Shown here piece by piece: positions 1-64,000 of a DNA stretch of 64,000 bases. Every line of letters starts with the position of its first letter. The first letter of the stretch is position 1. The position numbers were made by a program, and so were the translations under genes. Below the pieces are notes generated by a model, which made no database searches, was not told the origin of the DNA, and saw nothing but the letters and a program-made list of their open reading frames with translations. Origin of the DNA: Granulosicoccus antarcticus IMCC3135 (GTDB lineage Bacteria > Pseudomonadota > Gammaproteobacteria > Granulosicoccales > Granulosicoccaceae); contig NZ_CP018632.1 in NCBI RefSeq assembly GCF_002215215.1, positions 4,026,501 to 4,090,500 on the forward strand, read 5' to 3'.

Positions 1-1290
1 TTGATGGCCCCTGTTACAAAGTATTCAAGGCAGGTGGTTGATGGAAATAACCTGCCCTCAATGGTGCGTGAAGCATTCAGAATCACGATGGACGAACGTC
101 CGGGGGCGGCTTATATAGAATTGCCCGAAGATATAGCCGAGGAAGAAGTTAGCGCAGCTGTATTTGATGTCGTTGGACACCGACGCCCCAATGCCGATGA
201 TCAGTCTATCGATGCAGCGGTGAAGATGATCAAGGCAGCCAAATTACCGTTACTACTGATCGGAGCCGGCGCCAACCGAAAACGCACCAGCGAGTCACTT
301 AAAGAGTTCATTGATCAAACAGGCATCTATTTTTTCAACACTCAAATGGGTAAAGGGGTCGTGGATGAGCGCCATGAGCGATTCATCGGTACTGCTGCCT
401 TGTCAGATCATGACTACCTTCATTGCGCGATCGAACGTGCAGATTTGATTATCAACGTCGGGCACGATGTTATCGAAAAGCCGCCTTTTATCATGGAGAA
501 AAATGGCAAGCACGTCATCCATATCAATTTTGATGCAGCCTCTGTGGACGATGTTTATTTTCCACAATTAAATGTGGTTGGTGACATTTCCAGCACCATC
601 AGCAGCCTGACAAACAAGCTTGGCAAGCTGGATCAGGATTTCAGCTTTTTCCAGAGAGTACGAGACGATGTGGATTCACACGTTACCAAATACTTCAAGG
701 ATGAACGTTTTCCGGTATTGCCTCAGGCATTGGTCAGCGTTCTGCGAGACCATCTGGAAGCAGAAGACATCGTCACGCTGGATAACGGTGTTTACAAAAT
801 CTGGTTTGCTCGCAACTACGAATGCTATGCCCCCAACACCTTGTTACTGGACAATGCTCTGGCGACGATGGGTGCTGGACTACCCTCAGCCATGGCTGCA
901 AAATTACTGAATCCTGATAGAAAGGTCGTCTCAGTCAATGGTGATGGTGGGTTTCTGATGAACTCTCAGGAACTTGAAACGGCAGTGCGGATGGATCTGG
1001 ATCTCGTTGTCATCATCCTGACTGACAACGCCTACGGCATGATCAAATGGAAGCAAGAAGGTGTTGGGTTTGAGAATTTTGGCCTTGACTTCAACAACCC
1101 TGATTTTGTTCAGTACGCAAACAGCTTTGGAGCCACTGGCCACAAAGCTGAAAGCTACGAGAATTTTGTAGAGATTCTGGGAACCGCACTAAACGGCAAA
1201 GGTGTACATGTTATCGACTTGCCGATTGACTATTCATTGAATCACCACATTCTCAATGTGTTGTTGAAAGAGAGTGCTTGTATCGTCTGA
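1..1290 (+). CDS. Acetolactate synthase-like TPP enzyme (5' truncated)
   Basis: Thiamine-diphosphate-dependent enzyme of the acetolactate synthase/pyruvate oxidase family. The window starts inside the gene, so about 120 N-terminal residues (the PYR domain that carries the catalytic Glu) are missing; a family member is usually about 550 residues and 429 codons are visible. The first visible stretch (APVTKYSRQV) is the end of the PYR domain. A central Rossmann-like domain follows at about 70-200, then the PP domain with the TPP/Mg motif GDGGFLMNSQELETAV at about 314. The C-terminus ends in YSLNHHILN. No small regulatory subunit follows directly, which leaves biosynthetic versus catabolic use open. 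The reading frame is intact to the TGA. Confidence 0.85.
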   Translation: MMAPVTKYSRQVVDGNNLPSMVREAFRITMDERPGAAYIELPEDIAEEEVSAAVFDVVGHRRPNADDQSIDAAVKMIKAAKLPLLLIGAGANRKRTSESLKEFIDQTGIYFFNTQMGKGVVDERHERFIGTAALSDHDYLHCAIERADLIINVGHDVIEKPPFIMEKNGKHVIHINFDAASVDDVYFPQLNVVGDISSTISSLTNKLGKLDQDFSFFQRVRDDVDSHVTKYFKDERFPVLPQALVSVLRDHLEAEDIVTLDNGVYKIWFARNYECYAPNTLLLDNALATMGAGLPSAMAAKLLNPDRKVVSVNGDGGFLMNSQELETAVRMDLDLVVIILTDNAYGMIKWKQEGVGFENFGLDFNNPDFVQYANSFGATGHKAESYENFVEILGTALNGKGVHVIDLPIDYSLNHHILNVLLKESACIV

Positions 1291-1299
1291 TACCAACCA

Positions 1300-1605
1300 G
1301 TGAAAAGGCCCAGTTGCGACAGGAGACATGACATCGACGTAGAACCCTACACCCCAATCAATTGCTCAGACTATGATTACATCGAGCTTGCCTGTCTGGA
1401 TCGTTGCGAGGTTGATATCGTCAAGCACGAGGGTGTCGTTCGCGGCTGCGCTGTAACGACTGAAAAAGACTCCAATGGTGAGTATCTGATTGTTCAACTG
1501 GAGAACGATTTGCGCGAATCCATTCGCCTTGATCAAATCAAGCAGATTGTCGTGCGTTCAGAGCCTCGACGCTTTGAGGAACGGACTTTCAAGCCGCGCT
1601 CTTAG
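1300..1605 (+). CDS. rof: Rof/YaeO-family Rho-binding antiterminator
   Basis: Small protein of the Rof (YaeO) family, which binds transcription terminator Rho and lowers Rho-dependent termination. The family signature is clear: YTPINCSDYDYIELACL near the N-terminus, then a compact Sm-like beta fold ending ESIRLDQIKQIVV. At 101 codons it is slightly longer than the roughly 84-residue E. coli protein, the extra length lying at both ends. The chosen start is GTG only 10 bases after the upstream stop, so it may be co-transcribed with the TPP enzyme. No strong ribosome-binding site is visible; an ATG at 1328 is out of frame. Confidence 0.75.
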   Translation: MKRPSCDRRHDIDVEPYTPINCSDYDYIELACLDRCEVDIVKHEGVVRGCAVTTEKDSNGEYLIVQLENDLRESIRLDQIKQIVVRSEPRRFEERTFKPRS

Positions 1606-1651
1606 CGTAGTCGGTTATCATCGACCGATAATCCTTGAAAACCCTGCCCAC

Positions 1652-2323
1652 GTGAATGACATAGTCGACACTTTTGTAGCACCTGCCTGTCTGGATGACA
1701 TCGAGTTGCTGTATCAGGATGACTCTTTGCTCCTCATATCGAAACCCAGTAAGTTGCTGAGTTTGTCGGGCAAGAATCCGCTCAACAAGGACTCTGTTCA
1801 CTTTCGTCTTGTTCAGGATTTCCCGACGGCGACCTTGGCGCATCGTCTGGATCTTGGCACATCGGGAATAATGGTGGTGGCCCTGGATAAACCAACCAAC
1901 GCGCATCTCACCAGGCAGTTCCAGCAACGCTCTATTGCAAAAGGCTATAGGGCTGTATTGCAGGGCCATCTGAAAGCAGATCAGGGCGTGATAGATGATC
2001 CCATTGCGAAAGACAGTTCAATTTTTCCGCGCCTGAAAATCTGCCAGATATCGGGAAAACCTGCACTCACTCACTACCAGGTGGAAGAACGGTGGGAATC
2101 ACCAGCTCGCAGTGTTGTGCATTTTCGACCGGAAACAGGCCGCACGCACCAACTAAGAATTCATAGCCAATCCATCGGGCACCCTATTCTTGGCTGTGAC
2201 CTTTACGGTGATGAGCACAGCCTGCGCTTGGCTGACAGGTTGATGCTGCATGCACAAACACTAGACTTCGTGCATCCGGCTACTGGTGAACAGGTGCACG
2301 CGGTTTGCCCTTCACCCTTTTAG
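1652..2323 (+). CDS. RluA-type pseudouridine synthase
   Basis: RNA pseudouridine synthase closest in layout to RluA, which modifies 23S rRNA U746 and tRNA U32 in E. coli. Visible: ILYQDDSLL..SKPSKLLSLSG, the catalytic motif HRLDLGTSG with the nucleophile Asp near residue 66, and the RluA block ETGRTHQLRIH. From the GTG at 1652 the protein is 223 residues, matching the usual length of about 219. The frame is open upstream to 1490, but that part overlaps the end of rof and has no family resemblance, so I chose the GTG. No S4 domain is present, in keeping with RluA rather than RluC/RluD. Exact RNA target is inferred. Confidence 0.85.
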   Translation: MNDIVDTFVAPACLDDIELLYQDDSLLLISKPSKLLSLSGKNPLNKDSVHFRLVQDFPTATLAHRLDLGTSGIMVVALDKPTNAHLTRQFQQRSIAKGYRAVLQGHLKADQGVIDDPIAKDSSIFPRLKICQISGKPALTHYQVEERWESPARSVVHFRPETGRTHQLRIHSQSIGHPILGCDLYGDEHSLRLADRLMLHAQTLDFVHPATGEQVHAVCPSPF

Positions 2324-2376
2324 CTTGTCTGTTGGATCTGCACACGCGCCTCGGTCTCGGTTCAACGATTCTAGCG

Positions 2377-3255
2377 TTACCTGGAGTCCAGCTGCAATCG
2401 CTGATTCTCAGCCACCGAGTATTGCTGCTCCTGGCCTGTCATGGGACAGGTAAATTGCAACGACACCGATTGCAACTGTAAGTCTCTGCCCTCGTTTTCA
2501 TCAGTGCCATTTCCATATAGCCGATCACCGACAATGGGATATCCCAGACTGCTCAAGTGATGACGAATCTGATGTTTACGCCCTGTGATCAACTTCACAT
2601 TCACCAACGAGCAACCATCTTTATCATCGACGTAGGAAAAGAAACTGCATGCCGCCTTTCCATCAACGGCTTGATTCACCTCATGATCTTGTGGGTGAAC
2701 GCTGAAATCACCCTCCACGATCGCTTGATAGCGCTTATCCATCTTTCCGTCACGAAACATCTCACTGAATAGACGAGCAGCAGTTTTGCTGTGGCATAAC
2801 AAGATGAGTCCTGTTGTTGCCCGATCAAGCCGGTGCACGATAAACACAGGACGCTCTGTCGTATTGAGCACCTTGGGCAGGTTGATCTCCACCCAGCGAT
2901 TAATACTGGCAAAGTCTCCCCAGCGACTGCCCTGACAATAAAGCCCGTACGGCTTGAACCAGACACTGTAATCCTTCGCATCGTGGATCAACTGTGGCTC
3001 TGGTACAGCTTGAGTGAGCAGCTGGGCATTGTAGTTAAGCTCCAGCTTATCCCCTGCTTGCAAGGGTTTGCTGGCACGCCGCAACCGTTTCTTGCCATTG
3101 CCTCGCAGCAACCACACAGCGCCTTTTTGCATGGCATCCTTCACTTTTGCCTGAGACAGATTTGTGTGATTGGCCAGTAGTTGGCTGGCCTTGAGTTGAC
3201 TACTGTCGACATCGATGGTCAGGCTGGTTTCGATAATATCTGGCATTGGCGTCAT
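2377..3255 (-). CDS. RluA-family pseudouridine synthase with S4-like N-terminus
   Basis: A second RluA-superfamily pseudouridine synthase, 292 residues, convergent with the first. Residues about 18-75 look like an S4 RNA-binding fold (LKASQLLANHTNLSQAKVKD, ending AGDKLELNY). The catalytic motif HRLDRATTG places the Asp at 144, and TGRKHQIRHHLSSLGYPIVGD is the conserved C-terminal block. This differs enough from the neighbour that recent duplication is unlikely. The family includes RluC, RluD, TruC and uncharacterised members; I cannot pick the substrate from sequence alone. The start is the first ATG of the open frame; ATG codon 4 is an alternative. Confidence 0.85.
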   Translation of the reverse strand: MTPMPDIIETSLTIDVDSSQLKASQLLANHTNLSQAKVKDAMQKGAVWLLRGNGKKRLRRASKPLQAGDKLELNYNAQLLTQAVPEPQLIHDAKDYSVWFKPYGLYCQGSRWGDFASINRWVEINLPKVLNTTERPVFIVHRLDRATTGLILLCHSKTAARLFSEMFRDGKMDKRYQAIVEGDFSVHPQDHEVNQAVDGKAACSFFSYVDDKDGCSLVNVKLITGRKHQIRHHLSSLGYPIVGDRLYGNGTDENEGRDLQLQSVSLQFTCPMTGQEQQYSVAENQRLQLDSR

Positions 3256-3476
3256 AACAGCGTCAGGACATACACTTTAACGCATTTCAATCTATATCTG
3301 CTGGGCCTGCATGTTCAACTCTTCATGGCAGCCGCCTTCTTCCGGGCTGTATTCCATCACCTTGCGATAGTGATCAGCAGGTCTGACTGTACTTTTGGAT
3401 CATCATGCCTTCGAAGATATTCGCGTAGTCTCATAGCCGATAGTTTTTGCCATCGTTGTTTCCTGTCAGATGCTCA

Positions 3477-4587
<1,111 letters not shown>

Positions 4588-4598
4588 TTACAGCTGAT

Positions 4599-4625
4599 AT
4601 TGGCTTCGCAGATTGCGGAGCCAAT
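4599..4625 (+). terminator. Hairpin after the lipoprotein gene
   Basis: Inverted repeat with 12-base arms (ATTGGCTTCGCA and TGCGGAGCCAAT, one mismatch) around a 3-base loop, beginning 11 bases after the lipoprotein stop. There is no following T run, so it may be a Rho-dependent or transcript-stabilising hairpin rather than a classic intrinsic terminator. Confidence 0.5.
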
Positions 4626-4833
4626 AATCAACATCAATGCTTCTCGTCCAAAGCCCTGACGCCAGGAATTCAGCCGCATTACTGACTATCCATTAGCTGG
4701 AATGCTTAGCGCACCTAAAACCAGATTCGGAACCTTTCTAACAGACCACAGTCGGAAGAGCTATAAGTCCCGATGATACATCGCGCTCTTTGTTAAAAAA
4801 CAGGACAATTCCTATAGCAGCGAGAATTCAAAC

Positions 4834-6207
4834 TTGTTCGATAAATCCTTCGAATCACTGCGTTTGAATCTTCTTGAGCTTCTAAAGTCGAAGCACGAGT
4901 GGTTGTTGAGCGGCAAGGAGTATGCCGACCTTCCAGAGAGCATTCGGGGTGCTATTGAGGAACAGCAAAATAGTAGCGAACGCTTCATCAGCTGGATTCA
5001 GATCGCCATACTGGTCGTGTTTTCGGTTCTCTACACAATGGCACCTAAAACCTCACCCATAGGTGCAGAGTTCGAACCCGTGCCTATATTTCTGGGCACC
5101 TATTTTGTTTTCGCGTGTTTACGTCTGTACTTATCCTACACATCACGTTTGGCTCACTGGATCCTGTTCCTGTCTATTTTGGTAGATATGGGCTTGTTAC
5201 TAGGATTGATCTGGTCTTTTCATCTTCAATATATGCAGCCGCCTTCGTTCTATCTGAAGTCACCGACATTGCTGTACATATTCATTTTCATCGCGCTTCG
5301 TGCTTTACGTTTTGAGCCAGGCTACGTACTTCTATCCGGTATTGTGGGCGCTGCGGGTTGGTTGCTTCTGATGGTTCTTGCCATCCTGGATGAGTCAGGT
5401 CGTTCTGTCATAACGAATGACTATGTTATATATCTGACATCCAACAGCGTACTGATTGGTGGTGAACTCGACAAGATGATTTCAATTCTGGTCGTTACTT
5501 TCATTCTGACACTTGCAATTTCCAGAGCACGACGTCTGATGGTCCGATCGATTGTCGATGGTCGAACAGCAGAAAGCCTTTCACTATTCATCCCGGAGGG
5601 CGTCGCTTCTCAAATTGAGAAAAGTGATGGACCGCTGATCAATGCACAAACTGAAACCCGTGAAGCCAGCATCCTGTTTGTAGACCTGACCTCGTTTACC
5701 AGCCTTGCAGAGAGCCTGCCACCTGAGAATCTCATCGCGGTATTGAATGAGTATTTCCTCCTTATCTCAGGACCCATAGAGCGCAATCATGGAGTAATCA
5801 ATCAGTTTCAGGGTGATGCGATTCTGGCAAGTTTCAACCTGCCAACCGAGGATCCTGATCACGCCAGTAGTGCGATATCAGCAGCTCTTGAAATTCAGAG
5901 GGTTTTGCATGAGTATCAGTTTGAAGGAGGCATAACCTTGTCCACCCGCACAGGGATCAATACTGGCACAGTGGTTGGAGGATTTATCGGAACACCAGTA
6001 CGATTGAGCTATACCGTATACGGAGATAGTGTCAACATTGCCTCTCGACTCCAGGTATTAAGCAAGCAATACAATACCGCCAATCTGGTTTCTTTTCGCA
6101 CTATGCAGCTTTGTGACCATGAACGATTTGCATTCAAGAAAAAGGGCAGTGAAATACTCCGAGGCCGCACTCACCCCATCGTATTCTATGAGGCGAGCGC
6201 GAAATGA
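4834..6207 (+). CDS. Membrane-anchored class III adenylate/guanylate cyclase
   Basis: Predicted membrane cyclase, 457 residues. The N-terminal half holds a short cytoplasmic region and about six hydrophobic segments (about 53-70, 85-100, 107-128, 145-162, 168-187, 212-230). The C-terminal half is a class III catalytic domain from about 277: ILFVDLTSFTSLAE with a metal-binding Asp near 285, then FQGDAILASFN with the second Asp, and YGDSVNIASRLQ. These make cAMP (or cGMP) synthesis likely. The start is TTG; no in-frame ATG occurs before residue 69, inside the first membrane region, so TTG is favoured despite a weak ribosome-binding site. It stands alone, with no obvious operon partner. The signal sensed is unknown. 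Confidence 0.85.
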   Translation: MFDKSFESLRLNLLELLKSKHEWLLSGKEYADLPESIRGAIEEQQNSSERFISWIQIAILVVFSVLYTMAPKTSPIGAEFEPVPIFLGTYFVFACLRLYLSYTSRLAHWILFLSILVDMGLLLGLIWSFHLQYMQPPSFYLKSPTLLYIFIFIALRALRFEPGYVLLSGIVGAAGWLLLMVLAILDESGRSVITNDYVIYLTSNSVLIGGELDKMISILVVTFILTLAISRARRLMVRSIVDGRTAESLSLFIPEGVASQIEKSDGPLINAQTETREASILFVDLTSFTSLAESLPPENLIAVLNEYFLLISGPIERNHGVINQFQGDAILASFNLPTEDPDHASSAISAALEIQRVLHEYQFEGGITLSTRTGINTGTVVGGFIGTPVRLSYTVYGDSVNIASRLQVLSKQYNTANLVSFRTMQLCDHERFAFKKKGSEILRGRTHPIVFYEASAK

Positions 6208-6310
6208 TTCTACGTGTGTGTTTCACGGTGCCAGCAGAGCGTTGACATAAGGCTTGCGTACCTTCGCATCCTTATGCCAACAGCTAGCTCGCATTGAATC
6301 AACCTGGCGT

Positions 6311-7693
6311 TTAATCCGCCATGATTATTCCGGATTTTCTGGTACGCAAGACACGGAGGATAAATGCTGTCCCCAAGGCAAAGACACCAAAAGCCACTGG
6401 GATGGCTGCTACCGAAATCAGAGTCAGGATGACTTTATAGATGTCGCTTGATAATAGATTGATCGAGATTGCCAGCCCTGCCATGGCCACGATCCACAAG
6501 ACCCTTGACCCATTGACAGTAAGCATCTCGCAAACAAGCCCGGCGGAATCCGCACTAGTGACAAAGAACAATAGAATGTTCACCGTCAGCACGATAGAAA
6601 GAATACCCGTGCTGTCAATCTGGGCTACCAAGGCAAAAACATCTTCCACGTTCTCTGACATTCCCGCCAATCCGAAGGTTGTGAACCACAGACAGGAAAT
6701 CAGGCTTGGCGCAATCAGAATACCCAACACCATCTGGCGCAATGTACGACCTTTGGAAATCCGTGCAATGAAAACGCCAGTGAAGATGAACCACCCATAC
6801 CATGATGCCTCAAATGCGTATAGCCAATCTGCCAACCAGGCTTTTCGTTCCGGATCTCCCAGCCCGATATCAGTAGCCATCGCTGGAAAGCGCACCAGAT
6901 ATTCAGGTAACAGGCGCCCTAGCGTGCTCAGAATCTCCAGTGGTTGTGTGAGCACAAAAGTGGCGAATAGTAGAATCAGTGCGAACACGCTGTTGTAGTT
7001 ACTTAACCACTTGATCCCCCGGTTCAACCCCGAGGTCGATGACGCAATGGCGAACAAGGCCAACACGCCGATAATGACGGCTTTGTTGATCTCAACGCCA
7101 AACCAACCGATCAGACTGGATTGTATGGGGGTGCTGGCATAGGAGAAAGTCAGTGCCAGGCCAATTACGGTGGAGACCACCAGACTGACCAGATTGAGCT
7201 TGCTCAGAAAGCCATTGCCAAGCAGTTCCTCAGCTGGCTTTTCGATACCCATGTTATAGATCGCGTAGCTGAACATGACCCCGACTGCAAGGTATCCGAC
7301 CCATGCCAGAAGCGCCCAGTGGTTGTAGGCATTCAGCATTGCCTCATTCACACTCATACCAGCCGCGACATGCATTTGCGGCTCGGTGACACCCCAGGTG
7401 ACCAAGGCGATACCCATGCCAGTGGCAAACAGCATTCCGAGCCAGCTAACTGTCTTGAACTCAGGGTCACCGCTACCGAACTTGATCTTGCCTAACGGCG
7501 TAAAGCACGCCCCAATGAAAAATATAGCGGCAAGAAACGCAGGATAGGTGAAGATAAAGCCAAAATTACCAATAACACTTTGCTTGATGATGTTCAGATA
7601 ATGCTCGAACTGCACTGGAAAAATTGCAGTAATCGCTATAAGAGCCACGATAACAACGATCGAGCTTACTGAAGTCAGATAGTTTTTATTCAT
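6311..7693 (-). CDS. BCCT-family transporter (carnitine/betaine)
   Basis: Sodium- or proton-coupled transporter of the betaine/carnitine/choline family with about 12 membrane segments, 460 residues. Family marks: ATGMGIALVTWGVTEPQMH and GWFIFTGVFIARISKGRTLR, the classic BCCT signature. I place the start at the ATG whose bases overlap the upstream stop (ATGA), not at the longer open frame reaching 7798, because MNKNYL begins directly before the first membrane segment and the extension is the neighbour's DNA. Being third in the carnitine operon, uptake of L-carnitine or a related quaternary amine is the likely job. It lacks the long cytoplasmic C-terminal tail of osmosensing members, which fits a nutritional role. 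Confidence 0.9.
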   Translation of the reverse strand: MNKNYLTSVSSIVVIVALIAITAIFPVQFEHYLNIIKQSVIGNFGFIFTYPAFLAAIFFIGACFTPLGKIKFGSGDPEFKTVSWLGMLFATGMGIALVTWGVTEPQMHVAAGMSVNEAMLNAYNHWALLAWVGYLAVGVMFSYAIYNMGIEKPAEELLGNGFLSKLNLVSLVVSTVIGLALTFSYASTPIQSSLIGWFGVEINKAVIIGVLALFAIASSTSGLNRGIKWLSNYNSVFALILLFATFVLTQPLEILSTLGRLLPEYLVRFPAMATDIGLGDPERKAWLADWLYAFEASWYGWFIFTGVFIARISKGRTLRQMVLGILIAPSLISCLWFTTFGLAGMSENVEDVFALVAQIDSTGILSIVLTVNILLFFVTSADSAGLVCEMLTVNGSRVLWIVAMAGLAISINLLSSDIYKVILTLISVAAIPVAFGVFALGTAFILRVLRTRKSGIIMAD

Positions 7694-9219
7694 GGTTTCT
7701 GCCCGACAGCACGTCCGAATCCTTCGGGCATCATCAGCTGAGCTTGAGCGGTAGCGAAGGTGGCAAGTCGCTCTGCGACAACAGATTCTGGCGGGCAACT
7801 GCGGCGTGACTCCAGATCCATGTGCAGCAGTAGAGTCTCGACTGTAGCGACAGGCTTGTCAGCATCGGTTGAAAGGTGATGGAACAGGTGCAGCTTTTTG
7901 CCTTGCGTCGGCAACACCTGTGTTCTGACCGTCAGTGTTTCATCGGCGCGTGCTTCATCGAGGTATCGCACATGACTTTCCACCGTAAAGAAACTCTTGC
8001 CAGAGGCTATATAGGCCGCATCGGCACCGATCAATTCCATAAAGCGATCGGTAGCACGTGAGGCTGCTTCGACATAATGGGTTTCGTTCATATGACCGTT
8101 ATAGTCGGTCCAGGTGTTGGGTATCTGACAACTGAATGTGACTGGCAATGACACAAGCGGCGATGAGATTGCCCCTTCAGACCCGCCAATCGGCTGTGCA
8201 GAGGCGTCTGACGCATTCTGTGGAATCAGTGTTTTCTCATGAGTATTCAAGACAGTTCCGGCACCGTGTCCCGACTTTTTCAAGGCGCGCAACAGGCCAA
8301 TCAGATTATCGTCGCGTTGTCGTTCCAGATCCCGAATCGGCAGATGGCCTGACTGTGCATCGGACTGCTCGACGATCAGATCAACAAGTTCCGGTGTAAA
8401 GTCGGGTACGTCCATCAGTTTTGTCCAAGGCCATTCCAGAGCCGGTCCGAACTGCTCCATGAAGTGCCTCATTCCCGACTCTCCACCGGCAATCCGATAG
8501 GTTTCAAACAACCCCATCTGAGCCCAGCGCAAACCGAAGCCCATGCGAATGGCGTCATCGATCTCTTCTGTCGTGGCAATACCATCGCTGACGAGCCACA
8601 GGCTTTCCCGCCAGACAGCTTCAAGCAGACGATCGGCAATGTGTGCATCGATCTCCTTGCGTACGGTCAACGGAAACATGCCAATACTGTGCAGAATGTC
8701 GGCAGCTTGCGTGGTAAGCGTCGCATCGCCCACCAACTCGACCAATGGCAGCAGGTAGACGGGATTAAACGGATGAGCCACGATGGCATTCGCACCCTGG
8801 GCATTAAGCTCAGATGCCTTGAACCCTGAGGTGGACGAGGCGATGATCGCGTTGTCATCTGCATAGGTCTGGAGCTCTGCAAGTATCCGGTGTTTCATGT
8901 CCAGACGTTCTGGCACGCTTTCCTGAATCCAGATAGCGTTACTAACGCACTCTGCCAGTTGTGCATGAAACGACAACTGTCCTTCTGCTGGCAGCAGGAT
9001 GTCATACAAGGCGGGCAAGGAGCGACGCGCATTGGCCAGCACCTCGCGAACCTTGCGTTCAGCCTCTGGATCCGGATCAAAGACAGCGACATCCCAGCCA
9101 TTGAGAAGAAAACGAGCGGCCCAGCCACCACCAATGACACCACCGCCAATGATTGCCGCTCTACGCCTTGATGAAGTCTTCATCGCAGAGTTCATATTAT
9201 CTGTGCTTACCGGATTCAT
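7690..9219 (-). CDS. cdhA: Fused L-carnitine dehydrogenase / betainyl-CoA thioesterase
   Basis: Bifunctional carnitine catabolic enzyme, 509 residues. Residues about 20-320 are a 3-hydroxyacyl-CoA dehydrogenase-type NAD enzyme (AAIIGGGVIGGGWAARF near 22-38; ASSTSGF and AHPFNPVYLLPLVELV), matching L-carnitine 3-dehydrogenase. After a linker, from about 350, a hotdog-fold thioesterase follows with TDYNGHMNETHYVEA. In Pseudomonas these are separate genes (cdhA and cdhB); fused forms are known in rhizobial carnitine dehydrogenases. The dehydrogenase makes 3-dehydrocarnitine, the thioesterase would release glycine betaine from betainyl-CoA. The start ATG overlaps the stop of the upstream gene (ATGA), and the stop overlaps the transporter start, so translation is probably coupled across all three genes. 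Confidence 0.88.
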   Translation of the reverse strand: MNPVSTDNMNSAMKTSSRRRAAIIGGGVIGGGWAARFLLNGWDVAVFDPDPEAERKVREVLANARRSLPALYDILLPAEGQLSFHAQLAECVSNAIWIQESVPERLDMKHRILAELQTYADDNAIIASSTSGFKASELNAQGANAIVAHPFNPVYLLPLVELVGDATLTTQAADILHSIGMFPLTVRKEIDAHIADRLLEAVWRESLWLVSDGIATTEEIDDAIRMGFGLRWAQMGLFETYRIAGGESGMRHFMEQFGPALEWPWTKLMDVPDFTPELVDLIVEQSDAQSGHLPIRDLERQRDDNLIGLLRALKKSGHGAGTVLNTHEKTLIPQNASDASAQPIGGSEGAISSPLVSLPVTFSCQIPNTWTDYNGHMNETHYVEAASRATDRFMELIGADAAYIASGKSFFTVESHVRYLDEARADETLTVRTQVLPTQGKKLHLFHHLSTDADKPVATVETLLLHMDLESRRSCPPESVVAERLATFATAQAQLMMPEGFGRAVGQKP

Positions 9220-10127
9220 ACCGGCGCTCGCTTGACAAGCCCCAGCCGAGTTCGCACCTCATCCGGACCTGCGACTCGCGCCCCCATCCCCTCTATGATG
9301 CCCCTCGCCCGCTCAACTAATTGAGCATTGGTGGCCAATACGCCTTTGTCGAGAAAAATATTGTCCTCCAGCCCTACTCGCACGTTTCCTCCTGCAAGAA
9401 CGGAGGCTGCCACGTAAGCCATCTGATCTCGGCCGAGACTGAAAGCTGACCAGTTCCAGCTGGAAGGCACATTGTTGACCATTGCCAGAAACGTGTTCAT
9501 ATCATTTGGTGCACCCCATGGCACACCCATGCACAGCTGTACCAGTGCGGGTGAATTCAGCACACCTTCTTCGGCCAACTGCTTTGCAAACCACAAATGA
9601 CCCGTGTCGAATGCTTCAATCTCGGGTTTGACACCCAGCTCGGTCATCATGCTGCCCATGGTGCGCAAGGTACCCGGCGTATTGGTCATGACGTAGTCCG
9701 CTTCGGCAAAATTCATGGTGCCGCAGTCGAGCGTGCATATTTCTGGCAAACACTCTCGTATATGCGCCATTCGTTCACTGGCACCGATCATGTCGGTTGC
9801 TTTTTCGTTCAACGGCAAAGGGGCTTCGGGCGAGCCAAAGACCATATCGCCTCCCATACCTGCAGTCAGATTCAACACTACATCTACATCTGCGGCGCGA
9901 ATTCGCTCTGTCAGTTCCCGATACAGATCTAGTCGACGCGAGGGCGCACCGGTGTCCGGATCACGAACGTGACAATGCACTATTGCAGCACCGGCACGGG
10001 CAGCGTCAATAGCGCTGTTGGCAATCTGTTCCGGTGAGCGCGGCACATGTGGACTGCGATCCTGTGAGGCGCCCGATCCGGTTACCGCACAAGTGATGAA
10101 TACATCGCGATTCATGGCTAGGGGCAT
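9216..10127 (-). CDS. cdhC: BKACE-family 3-dehydrocarnitine cleavage enzyme
   Basis: Beta-keto acid cleavage enzyme (DUF849 family), 303 residues, a TIM-barrel metalloenzyme. It is expected to react 3-dehydrocarnitine with acetyl-CoA to give betainyl-CoA and acetoacetate. The metal-binding HCHVRD lies at 51-56 (His51, His53), the ordered strand VVLNLTAGMGGDMVFG at about 83, and GLEDNIFL supplies the conserved Glu near the C-terminus. A strong ribosome-binding site (AGGAGATC before the ATG) supports the start. It is the first gene of the operon. Assignment to dehydrocarnitine rather than another beta-keto acid rests on the adjoining carnitine dehydrogenase/thioesterase and the GlxA-type regulator. 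Confidence 0.88.
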   Translation of the reverse strand: MPLAMNRDVFITCAVTGSGASQDRSPHVPRSPEQIANSAIDAARAGAAIVHCHVRDPDTGAPSRRLDLYRELTERIRAADVDVVLNLTAGMGGDMVFGSPEAPLPLNEKATDMIGASERMAHIRECLPEICTLDCGTMNFAEADYVMTNTPGTLRTMGSMMTELGVKPEIEAFDTGHLWFAKQLAEEGVLNSPALVQLCMGVPWGAPNDMNTFLAMVNNVPSSWNWSAFSLGRDQMAYVAASVLAGGNVRVGLEDNIFLDKGVLATNAQLVERARGIIEGMGARVAGPDEVRTRLGLVKRAPV

Positions 10128-10289
10128 AATAATGATCTCCTTGATTGTCTGGTACCGTCATTGAAATCTGCGACAAATCATCAGATACTGGCATTAGATG
10201 TCAACAGATTTACGTTCAGGTGGCACAAATCAAGATATGCTCATGGCACGATTGAGCCTGTTCCATTTCTGCCAGTTAAGGGTCGCAAA
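10128..10289. promoter_or_regulatory. Divergent promoter region of the carnitine operon and its regulator
   Basis: A 162-base spacer between the divergently read cdhC-like and GlxA-type regulator genes. It holds two direct copies of TGGCAC (10221-10226 and 10244-10249), 23 bases apart, about two helical turns, which is the kind of spacing AraC-family regulators use. I see the repeats directly; binding is inference. Confidence 0.4.
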
Positions 10290-11240
10290 ATGCCAAACAA
10301 TGCGTTTCATGTTGGGTTCGTTCTGTTCGACGGTTTTTCCAATATGGTGTTGGCCTGTTTGATGGAACCCCTGCGAGCAGTGCAAGGCCAATCGGATAAG
10401 CAGTCAACATGGTCGGTGCTGACTGTCGATGATGGTCCTGCCAGAAGTTCCAGCGGGCTACTTGTCACGCCCAGTCGGCCCTGTGCCGAAGTGGCCGATC
10501 TGGATGCATTGGTCATCGTTTCCGGCTATGGATTCCGTCAACACACCACGGCCAGCACAGGGAAACACCTGCGAGCCCTGGCCAAACGTTCGGATTTGCT
10601 GATCGGTGCGGATACGGGAGCATGGCTGCTGGCATCCAGCGGCTTGTTGAGCTCTGGGGAAGCCACCATTCACTGGCATGTACTGGATGAGTTCACTGAA
10701 TCGTTTCCCGCACTGACGTGTACTTTCACGCGGGTGGCAAAACAAAAGCAGATCTGGACCTGTGGCGGGGCCTCCACCGCGCTGGATTTGATGCTGGCGC
10801 TGATTGCCGAGACGTTTGGACCCGCTGCCGCGTTTAGTGCGTCGACCCTTTTTCTGCATGATGCAGAACGACAGTACCGTTCAGGGCGAGGCCCCAATTA
10901 TCTCAAAGGTAAAGGCAGCACCCGCCTGTTACAGGCGATCAATCGAATGGTGGAGACGGTCGAAGAACCGCTTTCTCTGGCAGATCTTGCTGCATCGGCG
11001 AGCCTTTCCCTGAGAACGCTCAATCGGTTGTTCCGCACTGAAATAGGCCTGTCACCAGGCCAGTATTATCAGATGTTAAGGCTCGATCGTGCGCGCGATC
11101 TGGCAACGAGTACCGAGCTGTCCTTATCCGAGATTGCCGTACGCTGTGGATTCTCGACAGCCTCCTCTCTCGGCAAGGCATTTTCACGTACCCATAAGAT
11201 CAGTATAGGAAAAATCCGATCTCGTCACGAGCATTATTGA
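10290..11240 (+). CDS. cdhR: GlxA/CdhR-type AraC-family activator of carnitine catabolism
   Basis: Transcription regulator, 316 residues from the ATG at 10290. The N-terminal two thirds is a DJ-1/PfpI-like (GATase1-like) domain: HVGFVLFDGFSNMVLACLMEP, then DALVIVSGYG and LIGADTGAWLLA. The C-terminal 100 residues are an AraC-type double helix-turn-helix (LADLAASASLSLRTLNRLFR; LSEIAVRCGFSTASSLGKAF). This architecture is that of CdhR, GbdR and ArgR-like activators of quaternary-amine and amino-acid catabolism. The divergent position beside cdhC makes CdhR the best fit. The frame is open upstream to 10161, but that part has no resemblance to the family. Confidence 0.82.
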   Translation: MPNNAFHVGFVLFDGFSNMVLACLMEPLRAVQGQSDKQSTWSVLTVDDGPARSSSGLLVTPSRPCAEVADLDALVIVSGYGFRQHTTASTGKHLRALAKRSDLLIGADTGAWLLASSGLLSSGEATIHWHVLDEFTESFPALTCTFTRVAKQKQIWTCGGASTALDLMLALIAETFGPAAAFSASTLFLHDAERQYRSGRGPNYLKGKGSTRLLQAINRMVETVEEPLSLADLAASASLSLRTLNRLFRTEIGLSPGQYYQMLRLDRARDLATSTELSLSEIAVRCGFSTASSLGKAFSRTHKISIGKIRSRHEHY

Positions 11241-11299
11241 GTCAAGCTGCGTGAATGATGCGCATAGACACGTCAAGTCGCTTGAGGTAGAAGGAATTC

Positions 11300-11635
11300 T
11301 CAGGCTGCGTATCGCTGCTGTTCCATCTCTGGGTGCTCTTCCATACTGACCACATCGGTTTGATGAGCCATTGGCGCAACGGCTGGCACAATAGCAACGA
11401 GCTGCTCGGTTGTATCAGTCGCAACAAGCCATGGCCAGGCCTTCACACCTTGCTCCAATAACTCACGAGAAAAACCCATATCGGCCAGCATATGATCACT
11501 TTTTGTCAGTAACGCTCGACGAGCACGGCGGCGCCCGACAACGTTAGCGAAAGCATGGCTTTCTGTGTCGAGCTTCTTGAGGGATAAAGCGGATGGGTAT
11601 CGAGCCATCATTAATTTGTAGGTACCGTAGAACAT
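11300..11635 (-). CDS. DUF1127-like small protein
   Basis: A 111-residue protein whose middle resembles the DUF1127 (YjiS-like) motif: a basic run RRRARRA, then SDHMLADMGFSRELLEQGV. Such proteins are short, Arg-rich, and in some bacteria bind RNA or affect phosphate and carbon metabolism. Here the motif has long flanks on both sides, unlike the typical 45-75 residue family member. It converges with the carnitine regulator, with 59 bases between the stops. Function is unknown. Confidence 0.55.
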   Translation of the reverse strand: MFYGTYKLMMARYPSALSLKKLDTESHAFANVVGRRRARRALLTKSDHMLADMGFSRELLEQGVKAWPWLVATDTTEQLVAIVPAVAPMAHQTDVVSMEEHPEMEQQRYAA

Positions 11636-11996
11636 GTATTGTAGTTTCTCTTGTTTGAAGCCAGCCTGATGCCGCTTCTTCAGTCTTTCTTGCTGACTAA
11701 GATAGCGACATGTAGTAACACAACAAACGATAAAAACTTGTGCCTACGGAAAGCGCAGCTTACTAATGACAGGCGGTCATATGACAGAGGCGGTACTGGT
11801 GTTTATTCGAGTATCGGTTGATCAGCAAAACGTATAGGTCTCTTGATATAAGGTATATTTCAATCAGTATCTGAAAATAAAGTATAGAGGTGATGGCTTA
11901 TCTGAACTCATTGTGTGTCAAGACAGTCATGTAGTAATATTACCTAGATGTCGGATGTATCAAGATAATCCAGCAAGTTTAAGTCAACTGGCGATT
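11636..11996. other. Intergenic stretch without a recognisable gene
   Basis: About 360 AT-richer bases between the DUF1127-like gene and the second lipoprotein. No open frame with coding character, tRNA or clear inverted repeat was seen. It must hold the promoter for the leftward DUF1127-like gene. Confidence 0.5.
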
Positions 11997-12902
11997 CTAT
12001 AGCCTCACTGTTCGAATCCTCGTCTCCAGCACCGAATGAATAACCACCAACAGCGCATCCCCCTTCTGTTGCGTCGTGTAGCCGGATCGCCAGGCGGAAA
12101 TTCTCGTCAGAGTGGCGTCCTGATCGATGAGCGAGCTGAGCTCGTCGTCTGCCGCATCACGCAAAGCAAGCTCACCGTCGTCCCGGGCCACGCAAAAGAA
12201 TCTGCGCCGGTCATGATCCCCCGATGCGTCGGATACGAATACCGGGCCGGCGATCTCGATGAAAATGACAGTCAATGTGTTAGCGTCAGCAGGAGCGGGT
12301 GGCCAGCGGAACACTGAATCGGAGGTAAGAGTGGCCAGACCCTCAGGTGTGACATTCTCCAACGGCGTGATGTTGGCAATTGGCATATCAGGAAAGCCGG
12401 GAAAGCTGTCACCGGGTACATCGAGTGTAAGTTCGTTAGGCGGGAGCGATGCACTGTCGACATAGCCAGAGTCGCCGGGTTCCGGATCCTGCAATAAGGT
12501 GTGCCAGGTACCTGCTGGTGAACTGAACACCAGTGCCTCACCGGCGCTGATGGACTCAACTTCGATTGTGCTGTCCGGTTCAATGATGAAGGCGGCTCCG
12601 AGACCCCATGGGGTAATGGCATCTGTCGAGCACAGATCAGGCGACGGCACGACTGTCTCGATGGTTCGCTCGTTTCCAAGAGGTTGATTAAGCAGCGCGA
12701 AGCTAGCCTCTATCGAAGTGCCTCGTTGACCGTCACCCAGCTGCTGATTGAGCCAGACGGCTCCCAAGCGTTGAATCGGTACGTTACTCGTCTCGCCGAT
12801 TTCGGCGGACGGGTCAGCCGATCCGTTGTCGCAGGCGCTGATCGTGAATGCCACAATCAGCAGGAGTCGAAGTGGTCGAGCTAGATCAGAGCCAGGCAAC
12901 AT
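11997..12902 (-). CDS. Lipoprotein, paralogue of the one at 3.5 kb
   Basis: Predicted lipoprotein, 301 residues. A signal peptide with hydrophobic core LRLLLIVAFTI ends in the lipobox TISAC. The mature part aligns end to end with the C-terminal domain of the lipoprotein at 3493-4587: a cysteine near PSPDLC, ISAGEALVFSSPAGTW, LPPNELTLDVPGDSFPGFPD, then a FRWPPAPADANT strand, a second cysteine and an A.DDGEL turn. The long GDT repeat is absent here, so the repeat is an optional linker and the domain is the conserved unit. Identity is moderate, which argues for old duplication. Function and family are unknown to me. Confidence 0.78.
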   Translation of the reverse strand: MLPGSDLARPLRLLLIVAFTISACDNGSADPSAEIGETSNVPIQRLGAVWLNQQLGDGQRGTSIEASFALLNQPLGNERTIETVVPSPDLCSTDAITPWGLGAAFIIEPDSTIEVESISAGEALVFSSPAGTWHTLLQDPEPGDSGYVDSASLPPNELTLDVPGDSFPGFPDMPIANITPLENVTPEGLATLTSDSVFRWPPAPADANTLTVIFIEIAGPVFVSDASGDHDRRRFFCVARDDGELALRDAADDELSSLIDQDATLTRISAWRSGYTTQQKGDALLVVIHSVLETRIRTVRL

Positions 12903-13052
12903 ATTTTAGAAGTTCAGTTGAGGATCTTCAGCGTTAACGTCATCATCTTTGCTAACGGACGAGAGAAGCTGGCCGCAGTCTAGCCTCCGGTCGGTTGACT
13001 TGCCCAGTAGCTCTCTTCGGTCCCCGAGTATAGGACATATCAAAACATCGAC

Positions 13053-13066
13053 CACCACTAGTGGTG
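13053..13066. repeat. Perfect 14-bp palindrome CACCACTAGTGGTG
   Basis: A perfect palindrome lying in the 190-base gap between the lipoprotein start and the left end of the IS630 element. It could be an operator for the lipoprotein gene or an insertion-site feature; nothing else in the window repeats it that I noticed. Confidence 0.5.
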
Positions 13067-13138
13067 TAACCGCTTGATAAATTCCAGTTATAGTCTAACT
13101 TCATAATAATACTTTGCAACCTGTTGAAGTGATTGAGA

Positions 13139-13621
13139 ATGCCTAAGCGTCATGTGGTTAAGTTGTCCGAAGAAGAGCGCCATGCTCTGGAGCAGATCTG
13201 TAAAACGGGACGCATAGCGGCGCAGAAGCGACGACATGCACAGATTTTGTTACTGGTTGATCAAGGAGAGCATGGTCCTTCGATGACCGATGCCGAGGTT
13301 GCTGAGCGAATGGAACTGACCACCCGTTGCATCGCAAAGACACGCCAGCGATGTGTGGAAGAAGGATTGGAACTGGCGCTGCAGCGTAAGAGACGCAGTC
13401 GAGAGCGAACGGCAAGATTGGATGGCGATGCGGAGGCCAGGCTAGTAAGCCTGGCTTGCAGTGATGCGCCAGAAGGCCAGGTGCGTTGGACGTTGAAGCT
13501 GTTGAGCGAGCGTCTGATTGAGCTGGAAATTGTCGAAAGCGTGGCTTATGAAACGGTGCGTCAAGTTTTAAAAAAACATCATAAAACCTTGGCAGAAACG
13601 CATGTGGTGCATAGCGCCTAA
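13139..13621 (+). CDS. IS630 transposase, N-terminal frame
   Basis: DNA-binding part of an IS630-family transposase, about 160 residues: LSEEERHALEQICKTGR..AQKRRHAQILL, then an HTH (MTDAEVAERMELTTRCIAKT) and the HTH_32-type region ending ETVRQVLKK. The frame stops at 13621 and the catalytic part continues in the +1 frame. The switch falls at GTTTTAAAAAAAC (13565-13577), a run of seven A residues. An eighth A would restore LKKN and a continuous protein. This is either a one-base deletion or a slippage site used to make the full enzyme. Confidence 0.8.
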   Translation: MPKRHVVKLSEEERHALEQICKTGRIAAQKRRHAQILLLVDQGEHGPSMTDAEVAERMELTTRCIAKTRQRCVEEGLELALQRKRRSRERTARLDGDAEARLVSLACSDAPEGQVRWTLKLLSERLIELEIVESVAYETVRQVLKKHHKTLAETHVVHSA

Positions 13622-14276
13622 AGAGGACGCGGGGTTTGTCTGCCAGATGGAGGCTGTACTGGATGTGTATAAAAGACCTTTTGATGCAGAGTATCCTGTG
13701 GTTTGTATGGACGAGACAACCAAACAATGCACGCGTGAGGTACAAAAACCGATCCCGGCATCGCCTGGCCAAAGTGAGCGCTACGACGGAGAGTACGAGC
13801 GCAATGGAGTTGCCCACCTGATGGTGTTCTATACGCCATTGGAGAGTCGACGCACGGTGCGTATTGCCGACAATCATGCGTCGGGCGAATGGGCCGAAGG
13901 CGTCCGTGACCTGGTGGAGAATCAATACCCCCACGCGAAAAAGATCACGCTGGTTATGGACAACCTGAGCACTCATAGCGGAGCCTCCCTATACAGAACG
14001 TTCGAACCCGCCGTGGCACATGCGCTTATGCAGAAGCTTGAGTTTGTCTTTACACCCAAGCATGGCAGTTGGTTGAATATGGCTGAATGTGAGTTCAGCG
14101 TTCTGGCCAGGCAATGTTTGGATCGACGCATTGCCGACGTGCCTACGCTGACCAAGGAGATAGCCGCATGGCAGACCCATCGCAACGAGAACGCCAAGCC
14201 TGCCGACTGGCGCTTTACAACCGACGATGCTCGTATCAAACTCAAAAGGCTTTACCCGAAAGTATCATGCAGTTAA
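13602..14276 (+). CDS. IS630 transposase, C-terminal DDE frame
   Basis: Catalytic half of the IS630 transposase. It reads MWCIAPKEDAGFV, then the DDE triad: Asp in VVCMDETTK, Asp in LVMDNLSTHSG and Glu in HGSWLNMAECEFSVL. All three residues are present and the frame is intact to the end of the element. It starts out of frame with the N-terminal half and reads back to the A7 run at 13570-13576, so an independent start at the ATG 13602 is unlikely to give a working enzyme. Confidence 0.8.
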   Translation: MWCIAPKEDAGFVCQMEAVLDVYKRPFDAEYPVVCMDETTKQCTREVQKPIPASPGQSERYDGEYERNGVAHLMVFYTPLESRRTVRIADNHASGEWAEGVRDLVENQYPHAKKITLVMDNLSTHSGASLYRTFEPAVAHALMQKLEFVFTPKHGSWLNMAECEFSVLARQCLDRRIADVPTLTKEIAAWQTHRNENAKPADWRFTTDDARIKLKRLYPKVSCS

Positions 14277-14280
14277 CCTA

Positions 14281-15220
14281 CTAGGCTGGCATACCGAATA
14301 CCCAACATCCATGGCTTTTCATCAATCATACAGCTGCCAGGTACCTGCCCATTCACCCTTTGAAGCACTTGCTGGGCCTGGGACGCTCACTCCACCACTC
14401 ATCTAGCATCTGATCAATCTTCACCACGCAACCATCCGTCTTACGGTTCTCGTCACTTGGGCAGTATCCTTCGATAATCTTTGCTTCGGAGTTTCTCCTG
14501 GCAAACACCTGGCGGCGGCGCACTCTAGAGCTGCCAAGTGCTTTCAACGCTTGATGTCGACCGTGCCTATGACAGCTTTGCGGATGAAACATACCGTCAA
14601 TGATCAATGTGATTAGCTATCATCAACAGCCGCTGTGGGCACTTTGCTGACCGTCGTCGCACCAGCCAAATCTTGCAAGTCAGAGGGTTCTTTGTTCAGA
14701 ACCATGTCAAGTAAATTCTTCAAAGAACAACGCTCTTACTGCGCTTTGCCAACCTGTTTACATGATCCGGCACTCTACAAAACTACCCTACTTCACTTTG
14801 GGCAGCTTTCTTAGTTGAGTTTCCATTTTTCTGAAGTGACAGGAGAGAAGTCCACTAAATCCGTACTAATGCTATTTTAACGGATTATTGCGCTTATACG
14901 ACTATTTGGAATTAGATTTTCGGTTTAGGATTCGTCGGCGTCTTCTGAGTGGCGAGTGAGATCAGGACTGAGTTCTGCCTCCAGTTCACTGACATTGGGC
15001 AAGCTGGATTGCAGGTCATCTGGCAAGTTACTAGCGAGGCGGAGACTCAACCGACAGGCATGTCACTGCGCGTCAGTGGGGTCCCGGCAGCGTGGGAGGA
15101 TTGCTCCCACTTGAGTTCTTCGGTGAATCGAGTATCCGAGTCTAGAATCAGTTGTCGAAGTTCGGTCAACAACAGTCTCTAGGGCTCGGACAAGTCTTTT
15201 GAACCAGCCATCAATCTTGT
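14281..15220. other. Non-coding or degraded stretch between IS630 and the KfrA-like remnant
   Basis: About 940 bases with only short open frames. A leftward 84-codon frame (14353-14607) has no family resemblance, and I do not call it a gene. The composition looks like decayed coding DNA. No RNA gene was recognised. Confidence 0.45.
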
Positions 15221-15221
15221 C

Positions 15222-15900
15222 ATTCATTGCAACCTGAATCCACTCTTTGTTTCTTCCCACAAGTCCGCCCAGTCGCATCTCTTATTGCCCCCTCTAGAAC
15301 CCAAAGATGCGCGAGCCGCGCCGTCACCATGGCCTGAAGCGTCTCCCCTTCCCGTTGCTCGCCCGTGCGCTGCGCGGTGAGTGCCAGCAATTGACCTTTG
15401 GTACTCGCCAGCGTCGATTGTGTCTTGCAGGCCGTGGCTGATGCTGATGCTGATGCTGATGCTGATGCTGATGCTGATGCTGATGCTGATGCTGATGCTG
15501 ATGCTGATGCTGATGCTGATGCTGATGCTGATGCTGATGCTGATGCTGATGCTGATGCTGATGCTGATGCTGATGCTGATGCTGATGCTGATGCTGATGC
15601 TGATGCTGATGCTGATGCTGATAGTGATGCTGATAGTGATGCTGATAGTGATGCTGATAGTGATGCTGATAGTGATGCTGATAGTGATGGTGATGGTCAG
15701 ATTGGAGCTCTCTCGCTGCCGTGCCTCGAGCTGGCTGTTCAGGTCCGTGCGGCTGGATCGTGCCTGGGACAGCGCGTCGGTTTGACGACGGACGCTGTCC
15801 CGTTCGACCCGCAACCCGTCGCGCTCGGCCAGGGCCTCATCGCGTAAGTGCTGACGCTCGGCTGTCAGCGTCTGGATGTGCGCTAACAGACAGACGAACG
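15222..15900 (-). pseudogene. Remnant of a KfrA-like coiled-coil DNA-binding protein, split by a microsatellite
   Basis: Leftward coiled-coil sequence: [20 protein letters not shown] and [15 protein letters not shown] on the N-terminal side (about 15870-15690), then, in another frame beyond the repeat, [20 protein letters not shown] and GETLQAMVTARLAHL to a stop near 15222. Such Glu/Arg/Leu-rich tails are typical of KfrA-type proteins found on plasmids and transposons. The N-terminal DNA-binding domain is missing, and a hexanucleotide repeat has expanded inside the coiled coil and the frame is broken across it. I infer the remains of a plasmid- or transposon-borne gene. Confidence 0.5.
15436..15690. 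repeat. Hexanucleotide microsatellite (gctgat)n grading into a 12-bp repeat
   Basis: About 31 perfect copies of gctgat (15436 to about 15622), followed by about six copies of a 12-base unit in which every second hexamer has changed to agtgat, ending at about 15690. It is one of the longest perfect bacterial microsatellites I would expect to see in a window this size. All frames through it are open on both strands, giving spurious Asp-Ala, Met-Leu or Ser-Ile polymers. Confidence 0.95.
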
Positions 15901-16199
15901 GACGCTTTCGGCGCAGAATTGATACAGTGTAACCAAAGAATTTCTGCATACAGACGGCAATGACAACATCCGGCAGACGAGAACGCTGTGATCTTCGCAA
16001 GGGACGAAATGAGCCACACAGATGCTCGGCCTCATTGCAGCGGCTGGCAGCCATCGCCGCAACATCCGTCAGCACCGTCCTTGAGCTCGACGAACCACAG
16101 ATAGCCTGGAACGCAGACCCCGAACTCTCAACGAACAAAGAAAGCGCAACCATGGTAATGATAACTGTAAGAACGGACGAGATTCCCAAACCGACGTTG

Positions 16200-16403
16200 A
16201 GTTCGACGCTCACGGCGCACAATGACCTTAAAATACTGCCTCTACTGGCGGTCGAAAAGCATCTCGGCTCGTCACCAGAAGGATTATCTCAGACCAAGGC
16301 GACCAGACGCCTGACTCAAAATGAGTCGAACGAGGTCGCGGAGAAGAAGACCCAAACACTGCTGAAAATTTTGACCTGTTTCAGGGGCATCATTCCGAGA
16401 TGA
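16200..16403 (+). pseudogene. N-terminal remnant of a P3A-type H+-ATPase
   Basis: A rightward frame that matches the cytoplasmic N-terminus of plasma-membrane-type proton ATPases: LGSSPEGLSQTKATRRLTQN, then EVAEKKTQTLLKILTCF. In intact family members this leads into FWGPIPWMIE and the first membrane helix; here the frame reads CFRGIIPR and stops, so the remaining 700-800 residues are lost. Only about 55 residues are recognisable. No start codon or promoter could be assigned. Confidence 0.6.
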
Positions 16404-17007
16404 AACGCGCTGGGAACTGATGTCGATCAATCCGAAATCACCAGTACTCTGACAATTTGTTCAGAAGGCAGCTCAATCCTCCCGTGCTGGCGCAATTCTT
16501 CCGAAGGTCAACCACGGAATGTCGAAACACAATACGTATTCGGGAGTGGCCGCACTCGAGAATTACGAGTCGTTACTGCTTGCGCTGAACGACGCGCATG
16601 TGCTGTCCGAGTGCGAGATCATGGGCGGTTTCGAGGACACTGCGGCTGCCAATAAAAACGCGGACGATTCTGACGTCGACCTTGCCTGAAAATTGATTCC
16701 TCCTCAGGGGAATTTGACCCTGTTCATGAGCGCCGACGAAACGTTGCAAACAATGAGAGGCTGGATACCCTGTAGACGTTACAGGCAGCCGCGTAGTCCA
16801 GAAGGACCGGTCAGATTTACGCAACGCCGAGGTAATACCAGATATTCAGAGCGAACGAATTAAGTTCGCTACCGCACAGACAACCTTTGTCCTTCGAGTT
16901 CATAAAAGAACCAGTTTGAGCTATCGAGTTGATGGCCGACCAGAATCGCATTTCCTGCTTGCAGCACCGCAAGCTCACTCTTCCTGTCGACTACTGGAGC
17001 TTTCCCC
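16404..17007. other. Decayed DNA, including a fragment repeated at 25.4 kb
   Basis: No intact gene. The parts at about 16415-16450 (CTGATGTCGATCA.CCGAA) and 16619-16690 (GGGCGGTTTCGAGGACACTG onward, ending MGGFEDTAAANKNADDSDVD) resemble the stretch 25345-25545, which reads GVLKNAAAAHENAGGSDTNV. These seem to be two decayed copies of one gene end; I cannot name its family. Confidence 0.4.
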
Positions 17008-17484
17008 ATGATTTCACTTCGTACTGTTGCAATCGCGACCGCCCTGAGCACTTTTGGCCTTACTGGGTGTGCCCAGATGCCCGTCGGGCACAACGCTCAA
17101 CGTCCTGATGCCGCATCCACTGGAAACATGTCCATGCCGATGGACGGTTCCGAGGCGCAAATGGCTCGCATGGACGAACAGATGACGGCCATGCAGGCGA
17201 TGCACGACAAGATGATGGAGGCCAAGACGCCGGAAGAGCGAAACGCCATGATGGCGGAGCATACGGAGGTCATGCAGAACAGCATGGCCATGATGAATGA
17301 AATGGGCTCTGGCGGCATGATGGACAAGGGCGGCATGAAAGACAAGCCCGACATGCAGGACAAGGACCGGATGCATAGTGACATGGGCAAGCATCGCAAG
17401 ATGATGGAAAAGCGCATGCAGATGATGCAGTCCATGATGCAGATGATGATGGACCACATGCCCCCTGCCCCGGGCAAGTCTTGA
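17008..17484 (+). CDS. Methionine- and histidine-rich lipoprotein
   Basis: Predicted lipoprotein, 158 residues, with signal peptide and lipobox LTGC (Cys21). The mature part is extraordinarily rich in Met, with Lys, Asp and His: MSMPMDG, MARMDEQMTAMQAMHDKMME, then repeated MMxxMM stretches to the C-terminus. Methionine-rich exported proteins often bind Cu(I) or Ag(I), and this one would form helices in the middle. Copper binding is inference. It lies in decayed DNA, but its own frame and start (ATG, preceded by CTGGAG) are intact. A CopA-type ATPase is encoded 31 kb away, not beside it. Confidence 0.75.
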   Translation: MISLRTVAIATALSTFGLTGCAQMPVGHNAQRPDAASTGNMSMPMDGSEAQMARMDEQMTAMQAMHDKMMEAKTPEERNAMMAEHTEVMQNSMAMMNEMGSGGMMDKGGMKDKPDMQDKDRMHSDMGKHRKMMEKRMQMMQSMMQMMMDHMPPAPGKS

Positions 17485-17680
17485 AGGGCGACGAAAAGAG
17501 AGCCGGAGTATCCGCACGTCGACTCGCTTACTACAAGTTTGGTACAGTGGGCAGATAAACATGATCGGTGATCGTCATCTGCGTAGGAGATGCGTGCTGA
17601 CACGGCGCGTGAAGATTGCAACGCACCCTTCGTCTGCCTGGAGCGATTGCTCTGGCGTTCTTCTTTACTCAGGAGGTTCT

Positions 17681-17761
17681 ATGAAGTACTTGACGGCGAT
17701 TGTTGTTTGTTTGATGCCTATGCTCGCCAGTGTCGTCGCAACAGCTTTCGCCCTTCACTGA
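17681..17761 (+). pseudogene. Truncated start of an exported protein
   Basis: A strong ribosome-binding site (AGGAGGTTCT) precedes the ATG at 17681. It encodes a 26-residue signal-peptide-like sequence, MKYLTAIVVCLMPMLASVVA then TAFALH, and stops just where the P-type ATPase remnant of the opposite strand begins. I read this as a real gene start cut off at a deletion junction. The identity of the lost gene is unknown. Confidence 0.5.
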
Positions 17762-18863
17762 ACCAGAGCACTCCACTGACCATCGCCACACACACGGACC
17801 ACTGGCCCGCCGAGAGCGGTACAGTGCCGAAGGCGAGGTTGAGGAATGGCAGGTGAACGAGCGCCCCCTTGCAGTGCTGTCGACAACGCTACCGCGGCCC
17901 ACAGCCAGCGGTTTGAGAAAGCGGCTCGGAACGCGGATGCGGACTTGGAGCGCGCGTTAACGCAGTTGAAAAGCTGTGTCAGCACCAGCACCGTGAAGGT
18001 GGCGGTGCGCGCCAGTTCCAGGCTGTGCGGGCCGGCGCCCAGCCAGGTATCAACCGGCTCGATCAGTCCACCGGGCAAGAACAGGTCCAGCGTCAGCAGG
18101 GTCAGCACCGACGTCGACAATGCCAAGACCTGCCGCAATGCGCACCGCCGTGCGCGGATGGTCGCCGGTGATCATGATCACGCGGATGCCGGCCTGCCGG
18201 GCCTGGTCGATTGCCACGGCCGCCTCCTTGCGAGGCGGATCGATGATGCCCACTGTGCCGAGGTACTCCAGATTCTGTTCAAATGAGGCCGCCTCCTCCG
18301 CAGCATCGGTCGGCACCTTCGCGTCAGCTGCCACGTTGCGGCGCGCCACGGCCAGCGTGCGCAGCGCCTCATCGCTCATCGCAGCCACGTCGGCAAATAT
18401 CTGCGAGTGCAAGGCTGCATCGAGTGCAACCGTAGATTCGCCGTGGCGTGTGTGAGGTGGTCATCTTCGCCAACGCCGCTACTGCCTGCGCCGTCTTGGC
18501 TTCCTGCAGCCAGCCCAGCACGGCGTTCAGCACCACCACGCAGATGATGACGATGGCATCCAGAGGCCAGCCGGCCACATCTGGTTGACTCCGGCCATCA
18601 AACCACCAGGCAGCCAGAGCCACAGCTGCTGCTATACCCAGCAGGTAGACCAGCGGGTTCTGCAGCTGCGCCAACGCCCGGCGCCAGACTGGCACGGGTG
18701 GCAGAGCGCGCAGTTCGTTCGGACCGTCCGCGCGCAGCCGCTTGGCAGCCTCCCCGGCGTCGAGTCCACGCTCCAGGTTGGTGCCAAGCGATGAGACCAG
18801 ATCGTCAAAATCGATCAGCGACGGGTCTTTCGGTGAAGCTTTCTGCGATTCGGGATCTGGCAT
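17760..18863 (-). pseudogene. P2-type cation ATPase with large internal deletions
   Basis: Three pieces of one leftward P-type ATPase in the right order. N-terminal piece (18863-18455): FDDLVSSLGTNLERGLDAGE, RLRADGPNEL and two membrane helices to AVLGWLQEAKTAQA. Middle piece (about 18440-18115): part of the P/HAD region, GIIDPPRKEAAVAIDQARQA and IRVIMITGDHPRTAVRIAAG. C-terminal piece (about 18138-17760): last membrane helices. Missing are the actuator domain, the DKTGT phosphorylation site, the nucleotide-binding domain and most later helices, so the protein cannot work. Layout resembles Ca2+/cation-transporting members. Confidence 0.75.
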
Positions 18864-19247
18864 CGGCGTAGTTGAGAAAGACCCTTTCCGACCCGTGCGT
18901 CGCGCCTGGCCGGTAACCCGTACGTCGTCGTGTCCGTATACGTCGATTTTCTGCAGATTCCTGAATTGGCGAAGCATGGTGTTCTGGCTTTCAACGGTTT
19001 CAAACGCAGAGCGTCCGGCAGGAGTAGGGTCAGTGGACGCGCAGCAAGGTGCATGGTCCAATGGACAGTTTGCCCGGAACAGGGAAATTAAAAGTGCGCC
19101 TCTGGCGGCACGGCGTCTGTGCGATAGCGCACAATGCAGCTCCGACGGCGCCAGAGCCTGCCCCTGCGCAATGCCGCCGGTTAACACACCGGTTCCCAGC
19201 AAATGCGCGAGCCATTGCAAGCAGGCAGAACGCTGTCAACCGCGCTG

Positions 19248-19949
19248 CTACGCCGGTAATTGAAGAACCTCTACGTAGCTCCTTCTATCCGCCGCATAGC
19301 AGTCGCACGCCGCCGCCTCAAGGCCGACTCGATCGAGCACCGTCAATACGCCGCGGCGATATCTGATGTGCCCGGCACGCTGCAATTCGCTCGCGGCCCG
19401 GGTGACGCCAACGCGACGAACACCCAGCATATAGGAGAGAAATTCTTGCGTGACGCGAAACCTGTCTGCATGAGCCCGGTCCTGACTCATCAGCAGCCAG
19501 CGGGCCAGACGCGGACCAATTTCGTGGTAACGCAGGCACGCCGCCGAGGTGGCGAGTTGCCTCATCAGCACATAGGCATAGCGGTTCAAACTGGTGCGCA
19601 GCGCCCCGCTCTGGGCGAGCTCGTGCACGAACACGCCGGCGCCGATGCGCCACGCCGAGCCCGCCCCTTGCACGAGGGCGTGCAAGGGTGTGGTCGACAC
19701 GCCCATGGCCAGCTGAATCCCGAGCATGCCTTCGCGTCCTACCATACCGACTTCCAGGGCTGCCTTGCCGTCGATCTGGGTCAGCAGCGAGATGAAGCCG
19801 CCGACGGGAAAATACACGTATCGCGTTCGTTCTCCAGGCTCACACAACACCTCTGCGAAGACCAGATCGATTGGTTCGCAAAGGCTGAGCAGGTGCAGGC
19901 CGTCCTTGCGCGGAAGGCGTTCGATCAGGTGGTTCTGGGCGTCGGTCAT
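19248..19949 (-). CDS. Crp/Fnr-family transcription regulator
   Basis: Regulator of 233 residues. Residues about 25-130 form a cyclic-nucleotide-binding-like beta roll (PGERTRYVYFPVGGFISLL) and 150-225 a winged HTH with VTQEFLSYMLGVRRVGVTRA and ELQRAGHIRYRRGVLTVLD. The cAMP-contacting residues of Crp are not evident, nor an Fnr-type cysteine cluster. A second, clearly related regulator is encoded directly upstream on the same strand (20101-20820), 151 bases away. Such pairs often precede phosphoketolase and stress genes in proteobacterial islands. Effector unknown. Confidence 0.85.
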   Translation of the reverse strand: MTDAQNHLIERLPRKDGLHLLSLCEPIDLVFAEVLCEPGERTRYVYFPVGGFISLLTQIDGKAALEVGMVGREGMLGIQLAMGVSTTPLHALVQGAGSAWRIGAGVFVHELAQSGALRTSLNRYAYVLMRQLATSAACLRYHEIGPRLARWLLMSQDRAHADRFRVTQEFLSYMLGVRRVGVTRAASELQRAGHIRYRRGVLTVLDRVGLEAAACDCYAADRRSYVEVLQLPA

Positions 19950-20100
19950 GAACTCTCACCGGGTGGTCCCGATGCCGAAGCAAATGGACAACCGAGTCTA
20001 ACCTCGCTTCGCCCCGGGGACTGTCTGCCAGCGTACGGAGCGGTATCGGTGGGGTCGACATGCTCGTGGCGCGATCGCCGTCCTGATTGAACGCTGGCGC

Positions 20101-20820
20101 TCAGGTCGCCTGGAGAGCCGGTAGCAGGCGGTCGTATTCCTTCTTGACGACCGCGTAGCATTCGCACGTCCGCTGTTCCAGGCCTTTGCGGTCCAGCACC
20201 GTGATGTGGCCCCGCGCATAGCGGATCAAGCCGGCCCTCTGCAGCTTGAGCGCCGCTTCGGTTACGCCCTCACGTCTTACGCCGAGCATGTTGGCGATGA
20301 GTTCCTGGGTCATCACGAGCTCATTACCGTGTAGGCGATCCAGGCTAAGCAGCAGCCAGCGGCACAGTTGCTGATCAAGAGAGTGGTGTCGATTGCAGAC
20401 CGCCGTCTGCGCCATTTGCGTGATCAGCGCTTGCGTGTAGCGGAGTAATACGCGCATCACCGGGCCGGAGCGGTTGAACTCGCCCTTGATCACGCCGGCC
20501 TTTAGACGAAATCCCTGCCCCGCACTTTGCACGACGGCGCGGCTGGGCGTCGACTCGCCGCCCATGAAAAGGGAAATGCCGACCGCGCCTTCGTTGCCGA
20601 CCACCGCAATCTCGGCCGACGCACCGCTTTCCATCACGTAGAGCAGAGAGACGATCGCCGTCGACGGAAAGTAGATGTGCGTCTGCTGCGTGCCAGACTC
20701 ATAGAGCACGTCGCCGAGGGACAACTTGACCCACTCCAGCTGGGGAAGCCACCGCGTCCATTCGGCCTCGGGCAGCGCCGCGAGCAGGTGGTTGGACTTG
20801 GGGTCATGGCCGATCGGCAT
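20101..20820 (-). CDS. Crp/Fnr-family transcription regulator (second copy)
   Basis: Regulator of 239 residues, homologous to the downstream neighbour. The effector domain contains YESGTQQTHIYFPSTAIVSL and VVGNEGAVGISLFMGG, and the C-terminal HTH contains VMTQELIANMLGVRREGVTE with LQRAGLIRYARGHITVLDR. Both copies end in a Cys-x-Cys-Tyr-Ala-like segment (CECYAV here, CDCYAA in the other), a shared feature worth noting. It is divergent from the phosphoketolase gene and could control it through the 250-base gap. No effector-specific residues were recognised. Confidence 0.85.
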   Translation of the reverse strand: MPIGHDPKSNHLLAALPEAEWTRWLPQLEWVKLSLGDVLYESGTQQTHIYFPSTAIVSLLYVMESGASAEIAVVGNEGAVGISLFMGGESTPSRAVVQSAGQGFRLKAGVIKGEFNRSGPVMRVLLRYTQALITQMAQTAVCNRHHSLDQQLCRWLLLSLDRLHGNELVMTQELIANMLGVRREGVTEAALKLQRAGLIRYARGHITVLDRKGLEQRTCECYAVVKKEYDRLLPALQAT

Positions 20821-21072
20821 TGGATGCTCCAGTAAACCCTGTTCGCAGAATCTCGCCTATGTCTTGGAGGTCAGCGGTTAGTATACGCAAAGGGTTTGCT
20901 CTATGTGCGACAGCGCACGGACGGCGGGATCCCGAAGCGCATAGCTTGCCAAGGATCCGTAGCTCCCTGCCCTGTCCCGCTATGCCCATGGGGTGGCGTT
21001 GGCGTTCGGAGTAGAGCAGCAGCCACCGCGTATTACAGGCGTGAGTCGTGTGCCGCATCCGCCTGGCTCGCA

Positions 21073-23466
21073 ATGACTGAAAACAATCAAATCATGAATA
21101 CCTCATCAGCATCTAACGTTCTTGACCCCGACATGTTGCGCAAGCTGGATGCCTACTGGCGTGCGGCAAATTACCTCTCGGTCGGGCAGATCTATCTCTA
21201 TGACAATCCGCTGCTGAAGGAGCCACTCACGCTTGGGCATGTCAAACCGCGCCTGCTCGGCCATTGGGGCACGACGCCGGGGCTCAATTTCATTTACAGC
21301 CACCTGAACCGTGTCATCAAGTCATACGATCTCAATATGATCAATATCACCGGGCCCGGTCATGGCGGACCGGGGTTGGTTGCCAACGCCTATCTGGAGG
21401 GCACCTACAGCGAGGTTTATCCCAAAATTTCGCAGGACGAAGTCGGCCTGAAGCAGTTGTTCAAGCAGTTCTCATTTCCGGGCGGTATCCCGAGCCACGT
21501 GGCACCCGAGACGCCGGGATCGATCCATGAGGGCGGCGAACTGGGATACGCGCTTTCCCACGCCTATGGCGCGGCCTTCGACAATCCCAACCTCATCGTT
21601 GCCTGCGTTGTTGGTGATGGCGAAGCCGAAACCGGCCCGCTGGCAACGAGTTGGCATTCGAATAAATTTCTCAATCCGGAGCGTGATGGCGCGGTGCTGC
21701 CGATCCTTCACTTGAACGGCTACAAGATCGCCGGACCGACGGTATTGGCACGCATTCCCCGCGACGAACTGGACGCTCTATTTCACGGGTTCGGCTACAC
21801 GCCCTGGTTTGTCGAAGGTGATGATCCGATGACCCTGCATCAACTCATGGCCGCAACGCTGGATGCTGTTATCACTGAGATTCAGAATATCCAACGAGAG
21901 GCACGGGCCAATGGGTTCAGCAGGCGCCCAAGCTGGCCCATGATCATACTGCGCTCGCCCAAGGGCTGGACCGGCCCGAAGGTGGTCGATGACAAGACGA
22001 CCGAGGGCACGTTTCGTTCTCATCAAGTGCCGATGGGCGAGATGGACAAGCCGGGGCATCTGGCGCTGCTGGAAAGCTGGATGAAGAGCTACCGACCGGA
22101 AGAATTGTTCGATAGCGAAGGCAAGCTCCACGCTGAGATCGCGGAACTGGCCCCCGTGGGAGAGCGTCGCATGAGCGCAAATCCCCACGCCAATGGCGGC
22201 CTCCTGCTGCAGGATTTGCATCTGACCGATTTCGTCAAGCATGCAGTCGAGGTCCCATCACCCGGCGCGGTGATGGCCGAGGCCACTCGCGTACAGGGGC
22301 AGTTCATTCGAGATGTGATCAAGCACAACCCGGACAACTTCCGCGTGTTCAGTCCGGATGAAACCACGTCCAATCGCTGGGGCGTCGTGTTCGAGGTCAC
22401 CAACCGCTGCTCCACCGCCGAAATTCATGACTTCGACGACCATGTTGCGCCCGATGGTCGTGTGATGGAAATGCTGAGTGAGCATCAATGCGAAGGCTGG
22501 CTGGAGGGTTACCTGCTCACAGGCCGACATGGCTTCTTTTCCTGTTACGAAGCTTTCATCCACATCGTTGACTCGATGTTCAACCAACACGCCAAGTGGT
22601 TGAAGGTGACCCGTGGCATTGCCTGGCGGCGGCCCATTGCTTCGCTGAATTACCTGCTCACCTCGCATGTCTGGCGACAGGACCACAACGGATTCACCCA
22701 TCAGGACCCGGGGTTTATCGACCACGTCGTCAACAAGAAGGCCGAGGTCATCCGCATTTATCTGCCACCTGATGCGAATACGTTGTTGTCGGTAACCGAT
22801 CATTGCCTGCGCAGCCGTAACTACGTGAATGTCGTCATTGCAGGCAAGCAACCTTCGCCGCAGTGGCTCGACATGGATGCTGCCATCCAGCACTGTTCAA
22901 CTGGCATTGGAATCTGGAGTTGGGCGAGCAACGACCAGGGCAGCGAACCCGATGTTGTGATGGCGTGCTGTGGCGATGTTCCAACGCTCGAAACGATGGC
23001 GGCCGTCGATTTGTTGCGGTCCTATTTTCCGAAATTGAAAGTCCGCGTTGTCAATGTTGTTGATCTGATGAAGCTCCAGTCACAGAGCGACCACCCGCAT
23101 GGTTTGGAAGATGCCGAGTTTGATCGGCTTTTTACGGTCGATAAGCCTGTCATCTTCGCCTACCATGGCTATCCCACGCTCATTCACAGGCTCACCTATC
23201 GGCGTACCAACCACGATAATTTTCATGTGCATGGCTACCAAGAAGAAGGGACCACCAGCACGCCGTTTGATCAGGTGGTGATGAACGAAATGGACCGCTT
23301 TCACCTCGTAGCCAATGTCATCGACCACGTGCCGCAGCTTGGGGTGAACGCTGCACACGTAATGCAGACCATCACTGACAAACTTGCCGAACACAAGGTC
23401 TACATTGCCGAACACGGCGTAGACATGCCGGAAATCCGTAACTGGCAGTGGCCAGCACATGTGTAG
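21073..23466 (+). CDS. xfp: Phosphoketolase (Xfp/Xpk)
   Basis: D-xylulose-5-phosphate/fructose-6-phosphate phosphoketolase, a TPP enzyme that splits sugar phosphates to acetyl phosphate plus glyceraldehyde-3-phosphate or erythrose-4-phosphate. From the ATG at 21073 it has 797 residues, the normal length. Visible marks: [33 protein letters not shown], the TPP motif [11 protein letters not shown] and the C-terminal [11 protein letters not shown] block. The frame is open further upstream, but that region overlaps the regulator gap and lacks homology; ATG 21094 is an alternative start. Its product acetyl phosphate would feed acetate kinase to make ATP; only a possible acetate kinase scrap was found nearby (25.2 kb). 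Confidence 0.95.
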
Positions 23467-23502
23467 CTCCCTATCATTTCTCCAACACACCTTTCCAGGA
23501 AC

Positions 23503-24771
23503 ATGACAGAAACTGAACAACTTGCACTCTCCGACAGACTGAACCAGCACTGCCTTTGCACAACGCTTGATCGCAAACGACTGGAGGACGCTGTCGGTCG
23601 TGCGGTGGATGACCCTGAGTTCAATGTGGAGCATCTTGAAAGTCGACCAAATTTACTTTCCAACGTCCTGGTATTCCTCTCGTCCGACGAACTGGCGAAC
23701 ATGCAAGGTATTGTCGATGCTATCGAAGCGGTAGCAAGATTACCTTTCTACCAAAGAACCGTCCTTGCCTGGGCACCTGAATCTGCGCAAAGTGACTTTG
23801 GACCGGTGGGGGCATTCATGGGCTATGATTTCCATCTCGACAGCAGCGGTCCGAAGCTCATCGAGGTAAACACCAATGCCGGCGGTGCCTTCATCAACGC
23901 CCTGCTCGCAAGCGCCCAGAAAGCCTGTTGCAGCGAAATGGAACGCGGACTCATCGCGATGCAGGCAGAAGACTTCGATACGCAGGCGCTCAATGTATTT
24001 ACCGCGGAATGGCGGCTCCAACGTGATACAGATCAGCCTCGCCGGGTGGCGATCATCGATGACCAGCCGGAAGAACAGTATCTCTACCCCGAATTCATTC
24101 TGGTGCAGCAATTGTTGCGCAACCATGACATCGACGCTGTGATTGGCGATGCATCAGCACTGAAATACAAGGCGGGAAAACTCACTCTTGACGGAGAAGA
24201 GATCGATTTCGTTTATAATCGACTGACCGATTTTTCATTGGTCGAATCGCAGCATGCCGCACTCGCCGCAGCTTACAAGGATGATGCGGTTGTGGTCACG
24301 CCAAACCCTCGCAATCATGCCATTTACGCGGCCAAACGCAATCTGACGTTGCTGTCAGATCAGACCTGGCTGAAATCGGCTGGTCTGCCTGATGGGGTGC
24401 GAACCAAGCTGGCAGGCATCCCGAAAACCACCCTGGTCACGCCTGAAAATGTCGAGGCGATGTGGGCAGAGCGCAAGAACCTGTTCTTCAAGCCGCTCTC
24501 CGGCCATGGCGGCAAGGCTGTTTATCGCGGCGACAAACTGACCAGACGCGTATGGGCTGACATCGTCGCTGGTGGATATGTGGCACAAGCCTTCGCGGCT
24601 CCGGGCCAGCGCATGATCAAGCTTGATGGTGCACCCGTACAGCGCAAGATGGATATCCGGCTTTATACATACTCTGGCCAGATTCTGCTGACAGCGGCGC
24701 GACTCTATCAAGGCCAGACGACGAATTTCAGAACGCCAGGGGGAGGATTTGCGCCGGTGTTCGTGATTTGA
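23503..24771 (+). CDS. ATP-grasp-like protein of unknown function
   Basis: A protein of 422 residues encoded 36 bases after the phosphoketolase gene and probably co-transcribed with it. The middle and C-terminal regions look like an ATP-grasp fold: LIEVNTNAGGAFINALL, EEIDFVYNRLTDFSL, a glycine-rich loop FKPLSGHGGKAVYRGDK and DGAPVQRKMDIRLYTYSGQI. It resembles circularly permuted ATP-grasp/glutathione-synthetase-like proteins annotated as hypothetical. The substrate and ligated product are unknown. The start ATG at 23503 is preceded by a weak ribosome-binding site. Confidence 0.65.
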   Translation: MTETEQLALSDRLNQHCLCTTLDRKRLEDAVGRAVDDPEFNVEHLESRPNLLSNVLVFLSSDELANMQGIVDAIEAVARLPFYQRTVLAWAPESAQSDFGPVGAFMGYDFHLDSSGPKLIEVNTNAGGAFINALLASAQKACCSEMERGLIAMQAEDFDTQALNVFTAEWRLQRDTDQPRRVAIIDDQPEEQYLYPEFILVQQLLRNHDIDAVIGDASALKYKAGKLTLDGEEIDFVYNRLTDFSLVESQHAALAAAYKDDAVVVTPNPRNHAIYAAKRNLTLLSDQTWLKSAGLPDGVRTKLAGIPKTTLVTPENVEAMWAERKNLFFKPLSGHGGKAVYRGDKLTRRVWADIVAGGYVAQAFAAPGQRMIKLDGAPVQRKMDIRLYTYSGQILLTAARLYQGQTTNFRTPGGGFAPVFVI

Positions 24772-25631
24772 CTGGCGGGTCGTTGGGCTCGTTGTGTCCG
24801 CCAATTTCCGGACGCATGGCCCAGAGCAGCAGTTCTGCAAACGTCTGCTGTTGGCGCGATGAAAGGGTCGTCGACCATGACGATATCATGGACCTTGTGA
24901 GAGCAGCGCTCGAAGGCGCAATGCACTTACTCGCGGTCGAACCCGGTCTCCTTCAGATCTGCGTCAACGCCCTTTCGACCAAGCCACTGCAGATTCGCGC
25001 CGGATCGGGCATTTCGATGAGCTGATCGATGCCCCAAGGCTACGTACCGGAGCACACCCTCGTCACCAATGAAGACGTTGGAACATGGCCGTCATGATGG
25101 CGAGTAAGGGTGCGTAGCGGGTCTCGGACGACATCATCCATGTCGATAGTGGATGGAAGTCACACTCGGCCGCGAACCATCGTCACGCCACACACATCGG
25201 TTCGACATCCTCGGATATCGCCTTGCTGGTCATCCCGACCGACGAGGCAACAAAGGCTCCCAGTTTCCGGATCAACGGGTTGTTTTTGATGATGCGTACT
25301 CATTCCATGAAGATCGTTGAATAGTTTTCAGCGATAACGAGCTGATGACTGATGTCGATCAGCCCGAAGTCTGACTTTCTTGGCCAGTATGCCTTGAATG
25401 GGCGTTCTCAAGAACGCTGCGGCCGCCCATGAAAATGCGGGCGGTTCTGACACCAACGTCGAAACGGACAGGACCGTGGCAGTGCAGATGAATCGCATCA
25501 TCAAGGGTGGAAACTCGGTTCGCAGAGCGTGACAAGGCGACTTCATTGCTACGCAGAGAGTCCATTCTCTTCAGCACCACCAGGTGGCCCATCGCCTGAT
25601 CGCTAAACGGTTGCACAAAACAGGAATCGAC
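24772..25631. other. Decayed region between the ATP-grasp and alcohol dehydrogenase genes
   Basis: About 860 bases without an intact gene. At 25191-25321 a rightward frame reads STSSDIALLVIPTDEATKAP, which recalls the C-terminus of acetate kinase (VIPTDEE motif); since ackA commonly follows xfp, this may be its last remnant. At 25345-25545 lies the decayed fragment that also occurs at 16.4-16.7 kb. Both readings are tentative. Confidence 0.35.
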
Positions 25632-26705
25632 ATGTCCAACATGAAAGCACTGGTATTTATCGAGAAAGATCGTATTGAGCTTGAAGACAAGCCCATTCCG
25701 GATGTCGGACCGAACGATGCGCTGATACGGGTGACCACGACCACGATCTGTGGCACCGATGTTCATATACTCAAGGGCGAATATCCCGTTGCAACGGGTT
25801 TGACCATCGGCCATGAACCGGTCGGTATCATTGAGAAACTCGGCAGCGAGGTCACAGGGTTTGAAGAAGGTCAGCGTGTTATAGCCGGTGCCATCAGCCC
25901 GTCCGGTTATTCCAATGCCTGTTTGTGTGGACAATGGTCGCAGGATGGTCAGGATAACAAACACGGTTTCAAGCCTGCCGGCGGCTGGCGATTCGGGAAT
26001 ACAATTGATGGTGCACAGGCAGAATATCTGCGTGTACCGGACGCCAGAGCCAATCTGTCGCCAGTGCCTGATGGTCTGACCGATGAGCAGGTGTTGATGT
26101 GTCCCGATATCATGTCAACCGGCTTTGCTGGCGCAGAGCGCGCCAACATCCAGATTGGCGATACCGTCGTTATATTCGCCCAGGGGCCGATTGGCTTGTG
26201 TGCAACGGCCGGTGCCAAACTCAAAGGCGCCACAACGATCATCGCCGTCGATTCCGTACCCGAACGCCTGGCGATTGCGCGGCAAATGGGGGCTGACCAT
26301 GTCATCGACTTCAGCCGGGTGGATCCGGTGACCGAGGTGATGAAAATCACCGACGGGCGCGGTGTCGATGTGGCCATCGAAGCGCTGGGACGACAGGAAA
26401 CTTTTGAAGCTTGCCTGCGCTGTCTTCGCCCGGGCGGGACCCTCTCGAGTCTGGGCGTCTATTCAGGAGATATTACGATACCGCTTGACGCTTTCACCGC
26501 CGGACTGGGAGATAACCGCATCATTACCTCACTATGCCCAGGCGGAAAGGAACGCATGCGACGATTGATGGAAGTGATCTCATCCTCACGGTTGAATCTG
26601 GAGGCATTGGTCACTCACCGTTACAAACTGGATGATATCGTGAGTGCTTACGACTTGTTCTCCCACCAGCGTGATGGCGTGTTAAAGGTGGCTATCACGC
26701 CTTAG
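25632..26705 (+). CDS. Zinc-dependent alcohol dehydrogenase (MDR family)
   Basis: Medium-chain dehydrogenase/reductase, 357 residues from the ATG at 25632. Catalytic zinc site: CGTDVHILKGEYP and GHEPVG (Cys and His-Glu). The usual structural-zinc lobe of four cysteines is largely missing; instead the region reads CLCGQWSQDGQDNK. The Rossmann motif appears as VVIFAQGPIGLCATAGAKLKG. This form is like the NAD(P)-dependent isopropanol or threonine dehydrogenase-like enzymes often found with phosphoketolase islands. Substrate unknown; a role in reoxidising NADH from mixed-acid or alcohol metabolism is inference. The frame is open upstream but homology begins at MSNMKALVF. Confidence 0.85.
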   Translation: MSNMKALVFIEKDRIELEDKPIPDVGPNDALIRVTTTTICGTDVHILKGEYPVATGLTIGHEPVGIIEKLGSEVTGFEEGQRVIAGAISPSGYSNACLCGQWSQDGQDNKHGFKPAGGWRFGNTIDGAQAEYLRVPDARANLSPVPDGLTDEQVLMCPDIMSTGFAGAERANIQIGDTVVIFAQGPIGLCATAGAKLKGATTIIAVDSVPERLAIARQMGADHVIDFSRVDPVTEVMKITDGRGVDVAIEALGRQETFEACLRCLRPGGTLSSLGVYSGDITIPLDAFTAGLGDNRIITSLCPGGKERMRRLMEVISSSRLNLEALVTHRYKLDDIVSAYDLFSHQRDGVLKVAITP

Positions 26706-26744
26706 GGAAAGGGTGCGGTCTACGACAACCATAAGGCAACTTGC

Positions 26745-28172
26745 TCATAACCACCCCCCGTCAAAGCCCGATCGTCGCAAACCGTCGACTATATACGGGC
26801 AGTTTCGCATCAGCCGCCACACTAATCCCGTGTGGTAATTTTCGATCATCAAAATAGTTGGCCCTTCATTGATTCCGAAATGCCAGGGCGATACCCATCC
26901 GTGGGCATTGCCGGATGCAACCGGGTAGGTCGGATTGAAGGTCGCTTTGAAGCCGTAGCGGTTGGATGCTGTCAATTCGAGGTCATGAATGCAGTAGCTG
27001 AGCGAGGGCAACACAATTTCGGGCGCGAATGGTAGCGACGCCGCGACTACCCACGGCGCGATCGTGCCGTCATCGGGTCCGTACGGCACGCCGCGCCCCA
27101 GGTAACCAAAGAACTGGCGCTCGATACCGGCCACGTTGAGTGTGTCCGGACCGGGACCTTCGCTCGCGGTCAGGCCCCAGCAGTGCCCGCAAAAGTCGGT
27201 GAATTTGAGCGGATTGTCGATGGCATACTCATGTTGCACATAGGTCGCGCGCCGACTGTTCTCAAAATAGTCGATGCCTTTGCTTCGCATGAAAGCATCC
27301 TGGATACCGCGAAAATCGATCCAGATGTGGGAGAGTTGATGCGTGAAGAGCGGCCCGGCATAAAGATAGTCGTATCCGTAGCAGTGGTCCCATCGGTAGG
27401 TGGCAGTCCATGCCGCATAGGCACTCTCGGACAGTGGATTCGTCGGCGAACCCAGCCCCAGAATGTACAGCAGCAACGCCTCGTCGTAGCCTTCCCAGCG
27501 ATAGTTGAGGAAGCCGCTTTCAGGCGTCCAGCCATGCGTCACAGTTTCACCCTGGTTCTGCGCCCACGGCCAATCGGCACGGCGATAGAGCGCGTCGGCG
27601 AGGGTACGGATTTCATGCTCGTCCGCTGTGTCAGCGTCAAAGTACCTGCCTGTCGTCAGTGCCCCCGCCAGCAGAAAAGCGCTGTCTATCGTCGACAGTT
27701 CGCATTGCCAGGCGCGTCGCCCGGTCTGCATGTCTAAAAAATGATAGTAGAAGCCCCGATAGCCGGTCACGTCAGGCTCGGGACCTTGCGGACTATTCCA
27801 GAAAAATCGCAGGGTCGCAAGCGTTCGCTCCACCGCCGCGTCATGTGACATGAATCCGCGCTCGATAGCCACCGGGTAGGAAGCCAAAGCGAGGCCAGTG
27901 GCGGCAATACTGGCAGGCCAGTCGGCTTCAGTCTTGTCGATCACCAGTCCGTTGACCGGATTCGTCTCGTGCAGAAAATAGTTGAATGATGCGCGCTGAA
28001 GCTCTTCCAGCTCTGCATCGGAAGCGCTTGTCGCCGGGTTCATGGGGTCATCTGGGTTGTGACTCCCGGACAAATGCGCTTCGCGGTTCCTGACATTCTT
28101 TGGCTTGATCATGACCTCTGCCCTACTCCCATTGTCTGGTTGACTCTCTACTGCAAGTACGTCGTCGCCCAT
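26745..28172 (-). CDS. Glucoamylase-family (GH144-like) protein
   Basis: Protein of 475 residues with the glucoamylase-family (Glycoamylase, GH144-type) domain. Recognisable parts: LQRASFNYFLHETNPVNGLV at the start of the alpha/alpha barrel, ASIAATGLALASYPVAIERG, GFYYHFLDMQTGRR, WECELSTID-like CELSTIDSAFL, and WRGYDE-like RWEGYDEALLLYILGLG. Characterised GH144 members cut beta-1,2-glucan. No signal peptide is visible, so it may act in the cytoplasm or the start is uncertain: candidates are 28172, 28112 (MIKPKN) and 28043 (MNPATS), the last nearest to the conserved region. It is convergent with the dehydrogenase gene. Confidence 0.78.
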   Translation of the reverse strand: MGDDVLAVESQPDNGSRAEVMIKPKNVRNREAHLSGSHNPDDPMNPATSASDAELEELQRASFNYFLHETNPVNGLVIDKTEADWPASIAATGLALASYPVAIERGFMSHDAAVERTLATLRFFWNSPQGPEPDVTGYRGFYYHFLDMQTGRRAWQCELSTIDSAFLLAGALTTGRYFDADTADEHEIRTLADALYRRADWPWAQNQGETVTHGWTPESGFLNYRWEGYDEALLLYILGLGSPTNPLSESAYAAWTATYRWDHCYGYDYLYAGPLFTHQLSHIWIDFRGIQDAFMRSKGIDYFENSRRATYVQHEYAIDNPLKFTDFCGHCWGLTASEGPGPDTLNVAGIERQFFGYLGRGVPYGPDDGTIAPWVVAASLPFAPEIVLPSLSYCIHDLELTASNRYGFKATFNPTYPVASGNAHGWVSPWHFGINEGPTILMIENYHTGLVWRLMRNCPYIVDGLRRSGFDGGWL

Positions 28173-28202
28173 TGCGTTGTACGTTCCTCGCCCGTGGCTC
28201 TG

Positions 28203-29324
28203 TCAAAGCCAGCGGCGCATGATCCATCCAAACGCCTCAAGCATCCGTCCTGACCAGCGCCGCCTCTCCCAGTTCACGGACGTGATCGGCAGCGACTCCG
28301 TCAGGTCATTGAGGAAGTGTTGCTCGAGTTGCGAGCAGAAACCTCGCTCCCCGCTCGCGAGTACGAGCTCGTAGTTGAGGAAAAAGCTGCGGTAATCCAG
28401 ATTCGCGGTCCCCACCGCCGCCCAGTCGCTGTCGATAACAGCGGTCTTTGCGTGCAACATTCGCGGCTGATACTCGTATATGCGCATGCCGGCAGTCATC
28501 AGCACGTCGTAATAGGCTTGCGCCGCCCATCGCGTGATCGGCACGTCGCTTTTTGAAGGCACCAGCAGGCGTACGTCGATACCCCGACGCGCCGCCTGGA
28601 TGAGCCGCCGTTGGGTGAGAAAGTCGGGCACGAAATAGGGTGTTGTGAGAAAGATTCGTTCGCGTGCGCCTGCAAATGCATCGGAGTATAGGCAGTGTAT
28701 CCGGTGACGGCAGCTGCGCGTGTTGTTCGATACGAGCGTGGGGGTCAGCCTGCCGCGCTGGGCTGGCATCCAGTGCCGGTGTCCGTGCCAGAAAGTGTCG
28801 AACAGCCTGGTCGCGTCATCGACGAGCTCGCCGGTGATTGCGGCGTGACTGTCGCGCCATCGTGCCTCACCATAAAACCGGCGCGAACTTTGCCGATGGA
28901 TGTTGAATCCTCCGACGAAGGCGACCTGGTCATCGACAATCAGCAGTTTGCGGTGATTGCGGCGGTTGTATCGCAGCGGATGACGCCAGTTCCATCGATT
29001 AAACCACTTTAGAAATCCGCCTCGTTCTCGCAGATAGCGTTCCATGACCTGCGACGAGCCGCCCAGTGCGCCCGCTGCGTCCAGATGCAATCTCACATCG
29101 AGCCCGGCCGCAGCACGCTCAGCCAGCGCCTGCGTAAATTGCCAACCAATCTCATCGTCCGAGAAGATATAACTCTCCATGCGTACCGAGTTACGGGCGC
29201 TGCGGATCGACGTAAGCATTGCCACGTACAGATCATCACCTTCGGTGAACAGGCGCGTGCCCTCAACAGCCATTGCGGCATTTCCAAGTAGCTTGGGTGC
29301 GCGGCGGTTTGATCGATGTGTCAT
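28203..29324 (-). CDS. Phospholipase D-family cardiolipin synthase
   Basis: Protein of 373 residues with two PLD (HKD) catalytic motifs: HRKLLIVDDQVAFVGGFN near residue 125 and HAKTAVIDSDWAAVGTANLD near residue 295. Domain order and size match ClsB-type cardiolipin synthases, which join phosphatidylglycerol with another phospholipid. No N-terminal membrane helices are present, as in ClsB. The gene follows the same leftward direction as the glucoamylase-family gene, with 30 bases between them, so co-transcription is likely. A role in membrane adaptation under stress fits the neighbouring M48 protease and LemA. Confidence 0.88.
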   Translation of the reverse strand: MTHRSNRRAPKLLGNAAMAVEGTRLFTEGDDLYVAMLTSIRSARNSVRMESYIFSDDEIGWQFTQALAERAAAGLDVRLHLDAAGALGGSSQVMERYLRERGGFLKWFNRWNWRHPLRYNRRNHRKLLIVDDQVAFVGGFNIHRQSSRRFYGEARWRDSHAAITGELVDDATRLFDTFWHGHRHWMPAQRGRLTPTLVSNNTRSCRHRIHCLYSDAFAGARERIFLTTPYFVPDFLTQRRLIQAARRGIDVRLLVPSKSDVPITRWAAQAYYDVLMTAGMRIYEYQPRMLHAKTAVIDSDWAAVGTANLDYRSFFLNYELVLASGERGFCSQLEQHFLNDLTESLPITSVNWERRRWSGRMLEAFGWIMRRWL

Positions 29325-29540
29325 TGATGTCTAGTTCCGTGATGCGGGCAGCCTCCCCCCACCCCATCAGGACGGCTTTGATACAAACACTGGTTGAATC
29401 CAGCGGCTTCCACCCTCTGCAACGCCTTGTTCCGCACGCCGTTGCAGGCATTTTTGACCCATACCGACGACAGCTCGCTGCTTAGCGCTGGGAGTGTAGA
29501 CTGAGTTGATGAGCACTATCAGCATCTTTGCGGATTCGAG

Positions 29541-31511
29541 TTACCGGATTACCGGTGGCATGGGACACCCGAGGACATCCGAAAAGGCGCGCACTAGTTC
29601 GACTTCAACAGAAAGTAATTTTTTGTCATGCAGGACGCAGGCGGCACAGGCCTTCAATAGTTGTGGTTTGGCCAGGGGCTTGAGCATTTCCACTTTTTTC
29701 AGGGCGATATCCAGGTTTGAAAAAGTGATTTCATTTTCTGCCACTACTTGAAGCCCGCTGATGTCCAGTATGGTTGTCGCGGCGCTAAACGCTTCCTCAA
29801 CGGCATGGTTCTCCTGTTGACCAGCATAGGCCAGTACCGAGAGGATCAACTCAATTTCCTGCTTGAGCTGGCCAACATGGGAATAGCGCGTTTTGGTGTG
29901 TACCAGCTTGAAAAATTGCCCATCGAGATGGGTAAACAAAATTTTCTGTAAGGACCATTCCAACAGATCGACCCTGGAATCCATGTCAATCAAGACCACC
30001 AGGTTGTCTCTGAAGGCCTGGTACTGATCGAGTGATAGCTGTTTGAGTGCCGGTATGGCGATATCAATGAGTGGCAAGCGATATTTAATATCCAACCCAC
30101 CCATCTCCGGCAATAGTTTGCGTGTCAACACCCCTACAGCTGGGTCGGCATGCGTCTGCAGATGCGCCAGTTGCCTGTCACGAACCTCCTGTCCAGAATC
30201 CAGCACCAGGGAATAGATAACGGCGCGAGCGCCATAAGGTTCACGGGCAGCCTCAATGATGATGGTGGGCAATTCTGATAGCAGCGAGCGGGCGTGATGG
30301 ATGGTTTCCGCTTTCGGACTACCAATCTGATCAATCGCATTCGCGACATCGGCCATGGCGGCACCGGTAACAACCGTGGCCAGATGTCTGGCAAGCGCAT
30401 CACGCGTCATGGTTTCATTGTTACTGGTCTCTTCCTCGTGACTCAGGCCACCCTCTCGGGGTGAGACGGTATTGTCTTGCTTGTCGGACGCGGCAAATTT
30501 ACCGTCCCAATGAGGATCGATGCGCAGGATACGTTTCGCCAGCGGCGGGTGCGTAGCGGACAAGGCTTGCATAAACCCCGAAACACCCTGGGCGAAAAAG
30601 GCATGGCTGACTTCGAGGGCGCCGGGGCTTTCTACCTTGGAACCAGACTCGAGTCCGCCGATGCGCTTCAAGGCGCCCGCGATCCCGTCCGGGTTGCGGG
30701 TAAACTGAACCGCCGAAGCGTCCGCCAGGTATTCCCGTTGTCGACTCACCGCAGCCTTGATCAGGCCACCGAAAAAGGTGCCGGCAAAGCCGATGACCAT
30801 CAGCCCGATAGCCAGTGCCATTATTCCACCCGCATTCTTTCCGCTATTGCGCCCGCGCCGTGAAAAGGAAGCGGAATACAACAGATAGTAGCCAATGATG
30901 CCGAGAATCAGGATGCCATTCAGTACGCCGATCAAACGGATGTTGAGCCGCATATCGCCATTAAAGATATGGCTGAACTCATGGGCAATGACACCCTGCA
31001 GTTGATCTCGACTTAGATGATCAATCGTTCCCTGGGTCACCCCGATGACAGCATCGCGTGGCGAGAACCCGGCCGCAAAGGCATTGATTGCCGGTTCGTC
31101 GGCGAGCAGATATACCGGCGGTGCCGGTGTGCCGGAGGCGACAGCCATTTCCTCCACCACGTTCAATAATTTACGTTGCTTCAGATCCTTGGTATTTTGC
31201 GGGATCAATTTTCCACCCAGCGATTCAGCAACCACCTTGCCACCCGCCGACAGGGCCATGATCTTGTAGAGACTGCCCGCCAGCACCACCACAACGACAC
31301 CTGCGCTGACAGCGGCAATTGTCTGCCAATCCATTTGCTGAAGCAGTGCTCCGCCCTCTTGCAATTGTTGCCTGTTGATATATCCAAACACGACCATGAC
31401 CAGGAGATTGACCATGACAATCAATGTGACAACCGCCAGGCCAAACAGCAAGACCAGCAGGAGCGTGTTTTTGCGTACACGCTCTTGTGATTCAAAAAAA
31501 TTCATAATCAA
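29541..31511 (-). CDS. M48-family membrane metalloprotease (HtpX-like, long form)
   Basis: Membrane zinc protease, 656 residues, roughly twice the length of HtpX. Two N-terminal hydrophobic segments (about 15-45 and 65-85) precede the M48 domain with the zinc motif HEFSH near residue 178 and the third ligand Glu in REYLADASAVQFTRNP. Two further helices lie between them. After about residue 340 comes a 300-residue cytoplasmic extension, helical and without recognised domains. It is followed by a LemA-family gene upstream in the operon (10 bases apart), an arrangement common for this long M48 subfamily. Substrates unknown; membrane protein quality control is the family role. Confidence 0.9.
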   Translation of the reverse strand: MIMNFFESQERVRKNTLLLVLLFGLAVVTLIVMVNLLVMVVFGYINRQQLQEGGALLQQMDWQTIAAVSAGVVVVVLAGSLYKIMALSAGGKVVAESLGGKLIPQNTKDLKQRKLLNVVEEMAVASGTPAPPVYLLADEPAINAFAAGFSPRDAVIGVTQGTIDHLSRDQLQGVIAHEFSHIFNGDMRLNIRLIGVLNGILILGIIGYYLLYSASFSRRGRNSGKNAGGIMALAIGLMVIGFAGTFFGGLIKAAVSRQREYLADASAVQFTRNPDGIAGALKRIGGLESGSKVESPGALEVSHAFFAQGVSGFMQALSATHPPLAKRILRIDPHWDGKFAASDKQDNTVSPREGGLSHEEETSNNETMTRDALARHLATVVTGAAMADVANAIDQIGSPKAETIHHARSLLSELPTIIIEAAREPYGARAVIYSLVLDSGQEVRDRQLAHLQTHADPAVGVLTRKLLPEMGGLDIKYRLPLIDIAIPALKQLSLDQYQAFRDNLVVLIDMDSRVDLLEWSLQKILFTHLDGQFFKLVHTKTRYSHVGQLKQEIELILSVLAYAGQQENHAVEEAFSAATTILDISGLQVVAENEITFSNLDIALKKVEMLKPLAKPQLLKACAACVLHDKKLLSVEVELVRAFSDVLGCPMPPVIR

Positions 31512-31520
31512 CCGCAGTGG

Positions 31521-32117
31521 TTAGAATGAGACTTCTGGTGCAGCCTGTATGGCCGCCGTATCGTCGAACTCCAACAGGGTCGCATCTTGCGTATGACCAA
31601 AGCGTTCTGCAAAGAACAGTGGTGGAAACGTTTGCTTATAGGTGTTGTAGGCCATCACCTGATCATTGAAAGCCTGCCGGGCGAATGAGACCTTGTTCTC
31701 GGTGGAGACGAGTTCTTCACTCAACTGCATCATGTTCTGATTGGCCTTGAGATCCGGATAGGCCTCCATCACCATATTGAAATTCATCATGGCACCGGCC
31801 AGTTTGTCTTCGGCGCCACTCAGGCCTTTTATCGCCTCGGCGTTACCCGGATCGGCAGTCGCCGTTGATAACATATGGTTGGCCGTATTGCGCGCCTCGA
31901 CGACAGCCTCCAGGGTTTCACGTTCATGCTTGATATAACCTTTCGCGGTCTCGATCAGATTGGGAATCAGGTCGTAACGCCGCTTCAATTGCACCTCGAT
32001 CTGTGCAAAAGCATTCTTATAGCGATTCTTCAGTGTGACCAGTTTATTGAATATCGCTATGACATAAAAAACGAGCAGTACAACAACAACGAGAATAACG
32101 ATTAATGTGGTATCCAT
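31521..32117 (-). CDS. LemA-family protein
   Basis: LemA-type membrane protein, 198 residues. One N-terminal membrane helix ([20 protein letters not shown]) is followed by the helical LemA domain: [36 protein letters not shown] and [21 protein letters not shown]-like sequences. The start is set at ATG 32117 (MDTTLIV), directly before the membrane helix; the frame extends 11 codons upstream without support. It forms a two-gene unit with the M48 protease. The family's biochemical role is unclear. Confidence 0.9.
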
Positions 32118-32439
32118 ATTTCTCACTTTTTTCCAAATTGTCGCACCCATGGATGCTATTAACTTCTACTGTAAACTTACTATATTCAAAAGTTCATTTT
32201 TCATGGTGTTAATCCTTTCAGGAGCATCTCATGAAATACATCGTAAATTTATTTAATACTGCAAGCATGTCGCCGTCCATTGCCTGAGATCCTTCCACGA
32301 TTCGATGCAGATAATCAACACCGTGGAAAATCTCTGGTTTCCGCTGAGGTGCGAGGCAAATGCCCCCTGCCAGTTCGCCAGCATCGCCATGATCAACAAC
32401 TTCCCGACCCTGCTTCATTCCGATTAATTAATGACGGCG
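32118..32439. other. Intergenic stretch upstream of lemA
   Basis: About 320 bases. It must hold the promoter of the leftward lemA-protease unit. A 66-codon leftward frame at 32218-32418 shows no known family and I leave it uncalled. Confidence 0.4.
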
Positions 32440-33102
32440 TTACGACGGGTTATCGGCCGGCCGTGAACGCTGCAGCAGAGTTTTCCACTGACCCCAGTGC
32501 GGAAAAAACATAGGGACCCGTTGTTGATACTCCCCATACGATTCTCCAAATTCCGCTATGACTTTGTTTTCTTCACGTCTGGCAAGCAATGTGTACATCA
32601 ACACAATGATGGGAAATGCAATGACCGAAAAAACAGTCGGCCAATGCACGATTCCCTCTCCAAACAAGGCGATAAACAAACCAGAGTATTGGGGATGCCT
32701 GACCAGAGCGTATAAGCCGTCGGTAACAAGGCGTTGTTCCTGACGGGCACGATGCAGCTCACGCCAGCCTTGAATGACAAGTCCGATACCTAAAAACAGC
32801 AAGCCGTAACCGAATACCATGGCGACAAACATGCCGGTTTCTCCCATGCCAACCAGAGAAGACCATAAATTTGCATTCAAATGACTTTGATCTAATCCAA
32901 AGTAACGAACCAGTAGATAAATAGTCATCGGAAAGCCATACATCTCAGCATATAATGCAATGATAAACGCCTGCACCAAGCCTGCCCCCGCCCATTCACG
33001 CCAGGTACTGGGAGCAAGATAGCGGTAGAACATCCATGATGCGATAACGATCATGAAGACGGCAAGGATCCAGATGCCGGAATGTGCGATTGGTGCATTC
33101 AT
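32440..33102 (-). CDS. Isoprenylcysteine methyltransferase-like membrane protein
   Basis: Membrane protein of about 220 residues of the ICMT/phospholipid methyltransferase superfamily. About five hydrophobic segments; the C-terminal signature is LVTDGLYALVRHPQYSGLFI followed by RREENKVIAEFGESYGEYQQ, which forms the S-adenosylmethionine site in the family. EMYGFPMTIYLL in the second helix is shared with the paralogue at 51906-52556. Start set at MNAPIAHSG, after which the first helix begins; the open frame continues seven codons upstream. Bacterial substrates are unknown, and prenylated proteins are not expected. It is the last gene of the leftward stress block. Confidence 0.8.
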   Translation of the reverse strand: MNAPIAHSGIWILAVFMIVIASWMFYRYLAPSTWREWAGAGLVQAFIIALYAEMYGFPMTIYLLVRYFGLDQSHLNANLWSSLVGMGETGMFVAMVFGYGLLFLGIGLVIQGWRELHRARQEQRLVTDGLYALVRHPQYSGLFIALFGEGIVHWPTVFSVIAFPIIVLMYTLLARREENKVIAEFGESYGEYQQRVPMFFPHWGQWKTLLQRSRPADNPS

Positions 33103-33545
33103 ATTCAGTACTCTATCTGTCAATTATCAGCTCATAATGCAGAGATGAGGCCCGTTTCGTGATCCTCTTACCTGCATCGTTCTGGTGCCTAGTATGAGTA
33201 CTGCGGGTTTGTAAGTATGTGGCAGGGTTTATACAGATTGGTATAGTTCACTCGTCAGTGACGGCTTTCCAGCGTATATCTGATTTTGGATTTTCAGGAT
33301 AATCCGAGGCTGGTTTGAGATACACTCATATCGCTCATGGCGTGACATGGCATATATCCTTGATCGTATGGTTCAGGCTCGCCAAGTATCGAGAAACGTG
33401 AAAGATCCTTGATCTGTGTCGGAGTGCCAGATAACAATTTGGTATAGTGGCAGACAGTCCTGCGAGAGGTTTGCAGCTTCAGGCTGTGCACGTGAAACGC
33501 ATGAACTTATGAGAATCCCGACGGCTGCGCCAAGAATCGATAAAC
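33103..33545. promoter_or_regulatory. Divergent spacer before the two-component system
   Basis: About 440 bases between the leftward methyltransferase-like gene and the rightward response regulator. No gene was recognised; promoters for both directions must lie here. I did not find a convincing repeated operator. Confidence 0.35.
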
Positions 33546-34232
33546 ATGAAGATATTAGTGATTGAGGACGATGCAGAGACGGCAGCTTTTATTGCCAATG
33601 GGCTAAAGGAGCTCGGTCATGTGTGCGATCTGGCCGTTACGGGCCGAGATGGGCTTTACATGGGAACCTTTGAATCCTACGATATGATGATCGTTGATCG
33701 CATGCTGCCCGAGCTCGATGGCTTGGACATCGTTCGCACCATTCGAAGCAATGGCGTAAAAACACCTATACTGTTTCTCACAACACTCAGCGGTGTGCAC
33801 GATCGAGTGGCGGGATTGGATGCAGGGGGCGATGATTACCTATCCAAACCATTCGCCTTTTCTGAACTCGTTGCGCGAATCAATGCGTTGGCTCGAAGAC
33901 CGCCTATCGACACGATAAAACCGGTACTGCGTGTTGCCGATCTGACATTGGATCTCATCAAACGAACCCTGGTTCGTGCAGGACAACCTATCGAGCTACA
34001 GCCCAGAGAATTTCGGTTGTTGGAATATCTCATGCGGCATTCAGACGAGGTAGTGACGCGTACCATGTTGCTCGAGCATGTGTGGGAGTTTCATTTTGAT
34101 CCTCATACCAACGTGGTGGAAACACATATCAGTCGATTACGCGCAAAGGTGGATCGCCCCTTTGAGGTGGCCCTTATTCACACCGTCAGAGGGTCTGGAT
34201 ACTGCATCCGCGAACCCGACTCTTCGGCGTGA
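33546..34232 (+). CDS. OmpR-family response regulator
   Basis: Response regulator, 228 residues. Receiver domain 1-115 with acidic pair Glu7-Asp8-Asp9, phospho-acceptor Asp51 in MMIVDRMLPELDGL, the conserved Thr in LFLTTL and Lys in YLSKPFAF. The C-terminal OmpR/PhoB winged HTH runs from about 128 (LELQPREFRLLEYLMRHSD-like, ending HTVRGSGYCI). The stop overlaps the sensor kinase start (GTGA), so translation is coupled. The layout resembles QseB/PmrA/CusR types but the target genes cannot be read from sequence. Confidence 0.93.
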   Translation: MKILVIEDDAETAAFIANGLKELGHVCDLAVTGRDGLYMGTFESYDMMIVDRMLPELDGLDIVRTIRSNGVKTPILFLTTLSGVHDRVAGLDAGGDDYLSKPFAFSELVARINALARRPPIDTIKPVLRVADLTLDLIKRTLVRAGQPIELQPREFRLLEYLMRHSDEVVTRTMLLEHVWEFHFDPHTNVVETHISRLRAKVDRPFEVALIHTVRGSGYCIREPDSSA

Positions 34233-35587
34233 GATTTCCCGCTGCTGCACGCAGTGTGCCTGTAGGGTACGCGATGATATTTGCGGCTCTGTCGGCCATC
34301 ATGATGTCAATGCTATTGGCTGTGCTGTTTTGGTCGATATCCTCGCTTCTTGAACGTCATATTGATGAGACTATAGTACGGCAGCACGCGGTACTCAAAG
34401 ATGATCTAGCGCAAAATGGCATGGAATCAATGTTGGAATTGATTCGTTTGCATGCAAAGTACCCCGCGTCCAGCAGCATCCATCTACTTGCTCTGAACAG
34501 TGAGGATCGCTACCTGGCAGGAGATCTACCGTTGTTGCCTCCGGTAGAAGGCTGGCAAAACCTGGAGAAACAAACAGAGCGTATCGATGAGAATAGCTCA
34601 CTTCGCAGTTACCGGGCTCTGGGCACCCGATTTGATGATGGCACTTTTGTGCTCGTCTCGGAAGACATTGCTGACCTGGTCCAAACTCGTAGACTACTGT
34701 TACAGTCTTTTAGCATCACACTGGCCGTCACGGTCGCGCTCTCCCTATTCGGTGGGCTGTTCATCGGCAATGTCTTGCTAAGACGCGTTGAGTCCGTCAA
34801 TCAGATCGCGCAAGCCATTATGAATGGAGATTTGTCACAGCGGATACCGCTGGTGGGCCGGCATGATGAACTTGGCGGTCTGGCGGAAAGCCTGAATCGT
34901 ATGCTCGCTCGGATCGATGATCTCATGCAGAATCTACGAGCGATCACGAGCAATATCGCTCATGATCTACGCTCCCCCTTGAGCAGACATCGACAGCGAC
35001 TGGAATTGAGTCGAATGAAAGAGCGTAGCCTGGAAGAATACCGAGCGGTCATCGATACGGCTATCGAAGACACGGATTCGATTTTGAAAACATTCGAAGC
35101 CATGTTACGCATTGCGCAAATTGAAGCAGGTACGCTGAGAGAACATTTTGCACAAGTCGAGTTGGATGAAATAGCCGATAATATTGTTGATGCGTTTCAG
35201 GCCGTCGCTGATGATGAGGGTAAGGAGCTCTGCGCTCATGTAGAGTCCGACTGCCGTGTGATGGGCGATCGTGTGTTGCTTACGCAATTGATTTCCAACC
35301 TGATAGAAAACGCGTTGCGACACACACCCGTAGGCACACACATTCGACTGGATATCGAACGCTACGAGGGTAAAACGCGAATCGTACTCTCTGATACGGG
35401 CCCCGGCATTCCAGAAAAGGAAAGAGAGCGTGTCTTTCGACACTTTTATCGGCTTGATGCGAGTCGATCAACACCGGGGAATGGCATTGGACTAAGTTTT
35501 GTCGCCGCTGTGGTTAAAGCTCACGACGCAACCATTGAACTCGATGACAACGAACCTGGGCTAAAAGTAACCATCACATTCTCTTGA
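34229..35587 (+). CDS. Sensor histidine kinase partner of the response regulator
   Basis: Membrane sensor kinase, 452 residues, starting at the GTG that overlaps the regulator stop. Two membrane segments (about 10-32 and 155-178) bracket a periplasmic domain of about 120 residues with no recognised fold. A HAMP domain follows (RRVESVNQIAQAIMNGDLSQ), then the DHp helix with phospho-accepting His in SNIAHDLRSPLSRH near 244, and the ATPase domain with N box NLIENALRHT, G1 DTGPGIPEKE and G2 GNGIGLSFV. All catalytic parts are intact. Ligand unknown. Confidence 0.93.
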   Translation: MRFPAAARSVPVGYAMIFAALSAIMMSMLLAVLFWSISSLLERHIDETIVRQHAVLKDDLAQNGMESMLELIRLHAKYPASSSIHLLALNSEDRYLAGDLPLLPPVEGWQNLEKQTERIDENSSLRSYRALGTRFDDGTFVLVSEDIADLVQTRRLLLQSFSITLAVTVALSLFGGLFIGNVLLRRVESVNQIAQAIMNGDLSQRIPLVGRHDELGGLAESLNRMLARIDDLMQNLRAITSNIAHDLRSPLSRHRQRLELSRMKERSLEEYRAVIDTAIEDTDSILKTFEAMLRIAQIEAGTLREHFAQVELDEIADNIVDAFQAVADDEGKELCAHVESDCRVMGDRVLLTQLISNLIENALRHTPVGTHIRLDIERYEGKTRIVLSDTGPGIPEKERERVFRHFYRLDASRSTPGNGIGLSFVAAVVKAHDATIELDDNEPGLKVTITFS

Positions 35588-35840
35588 TTCAGAGAACGAG
35601 GTTTCGCTGTGGCAGGAAATTCGTCAGAGACAATGGTGCTGATTCATGCTGCGATGCGTACGTCGGAAATTAGCCGGCTCAATCCAACGCATTGCGACGA
35701 GCCACCCCCCCCCCCCCAATGGCATTCATTTTGGAGCAAACTAATTTCCCCGTCACGGGCAGTTTTGTAACAGGCTGATTAGTATGAACATTCTACACTT
35801 CCGAGATGTCCCTCAAAAAACTCTTGACTCGCTTCACGAC

Positions 35841-35867
35841 AGTTGACACACTATCTGTGCGTCAACT
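35841..35867 (+). promoter_or_regulatory. Inverted repeat just upstream of the transposase start
   Basis: Perfect 7-base arms AGTTGAC and GTCAACT with a 13-base spacer, ending 15 bases before the ATG at 35883. The left arm includes a TTGACA-like -35 hexamer. It could be an operator or an RNA hairpin that limits transposase expression; that role is inference. Confidence 0.4.
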
Positions 35868-35882
35868 TCAGTCGAAAGGGCC

Positions 35883-38174
35883 ATGGATCCACTCATAGAG
35901 AACCTCAGCTCAACCACCTTTGCAGGCAAGCGATTTACCCGCAAGCAAATCTGCACCATCCAGGAAACCTGTCGCGCTTTTCCAGCACTAAGCCGACGGG
36001 AATTGGCTCATACGATTAGCGAACATCTAGGCTGGTGTACACCGGCGGGCAAGCACAAGATTCAGTCCTGCCTGAGCACGCTGGAGTCGCTGGAAAAACT
36101 GGGCATTGTGTCCTTGCCAGCAATCGATGAGACCAAGAGACCAGGCCTGCAGAAGCAGATCAAACCGACTTCTCGCTCAGAGCAACAACCTCTCATCGAC
36201 GAGCCGTTGGACCAGCTGGCAATTACGGTTCAATTGGCCGCAGACAAGCACGACATCGGGCTGTGGAACGAGCTAGTCGACAGGCATCATTACCTGGGCT
36301 ACAGGCGACCTATTGGGCCGCATTTGCGCTATTTCATTGTCGATGCGCAAGGACGAAAGTTAGGCTGCCTGATGTTCTGCTATGCCGTCAAGTCGCTACC
36401 TTGTCGTGATCAATGGATTGGCTGGCAGGAACAGAAATACAAAAAACACCTGGATTTGCTAGTCAATAACAATCGATTCCTGATCTTCCCGTGGGTAAAA
36501 GTGAAATGCCTGGCCTCAAAGTCGTTATCCATGGCCTGCAAACAATTGAGCGATGATTGGCTGGCGAACTACCACACGCGTCCCGTGCTGGTCGAGACAT
36601 TCATTGATCCGACAAGATTCAAAGCCACCTGCTACCGCGCGGCCAATTGGCAATGCCTGGGTCAGACCAAAGGCCAATCTGCCACTAAAAGCACACCGGG
36701 TAAATCTGCGAAAGATGTCTATGTTTTTGCACTGACCCGGAACCCCAAACCCATACTGATCAATGGCCCTGAGCTTGTCCGCAAAAAAGGTAAAGCACAC
36801 TCTAGAAATACAGGCCATACGCCCAGACCACTGGGCCCAACTGATCCCTTTGTTCAGCTGTGGCAAAACATCATTGGCACCGTGATTCACGTTGCTCATG
36901 ATTTCGATCGGCAATGGCAAAAGCGTCAACGCGTGTTGAACTCACTGTTGATCATGCTCTTCATCTTCCGGCTGGTTTTTTCAACGAACAAACAAGGCTA
37001 TGCCATCACCACCGCTGAGCTTTGGGAGCAGTGCCGCACTCTGGGCATAGACCTTCCTCAACCCACGCCGGTCGCAGCATCAGCTTTTTGTAATGCTCGC
37101 GCCAAATTAGATGAAGAGGTGTTCAAGTTACTCCAGGTTCAAATACTTCAACAAGCCAAACCCGACCCCAAAAAACTATGGCAAGGCCATCGTCTAATGG
37201 CTGTTGATGGATCAAAATTGAACTTACCTCGGCAGTTGATTCGCGCAGGCTACAAAACGCCCTCGGACAATGCCCATTATCCACAAGGTACTGTGAGCTG
37301 CCTCTATGAGCTAAAAACGAAAATTCCCATCGATTTTGACTTGGCCAGTCATCGCGATGAGCGCAAAATGGCGATCAGCCACCTGAACTCACTCTCTGAA
37401 ACCGATGTGGTGGTCTATGATCGTGGATATTACTCGTATGACATGCTGCACGAGCATGACAAACGTCACATACACCCTATCTTTCGACTCAAGACAACCG
37501 CCTGTCGCGTGGTTGAAGCATTTGCCAACAGCGATGACATCGATGCCGTCGTCCAGATTTTTCCTAGCCAGTCAAAGCGCACATCCATACCTGCGCACGA
37601 CCCACAGCCGGATTACCCAGCACTCGCGCTGCGGTTAGTGAAATACGATGCTGGCGGAACAAGCTACATTCTGGGCACCACATTATGGGATCAGAAAAAA
37701 TACAGCATTGAGCAACTGTCAGCGGTCTATCACTCGCGCTGGGGTGTCGAAGAGTTGTACAAAATATCCAAACAGCTGATGAAAGTCGAAGACTTTCATG
37801 CTCAAAGCGAGCGAGGCGTCAAGCAGGAACTCTTTGCACATTTTAACCTCATCACTCTCGCTCGATTATTTGCCAATCACAGTGAGGATGGCTTTCAATC
37901 AAAAAGCGAGCAAGGCGAAAGTGAAAAGCACGCCATTAAAGCGAACTTCAAAAACTGCCTCATGACGGTGGCTAGACATATCGAAGCTTTGTTACTTCAA
38001 CAAACCAACCTGCTGAACAAGACCGTGAACACCATTATCGCTAGCATTAGCACGTGCCGGCAGAAGTTACGCCCCAACAGATCGTACGCGCGATGCTCAA
38101 GAAAGCCTGTGGGCAAGTGGAAAGCACCAAAACCAGCAAAACTCGCCGCAGCAAAGACACCGATTACGGCTTAA
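35883..38174 (+). CDS. DUF4338 (DruA-like) - IS4 DDE transposase fusion
   Basis: A 763-residue protein with two recognisable modules. Residues about 1-75 hold a helix-turn-helix-like region (FPALSRRELAHTISEHLGW). Residues about 105-300 match DUF4338, the domain of Druantia protein DruA: LWNELVDRHHYLGYRRPIG, PHLRYFIVDAQGRKLG, CRDQWIGW, FLIFPWVKVKCLASKSLS and VETFIDPTRFKATCYRAANW. From about 330 comes an IS4-type DDE transposase: Asp442 in MAVDGSKLNLP, Asp near 512 in VVVYDRGYYSYDM, and the IS4 YREK signature YHSRWGVEELYKISK with Glu near 622. All motifs appear intact. DUF4338 is known to occur near transposases; here it is covalently joined to one. Confidence 0.88.
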   Translation: MDPLIENLSSTTFAGKRFTRKQICTIQETCRAFPALSRRELAHTISEHLGWCTPAGKHKIQSCLSTLESLEKLGIVSLPAIDETKRPGLQKQIKPTSRSEQQPLIDEPLDQLAITVQLAADKHDIGLWNELVDRHHYLGYRRPIGPHLRYFIVDAQGRKLGCLMFCYAVKSLPCRDQWIGWQEQKYKKHLDLLVNNNRFLIFPWVKVKCLASKSLSMACKQLSDDWLANYHTRPVLVETFIDPTRFKATCYRAANWQCLGQTKGQSATKSTPGKSAKDVYVFALTRNPKPILINGPELVRKKGKAHSRNTGHTPRPLGPTDPFVQLWQNIIGTVIHVAHDFDRQWQKRQRVLNSLLIMLFIFRLVFSTNKQGYAITTAELWEQCRTLGIDLPQPTPVAASAFCNARAKLDEEVFKLLQVQILQQAKPDPKKLWQGHRLMAVDGSKLNLPRQLIRAGYKTPSDNAHYPQGTVSCLYELKTKIPIDFDLASHRDERKMAISHLNSLSETDVVVYDRGYYSYDMLHEHDKRHIHPIFRLKTTACRVVEAFANSDDIDAVVQIFPSQSKRTSIPAHDPQPDYPALALRLVKYDAGGTSYILGTTLWDQKKYSIEQLSAVYHSRWGVEELYKISKQLMKVEDFHAQSERGVKQELFAHFNLITLARLFANHSEDGFQSKSEQGESEKHAIKANFKNCLMTVARHIEALLLQQTNLLNKTVNTIIASISTCRQKLRPNRSYARCSRKPVGKWKAPKPAKLAAAKTPITA

Positions 38175-38271
38175 AGCAAAAAACAGGGAAAAGCACTGGC
38201 CGCCGAAAACCGTTTTATTAAGTGAATGGCTTATTTTGTTAAGTGAATGCCATTGCCCCCCCCCCCCCCCC

Positions 38272-38484
38272 AAGATGCTTCATTCAGTGTGACGCAAAAC
38301 CTGATTGCATCACCGTATAGTATTGGAAACCCGATCGTTATCCTGACTTTTGCATCATCAGGTCATCTGAATGAGCCAGGTATGGTGTCGAGGAATAATG
38401 ATCTGTGATAACGGAGTGGCGGCGTGTCGACAAGTTCGAACACGCCAACCGACTCGAACCCCAGCAAGATCCGCTAGTAAGAAC
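38272..38484. other. Spacer between the IS4-type element and the decayed copy
   Basis: About 210 bases to the right of the poly-C tract with no recognised gene; it probably belongs to the pre-insertion locus. Confidence 0.3.
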
Positions 38485-38790
38485 CCACTGCCCCGCCGCT
38501 GTTTGGGCTGTTCTTTCTGGGCGCCACGATGTATCAGCTTGGGTTGCCGTTGCTCGAAACCTTTGCCTATGGCTAGTACATCGCCGTGATCATTGCACCC
38601 GCATTGACCTTCTATGCACAGAGGGCATGGGCATGAACACCCTCACGTCGATTGACAGGCTTCATCCCGGCAAGTACGACTTCATCCGACCACTCTGCGC
38701 CTCTGCCCGATCCGCTCGCCTATGGTCGAGATTTCTGGAAACTATCTGTGCTATTTCTGGACACGCGACCATCGCGCTTGTGTCGTGCTG
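38485..38790 (+). pseudogene. Decayed copy of the DUF5676-DUF3141 gene junction
   Basis: This stretch resembles 46460-46800 base by base: CACGATGTATCAG..TGGTTGCCGTTGCT, CGAAACCTTTGCCTATGGCT, ATGAACACCCTCACG.CGATTGACAGG and GCCCGATCCGCTCGCCTATG are shared. It covers the end of the DUF5676 membrane protein and the start of the DUF3141 hydrolase. It has lost about 50 bases inside the first gene, the Trp codon after TYG has become a stop (TAG at about 38574), and the second gene runs out of frame. No product is expected. Confidence 0.75.
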
Positions 38791-38812
38791 AATTGGAAGG
38801 TTAGGTATCCGC

Positions 38813-39814
38813 ATGAATAGAGCTTTCAAATCATCTGAATCCTCACCGAAAAAAGGTTGGACGAACACCTTCGTTTACTGGCTGCAACACTCGGTATCCA
38901 GACGCACTCATATTGCTTTTGGCGCCGTACTGGTCATGTTCTTGTGGGCACTGTGTTTTCCACTGATCAATTACGGACTCTCCGCATCACCGCCAATGAC
39001 ATTTGCTGCACTCAGGGCTTTGATCGCAGGCGCTGTTCTGTTGGCAATCGCTCAGTTTCAGGGCAGAGCGCCTATCAGAACCGCAAGGCTCTGGGGGTGT
39101 GTCATTCTTGCCGGATTTACAGCGACTAGTCTCGGGTTTTTTGGCATGTTCTATGGTGGCGGCCTTGTCGCTCCTGGGCTTGCGACCGTGATAGGCAATA
39201 CACAACCGCTTATCGCGGCATTGCTCGCTTGGGCAGTATTGCAAGAAAGACTCTCACGTTCACAACGTTATGGGCTCATTACCGGGTTTGCTGGTGTCGT
39301 GCTTATCGGTGGCCCCAGTCTGTTTGGTACCGGGTCTCAGATTGCGGGTATGAGCTATATCCTGATAGGTGCGGTAGGTGTAGCGATCAGCAATATCGTA
39401 TTGACCCAGATTGCCGGGCGTGTCGATACTCTGCGCGCAATGGCCTGGCAATTGATCATAGGCAGTATGCCGCTGGCATTGTTGGCTTACTGGACCGAAA
39501 CCGGCAGTGCCATCATCTGGTCGTGGCCCTTCGTTGCAACTCTGCTCACACTGAGTGTGGCGGGTACCGCAGCGGCGTTTATTCTATGGTTCTGGTTGTT
39601 ACAACACGCCACGCTCAGTCGACTGAATGTGTACACCTTTCTGACCCCCGTGTTCGGCTTGGTGATGGGCGCTGCCTTTTTCTCGGAAAAAATCCCCCCG
39701 ATTGCGCTTATCGGTGTTGTAGTGAGTATAGCCGGAATCTATTGGGTCAATAAAACCGACGTGAGTCCGCCAAAAACGTTGGTGGTGGCCGAGTCCATCC
39801 AACCTCTGGAGTAG
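38813..39814 (+). CDS. EamA/DMT-family transporter
   Basis: Drug/metabolite transporter superfamily protein, 333 residues, with about ten membrane helices in two EamA repeats (about 35-165 and 175-310): WALCFPLINYGLSASPPMTF, RALIAGAVLL, and in the second repeat WQLIIGSMPLALLAYW and LTPVFGLVMGAAFFSEKIPP. A longer N-terminal cytoplasmic tail (about 30 residues) precedes the first helix. Substrates of this family (amino acids, metabolites, drugs) cannot be read from sequence. A truncated copy of its second half is at 45496-45745. Confidence 0.85.
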   Translation: MNRAFKSSESSPKKGWTNTFVYWLQHSVSRRTHIAFGAVLVMFLWALCFPLINYGLSASPPMTFAALRALIAGAVLLAIAQFQGRAPIRTARLWGCVILAGFTATSLGFFGMFYGGGLVAPGLATVIGNTQPLIAALLAWAVLQERLSRSQRYGLITGFAGVVLIGGPSLFGTGSQIAGMSYILIGAVGVAISNIVLTQIAGRVDTLRAMAWQLIIGSMPLALLAYWTETGSAIIWSWPFVATLLTLSVAGTAAAFILWFWLLQHATLSRLNVYTFLTPVFGLVMGAAFFSEKIPPIALIGVVVSIAGIYWVNKTDVSPPKTLVVAESIQPLE

Positions 39815-39834
39815 TGATTTCCTATCTGCCGATT

Positions 39835-41535
39835 CTATTCAGGGTGAACGACGTTCCCATGTTTCAGTCTTATGTCCTGCAACAGTTTAATTAACTCTGT
39901 TGAATTGTCTATAGTGAATATGTCCAACGGCTTCTCACGCCCTCGCACATGTACAGTATGTTGGGGGAGCTCTCGATAATTAACACCGATATTGCGCAAA
40001 ACATCTTTGGACACTATAAGACCGGTGCAATATTCTTTGGTTAGAGCTTCAAGTCTAGCGGCAATATTTACGATATCCCCAAGAGCGGAAACTGTCGGCG
40101 AATCGGGTGGTCCCATGGTTCCCACAATGGCATACCCGCAGTGTATGCCGATTCCAACCCTGATCGGGAATTTCAATTCTGCCGCTAACCACACGTTGAG
40201 TTTCTCCAGTCTTTGCCAGATTTCCACTACACCTTCCAATGCTTGACGACATCCGCTCTCCAGGTCACTATCCAGACCATACAAGGCCATTAGTCCATCG
40301 CCATTGAATGTGGCGTAATGGCCGTTGGTTGCATGCAGGGCGTCGGCAAGCTGTTTGAAAAACTGATTATGTATGTAGACCACATCGTAGGGTAATCTTT
40401 CCTCGCCCAGTCTGGTTGAATCTCGCATGTCTACCAACATGCAGGTGATCTGTTGCTCGTGCCCCATCAAACCAACCATAGGTGTGGAGCTATCGGGGTG
40501 CAACAATGGGGTGATCGAAATATCCTGCTGCGGCCGGAGCTGACAAGCGAGTCTCACACTAGGATTGGCGCCGATACGTTTTAAAGCGAGCATCTCCAGC
40601 GCCCCAGGCTCTGGAAGCGAAGACTTACACGCCGTAATTTTTACACGACAAGTTGTGCATCGACCTCTACCGCCACAGACTGCAGCATGCTGGATACCTG
40701 CCTCGCGAAGTGTATCCAGAATGGTCTGATTATCTCGTCCTGTTAGCTTTTTGCCAGTAGGGGTATGGAATATCAGATAACCTCCGTGATTTCTTCCCCA
40801 ATATTCCCGAATCGAACGAAAGATCAACACCGCGATCAACAGCAGCACAAATAACCACATTATCGACAATTCTAAACTTATAAGAAAATTGACTGAGACC
40901 GGGTCAGAATTCATTGTTTCCTGATGTATTTTCTGTAATACAGGTGAATCCGTTGGAAGTTGCCAGCTTTCAAGCCCTGCAGCTAGAAAACCCAGGCCAG
41001 CAAGCAATGGAATCATCAAGCACAACGGGTAGAGTACGGGCGTCCATTTTTTATACCCTCGTTTATGACGAAGCCAATAATGAATGCCCACAGACATGTG
41101 GATCCAGGCAACGCCCATCAATGCATATTGCTTAGCAATATCTACCGGCTGGCTCCACAAAATCGAAACCAATCCCGTGTAGTGCTTGTGGATATCAAGG
41201 ATTTCGTGGGAACCACGTGTAGCTGCGATATGACCAATCAACAACAAAGGCATCACAAGCGCCGTTGCGAATTGCAGCATATTCCAGGCAGGCATGCGCA
41301 GGCTACTGCGTTGAATCAATGAGACAAACATCAGCCCTGCATGAACAATAAATGCCGAATACAGCATTACGCCAAACAGCGGTATTGACCATATCGCGAA
41401 CAGAACTTTAGCTAAAGCATCCATGGCGGCCAATGAGATGATACCCAGAGCAGCATTGAGCAGATGCAGTACAAGAAAGAACGCAATGAATAATCCGCTG
41501 TATAACCGTAACCTGTGTTCTAATTTCGAGTTCAT
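39835..41535 (-). CDS. Membrane adenylate cyclase with [2Fe-2S] ferredoxin domain
   Basis: Protein of 566 residues in three parts. The N-terminal 240 residues have about six membrane helices with several in-membrane or edge histidines (LVLHLLN, FIVHAGL, LIGHIAATR, WIHMSVGIHYWL), a layout like heme-b membrane anchors. Residues about 262-345 form a plant-type ferredoxin domain with CGGRGRCTTC and a later LACQL cysteine, which would hold a [2Fe-2S] cluster. The C-terminal 200 residues are a class III cyclase (CMLVDMRDSTRLGEE, FNGDGLMALYG, LGDIVNIAARLEAL). The combination suggests redox- or oxygen-controlled cAMP synthesis. Convergent with the DMT transporter. Confidence 0.85.
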   Translation of the reverse strand: MNSKLEHRLRLYSGLFIAFFLVLHLLNAALGIISLAAMDALAKVLFAIWSIPLFGVMLYSAFIVHAGLMFVSLIQRSSLRMPAWNMLQFATALVMPLLLIGHIAATRGSHEILDIHKHYTGLVSILWSQPVDIAKQYALMGVAWIHMSVGIHYWLRHKRGYKKWTPVLYPLCLMIPLLAGLGFLAAGLESWQLPTDSPVLQKIHQETMNSDPVSVNFLISLELSIMWLFVLLLIAVLIFRSIREYWGRNHGGYLIFHTPTGKKLTGRDNQTILDTLREAGIQHAAVCGGRGRCTTCRVKITACKSSLPEPGALEMLALKRIGANPSVRLACQLRPQQDISITPLLHPDSSTPMVGLMGHEQQITCMLVDMRDSTRLGEERLPYDVVYIHNQFFKQLADALHATNGHYATFNGDGLMALYGLDSDLESGCRQALEGVVEIWQRLEKLNVWLAAELKFPIRVGIGIHCGYAIVGTMGPPDSPTVSALGDIVNIAARLEALTKEYCTGLIVSKDVLRNIGVNYRELPQHTVHVRGREKPLDIFTIDNSTELIKLLQDIRLKHGNVVHPE

Positions 41536-41604
41536 TTATGGATTGATATGGCTTTACTACCGACTATTAAGATCAACACGGAAAGTTGCTGCATAGACGA
41601 CCAT

Positions 41605-41763
41605 CTAAGGCATGCCGAACAATACTGGTTTCAACGGAGCTTCTGACAATGCATTGGCATCGGTCTCGGGAGGAGAAGCGATAGAACCCTCAGCCGGAGA
41701 GCATGCGGTTATTGTCAAACCCAGTGATAGCACCAGGGAAGCTTCAAAAGAATGGTATTTCAT
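41605..41763 (-). CDS. Small predicted lipoprotein
   Basis: A 52-residue protein from ATG 41763: signal peptide MKYHSFEASLVLSLGLTI followed by the lipobox TAC and a short acidic tail. It reads in the same direction as the cyclase but lies upstream of it. No family was recognised. The strong signal peptide supports a real gene; the short length lowers confidence. Confidence 0.45.
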   Translation of the reverse strand: MKYHSFEASLVLSLGLTITACSPAEGSIASPPETDANALSEAPLKPVLFGMP

Positions 41764-41796
41764 GTTCAGTTCGTTCAGCGTGGTGTACGCAAGCAC

Positions 41797-42600
41797 TCAC
41801 CAATCTGATCGAGCAGCTGTTCATTTTCTGACAGTTTCCACATGTGGTCCCTGAGTGTAGCAGGGATGTGCATACGAGTGGACAAGCTCGAGATCAGTAG
41901 CATCATGCGCGTCTTGTCACCGGGCCTGGATCGTTGCTATCAACGCCTGTTGAAGAATTGATACAGCTGGGGATCATATTGATATAGCTCCGCGCCTGTT
42001 AAACGTTGCCGTGATGCGTCTGTTTTCTGGTCCAACGGAACGCATCAATGAGCGAACGCTGCTGATGGCTGATGGTAAGAATATGGCCAAATCGGGTATG
42101 GCGATGAGTGTAGTGATTCACTCTTGACTATGCCGTTAGATATACTGATTCACGAAGCTTCTACCACATGCTCGTCCATCACAACGAGGAGTCGGTGGTG
42201 AACCAATTGGAAGAGTCCTAGCAATAGAGGCGTGTCATTTGTTAATAGCTGTCACGGGCTAGTTTTTAAGGTTCGACGATTGATCAAACCTGCCTCTCAC
42301 TCGGTATCAGGCTTGAGGCAAGAGTCAAACACCGTTGTGCGTCCAAATTGAGGTTGTAATTGTCATCTAAATGTTGGTTGATTGTAAGGTTACCTGACCT
42401 AGTATGAACACACCAATGCAATGATCCATCGTGCTGCTTGATGGTGGTGATGCACTTCTACGACTGACTTGATCTTAACGACAAGCTAGAGGAAAGCACG
42501 GAAACCACAGAGCTCAGAAAAGGGTTGTGCAAGATCGAACTGACGTAAGTAGGAGCGTGGCCCGCTTACAGCCATTCGTGTTATTTCGAGGGTGTATACG
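41797..42600. other. Stretch without recognisable gene
   Basis: About 800 bases. Short frames only, for example a rightward one near 42000-42120 (ERINERTLLMADGKNMAKSG), none with a known family. Likely decayed DNA plus the promoter of the BON-like gene. Confidence 0.4.
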
Positions 42601-42906
42601 ATGAAGATATTAATAGTCTCCACACTACTACTGCTGACACTGATGTCTACTCTAGTCAACGCAAAAGATACGTTGATCAAAGAGCCGGATCCGGTTCAAC
42701 AACCAGTACAGTCAGATTCGCACATTGCATGGCACGACTTTCGGGCCAGGTTAGGCAGCTACACACGAGTCCGCGCCAGCATGACTGATAGCGGAGTCAT
42801 TTCACTATGGGGATTCGTGGGCCCATTCGAGGGGGACAAGCTTGAGGTGCTGGCAAGCCGTGTGGAGGGGGCAACTAAAGTCTTAAACTATACCGGGACG
42901 AAGTAA
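42601..42906 (+). CDS. Small exported protein with BON-like domain
   Basis: Protein of 101 residues starting at ATG 42601 after a GAGGGTG site. An N-terminal signal peptide (ILIVSTLLLLTLMSTLVNA) is followed by an acidic linker and a C-terminal half resembling a BON domain (RVRASMTDSGVISLWGFVGP, ending VEGATKVLNYTG). BON domains sit in periplasmic or envelope proteins and bind membranes or polysaccharide. Only one repeat is present, while OsmY has two. No operon partner. Confidence 0.55.
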   Translation: MKILIVSTLLLLTLMSTLVNAKDTLIKEPDPVQQPVQSDSHIAWHDFRARLGSYTRVRASMTDSGVISLWGFVGPFEGDKLEVLASRVEGATKVLNYTGTK

Positions 42907-43150
42907 CCAAGCGTATCGCATGACACGAACGGAGCGACTTTAAGCATTGATGGTCAACTCCGTCGTGTCAGCCTAGATGGAATTCACGGTGCATTCAGCT
43001 AACAGAATCACCATCATCTGCCAGAATACAAAGCACACCAATGACCAAAGAAACAGCTCGGACCTTAGCCCTACTGTGTTGGCCAAATTCATCCGCTTGG
43101 CCCATGTTTTTCGCAGCAGCATGGGCAACGCTCAAGAGCGTTCGGCGATA
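42907..43150. other. Short spacer
   Basis: About 245 bases with no recognised gene, running into the IS701 remnant on its left. Confidence 0.3.
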
Positions 43151-43740
43151 GCCTGTGCTATATACCAGCGAATGGTGCTGATCGTTTCTTCAACATGACG
43201 CTGTGCTCTTTGGGGAACCCCTCGGGACGAAATCGTCGGTTATGGAAGGTTCTTTAGGTACCCGGAACTTTCTTTTAAAGCTCTCAGGATGCGTTAATCG
43301 TTGTTCGACCAGAAAGGCATAGCTTGCAAAACACAGTGTGGCATGGTGCGGAGCGCCGCCCGGATGGAAACCGCGCCAGTTACGACCCTCATAATGGTTG
43401 AGACCGATCTCGTCTTTGAGCTCCTGATAGCCACGCTCGATATGCCAACGCCTTCACGCCAAGTGAGATACTGCCATTCGCTCTCATCCAGGTTCAACGC
43501 TCTGTGCCTGCAACTCTGTGGTTCATGCCCCTTGGCATAGCACGGCCGAGTAGATCGACGTCCACGCCCCGAATAGGGCTTGGTGGGGGGGGGGGGGTAG
43601 TAATTTCACACTGGGCAGGCTCACCAGATGGGAAGGATTTACATGGAGCACATAGAGAAGTTCGAGTGCGTCCAGTCCTGCACGAAACACCGAGTCATTG
43701 CCATAAACAGAGTCTGCCAATACGACTCCAATAGCACAGT
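43151..43740 (-). pseudogene. IS701-family transposase remnant (C-terminal half)
   Basis: Leftward decayed transposase. Reading from the upstream side: LADSVYGNDSVFRAGLDALE, a proline run coded by a poly-C tract, then in shifted frames YSGRGRR and YQELKDEIGLNHYEGRNWRG, YAFLVEQRLTHPESF and VEETISTIRWYIAQAIAE. These are IS701-family C-terminal motifs. It is frame-shifted at least three times, once at the homopolymer (13 G on the + strand at about 43585-43597). The N-terminal half is missing. Confidence 0.75.
43585..43597. repeat. Poly-G run within the IS701 remnant
   Basis: A run of about 13 G (C on the coding strand of the remnant), where intact IS701 transposases have a few proline codons. 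It is the third long G/C homopolymer in the window, the others flanking the IS4-type element. Confidence 0.9.
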
Positions 43741-43928
43741 AGGACTAGGGTTCGTGAAATCAACAGGTAATTTTTAAACGCCTCCTGATTTTGACCTTGA
43801 AAGGTCATGAACTTAAGTTTACTGTCTGAAGTTAGGTATTTTAATATTGATAATTCTGTAGTCGTATTTTAACGAATTGCAATACTTTCATTTAACGGAT
43901 CACAAATCAGCACGTGGAGAATTTATAA

Positions 43929-45146
43929 ATGAAAAATAACAAAAGATTGATGACTGTCAAGGTGATGACTTCTGCTGCGATGCTTTGCATTTCAGGACAG
44001 GCGAGTGCCATGAAGATAGTAGGCAACGCAAGCGACAGTTCGGATCTTGCTGGGTTCGAGCTTGAGATTTATGGGTATGCGCGACTGAACGCAAGTTATG
44101 ATATTGACGAGGACATCAGCTCAGGTGCTCGGGCTGGAAACTTCAGCCTGATAAACACGGGTTCTGCAGAAGATAACGAGATTACCGGGATCTTTGGGGC
44201 AGACGCATACCAGACTCGAATCGGTATTCTCAGCACTCATTCGTCGGGCCTTAAAATAAAAGTTGAAGCTGACTTTGAAACCAATGGAAACGGCCTCCGA
44301 CTTCGTCATGCATATGGCGAGTACATGGGTATCCTGGCCGGGCAGAACTGGTCAAACTTTACCAGCTTCGTCGGCTACACGCCGGTGCTCGATTTTGATG
44401 CACTACCCGGCAGCCCCGGTGCCCAGTTCCGCACTCCGCAAGTGAGATATACCATGGGCCCACTGGCGTTATCCATTGAAGAACCGCTCAGCTATAACGG
44501 GCTTATCGAAAGTAACGGCCCACCGGACCCAGTCGATGGAACGCGGTCAGTTGGCGACAATGAAGACGAAAAGGATAGCCTGCCCGTATTCGCCGCGCGC
44601 TTCGAAGACACTGCAGGGTCAGTGTCCTACTCGGCAGCTGCCATGGTGAGAAAAGTAGATTATGACAACGGCACTACAGACGATAGCGCAGTCGGGTACG
44701 GAGCGTTCGGAGCGGTCAGCCTGGCATTGACGGACACCGTCACCCTGCACGGAGCAATCAACTATGTGAAAGGTGGTGGTGTCTACCTCTATCGATCGGG
44801 CGAAAACTACGCGGCCGTTGATGGATACGTTACCGAAAACGGTGATCTTGAGCTTATTGGCGGATATGGTGGCACACTGGGTGTATCTGTTGATGTTGGA
44901 CCCGGCTCAGTCAATGTAGGCTACGGTTTCACTGAAGTTGACTGGGATGACGGTGAAAAAGACCTGGGGGCGGACGCTGTTGCCGACAGACATGAAAACA
45001 ACAGCTCGATTCTGGCGAACTATCAATGGAGTCCTATTAATCAAGTGGTTTTCGGCATAGAGTACGGATACTTCAAGGTTGAAGAGGTCGGCGGGGATGA
45101 AGGCGACGCTAACCGTCTCCTGTTTGCTGCTCAGTACAACTTCTAA
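43929..45146 (+). CDS. DcaP-like outer-membrane porin
   Basis: Outer-membrane protein of 405 residues. Signal peptide MTSAAMLCISGQASA-type, then a beta-barrel rich in alternating hydrophobic residues, ending in the aromatic C-terminus AAQYNF. Layout (GYARLNASYDIDEDISSG early, AYGEYMGILAGQNWSNFTSF) resembles DcaP-like trimeric porins, which take up dicarboxylates and other anions. A GGAG site precedes the ATG. It has a clear intrinsic terminator and stands alone, flanked on both sides by pieces of an IS701 3' end in direct orientation, which suggests it moved or was rearranged with them. Confidence 0.75.
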   Translation: MKNNKRLMTVKVMTSAAMLCISGQASAMKIVGNASDSSDLAGFELEIYGYARLNASYDIDEDISSGARAGNFSLINTGSAEDNEITGIFGADAYQTRIGILSTHSSGLKIKVEADFETNGNGLRLRHAYGEYMGILAGQNWSNFTSFVGYTPVLDFDALPGSPGAQFRTPQVRYTMGPLALSIEEPLSYNGLIESNGPPDPVDGTRSVGDNEDEKDSLPVFAARFEDTAGSVSYSAAAMVRKVDYDNGTTDDSAVGYGAFGAVSLALTDTVTLHGAINYVKGGGVYLYRSGENYAAVDGYVTENGDLELIGGYGGTLGVSVDVGPGSVNVGYGFTEVDWDDGEKDLGADAVADRHENNSSILANYQWSPINQVVFGIEYGYFKVEEVGGDEGDANRLLFAAQYNF

Positions 45147-45165
45147 CGCTCTTGGGGTGGCTGGA

Positions 45166-45199
45166 AACTGCCTTGGACCTGACGGTCAGGGCAGTTTTT
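45166..45199 (+). terminator. Intrinsic terminator of the porin gene
   Basis: GC-rich inverted repeat (AACTGCC..GGACC and GGTC..GGCAGTT around TGAC) followed by TTTTT, starting 20 bases after the porin stop. Confidence 0.75.
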
Positions 45200-45324
45200 C
45201 GTTAAGCGTGCTGGAGGACATCGTACCTGTCCGGCATCGTCACTCGCGATCACCAGGTCCTTGCAATAAACCATGGCCCAGCACATTACCCACTGGCGTA
45301 TGGATATATCGATACCATATTATA

Positions 45325-45495
45325 GTCTGTGCAATATACCAGCGAATGGTACTGATTGATTCTTCAACATGACGCTGTGCTCTTTGGGGAGCCCCTCGGG
45401 ACTAAATCTTCGGGTATGGAAGGTTCTTTTGATACTCGGGACTTTTTTCAAAGCTCTCAGAATGCGTTAATCGCTGCCCGACCAGAAAAGCATAG
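45325..45495 (-). pseudogene. Second copy of the IS701 3' end
   Basis: About 171 bases matching 43151-43322 with scattered differences (for example ATATACCAGCGAATGGT and TTCAACATGACGCTGTGCTC shared exactly). Same orientation as the first copy, so the porin gene lies between direct repeats. It ends abruptly at the join to the transporter fragment. Confidence 0.8.
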
Positions 45496-45745
45496 TGACC
45501 CAGATTGCCGGGCGTGTTGATACTCTGCGCGCAATGGCTTGGCAATTGATCATAGGCAGTGCACCGCTGGCATTACTGGCTTACTGGACCAAAAGCGGCA
45601 GTGCCATCATCTGGTCGTGGCCGTTCGTTGTCGCTCTGCTCACACTGAGTGTGTACACCTTTCTGACCCCCGTGTTCGGTTTGGTGATGGGCGCTGCCTT
45701 TTTCTCGGAACAAATCCCCCCGATTGCGTTTATTGGTGTTGATAA
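45496..45745 (+). pseudogene. Truncated copy of the EamA transporter gene
   Basis: Matches 39402 to about 39720 in the intact transporter gene (TGACCCAGATTGCCGGGCGTG onward), with scattered differences. A 72-base, in-frame deletion removed the stretch between TGAGTGTG and TGAATGTG, which look like the short repeats that caused it. The left end is joined directly to the IS701 fragment and homology ends after ATTGGTGTTG. Only the second half of the protein is represented and no start is present. Confidence 0.85.
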
Positions 45746-45902
45746 ACAATCGGTATAGATTCCGGAATCTTTTCGTCATTCAACCTCAGCTACAGTGTGT
45801 ATCGAGTCGAAAACAATTGGAATTAACCAGATTGATTTTACAACTTTCACCGATTGCTACCATTTTTGTTGTTTGCGTTTAGATTCACAGGAGTAGGTAA
45901 AA

Positions 45903-46229
45903 ATGAAGACTGTTATTTCAACGGGTGTATTGACTCTTCTATCAGGTAGTTCCTTGACGGCGATGGCCGATCAAGGTGCATGGTATTCCTCTGATCATAT
46001 GTGGGGTTCAGGTGGCTGGATGTGGGGGTCTATGTTCATGTGGATAATACTAGTCGCGCTCGCGATACTGGGCATCTTCACGTTTTCTAAATAACGCCTA
46101 TCACCCGATACCAATCAGACGATGGTGACCACGCCTTTGGATCTATTGAAAGCACGTTATGCTAAAGGTGAGATCAATCAACAAGAGTACGAATCACACA
46201 AAAAACCTTGCAATCGTAAGAACACCTAG
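45903..46229 (+). pseudogene. SHOCT-domain membrane protein interrupted by one stop codon
   Basis: The first 63 codons (start preceded by AGGAGTAGG) encode a signal-like segment, a Trp/Met/Gly-rich stretch WGSGGWMWGSMFMW and a membrane helix. A TAA at 46092 interrupts it, but the same frame continues to 46229 and reads TPLDLLKARYAKGEINQQEY, a SHOCT domain. Intact relatives are single short proteins with one helix followed by SHOCT, so I infer a nonsense change in one codon. The upstream part alone could still be made as a 63-residue peptide. Confidence 0.75.
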
Positions 46230-46385
46230 TGTTGTGGTTGATTACCTGCTTGGTTGAACCATCCTGCATAGATGGTTGATCGTCGAGATCAAGTACGCAA
46301 CACAGCCCACTATGCGAGGCTTGATCGGGAAGAGCCCTGAGAGCACGTTTTCACACAGACATAAGCCTAAAAACGGATATTCCCT

Positions 46386-46655
46386 ATGTCAGATCCAAAA
46401 CCCATTCGCATCTATCCAGTTGGTATGTCTCTTGGCATCTTGCTGGCCTTCAGTTTTGCACTCTGTGTGGTGTTCGGACTGCTTTTTCCGGTGGCCACGA
46501 TGTATCAGGCATGGTTGCCGTTGCTGCCAGGCGTAAGCTGGATCAGCTGGCCGAGCTTTCTGCTCGGACTGGTCGAAACCTTTGCCTATGGCTGGTACAT
46601 CGCCGTCATCGTTGTGCCCGCGTTGAACTTCTTCGCACCGAGGGCAACGGCATGA
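46386..46655 (+). CDS. DUF5676-family membrane protein
   Basis: Protein of 89 residues with two membrane helices (about 15-38 and 58-82): GILLAFSFALCVVFGLLFPV and LLGLVETFAYGWYIAVIVVP. Matches the DUF5676 family, seen in metal- and stress-related islands. Its stop overlaps the start of the next gene (ATGA), so the two are coupled. Function unknown. A decayed copy lies at 38485-38640. Confidence 0.75.
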   Translation: MSDPKPIRIYPVGMSLGILLAFSFALCVVFGLLFPVATMYQAWLPLLPGVSWISWPSFLLGLVETFAYGWYIAVIVVPALNFFAPRATA

Positions 46656-48406
46656 ACACCCTCACGCCGATTGACAGGTTAATTCCGACAAATACAACTG
46701 TGACTCTACCGTTATCAGACACATTGGCGCCCCTGCCCGATCCGCTCGCCTATGGTCGAGATCTCTGGGAACGCTCTGTGCTGTTTCTGGACACGCTGCG
46801 CGAACGCGCCGACAACATGAACGCTCATGAGCGCGCCGGGATGCCGCCGCTGCTGGATTTCAAGTATGAAACGCTGATGGATGCGCGCAGATTCGAGCGT
46901 CCGGCCAATTACGCGCTGCTCAGGATTACCGAGGTGGAGGGCAACTGCTGGGATGACTGCGTGGATGTGGCAAAACCGCCGGTCATTGTGCTCGACCCGC
47001 GCGCGGGCCACGGTCCCGGCATTGGCGGGTTCAAGCGTGACAGCGAGGTCGGCATGGCGATGGCTGAGGGGTACCCGGTCTATTTCGTCATCTTTTTTCC
47101 CGAGCCCAGCCCCGACCAGACGCTCGAGGATGTTCTGTACGGATTGCGCCGCTTTGTCGACGAGGTCTCTGCCCGCCACGAAGGTTCAGCCCCCGTTCTT
47201 TATGGCAATTGCCAGGCGGGCTGGGCCGTCACGCTGCTCGCGGCCCACTGCGAGGGGCTGGCGGGGCCAATTGTCCTCAACGGATCGCCCCTGTCCTATT
47301 GGGCGGGCGAGGAAGGGGTCAACCCCATGCGTGTCACCGGCGGATTACTGGGCGGGGTTTGGCTGGCCCATCTGACGGCCGATCTGGGCGATGGGCGCTT
47401 CGACGGAGCCTGGCTGGCACAGAACTTCGAGAACCTGAAGCCGGAAAAGGCGATCTGGGAGAAATACGCCAACCTGCTGACGAATGTGGACACCGAACGG
47501 GACCGCTTTCTCGACTTCGAGCGCTGGTGGAACGGGTTCTACACCCTCAGCCGCCCGGAAATCCTGTCGATCACCCAGAACCTGTTCATCGGTAACCGGC
47601 TGGAAAGTGGCGAAATGCCGATCGGCGATCACTGCATCGCCGACCTGCGCAAGATCAAAAGTCCGATGATTGTCTTTGCATCCTACGGTGACAATATCAC
47701 CCCACCGGCGCAGGCACTGGGCTGGATCCCTGCGGTCTACAAGGACACGGCAGATCTGAAGGCGGCAGGGCAGCGCATCGTTTACTTGACTAATACCCAT
47801 GTCGGACATCTGGGAATCTTTGTGTCGGCGTCGGTCGCACGGCTGGAACATCGCGCCATTCTGGAGAGTCTGAGCAAGATCGAAAAGCTGAAGCCAGGCC
47901 TTTACGAGATGAAGATCGACAATCCGTCAGGCGATCCGGATTGCCACGCGCCACAGTACAAGGTGCGGTTTGAAGCACGCGAGGTGAGCGACCTGGACCC
48001 TCATGTGCCCGAACAGGCGTTCGAGGCCGTGCAGCGAGTATCAGAGATCAACGAGGCGGTCTATTCCACCTTCGTAAGCCCCTGGGTGCGCCTGATGACA
48101 ACTCCGGCCAGCGCCGAGATGCTGAAGTGGATGCATCCCATGCGTACCAGCCGCCTGATGTTTTCAGAAAGCTTTAATCCCTGGATGCGTTTAGTCCGGC
48201 ACAGCGCAAACAGCGTTGCCGAAACGCGTCAGCCCCTCGCGCCAGACGATCCAATGATCCTGCGCGAGCAGGCGACAATCGCAGCCGTCGGAGATGCTAT
48301 CGAACGAGCCCGCATCGCACGCGACGCCCGTTTCGAGCGCACGTTCAGAGCGCTTTACGGCGGCAACGCCTCGAAAATCGAATTCAACGCCCAGATGCCG
48401 GTCTGA
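46652..48406 (+). CDS. DUF3141 alpha/beta-hydrolase (PhaC-like)
   Basis: Protein of 584 residues of the DUF3141 family, related to polyhydroxyalkanoate synthases and other alpha/beta hydrolases. The nucleophile elbow reads YGNCQAGWAV (Gly-x-Cys-x-Gly, as in PhaC), preceded by the VIVLDPRAGHGPGIGGFK loop; a possible catalytic His lies in NTHVGHLGIFVS and Asp in FASYGDNITPP. The C-terminal 120 residues are helical. I chose ATG 46652, which overlaps the preceding stop, over the longer frame from 46511 that overlaps DUF5676. Substrate unknown; cytoplasmic, with no signal peptide. Confidence 0.82.
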   Translation: MNTLTPIDRLIPTNTTVTLPLSDTLAPLPDPLAYGRDLWERSVLFLDTLRERADNMNAHERAGMPPLLDFKYETLMDARRFERPANYALLRITEVEGNCWDDCVDVAKPPVIVLDPRAGHGPGIGGFKRDSEVGMAMAEGYPVYFVIFFPEPSPDQTLEDVLYGLRRFVDEVSARHEGSAPVLYGNCQAGWAVTLLAAHCEGLAGPIVLNGSPLSYWAGEEGVNPMRVTGGLLGGVWLAHLTADLGDGRFDGAWLAQNFENLKPEKAIWEKYANLLTNVDTERDRFLDFERWWNGFYTLSRPEILSITQNLFIGNRLESGEMPIGDHCIADLRKIKSPMIVFASYGDNITPPAQALGWIPAVYKDTADLKAAGQRIVYLTNTHVGHLGIFVSASVARLEHRAILESLSKIEKLKPGLYEMKIDNPSGDPDCHAPQYKVRFEAREVSDLDPHVPEQAFEAVQRVSEINEAVYSTFVSPWVRLMTTPASAEMLKWMHPMRTSRLMFSESFNPWMRLVRHSANSVAETRQPLAPDDPMILREQATIAAVGDAIERARIARDARFERTFRALYGGNASKIEFNAQMPV

Positions 48407-48585
48407 TGAGGAAGGACACGAATAATGCAATGGGTTAGCGAAAAACGGAGGCTGCTGCTGGTCAGCGGCGGGATGGTTGGCGATGCACCTGCTCGGTTAT
48501 CGTCGACCGATAGGGAGGAAAATCCCTGCCTGCACAGGTCATCCTGGCACTCAACGCACGGTCGACAACATAAAAGGACAATAAG
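48407..48585. other. Spacer before the copper ATPase
   Basis: About 180 bases, containing TCGGTTATCGTCGACCGATA (48497-48516), which nearly matches 1613-1632. No gene. Promoter of the ATPase unit probably here. Confidence 0.35.
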
Positions 48586-50988
48586 ATGAACGTCACCAAA
48601 GGCCATTTCGGCAAAACTGCCGTCGAGGAACAAACCCTCGATACCGTGCCGGACGGGTATTCCGGTACGATTTACACGTGTTCTATGCACCCCGAGGTGC
48701 GAAGCACCAAAGAAGGATCCTGCCCCAAATGCAGCATGTTCCTGGTGCCGGAGGACGAAGTGGCGGAACACGGGCAGCACGACCATTCCGGCCACACCCA
48801 TGCACATGATGCAGCAAGCATGGAGGTGAAGGACGGCGAATACGATACGGTGCCAAACGACTACTCTGGCACAATCTATACTTGCCCGATGCACTCACAG
48901 GTGCACCATCCCGGGCCCGGTTCGTGCCCGATCTGTGGCATGGGTCTGGAGCCGGAAACCGTCAGCCTGGAGGACGAAGGTCCAAACCCCGAACTGGTCG
49001 ACTTTACCCACCGGTTCTGGGTCGGCGCGGTGCTGACCGTCCCCTTGCTGGTTCTGGCAATGGGGCCGTTCGTGGGCTTTATGTACTTCATGGACTTGTT
49101 GGGCGAACGCACCTCGCTCTGGCTGGAATTCGCACTTGCAACCCCTGTGATCCTGTGGTCGGGCTGGCCATTCTTCGTGCGCGGCGTTCAGTCCTTCCGC
49201 ACGATGAACCTGAACATGTTCAGCCTGATCTCGATGGGGGTCGGCGCAGCCTTTCTGTTCAGCATCGTTGCCGTCGTCGCACCGCAGATATTCCCGGCAG
49301 GCTTCCGGGACGCGAACGGCAATGTGGGTGTCTATTTCGAGGCCGCGGCTGTGATCGTGACACTGGTCCTGCTGGGCCAGCTGATGGAGCTACGTGCCCG
49401 CGAGGGCACCGGCAAGGCCATCCGGGCACTGCTGAATATGGCCGCCAAGACCGCGCTGGTGATCCGCCCCGACGGCACCGAAGAAGAGATCGAGCTTGAA
49501 CAGGTGCAGCTGGGCGATCACGTGCGTGTGCGCCCCGGCGACAAGGTGCCCGTTGATGGTGTGGTTCTCGAAGGCCGGTCGTCAGTGGATGAATCCATGA
49601 TTTCAGGCGAACCTGTGCCGGTGGAAAAAGTCGCGGGCGAGCCAGTAACGGGGGCCACGATCAATGGCACCGGCAGTCTGGTGATCGAGGCCACACGCAT
49701 TGGGGCTGATACCATGCTTTCCCAGATCGTACAGATGGTCGCCAACGCACAACGAAGTCGTGCGCCGATCCAGAAATACGCTGATCAGGTGGCGGGCATG
49801 TTCGTGCCAGCGGTCATCGCCGTTGCCGTCGTGTCGTTCATCGTCTGGTCGATCTGGGGGCCGGTGCCCGCGATGGCCTACGGGCTGGTCTCGGCGGTAG
49901 CGGTGCTGATCATTGCGTGCCCTTGCGCGCTGGGTCTGGCCACACCGATATCGATCATGACGGCAACGGGCACCGGTGCGCAGATGGGCGTGCTGATCAA
50001 GAACGCCGAAGCGCTGGAACGGTTCGAGAAGATCGACACGCTGATCGTGGACAAGACCGGCACCCTGACCGAAGGCAAGCCCAGGCTGGTCGCGGTTTTG
50101 CCAGAAGTCGGGCATGACGAGGCCGAGGTACTGCGCCTGGCAGCCTCGCTGGAACGCGGCTCGGAACACCCATTGGCCGAAGCCATTGTGCGCGGCGCTG
50201 AAGAGCGCGGCGTCGAGTTTGCCAAGGCCGAAGAGTTCGAGGCGGTCACCGGCAAGGGCGTCAAGGGTCGCGTGGATGGCAAAGCCGTCGCCCTGGGCAA
50301 TGCTGCACTGATCCAAGACATGGGATTGGACAACGGCGCGCTGGTCGACACCGCCAATGCACGGCGCGATGAGGGCGAGACGGTGATGTTCATTGTGCTG
50401 GACGGCGCTATCGCCGGGCTTGTCAGCGTAGCAGACACGGTCAAGGAGACCACACCAGCCGCCCTGAAAGCGCTGCACGAGCTGGGGTTTCGCATCATCA
50501 TGGCCACAGGTGACAACGAGCGCACCGCCAGGTCGGTGGCCAAACGTCTGGGCATCGATGAGATTCGCGCCGACGTGCTGCCTGAAGACAAGGCCCGCAT
50601 CATCCGGGAGTTGCAGGAACAGGGCAAGAAAGTCGCCATGGCAGGCGATGGGGTCAATGATGCCCCTGCCCTTGCCCAGGCCGATGTCGGTATCGCGATG
50701 GGCACAGGTGCAGATGTAGCGATTGAAAGCGCCGGGTTCACGCTGGTCAAGGGCGATCTTGATGGCATCGTACGAGCTCGCAAGCTGTCCCATGCGACCA
50801 TGCGCAATATTCGGCAGAACCTGTTCTTCGCGCTGATCTACAACGCCGTCGGCGTGCCGATTGCAGCTGGTGTCCTATATCCGTTTCTCGGCATTCTGAT
50901 CGGCCCAATGTTTGCGGCTTTCGCGATGAGCGCATCATCGCTATCGGTGGTTCTGAACGCGCTGCGACTGCGGCGACTGAAGTTCTGA
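48586..50988 (+). CDS. Copper-type heavy-metal P1B ATPase with two HMBD domains
   Basis: Heavy-metal-exporting ATPase, 800 residues. In place of the CxxC domains of typical CopA, the N-terminus has two HMBD (YHS-like) motifs: [20 protein letters not shown] near 25 and [20 protein letters not shown] near 105, with His-rich sequence between. Then eight membrane helices, the actuator ([14 protein letters not shown]), the ion-path CPC motif ([13 protein letters not shown], Cys near 445), phosphorylation site [10 protein letters not shown] (Asp near 489), HP motif [10 protein letters not shown] and [20 protein letters not shown]. Cu(I)/Ag(I) export is the likely role. No copper-responsive regulator adjoins it. 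The frame is intact. Confidence 0.92.
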
Positions 50989-51003
50989 ACAGGAGTCTAT
51001 GGC

Positions 51004-51645
51004 GTGAAAAAATCTGAACGATCTACCGCGATGCGGATCTGTCAGCGCCAGGCCAGCAACAGGTTAGCCCGGCGGATGCCTACGAGATTTGGGGCGATGC
51101 TGACTGTGGCGCTGGCCGTTTCATTGCCTGCAACCGCCGCCTGCGCGCACAGCTTTTCGCTCGCCGTCGTGGCGGACGGAGAACAGGCGGCGATGCAGCT
51201 GAACTCTGCAGTCAATGGCATTCTGCTGGCCTCGCAAGAGCGAGATGGGCATGCGGACGAAACATCGGACGGGCATCTTGGCGGGCTAGATGTCTTTATC
51301 GTGCCCTTGCCGACCCGTGCGGCTGAGACGATCCAGGGACTCAAGCGCGCCCCTCAGAGCTCCATCGACATTGCAATCCTGATGAGCACCGAAGCCGGAG
51401 CAGATCAGCTGGATCTGCACACCGTCACAATCCGGCCGGGGACGATCAATGCGAACCCGACAGAGACCAGCAAGCTGTTTGCAACCCGGTTTCAATCGGC
51501 CTTTGGGATGATGCCCGATCAGTCGGCAATTGAAGGCTACAACGCCGCGCGGCGTATTGACCTGGCGGTGCGCACGCTGGGTGGTGTCGATGATCGTCGT
51601 GCATTGATCGCAGCACTGGCTGCCACAAACAAAGGGAGTGAATAG
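51004..51645 (+). CDS. Exported protein with periplasmic-binding-like C-terminus
   Basis: Protein of 213 residues beginning 15 bases after the ATPase gene (GTG start after AGGAG; ATG 51031 is an alternative). A long, Arg-rich N-region leads to a signal peptide (LTVALAVSLPATAACA), so it should be periplasmic. The C-terminal part, EGYNAARRIDLAVRTLGGVD followed by a helical end, resembles the last region of Leu/Ile/Val-type periplasmic binding proteins, but the protein is too short for the full fold. No motif points to a function; association with metal export is from position only. Confidence 0.6.
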   Translation: MKKSERSTAMRICQRQASNRLARRMPTRFGAMLTVALAVSLPATAACAHSFSLAVVADGEQAAMQLNSAVNGILLASQERDGHADETSDGHLGGLDVFIVPLPTRAAETIQGLKRAPQSSIDIAILMSTEAGADQLDLHTVTIRPGTINANPTETSKLFATRFQSAFGMMPDQSAIEGYNAARRIDLAVRTLGGVDDRRALIAALAATNKGSE

Positions 51646-51648
51646 TAG

Positions 51649-51909
51649 ATGGAACATGATAAACATAGCGTCCCCGAACAGTCGGAAGAAACTACAGCGG
51701 CACCGCAACCGGAACCGCAACAACCGTTCTGGAAATCACGCGTCGGGATCAGCCTGATCATTGCATTGACAATCGCCGCCCTACTCCTGGGGTTTGAACA
51801 CCGTGTTCATCTCTTTGCTGGTAATGGTTTTCTGGCCCTGTTGCTATTAGGCTGCGTTGTGATGCATCTGTTCATGCATGGCGGCCACGGTGGAGGAGAC
51901 AAGCGATGA
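51649..51909 (+). CDS. DUF2933-family membrane protein
   Basis: Protein of 86 residues: acidic/Pro-rich cytoplasmic N-terminus, two short helices (SLIIALTIAALLLGFEHRVH and LALLLLGCVVMHLFMH) and a His/Gly-rich tail HGGHGGGDKR. Matches the DUF2933 family, commonly found in metal-resistance clusters. Starts 3 bases after the previous stop and its stop overlaps the next start (ATGA), so the three genes are coupled. Confidence 0.85.
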   Translation: MEHDKHSVPEQSEETTAAPQPEPQQPFWKSRVGISLIIALTIAALLLGFEHRVHLFAGNGFLALLLLGCVVMHLFMHGGHGGGDKR

Positions 51910-52556
51910 CTGACGCGCCCGCCTATGGCTTGTGGTTTTTCGCCCTGTTAAACGCCGCGATCTTCATCATGTTCGCGTTCAGCTTCTTCAAGCCGCAGAC
52001 GTCGCGTGACTGGCGCAGCTTTGGCGCCTTCAGCGCGTTTCTCGTGGCGCTCTTTTCAGAAATGTATGGCTTTCCGCTGACCATCTATCTGATGTCGGGT
52101 TGGTTGCAGACTCGTTTCCCGGGCGTCGACTGGTTCTCCCACGATGCAGGCCACTTGCCGGAAATGATATTCGGCTGGGAGGCTAACCCGCACTTTGGCC
52201 CCTTCCACATCCTCAGCTTCATCCTGATCGGGGTGGGGTTCTGGATGATATCCACTGCCTGGCAGGTCCTGTACGGCGCACAACGCGGCGGGACACTGGC
52301 CACCAGCGGTCCCTATGCGCGAGTACGCCATCCCCAATATGTGGGTTTTATTCTGGTGCTGACCGGGTTTCTCGTTCAGTGGCCAACACTGCTGACACTG
52401 GCTATGTATCCGGCGCTGATCTGGATGTATGTGCGCTTGGCTCGTTCTGAAGAGCGGGAAACAAAAGCGACATTCGGCGCGCAGTTCGACCTCTACGCAA
52501 ACCATGTTCCTGCCTTTGTTCCCACGCTTAAACGAACACCTGTCGCAACACAATGA
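51906..52556 (+). CDS. Isoprenylcysteine methyltransferase-like membrane protein (paralogue)
   Basis: Membrane protein of 216 residues, homologous to the one at 32440-33102. Shared features: SEMYGFPLTIYLM (AEMYGFPMTIYLL in the other), the SAM-site segment TSGPYARVRHPQYVGFILVL and the C-terminal RSEERETKATFGAQFDLYAN. Five to six membrane segments. It is longer by a loop of about 20 residues (DWFSHDAGHLPEMIFGW) between helices. Last gene of the metal cluster; substrate unknown. Confidence 0.82.
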   Translation: MTDAPAYGLWFFALLNAAIFIMFAFSFFKPQTSRDWRSFGAFSAFLVALFSEMYGFPLTIYLMSGWLQTRFPGVDWFSHDAGHLPEMIFGWEANPHFGPFHILSFILIGVGFWMISTAWQVLYGAQRGGTLATSGPYARVRHPQYVGFILVLTGFLVQWPTLLTLAMYPALIWMYVRLARSEERETKATFGAQFDLYANHVPAFVPTLKRTPVATQ

Positions 52557-52609
52557 ACACTAACCGCCAGGTCATCAGGAAGCTCAAGCACAGCAGTTTA
52601 GCTTGAACT

Positions 52610-53095
52610 TCACTGAACAACGACAGCCCGTCGTGCCCACCAGATCGCTGCCGAAGGTACCACTATCCATTGCAGCAGAGGTGACAGTCCAACTTCCAGT
52701 ACGGGTACGATAGGCATGGCCTCACTGTACGCCCAGCTTTGACGGATCACAATATTCAACCATTCGCTGAATACGGTATACCCGATTCCCAGAATGATCA
52801 TCGACAACGTTACCGCTCCAAAGGTCTCACTTGGCCACTGATTATTGCCAAACAACAACAGTGCCACCATCAATGTTGCCGAAGCGATCAACAAATCTCC
52901 ACCGGTACAGTGCACCGCAGCAAATACAATTTGATTTCGAGTCCCCGTCTCCCATAGCGTATACAGCGGCATATGGGCAAACTCCCAGACCAAATGACCG
53001 AATGCTGTGACGAGAAAAAAGCGGCGAAGGAAAGTATGCCAGGCGCAGTCTGGTCTTTTGACAGTGGCCTGGAGAAGGGTGTCTACACGAGTCAT
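52610..53095 (-). CDS. Four-helix membrane protein of unknown function
   Basis: Protein of 161 residues with about four membrane segments (about 25-45, 65-85, 95-115, 130-155). Convergent with the methyltransferase-like gene. I do not recognise a family; FGHLVWEFAHMPLYTLWETG and FSEWLNIVIRQSWAYSEAMP are the most distinctive parts. Aromatic and His residues next to helix ends suggest possible cofactor or metal binding, but that is speculation. Confidence 0.55.
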   Translation of the reverse strand: MTRVDTLLQATVKRPDCAWHTFLRRFFLVTAFGHLVWEFAHMPLYTLWETGTRNQIVFAAVHCTGGDLLIASATLMVALLLFGNNQWPSETFGAVTLSMIILGIGYTVFSEWLNIVIRQSWAYSEAMPIVPVLEVGLSPLLQWIVVPSAAIWWARRAVVVQ

Positions 53096-53541
53096 AGTGG
53101 TCAGCGGTTAAGGAGCTTCATACGGATGTCAGATTCAGGATGCCATTGCAGACATCTTGAAGATAAGATCATGAAACGATTGGATGATAATATTCCAGGA
53201 TGATGGCGCTGCAAACTGCGATTGAGCTATCACCCGGAATGAACATTGTAGCCCCTCTCTCGAGCAAAGCTTTTTAAACAGAGCATGGTTCTTCCCAACA
53301 CTGCTGAGTGTCATGCTTGTTACTATCCGTTGCTTGAAGTGATGTCCAGCACTACGATCGTAGAGAGAATTTCTGATTGACCCACTTTGTTCTATTCGCA
53401 GTGGTTAGTTTAACCTGACTATTAATAAATCCAGCAGTCGGTCTGATCGTACTTTTCAGTTCGAATCATCAGCCGATCCAAGCCCGCGTCAGATAAAACA
53501 GCAAAAAGCAAACATGCGTTCAAACAGGCTGAGATCACCAC
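53096..53541. other. Spacer upstream of the APC permease
   Basis: About 445 bases with no recognised gene; promoters for the leftward membrane protein and the rightward permease should lie here. Confidence 0.35.
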
Positions 53542-54870
53542 ATGACTGATGAGTACAAAAAAGGCAGCTTGAGTCTGACAAGCACCGTTGCCATGGGCAC
53601 CGGCGTCATGATTGGAGCGGGTATCTTTGCGCTAACCGGGCAAGTAGCCGAGCTGGCAGGCACCTGGTTTCCATTGGCATTCGTTATTGGTGCAATCATC
53701 AGTGCCTTCAGCGCATACAGTTATATCAAAGTGTCAAGTGCCTATCCGTCCTCGGGCGGGGTAGCCATGATATTGCACAAGGCTTATGGGAGCACGACGA
53801 TTACCGGTGCAGCGGCACTGCTGATGACATTCTCGATGATTATCAACGAAAGCCTCGTAGCACGCACATTTGGCAGTTACTCCGCAAAGGCTCTCAATAT
53901 TGATTCTGGTAGCCTATGGGTGCCTGTATTTGCGGTAGGCCTGGTGGTATTTGCCTTTGGTGTGAATATGGCCGGTAACAAAGTGATCGGTGCGATATCC
54001 AAACTGACCTCAGTGCTCAAGGTCGGAGGAATTCTCGGATTTGCGCTGATCACTTTATGGGCAACAGATCTGACGATTGATCTCAATGCGGGCAGTGATA
54101 CGAGCACTACTTCGTTAAGTGGTTTCGTGGCAGCAGTCGCACTCGCCATACTGGCCTACAAAGGATTTACCACGATCACTAATAGTGGCGACGAGATTGC
54201 CGATCCGAAGCGAAATATCGGACGCGCGATCGTGATATCTCTCTTGATTTGTCTGGTTATCTATTTGGCTGTCAGCGTAGCAGTCCTGCTGTCGCTTTCC
54301 ATAGAGTCGATCGTGCAGTCCAAGGACTATGCCTTAGCTGAGGCAGCAAGGCCGGTAATGGGACAGGCTGGTGTCTGGTTCACCGTGATAATTGCAATCA
54401 TTGCCACCACCTCCGGTTTGTTAGCCAGCATGTTCGCGGTATCGCGGATGCTTGCCATGCTCACTAGAATGAATCTGATTCCACACCGACATTTCGGAAT
54501 GCCAGGCACCGTACAGAACCACACCCTGGTATACACCATGGTAGCTGCAGGACTATTAGCGGCGTTTTTTGATCTGAGCCGGATTGCATCCCTGGGTGCG
54601 ATTTTTTATCTGTTGATGGATATCGTTATTCATTGGGGTGTGCTCCGACATCTGGCATCAGAAGTCAATGCCCACAAGGGCATACTCGCAACTGCCATCA
54701 TCCTGGATGTAGTGGTGCTCCTTGTTTTTCTAACGATCAAAGGCACGAGTGACCCATCGATCATCGTAATAGCGGCGGTCGGCATCGGAATCATCATATT
54801 ACTGGAATTTATATTCCTCCGAAAAATGCGGGGAGAGCAAGGCATTACATCTCCCCACTCACATGGTTGA
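53542..54870 (+). CDS. APC-family amino-acid permease
   Basis: Amino-acid/polyamine/organocation permease, 442 residues, 12 predicted membrane helices. The family start is clear: MGTGVMIGAGIFALTGQVAE (unwound helix 1, substrate site), then YIKVSSAYPSSGGVAMIL (helix 2) and FTTITNSGDEIADPKRNIGR in the middle. Substrate unknown. No partner genes; the downstream side is decayed IS DNA. Confidence 0.88.
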   Translation: MTDEYKKGSLSLTSTVAMGTGVMIGAGIFALTGQVAELAGTWFPLAFVIGAIISAFSAYSYIKVSSAYPSSGGVAMILHKAYGSTTITGAAALLMTFSMIINESLVARTFGSYSAKALNIDSGSLWVPVFAVGLVVFAFGVNMAGNKVIGAISKLTSVLKVGGILGFALITLWATDLTIDLNAGSDTSTTSLSGFVAAVALAILAYKGFTTITNSGDEIADPKRNIGRAIVISLLICLVIYLAVSVAVLLSLSIESIVQSKDYALAEAARPVMGQAGVWFTVIIAIIATTSGLLASMFAVSRMLAMLTRMNLIPHRHFGMPGTVQNHTLVYTMVAAGLLAAFFDLSRIASLGAIFYLLMDIVIHWGVLRHLASEVNAHKGILATAIILDVVVLLVFLTIKGTSDPSIIVIAAVGIGIIILLEFIFLRKMRGEQGITSPHSHG

Positions 54871-54958
54871 ATCCACAGCACTGCGCCTGCGACAAATCGG
54901 ATTACAACTTATGAGCTAAGCGGGAATTTTTTGGTAAAACAATCTTTCACTCGGGTGA
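54871..54958. other. Spacer after the permease
   Basis: Short spacer, no gene; leads into the resolvase remnant. Confidence 0.3.
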
Positions 54959-55180
54959 CTACGGAAAAGGTGACTGATACTGTGCAAGTAACCGCGATAC
55001 CGTCGTCGGATGCACCCGAAATAACCGGGCTGCATTGGCGGCGCACTTTTTTCCGGAGCTCACCAAGTCAGTGATTTCCTTCTGCTGGTCGTCGGTCAGC
55101 TTGGGACGGCGCCCCTACCCGTTCAGCTCTACGAGCCTCTTCCAGACCGACGCGTGTCCACTCACGGAAGGACGACTGGA
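54959..55180 (-). pseudogene. Serine-resolvase C-terminal remnant
   Basis: Leftward fragment. Frame one reads ERTRVGLEEARRAERVG, then after a one-base shift GRRPKLTDDQQKEITDLVSS and ARLFRVHPTTVSRLLAQYQS to a stop at 54959. This is the end of the catalytic region and the Hin-type HTH of a Tn3-class resolvase. The catalytic Ser domain is missing, so it is dead. Confidence 0.7.
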
Positions 55181-55289
55181 GAGAACAGACAAAACGGTAC
55201 GATCAGCGAGACCATTATTGATTTCTCGCCTGGTAGACAACGCTATGATCCGCCCTGTCATCGCTATATGTGGCGGTTAGCTCAATGAT

Positions 55290-55601
55290 AGTTTTATGAC
55301 CAAAGCGGTACTGATGCACGAGGGTCGTGGTGCCCAGGAAGGAATCTTCGCCGAGCTCAAGAGCGATAACGCACTTGCCTACGTGCCGACGAAAACCTGG
55401 CTGGGTAACCGAGCATTCATGCGTGCCGTACTGATAGCCCATAACTTGACCCGAGAGCTGACGATGATCAGCGAAAAGACGACCAGCAGCGTTCACAACG
55501 CCAAACGGGCACCGCTATGGACATTCCCACGCATCAACCACCCTCCGCGGAGAGCTACTACAGTGGGCCGGGCCGTCTTATTCCCCCGCAAAGCAAACTG
55601 A
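55290..55601 (+). pseudogene. IS1380-like transposase C-terminal remnant
   Basis: Rightward fragment of about 100 residues with HEGRGAQEGIFAELKSDNAL, YVPTKTWLGNRAFMRAVLIA and HNLTRELTM, matching the C-terminal region of IS1380-type transposases. The DDE core is absent. Confidence 0.65.
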
Positions 55602-56200
55602 CATTCTCAATGAGTATTAATGAGGCGGTGAAATCACGCATCGAGGCCGCGTTGCATATTCTTGAAGCGACTACTTGATGACTCAAAATCGATAATAGCT
55701 AATGGAACGTTAGAATATAGGAAGGATAAACAGTACTTTTTGCCACCGCAAGCGTTTACTATGCCATAGTTGGGTCAGTCCCGCGTCGCTATTCCACCCC
55801 TATACCGGACGGTCAGCCGGCTTGAATTGGTGACATTCTTATATTTTTGATTTTGGCCGATAGCGGCGATTCTGAAGCACCGCTCTTGAACATATTTGTG
55901 GCGTTTTACAACAGGCCAGCCAGTGCCAATCGCTGCCGGTCAAGAGTGGAATTCGGATTCAGTCTGATTTTTCTGTCGATGAAACTTCATTCAACCTTGA
56001 ACGCCTAAGAAGTACGTGGCATTCAACGGTTGATCATCAAGCGTGTGAAAATCCCGAACGATGAGCACGAGCGTTCAGCCGTCAATCTCAGAATTGACTT
56101 GTATCAACGTCAGAGGAAGCGGCTTCGGCTAGTCTTTCAGGAAGATATTCGATGTCGGCAGTCGTTATCTGTCAGATTCAACTACAGTGAGCAGAGCATT
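55602..56200. other. Stretch without recognisable gene
   Basis: About 600 bases between the IS1380 remnant and the ferritin-like gene. Rightward open frame from 56030 is continuous with the next gene, but its first 57 codons show no resemblance and are not called. Confidence 0.4.
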
Positions 56201-56668
56201 ATGCGTTTTCAACAGATCCGGGAACTGGTACGCTGGGCCGCTGATTACCATGCCCGCTTCGCCAGGTTGTATTCTGAAAAGGCGTCCAGCGGTGAAGGAG
56301 GTGAACGGCTTCGCATGTCTCTTGAATATCTTGCCAAGCACGAGCAACAGATGCAGTCTGAGCTGGAGCAGTATCTCGCCGAGGACAGCGATCATTGCGG
56401 CGTGCTGAACACCTGGTTCGACGATGCGGTAGATATTCCTCATGCTCCGGTACTCGACCGACTTTCCGAGAGTCTCAACAGCGACACTGTGCAAACCGTT
56501 CTCGCGACCGCCCTGGTCGCTCACCGAACGCTGCAGGATCTTTATGCTCAACGTGTCGAGCATGCGGTTACAGGCGCTGAACGCGAACTTTTCGAGTCAC
56601 TGTCTGGACGGCACGAGGGAGAGGTACGCCGGCTCGTCAGGGATATGCAGCGATTGGAAGATTATTGA
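56201..56668 (+). CDS. Helical, ferritin-like protein of unknown function
   Basis: Protein of 155 residues from ATG 56201, all-helical. Repeated Glu-His pairs (LEYLAKHEQQMQ and FESLSGRHEGEVRRL, both E-x4-HE) plus HARFARLY and HRTLQDLY fit a four-helix ferritin-like or rubrerythrin-like bundle with a possible di-metal site. Start chosen over the longer frame from 56030 because the family-like helices begin at MRFQQIRELV. It stands isolated between IS remnants. The metal site is inference; function unknown. Confidence 0.5.
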   Translation: MRFQQIRELVRWAADYHARFARLYSEKASSGEGGERLRMSLEYLAKHEQQMQSELEQYLAEDSDHCGVLNTWFDDAVDIPHAPVLDRLSESLNSDTVQTVLATALVAHRTLQDLYAQRVEHAVTGAERELFESLSGRHEGEVRRLVRDMQRLEDY

Positions 56669-56853
56669 GTTCGTCTCGCCTATATGACCTTTGTTGATCA
56701 GTGCTCTTCCTCTGTCCGTGATACCTGCTGCTCGCTGGATAGCGTGGTGCTAATGGTGATGCCCGCGACCATGCGGCCTTCTAGAGTGCCAAGGAAGTGA
56801 TTTTGACGCCTGCCTGTGACACTTGTCCGCAAGGTCGTGCTAACCACACACAC

Positions 56854-57170
56854 TCAACCCGACTCAAAAGAGGTCACACCGAACAACCCATCCAACCAAT
56901 AGTCCGGTCGACCACCCTTGAACATTCGGGCCGTCTCGAACACCAGCAGTAAACCGAATCCTTCTGCCTGTGCCTTTGCCGGCCGGTTAGGCTCTGGTAC
57001 ATCCAGCACCACATTTTCTGCGCCGAATCTTTTGACAAGCTCGATCAGTAAAGCATGGGCGATCTCTGGAGACATCCCGATCAACGGCCCCACCTTGAAC
57101 CCTTCAAGGTATTGTCGAATGGCTGTAAAAGCTGCAACAGCCCCCTCCACCTGAAAAACCAGAGAGAAGC
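56854..57170 (-). pseudogene. GNAT acetyltransferase C-terminal remnant
   Basis: Leftward fragment of about 100 residues reading FTAIRQYLEGFKVGPLIGMS, LDVPEPNRPAKAQAEGFGLL and FETARMFKGGRPD, ending FGVTSFESG. These are the C-terminal (Acetyltransf_18-type) motifs of a GNAT family, whose members normally end FGVTSFELG. The N-terminal domain is missing; the upstream side is joined to an IS91 fragment. Confidence 0.7.
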
Positions 57171-57175
57171 GCGTT

Positions 57176-57469
57176 TTACTCTTGGACAGCCTGGACGTGA
57201 GGGCGTTGAACCGATGAAATATCAGCTGACCATTGCTCTTTGGGCAAAAAGACGCCATCAATAAACAGCACATGAAAATGCAGGTTCAGGTTCAACGCTG
57301 AGCCAAAGCGCTGGATCAACGTCACCACACCCGTAGGAGCCTGCGATACCTTGAAGCCCGCCTTGTTTATCAAGTACGTTGCGATCGCGCGGTGAACGAT
57401 GGCTAATACCTTGCCCATCACCTGCGGCTGGTTGGCCAACACAAAACTCAGCGGATACGGAAAACTCAA
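57176..57469 (-). pseudogene. IS91-family transposase remnant
   Basis: Leftward fragment of about 97 residues with LIQRFGSALNLNLHFHVLFI and DGVFLPKE, the HUH (HFHVL) region of IS91-type Y2 transposases. The catalytic tyrosines downstream are missing. It is fused to the GNAT remnant, which suggests insertion or deletion at that gene. Confidence 0.75.
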
Positions 57470-57689
57470 TACCTACTGGCGGATCGGTCTGTGCGGCAGG
57501 ACATGATCTACCAAGCGGAGAATTTCCTTCGTACCTATAACGCTTCCTGAAAAGCAGTCTCTGGTAGCAAAACTCGATGACAAATGCAGCTCCTCCCCGG
57601 AGAGATCTGGGCCAGTACGGGTGATCAGCGTCGACGGAATATGAACTGGCTACGGAAGCTGATTGCTTCAGAGGTTCTGGCCTTCAAGA

Positions 57690-57816
57690 TCATAGGCCTG
57701 TGAGCGCCGCTTCTGGGAATTCTTTGCCGCCACCCTCCGCAACAAGAACACGCGTCAGGCCTATCTGAACGCGTGCTTTCGCTTCGCTGACTGGTGTGAG
57801 GTGATCCTCCCCTGAA
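57690..57816 (+). pseudogene. Tyrosine-integrase N-terminal fragment
   Basis: Rightward fragment FWEFFAATLRNKNTRQAYLN ACFRFADWC, the SAM-like core-binding domain of a phage-type integrase, ending at a TGA. No catalytic domain follows. Confidence 0.6.
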
Positions 57817-58676
57817 CTAACAGGCAGTCAATCAAGCGAGAACATGGCTACTGAGTGCTCTATGACAACACGCAAGAAAGCCAAGAAACCGCAGCAACTG
57901 GTGCGCTTTAACAAGAAGCAAGAAAGAACCCGAGGAGCTCACTGAAACAGAAGAGGTTGCCGAAGCGGCCAGCCAAGCTTGGCATCCACACAACTCAGAT
58001 CTACAACTGGCTGAACAAACTCAGAGTCAAAGAATCACGTTCTGATGCGGAGATCCAACTAATGAAGGAGAGTGCGCGTGGCTACAATATTTGATGGTCT
58101 TTCAGGAACATCCGAAAGTATGGTGGTTGCAGCGAATTAATTCGCCAATGTGGCTGAATGCTTTCGTGCAAGAAAAGCATGGCAAAAGGCAGGGTACATT
58201 GCGGCGACGGCTGAAAATCGCACCATACCACTCACGCCATCCTCTTATCAAACCGGAAATGGATCACGTACCGACCAGGCTCATCATCAGCCTCTTTACC
58301 GTTCAATATCTCGCCGCCAAGGTAACAAAGCACTTGCTGGGCGGTGTGAAGATAGGCGGTGCCGCCTATTAGAGAATTAGCAGTACTCTCGTTCTCCAGA
58401 AACGAACGGTGTCGGCATCTAGGCCGATGTATTTCATAGTTACCGCCGTTTTGGGGTTGCCAGCAAGGAGAACGGATCAGATTGCATGCCAGGAACTTCC
58501 AAGCTATTGATTTTTAAAGAACGTCCGCGAGCCACCTCGGCGTCTCCGAGCAATCGATGATGGAATTCGTAAACCATTGAAATATTGATTATTAATTACG
58601 CTATCGTACAATCTGATCCGTTTCTCGAATTCTCCACTTATACAACCACTTACGCTTTAACGAACAACGAACCTTT
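57817..58676. other. Mixed decayed DNA, including an IS3 OrfA-like fragment
   Basis: About 860 bases to the glgB stop. Near 57960-58080 a frame reads AKLGIHTTQIYNWLNKLRVK, resembling the HTH of an IS3-family OrfA. Nothing else recognisable; the region should also hold the glgB terminator, though no clear hairpin was seen. Confidence 0.4.
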
Positions 58677-60857
58677 CTAGCTGGCCGCTGGCTTCGCTTG
58701 CAACACAAGCGCTGCCAGAGGTGGCAGAGTCAAGCTCAGTGAATGAGACTGGCCATGAGAGCAAATGGCCTCGGCCATCACGCCTCCCGGATTACCAACA
58801 CCGCTGCCGGCATAGGATGAACTGTCGCTGTTGAGCCGTTCCTGATAAGTACCTGGTCCGGGCACACCAATGCGGTACTGCTCATGCACCATCGGGGTGA
58901 AATTGCAGACGATGACGACACAGTCCTCGATCACTTTCGCTCGCCGGATAAAGGCGATGACGCTATGCTCGTTATCAGTGCAGTCGATCCATTCAAAGCC
59001 TTCGGCCTCGCAGTCCCGCTCGTAGAGAGCCGGTGTCATCTGGTAAAGCTGATTCAGGTCACGCACCAATCGTTGTATGCCAGCATGTTGTGGGTCGTCG
59101 AGCAGAGCCCAGTCCAACGCACTTTCAAAGTTCCACTCGCGACGTTGGCCAAATTCACACCCCATGAACATCAGCTTCTTCCCCGGGTGTCCATACATGA
59201 AGGTATAAAACAGGCGCAGATTGGCAAACTGCTGCCAGGCGTCACCGGGCATGCGAGTCAGCATTGAGCCTTTTCCGTGGACCACTTCGTCGTGGGACAA
59301 TGGCAGAACAAAATTTTCACTGAACGCATAGGTCAAACTGAAGTTGAGTTCGCCCTGATGAAATCGACGGTGGATTGGCTCTTCCTTGAAGAAGTTCAAC
59401 GTGTCATTCATCCAGCCCATATTCCACTTGTAGGTAAAACCCAGCCCGCCAAGATACACCGGCCTGGAGACCATCGGCCAGGAAGTGGATTCCTCTGCAA
59501 TTGTCATCCCTCCATGCGAGTGAACCAGAGTATTCATCTGCTTTAGAAATTCGACAACCTCAAGGTTCTGATTGCCGCCATGCTCATTGGGAATCCATTG
59601 ATCGTGCTCACGTGAGTAGTCCAGATACAGCATGGAAGCCACGGCATCGACTCTCAGTACATCAATATGGAACTCCTCTAGCCAGAACAACGCATTGGCG
59701 AGCAGATAGTTAACAACCTCTTTGCGTCCGTAGTTGAAAATCAGCGTACCCCAATCGCTGTGCGCGCCTTGTCGCGGATCGGCATGTTCGTACAGATGCG
59801 TACCGTCAAACTCACCGAGTCCGTGGGTGTCGCGCGGGAAGTGGGCCGGCACCCAGTCCAGAATCACACTGATACCTTCTCGATGACATTGATCGACAAA
59901 TACCTTGAAATCATGTGGCGTACCGAACCGCCAGGTAGGGGCATACATTCCGATAGGTTGATATCCCCACGAGCCATCGAAGGGATGTTCGGTAATCGGC
60001 AACACCTCGATATGCGTATAACCCATTTCCTTGACATAGGGTACGAGCTCATCCGCCAACTGTTTATAGCTCATCCAATGTTGATTCTCGGGGCTTTGAC
60101 ACCACGACCCGAGATGCACTTCGTAGATGGACATCGGGGCATCCAGAGAGGACAGCTGAGCACGGCTGGCCAGCCAATCCTTATCCTCCCAGTTCATCGA
60201 GCGGTTGTCCGGCACAATAGAGGCATTGCCCGGTGGTGGTTCGAAACGACGCCCGAAAGGATCTGATTTGAGGGGCAGCACGTCGCCGTTACTGCCTTTG
60301 ATCTCGAATTTGTACAGTTCGCCGGGCACCAACCCTGGGATGAAGATATCCCAGACCCCATTGTCAGGGTGTGCTCGCATCACATGCCTGCGCCCGTCCC
60401 ACTCATTGAACGGCCCGACGAGACTGACCCGTTGGGCGTTGGGAGCCCAAACGGCAAAATGAACACCAACAACGCCATCCAGCTCGATTGATCGAGCCCC
60501 CAGCTTCTCGTAGAGCCTTAAGTGAGTCCCCTCCCCTAACAAGTAACGATCTATGTCACCCAATGGTGAGGGAAATCGGTAAGGATCATCAATCGTGTCT
60601 GTATTTCCTCCTGCGGACAACCTCAGTCGATAGCCAATATCAGTCGAAATCGTGGCTTCAAACAGTCCGGGGTAGACAAGCGTCATGTCCGCCAACACGG
60701 CATCGTTACGATCAACGACAGACACAGCTTCAACCTGAGGCTGGAAGGTACGCACTACCAGATTTCTTCCTTCCTCATGTGGCCCCAGAACCGAAAAGGG
60801 ATCGTTGTGCTCCCCCTGCGATATCGCCGAGAGAACATTCTGATCAACGGCTGTCAT
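58677..60857 (-). CDS. glgB: 1,4-alpha-glucan branching enzyme
   Basis: Glycogen branching enzyme, 726 residues, normal length. Order: N-terminal domain (residues 1-110), CBM48 (about 120-220; HFAVWAPNAQRVSLVGPFNE), GH13 barrel and C-terminal beta domain. GH13 catalytic parts visible: nucleophile in VLRVDAVASMLYLDYSREHD (Asp near 395), acid/base in TIAEESTSWP (Glu), and LSHDEVVHGKGSM. It transfers alpha-1,4 glucan segments to alpha-1,6 branch points. Last gene of the operon with glgC and the mannitol dehydrogenase family gene. Confidence 0.97.
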   Translation of the reverse strand: MTAVDQNVLSAISQGEHNDPFSVLGPHEEGRNLVVRTFQPQVEAVSVVDRNDAVLADMTLVYPGLFEATISTDIGYRLRLSAGGNTDTIDDPYRFPSPLGDIDRYLLGEGTHLRLYEKLGARSIELDGVVGVHFAVWAPNAQRVSLVGPFNEWDGRRHVMRAHPDNGVWDIFIPGLVPGELYKFEIKGSNGDVLPLKSDPFGRRFEPPPGNASIVPDNRSMNWEDKDWLASRAQLSSLDAPMSIYEVHLGSWCQSPENQHWMSYKQLADELVPYVKEMGYTHIEVLPITEHPFDGSWGYQPIGMYAPTWRFGTPHDFKVFVDQCHREGISVILDWVPAHFPRDTHGLGEFDGTHLYEHADPRQGAHSDWGTLIFNYGRKEVVNYLLANALFWLEEFHIDVLRVDAVASMLYLDYSREHDQWIPNEHGGNQNLEVVEFLKQMNTLVHSHGGMTIAEESTSWPMVSRPVYLGGLGFTYKWNMGWMNDTLNFFKEEPIHRRFHQGELNFSLTYAFSENFVLPLSHDEVVHGKGSMLTRMPGDAWQQFANLRLFYTFMYGHPGKKLMFMGCEFGQRREWNFESALDWALLDDPQHAGIQRLVRDLNQLYQMTPALYERDCEAEGFEWIDCTDNEHSVIAFIRRAKVIEDCVVIVCNFTPMVHEQYRIGVPGPGTYQERLNSDSSSYAGSGVGNPGGVMAEAICSHGQSHSLSLTLPPLAALVLQAKPAAS

Positions 60858-60910
60858 GGCAATCTTCCAGTGATAGGGCTTCTCCTCATCAAACAGCGCA
60901 TCGAGGCGAG

Positions 60911-62185
60911 TTAGCGGACACTGTGCAAACTCTGTCCCAGCATATCCGGTGTAACCAGAACCACACCGTTTTCTGTCACGCGAAAGCCGCGCGCCTTATC
61001 GGCTTCATGATCCTCACCAATCACGGTGTTCTCCGGTAGCTGACAACCTCGATCGATGATTGCCTTGGTGATTCGGCAATGCCGCCCTACGTCAACTTCG
61101 GGTAGCAAGACCGAATCGGTCACCGTAGCGTATGAGTGCACGTTGACGTTGGAAAACAGTAACGAGCGATTGATCTGCGCACCGGAAATGACACAACCAC
61201 CTGAAACCATGGAATCGTGAGCCTCACCGCGGCGTTCACTTTCGTTGAACACAAACTTGGCGGGGGGCAGTTGCGATTGGTATGTCATGATCGGCCACTC
61301 CTGATCGTACAGGTTCAGCTGGGGTGCCACCGACACCAGTTCCATATGGGCCTCCCAATAGGCATCCAAGGTGCCCACATCGCGCCAGAACGCCTGTTGA
61401 CCGGTTTCGGGATCTCGAAAGGGATACGCGAACACACGGTTGTTTTCGATCATGGTAGGAATGATATCGTTACCAAAGTCATGCTGCGAGTCTTCATTGT
61501 CGGCATCGGCAATCAACTGGTCAAAGAGAAACTGTGTGTTGAATATATAGTTACCCATGGATGCCAGTGTCAGCGAGTCGTTACCCGGAATTGCTGTGGG
61601 CTGCGCGGGTTTCTCATCAAAACGCAGTACGCGACTATCCTCGTTCACGGTCATGACACCAAAAGAGCCTGCGGCCTCCGCAATGGGGACTTCCAGGCAA
61701 GAGACAGTCATGTCTGCCTGATTCTCCACATGAAAGGCGAGCATGGGACCGTAATCCATCTTGTAGATATGGTCTCCCGAGAGAACCAGTACAAATTCAG
61801 GTTTGTGGGTACGGATTATGTCCAGGTTCTGATAAATTGCGTCAGCCGTGCCGGCATACCATGTATCGCCTGTGCGCTGAGAGGCAGGCAGGACTTCGAC
61901 AAATTCGCCAAGCTCGCTCTGAAAGTTGCTCCACCCCTGGCCCAGATGGCGGATCAATGAGTGTGCTTTGTACTGAGTGAGCACACCTATGCGGCGGATG
62001 CCTGAATTGACACAGTTCGACAGTGGAAAATCGATGATGCGAAACTTTCCGCCAAACGGCACACCAGGCTTTGCGCGCCAATCCGTGAGCTCATACAAAC
62101 GTGAGCCGCGCCCGCCTGCCAATACCAGCGCCAAGGTCTTTTTGGTCAGACGGCTGACATAGCGATGATCCTGATCTAACGGCAT
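60911..62185 (-). CDS. glgC: Glucose-1-phosphate adenylyltransferase
   Basis: ADP-glucose pyrophosphorylase, 424 residues, the first committed step of glycogen synthesis. Nucleotide-binding loop [36 protein letters not shown], the sugar-phosphate region around [20 protein letters not shown] and the C-terminal left-handed beta helix. Start supported by AAGGAGT eight bases before the ATG. It begins 10 bases after the mannitol dehydrogenase stop and is followed by glgB 53 bases later. Allosteric control is expected from the family. Confidence 0.97.
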
Positions 62186-62195
62186 AACTTACTCC

Positions 62196-63731
62196 TTAGC
62201 GGTGAGAATGGTCTGGCAGAGCAAACAACGTCCCGTCCAGGTATCGCTGCAGCACACTTTCTGTGCCCTCGGCCCACAATGCGTCAAGCGCTTGCGTAAA
62301 CGGTTTTTTGAAGAGCATGACATGGGCTAATTCACCATAAATATCCCGCATGCCAAGCCAGGCCCCCGGGTCTGTGCGTGCTGCATGAGCACGCTCAACA
62401 AGGTGATCCCAGGAAGGGTCATTGGGTTCAATAATGGCGCCACTCTCTGTTTTGCCAAAACAATAACGACACCAGAGGGCAGAAGCGAGTGCAAGCCCCT
62501 CGACGCGTTGTCGATTGGTGGTACGGTCGACAATACTGGGCACGATGAATTTTGGCTGCCTGTTGGATCCATCCAGACAGAGTCGACGTATGGTATCGAC
62601 CACGTGAGGATTGGAGAAACGCGACAGGATTATCTTGTAGTAGTCTTCAAGGTTGGTGTCCGGCACAGGCGGCACGATCGGCAATATTTCCTCAAGCTCT
62701 ACTTTGTCGAGAAACCCCCGAATCAGAGGATGGGCCATGGCCTCACCTGAACCTTCGATATCGAGCAGTCCGGCTGGATAGGCAATCAAAGCATGACCGC
62801 CATTGAGAATGCGAATTTTCATGGTCTCGAACGGCGTTACATCATCGACGAATTGAACGCCAACCTCCTCCAGTCGAGGACGACCGTCAACAAACTTGTC
62901 TTCAAGTACCCACTGCAGATAGTCTTCGCAGAACACTGGTGCAGCATCGCCTATACCGATCTTGTCAACGACAAGGCTACGTTCCCGATCGCCGGTGGCC
63001 GGGGCAATGCGGTCAACCATTCCATTGGGAAAACTCGAGTGTGCGTCGATCCACATGGCCAGAGCAGGCTCGATCAACTGCGCCAGACCCACAACGGCAC
63101 GGCGCGTCACCACACCGTTATGTGGCAAATTGTCGCAGGACATAACAGTGAAGGCCTGATGACCTTCGTTCCGACGTGTCCTCAGCGCTCGTACAATCAA
63201 GCCGAACACCGTAGAGGGCGAATCAAAGTTCGACACATCCGCCTGAATTGCCGGGTGCTGATCATCGAACAGGCCGGTATCAGCATCGACGAAGTAGCCA
63301 CCTTCGGTCACCGTCAGGGACACAATACGAATCTCCGGATGCTCCAGTGTAGCCAGAATCGCTGCGCTGTCAGCAGGTGGCAGGTAGTCGATCATCACAC
63401 CCGTGACGCGAGCATCACTACCCGTTGCAGATTGCGCAGTCACGGAGCCTAGCCAGTCTTGCTTCATCAACAAATCGCGCACTCGAGCGTCACCAGGCAT
63501 GACACTCGCTCCAATAACGGCCCAGTTGTGGTCACGCCCGTCGTTCATCAAAGCATCCAGGTAGACGCCTTGGTGAGCACGATGAAAATTGCCCACTCCG
63601 AAATGCACGATCCCCGCGGACAATGATTTTCGATCATAGTTCGGTCGGACAACCGTCTCGGGTAAGTCGTCAAGCGTTCCTAATGAGAGCGGTACCGCTT
63701 TATCTCGCATTGCAACCTTGTCTGTTGTCAT
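62196..63731 (-). CDS. Mannitol dehydrogenase-family NAD enzyme
   Basis: Long-chain polyol dehydrogenase, about 511 residues from ATG 63731 (the frame is open five codons further). N-terminal Rossmann domain with GIVHFGVGNFHRAHQGVYLD, then MKIRILNGGHALIAYPAGLL with the catalytic Lys region (family motif KxxxxNxxH, here KIRILNGGH). The family includes mannitol 2-dehydrogenase and fructuronate reductase; overall length and MTLK-like sequence favour mannitol or another hexitol. It heads the glgC-glgB operon, implying that polyol oxidation feeds glycogen storage. Confidence 0.85.
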   Translation of the reverse strand: MTTDKVAMRDKAVPLSLGTLDDLPETVVRPNYDRKSLSAGIVHFGVGNFHRAHQGVYLDALMNDGRDHNWAVIGASVMPGDARVRDLLMKQDWLGSVTAQSATGSDARVTGVMIDYLPPADSAAILATLEHPEIRIVSLTVTEGGYFVDADTGLFDDQHPAIQADVSNFDSPSTVFGLIVRALRTRRNEGHQAFTVMSCDNLPHNGVVTRRAVVGLAQLIEPALAMWIDAHSSFPNGMVDRIAPATGDRERSLVVDKIGIGDAAPVFCEDYLQWVLEDKFVDGRPRLEEVGVQFVDDVTPFETMKIRILNGGHALIAYPAGLLDIEGSGEAMAHPLIRGFLDKVELEEILPIVPPVPDTNLEDYYKIILSRFSNPHVVDTIRRLCLDGSNRQPKFIVPSIVDRTTNRQRVEGLALASALWCRYCFGKTESGAIIEPNDPSWDHLVERAHAARTDPGAWLGMRDIYGELAHVMLFKKPFTQALDALWAEGTESVLQRYLDGTLFALPDHSHR

Positions 63732-63836
63732 GGCCGTGCCTCCCATCAGATGTCATGGTCGCCAACGAGCGATGCGGATAAACCTCCGCATCGCTCAGCT
63801 TTCTACTTGTTTACGCGATCAGCCTGACTTTACTGA

Positions 63837-64000
63837 CTACACCGCGGGTGTCGCCTGCATCGGCTCAGCAGAGGCCGCGTTGCCCCTCTGCAGTGCCTTG
63901 GAACGCTGCAGATCCCACCAGGAGAAGACGAAATAGATGAGTGTGCACCAGATGGTCACGCTATAGAACGTTTCCCGATTCACATAGTAGGCGTAGAGAT
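63837..64000 (-). CDS. C-terminus of an unidentified membrane protein (partial)
   Basis: The last 54 codons of a leftward gene cut by the window edge: LYAYYVNRETFYSVTIWCTL, IYFVFSWWDLQRSK and a short cytoplasmic tail to TAG at 63837. One membrane helix is visible. It lies upstream of the polyol dehydrogenase in the same direction (105 bases), so a transporter of the same operon is possible; the family cannot be told from this piece. Confidence 0.6.
   Translation of the reverse strand, partial: LYAYYVNRETFYSVTIWCTLIYFVFSWWDLQRSKALQRGNAASAEPMQATPAV

Follow-up and report, generated by a model that had tools for sequence, protein, structure and literature searches.

Can a redox state sensed in the membrane control the synthesis of a cyclic nucleotide within a single polypeptide? 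The question is raised by one gene in a stretch of 64,000 nucleotides (the window) from Granulosicoccus antarcticus IMCC3135, whose genome is a single contig of 7.78 Mb. A preliminary description, made from the letters of the window, had placed at this locus a cyclase joining a membrane anchor, a [2Fe-2S] domain, and a class III catalytic domain, and its coordinates, strand, and three-part composition agree with the open reading frame and the Pfam matches. The gene is a single intact frame of 566 codons, with its ATG at 41535 and its stop codon ending at 39835, and the encoded domains stand in the order membrane domain, [2Fe-2S] (Fer2), and class III cyclase (Table 1). We read it as the gene for a class III nucleotide cyclase of the CyaC type, under redox control, whose diheme-b anchor would exchange electrons with the quinone pool, and we put the probability of this at roughly 0.8. 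The gene is under purifying selection, with a dN/dS of 0.20 over its whole length relative to the closest named relative (L032, uncultured Granulosicoccus, 94% identity); by part, the ratio is 0.21 in the membrane domain, 0.11 in the cyclase domain, the lowest, and 0.57 in the Fer2 part, the highest, where it was computed on 95 codons with few synonymous changes. Elsewhere in the window, a gene encoding a DruA domain and a DDE transposase (35883-38174) lies between a histidine kinase gene and an EamA transporter gene, and it is probably an insertion because L032 has no such gene between the same two neighbors.

Table 1. Coordinates of the features discussed; positions without a locus handle are those of the window.
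Feature	Position	Strand	Basis
CDS, 566 aa, CyaC-type membrane nucleotide cyclase	39835..41535	(-)	ORF, Pfam domains, relatives
Membrane domain of six helices, residues 8-240; SdhC/FrdC-like, probably a diheme-b anchor	40816..41514	(-)	Hydropathy, TIGR02046 in relatives
[2Fe-2S] ferredoxin domain, residues 258-336, C287 C293 C296 C331 (CX5CX2CX34C)	40528..40764	(-)	PF00111
Class III cyclase domain, residues 360-535	39931..40458	(-)	PF00211
H24, helix 1, invariant; probable distal heme ligand	41464..41466	(-)	Conservation; pairing inferred
H65, helix 2, invariant; probable proximal heme ligand	41341..41343	(-)	Conservation; pairing inferred
H102, helix 3, invariant; probable distal heme ligand	41230..41232	(-)	Conservation; pairing inferred
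H146, helix 4, invariant; probable proximal heme ligand	41098..41100	(-)	Conservation; pairing inferred
Module-MscS pair loci	L037:6281-10091, L080:1770-5095, L119:5920-9005, L151-L169, L189:2460-5797	channel on module's strand	

A family-averaged hydropathy profile places six hydrophobic segments near residues 24, 64, 95, 146, 175, and 230; the fourth is not seen when a stricter threshold is applied to the window protein by itself. Lys and Arg are more frequent per residue in the presumed inner loops than in the outer loops, and therefore both soluble domains should be cytoplasmic. The first 255 residues contain 12 histidines, four of which (H24, H65, H102, and H146) are invariant in 89/89 cyclase-fused sequences, the window protein included, and in 21/21 different cyclase-less sequences, a set from which G503 is absent as an identical row under another name and which preceded the finding of G1292. 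Sequences gathered by homology are bound to share some positions, but with identities to the window protein that range from 94% to ∼31% (cyclase-fused sequences measured) any site had room to change, and other histidines of the same sequences do vary: H7, H110, H116, H118, and H157 differ among homologues, and H152 is His in 47 of the 89 and mostly Tyr in the others. What had been described as a His-rich anchor, with transmembrane-His conservation named as a check, is thus found to hold a truly conserved set of four histidines among variable ones.

A heme in the membrane had also been suggested, and the invariant histidines support it together with matches to diheme cytochromes b in about half of the family members. 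By far the commonest match of the membrane domain is TIGR02046 (sdhC_b558, diheme succinate dehydrogenase cytochrome b), found in 5/10, 14/32, and 22/42 members in three NCBIfam scans with an E limit of 1 (best values 0.0022, 0.0022, and 9.2e-6, respectively), and its scores in two members, 19.4 and 17.8 bits, are far under the cut-off of 96. The next by E-value is NF010072 (fumarate reductase cytochrome b; 2/42 members, best E 2.1e-4), and the window copy itself has no match to TIGR02046 or Sdh_cyt at E 1. In the PDB, two membrane profiles searched to E 10 recovered a single sequence, 6lum_C, a succinate dehydrogenase subunit C, matched weakly at E 0.23 and 0.13. Diheme SdhC genes sought as a comparison set gave none above the cut-off in 150 Pseudomonadota genomes and two weak fragments, and an AlphaFold model of the whole protein from a three-row alignment (window, L032, and the L071 part) has a mean pLDDT of 38.7 and supports no claim. 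The diheme SdhC/FrdC cytochromes b (TIGR02046, NF010072) share with the window-type domain a His in each of the first four helices, but their fold has one helix fewer, the additional helix leading here to the cytoplasmic domains. The membrane domain probably binds heme, and probably two hemes; the pairing of the ligands follows the diheme SQR fold, in which we take helices 1 and 3 to hold one heme and helices 2 and 4 the other.

The [2Fe-2S] domain is equally well marked. PF00111 matches the window protein above its cut-off (E 1.6e-9, 38 bits against 21), and the four cluster cysteines C287, C293, C296, and C331, like the four histidines, are invariant in 89/89 cyclase-fused and 21/21 different cyclase-less sequences, so that this part of the preliminary description stands. 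NCBIfam fdx_isc matches 10/10 members, and the best PDB relatives of the family's cluster domain are [2Fe-2S] ferredoxins (3ah7, 1i7h, and adrenodoxin homologues). The cysteine spacing is common to the window domain and the ISC/adrenodoxin-type ferredoxins; unlike these, the window cluster domain is part of a larger protein, with a membrane domain before it and a cyclase after it. The N-terminal region of NqrF, in which a membrane helix is directly followed by Fer2, resembles residues 226-341 (E 1.6e-8), but the window protein is without the flavin/NADH reductase domain and has five more helices with heme-type His. The class III assignment was likewise correct: PF00211 (Guanylate_cyc) matches above its cut-off (E 1.7e-9, 38 bits against 21.9), and the window protein has the metal Asp residues D369 and D413 together with N490 and R494, which we take to be catalytic positions. 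Both metal Asp and the active-site Arg are kept in 89/89 cyclase-fused sequences and the Asn in 88/89.

The same architecture is known from Sinorhizobium meliloti CyaC (SMc01818), which the passages cited here describe as an adenylate cyclase under quinone control: it has six helices, a [2Fe-2S] cluster, two hemes b, and a class III catalytic domain, and its activity depends on quinone (PMC10463352). According to a passage elsewhere, the di-heme-B entity of its membrane domain regulates it (PMC9552081). The window family has the six segments, the tetra-His set, the [2Fe-2S] domain between the membrane and catalytic domains, and the catalytic residues; the likeness is one of architecture to a published description, with the place of the cluster domain in CyaC presumed. 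The window protein differs in having Thr at the substrate-specifying Lys position, and its host is a gammaproteobacterium of the Granulosicoccus lineage whereas that of CyaC is a rhizobium. In addition, cyaC of S. meliloti is flanked by TetR and LysR genes, and such neighbors were found neither beside the window gene nor in the other flanks inspected (L072-L074 read by eye). A scan of the loci with two self-made TetR/LysR motifs, of uncalibrated sensitivity and mostly over flanks of 1.5 kb, returned one LysR motif, in an unrelated cyclase locus (L008), and two annotated Rhizobiaceae plasmid loci have glycosyltransferase and methyltransferase neighbors. A literature search for a cyclase with a ferredoxin or iron-sulfur domain found no paper, and a term search of older surveys of cyclases and signaling proteins found no ferredoxin-type terms.

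By analogy with CyaC, the hemes b would lie between helices 1 and 3 (H24 and H102) and helices 2 and 4 (H65 and H146), as in diheme succinate dehydrogenases, and the six-helix domain would exchange electrons with the quinone pool. The cytoplasmic [2Fe-2S] domain, standing between the membrane and catalytic domains, could relay or report the redox state, and the catalytic homodimer would then make more or less cyclic nucleotide; if the window protein follows CyaC, it would bind heme b, respond to quinone, and be activated on oxidation. The redox control proposed in the preliminary description is published for the same architecture in S. meliloti (PMC10463352, in the part cited) and applies here by analogy, so that the proposed mechanism is largely known elsewhere and is met here in another genus.

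Within this design the role of the cluster is debatable. The hemes alone may sense the redox state, with the [2Fe-2S] domain acting as a structural linker or as a second, independent sensor of, for example, iron-sulfur supply or oxidative stress, and we regard this as a serious possibility, at somewhat under even odds. The published account of CyaC, in the part cited, stresses the hemes and quinones and has the cluster only in a figure legend (PMC10463352), sequence fixes no electron path, and of the three parts Fer2 shows the highest dN/dS. Against this, the cysteines of the cluster show no more variation than the heme histidines, with or without a fused cyclase, so that both cofactor sites have been kept together even where the cyclase is missing.

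The output is the other point at which readings part. In canonical class III adenylate cyclases a Lys, with an Asp/Thr partner, specifies ATP; the corresponding positions in the window protein, to which we assign these substrate roles, are T409 and S483, which depart from the ATP-specific rule. Over the 89 sequences the Lys position holds K in 59, Q in 17, T in seven, N in five, and S in one, and in the window's Granulosicoccus clade (seven sequences in an alignment of 39) it holds T in six and S in one. The product of the window enzyme, cAMP or cGMP, is uncertain because of this replacement of the substrate Lys in its clade. That the enzyme makes cGMP, or a mixture, instead of cAMP seems unlikely to us: the adenine-selecting Lys is absent from the clade, and 2w01, the top PDB relative of the catalytic domain and presumably a guanylate cyclase, has Glu at this position, but the window residue is Thr and not that Glu, Gln variants of class III cyclases are known as adenylate cyclases, and the genome encodes cNMP-binding proteins. 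The variable Lys position and the altered pocket, together with the existence of cyclase-less relatives, could also be taken to mean that the protein serves mainly in electron transfer from quinol to the [2Fe-2S] cluster, with a secondary or weak cyclase. We consider this improbable, given that the metal Asp, R494, and, with one exception, N490 are conserved throughout and that dN/dS is lower in the catalytic domain than in the other two parts, which indicates that its enzymatic function is being maintained.

The genome as a whole matches the class III cyclase domain 11 times, twice in proteins of this redox type, and the cNMP-binding domain 23 times. The second, simpler membrane cyclase that had been noted near 4.8 kb is real (4834-6207, + strand; PF00211 E 1.8e-24, with hydrophobic N-terminal segments), and redox-specific cAMP signaling in this cell, as had been proposed, is possible. 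A gene at 20101-20820 (- strand), with a cNMP-binding domain match at genome positions 4046991-4047230, encodes a possible cyclic-nucleotide reader in the neighborhood. The other CyaC-type cyclase of the genome (4264250-4265860; L038:4224-6041) is 35% identical to the window protein and has K and T at the substrate positions, so that the two redox-type cyclases have different substrate pockets, the paralogue retaining the canonical Lys, unlike the window protein.

In a search of 57 genomes that included the window's own, the complete domain arrangement was also present in seven others of its genus, with best copies at 37-94% identity. A membrane plus [2Fe-2S] profile matches 67/398 Pseudomonadota genomes at 1e-12; 45 of these, the window genome included, match nearly the whole module and the others the C-terminal part only. 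The module is also found in 109/385 genomes of the class of G137 at 1e-25 (with a profile built from two cyclase-less copies) and in 106/247 genomes of family f70 at 1e-40. Family f70 is Rhizobium-like, because its G306 and G097 loci have the gene order of a named Rhizobium plasmid and contain stretches 83-87% identical to it. It is also found on 163 plasmid records, 140 of Rhizobium and six named Sinorhizobium, with 34.5-38.5% identity to the window protein among the 40 of 163 listed. In the Gammaproteobacteria it is rare: a profile built from the cyclase-less form matches 5/369 genomes at 1e-30, the window's among them, and the 398-genome search added four that belong to another gammaproteobacterial family. 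An IMG/VR contig (L071:3-4275) also carries the 3' portion of a gene for a CyaC-type cyclase, ahead of genes resembling, by eye, a phage or gene-transfer-agent terminase and portal.

The module also occurs without the cyclase. In G029, of the window's family, a six-helix plus [2Fe-2S] protein lacking the catalytic domain is encoded directly before an MscS-type channel gene, and the same arrangement is present in G137, of another class. The 247-genome search gave 20 short frames (<450 aa), of which 19 were taken, one cut by a contig end (G995) being left out; six further short frames came from the 385-genome search, and one of them (G503) is truly cyclase-less. The other five (G706, G762, G518, G642, and G656) are interrupted cyclase-fused genes, broken by a frameshift or truncated where the contig ends. 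In each of the resulting 22 cyclase-less genes (19 from f70 plus G029, G137, and G503) the next gene lies on the same strand and is similar to the G137 channel (blastp, weakest E 9.5e-72), which itself served as the query. The module and channel genes overlap by 4 bases in 13/22, the start codon being not fixed in the others, and a GFGAQ-type motif is present in 20/22 channels. Four of these channels were run against Pfam or NCBIfam and all belong to the MscS family, and for two that were scanned the closest NCBIfam model, below its cut-off, is PRK11465, which we take to be Escherichia coli YbiO. A further cyclase-less gene followed by a channel gene was found among the 369 gammaproteobacterial genomes in another family (G1292), giving 23/23 pairs, of which 19 are from the Rhizobium-like family, two from Gammaproteobacteria (G029 and G1292), and two from a class other than that of the window (G137 and G503). 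Beside one pair are genes (L080:5137-8180) resembling, by eye, a glycine-betaine type ABC transporter, with a Crp-family regulator on the other side, possibly an osmotic-stress setting.

This channel was found at E 1e-5 in none of 24 stretches around cyclase-fused modules, the window included, four of which have cyclases frameshifted or cut by a contig end and one of which starts inside the module, the stretches other than the window being 6-12 kb long. When the 247 genomes of f70 were searched with the N-terminal part of the channel, 17 strong matches (E 1.3e-140 or better) were obtained, all 17 beside a cyclase-less module; six of them match by construction, since they were in the search profile. 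The remaining two pairs have channels that match at 3.9e-40 and 6.1e-32, and the latter is not distinct because unpaired channels reach 5.9e-36, the rest being weaker. In a tree of 95 modules (19 cyclase-less and 76 cyclase-fused), built by a quick method that left out 15 rows >85% identical and four short rows including G503, one branch parts the two kinds with an SH-aLRT of 100. Plasmid searches for one cyclase-less module and for its MscS partner gave no match at the strict limits of E 1e-40 and 1e-100. No paper on a mechanosensitive channel paired with a [2Fe-2S] or ferredoxin protein appeared among the matches listed in a literature search, which covered mostly papers free of subscription.

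Module and channel genes are paired in every case examined, and the module may control the channel. Most simply, a single redox module would serve two types of effector, the cyclase or, probably, the channel. Such a portable respiratory-redox module would have two outputs, a cyclase fusion and, in alpha- and gammaproteobacteria, a form tightly coupled as a gene pair with MscS, letting the quinone pool gate or tune the channel, and this broader proposal we find reasonably probable, with less confidence than the assignment of the window gene. The cyclase form is already known from a root-nodule bacterium, and the module-MscS pairing may be new. On our reading of the window gene, quinone-controlled cyclic-nucleotide signaling, characterized in one rhizobium, would extend to a gammaproteobacterial lineage. 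If the channel answers to the module, the respiratory chain would be tied directly to a mechanosensitive channel, and respiration to turgor or solute release.
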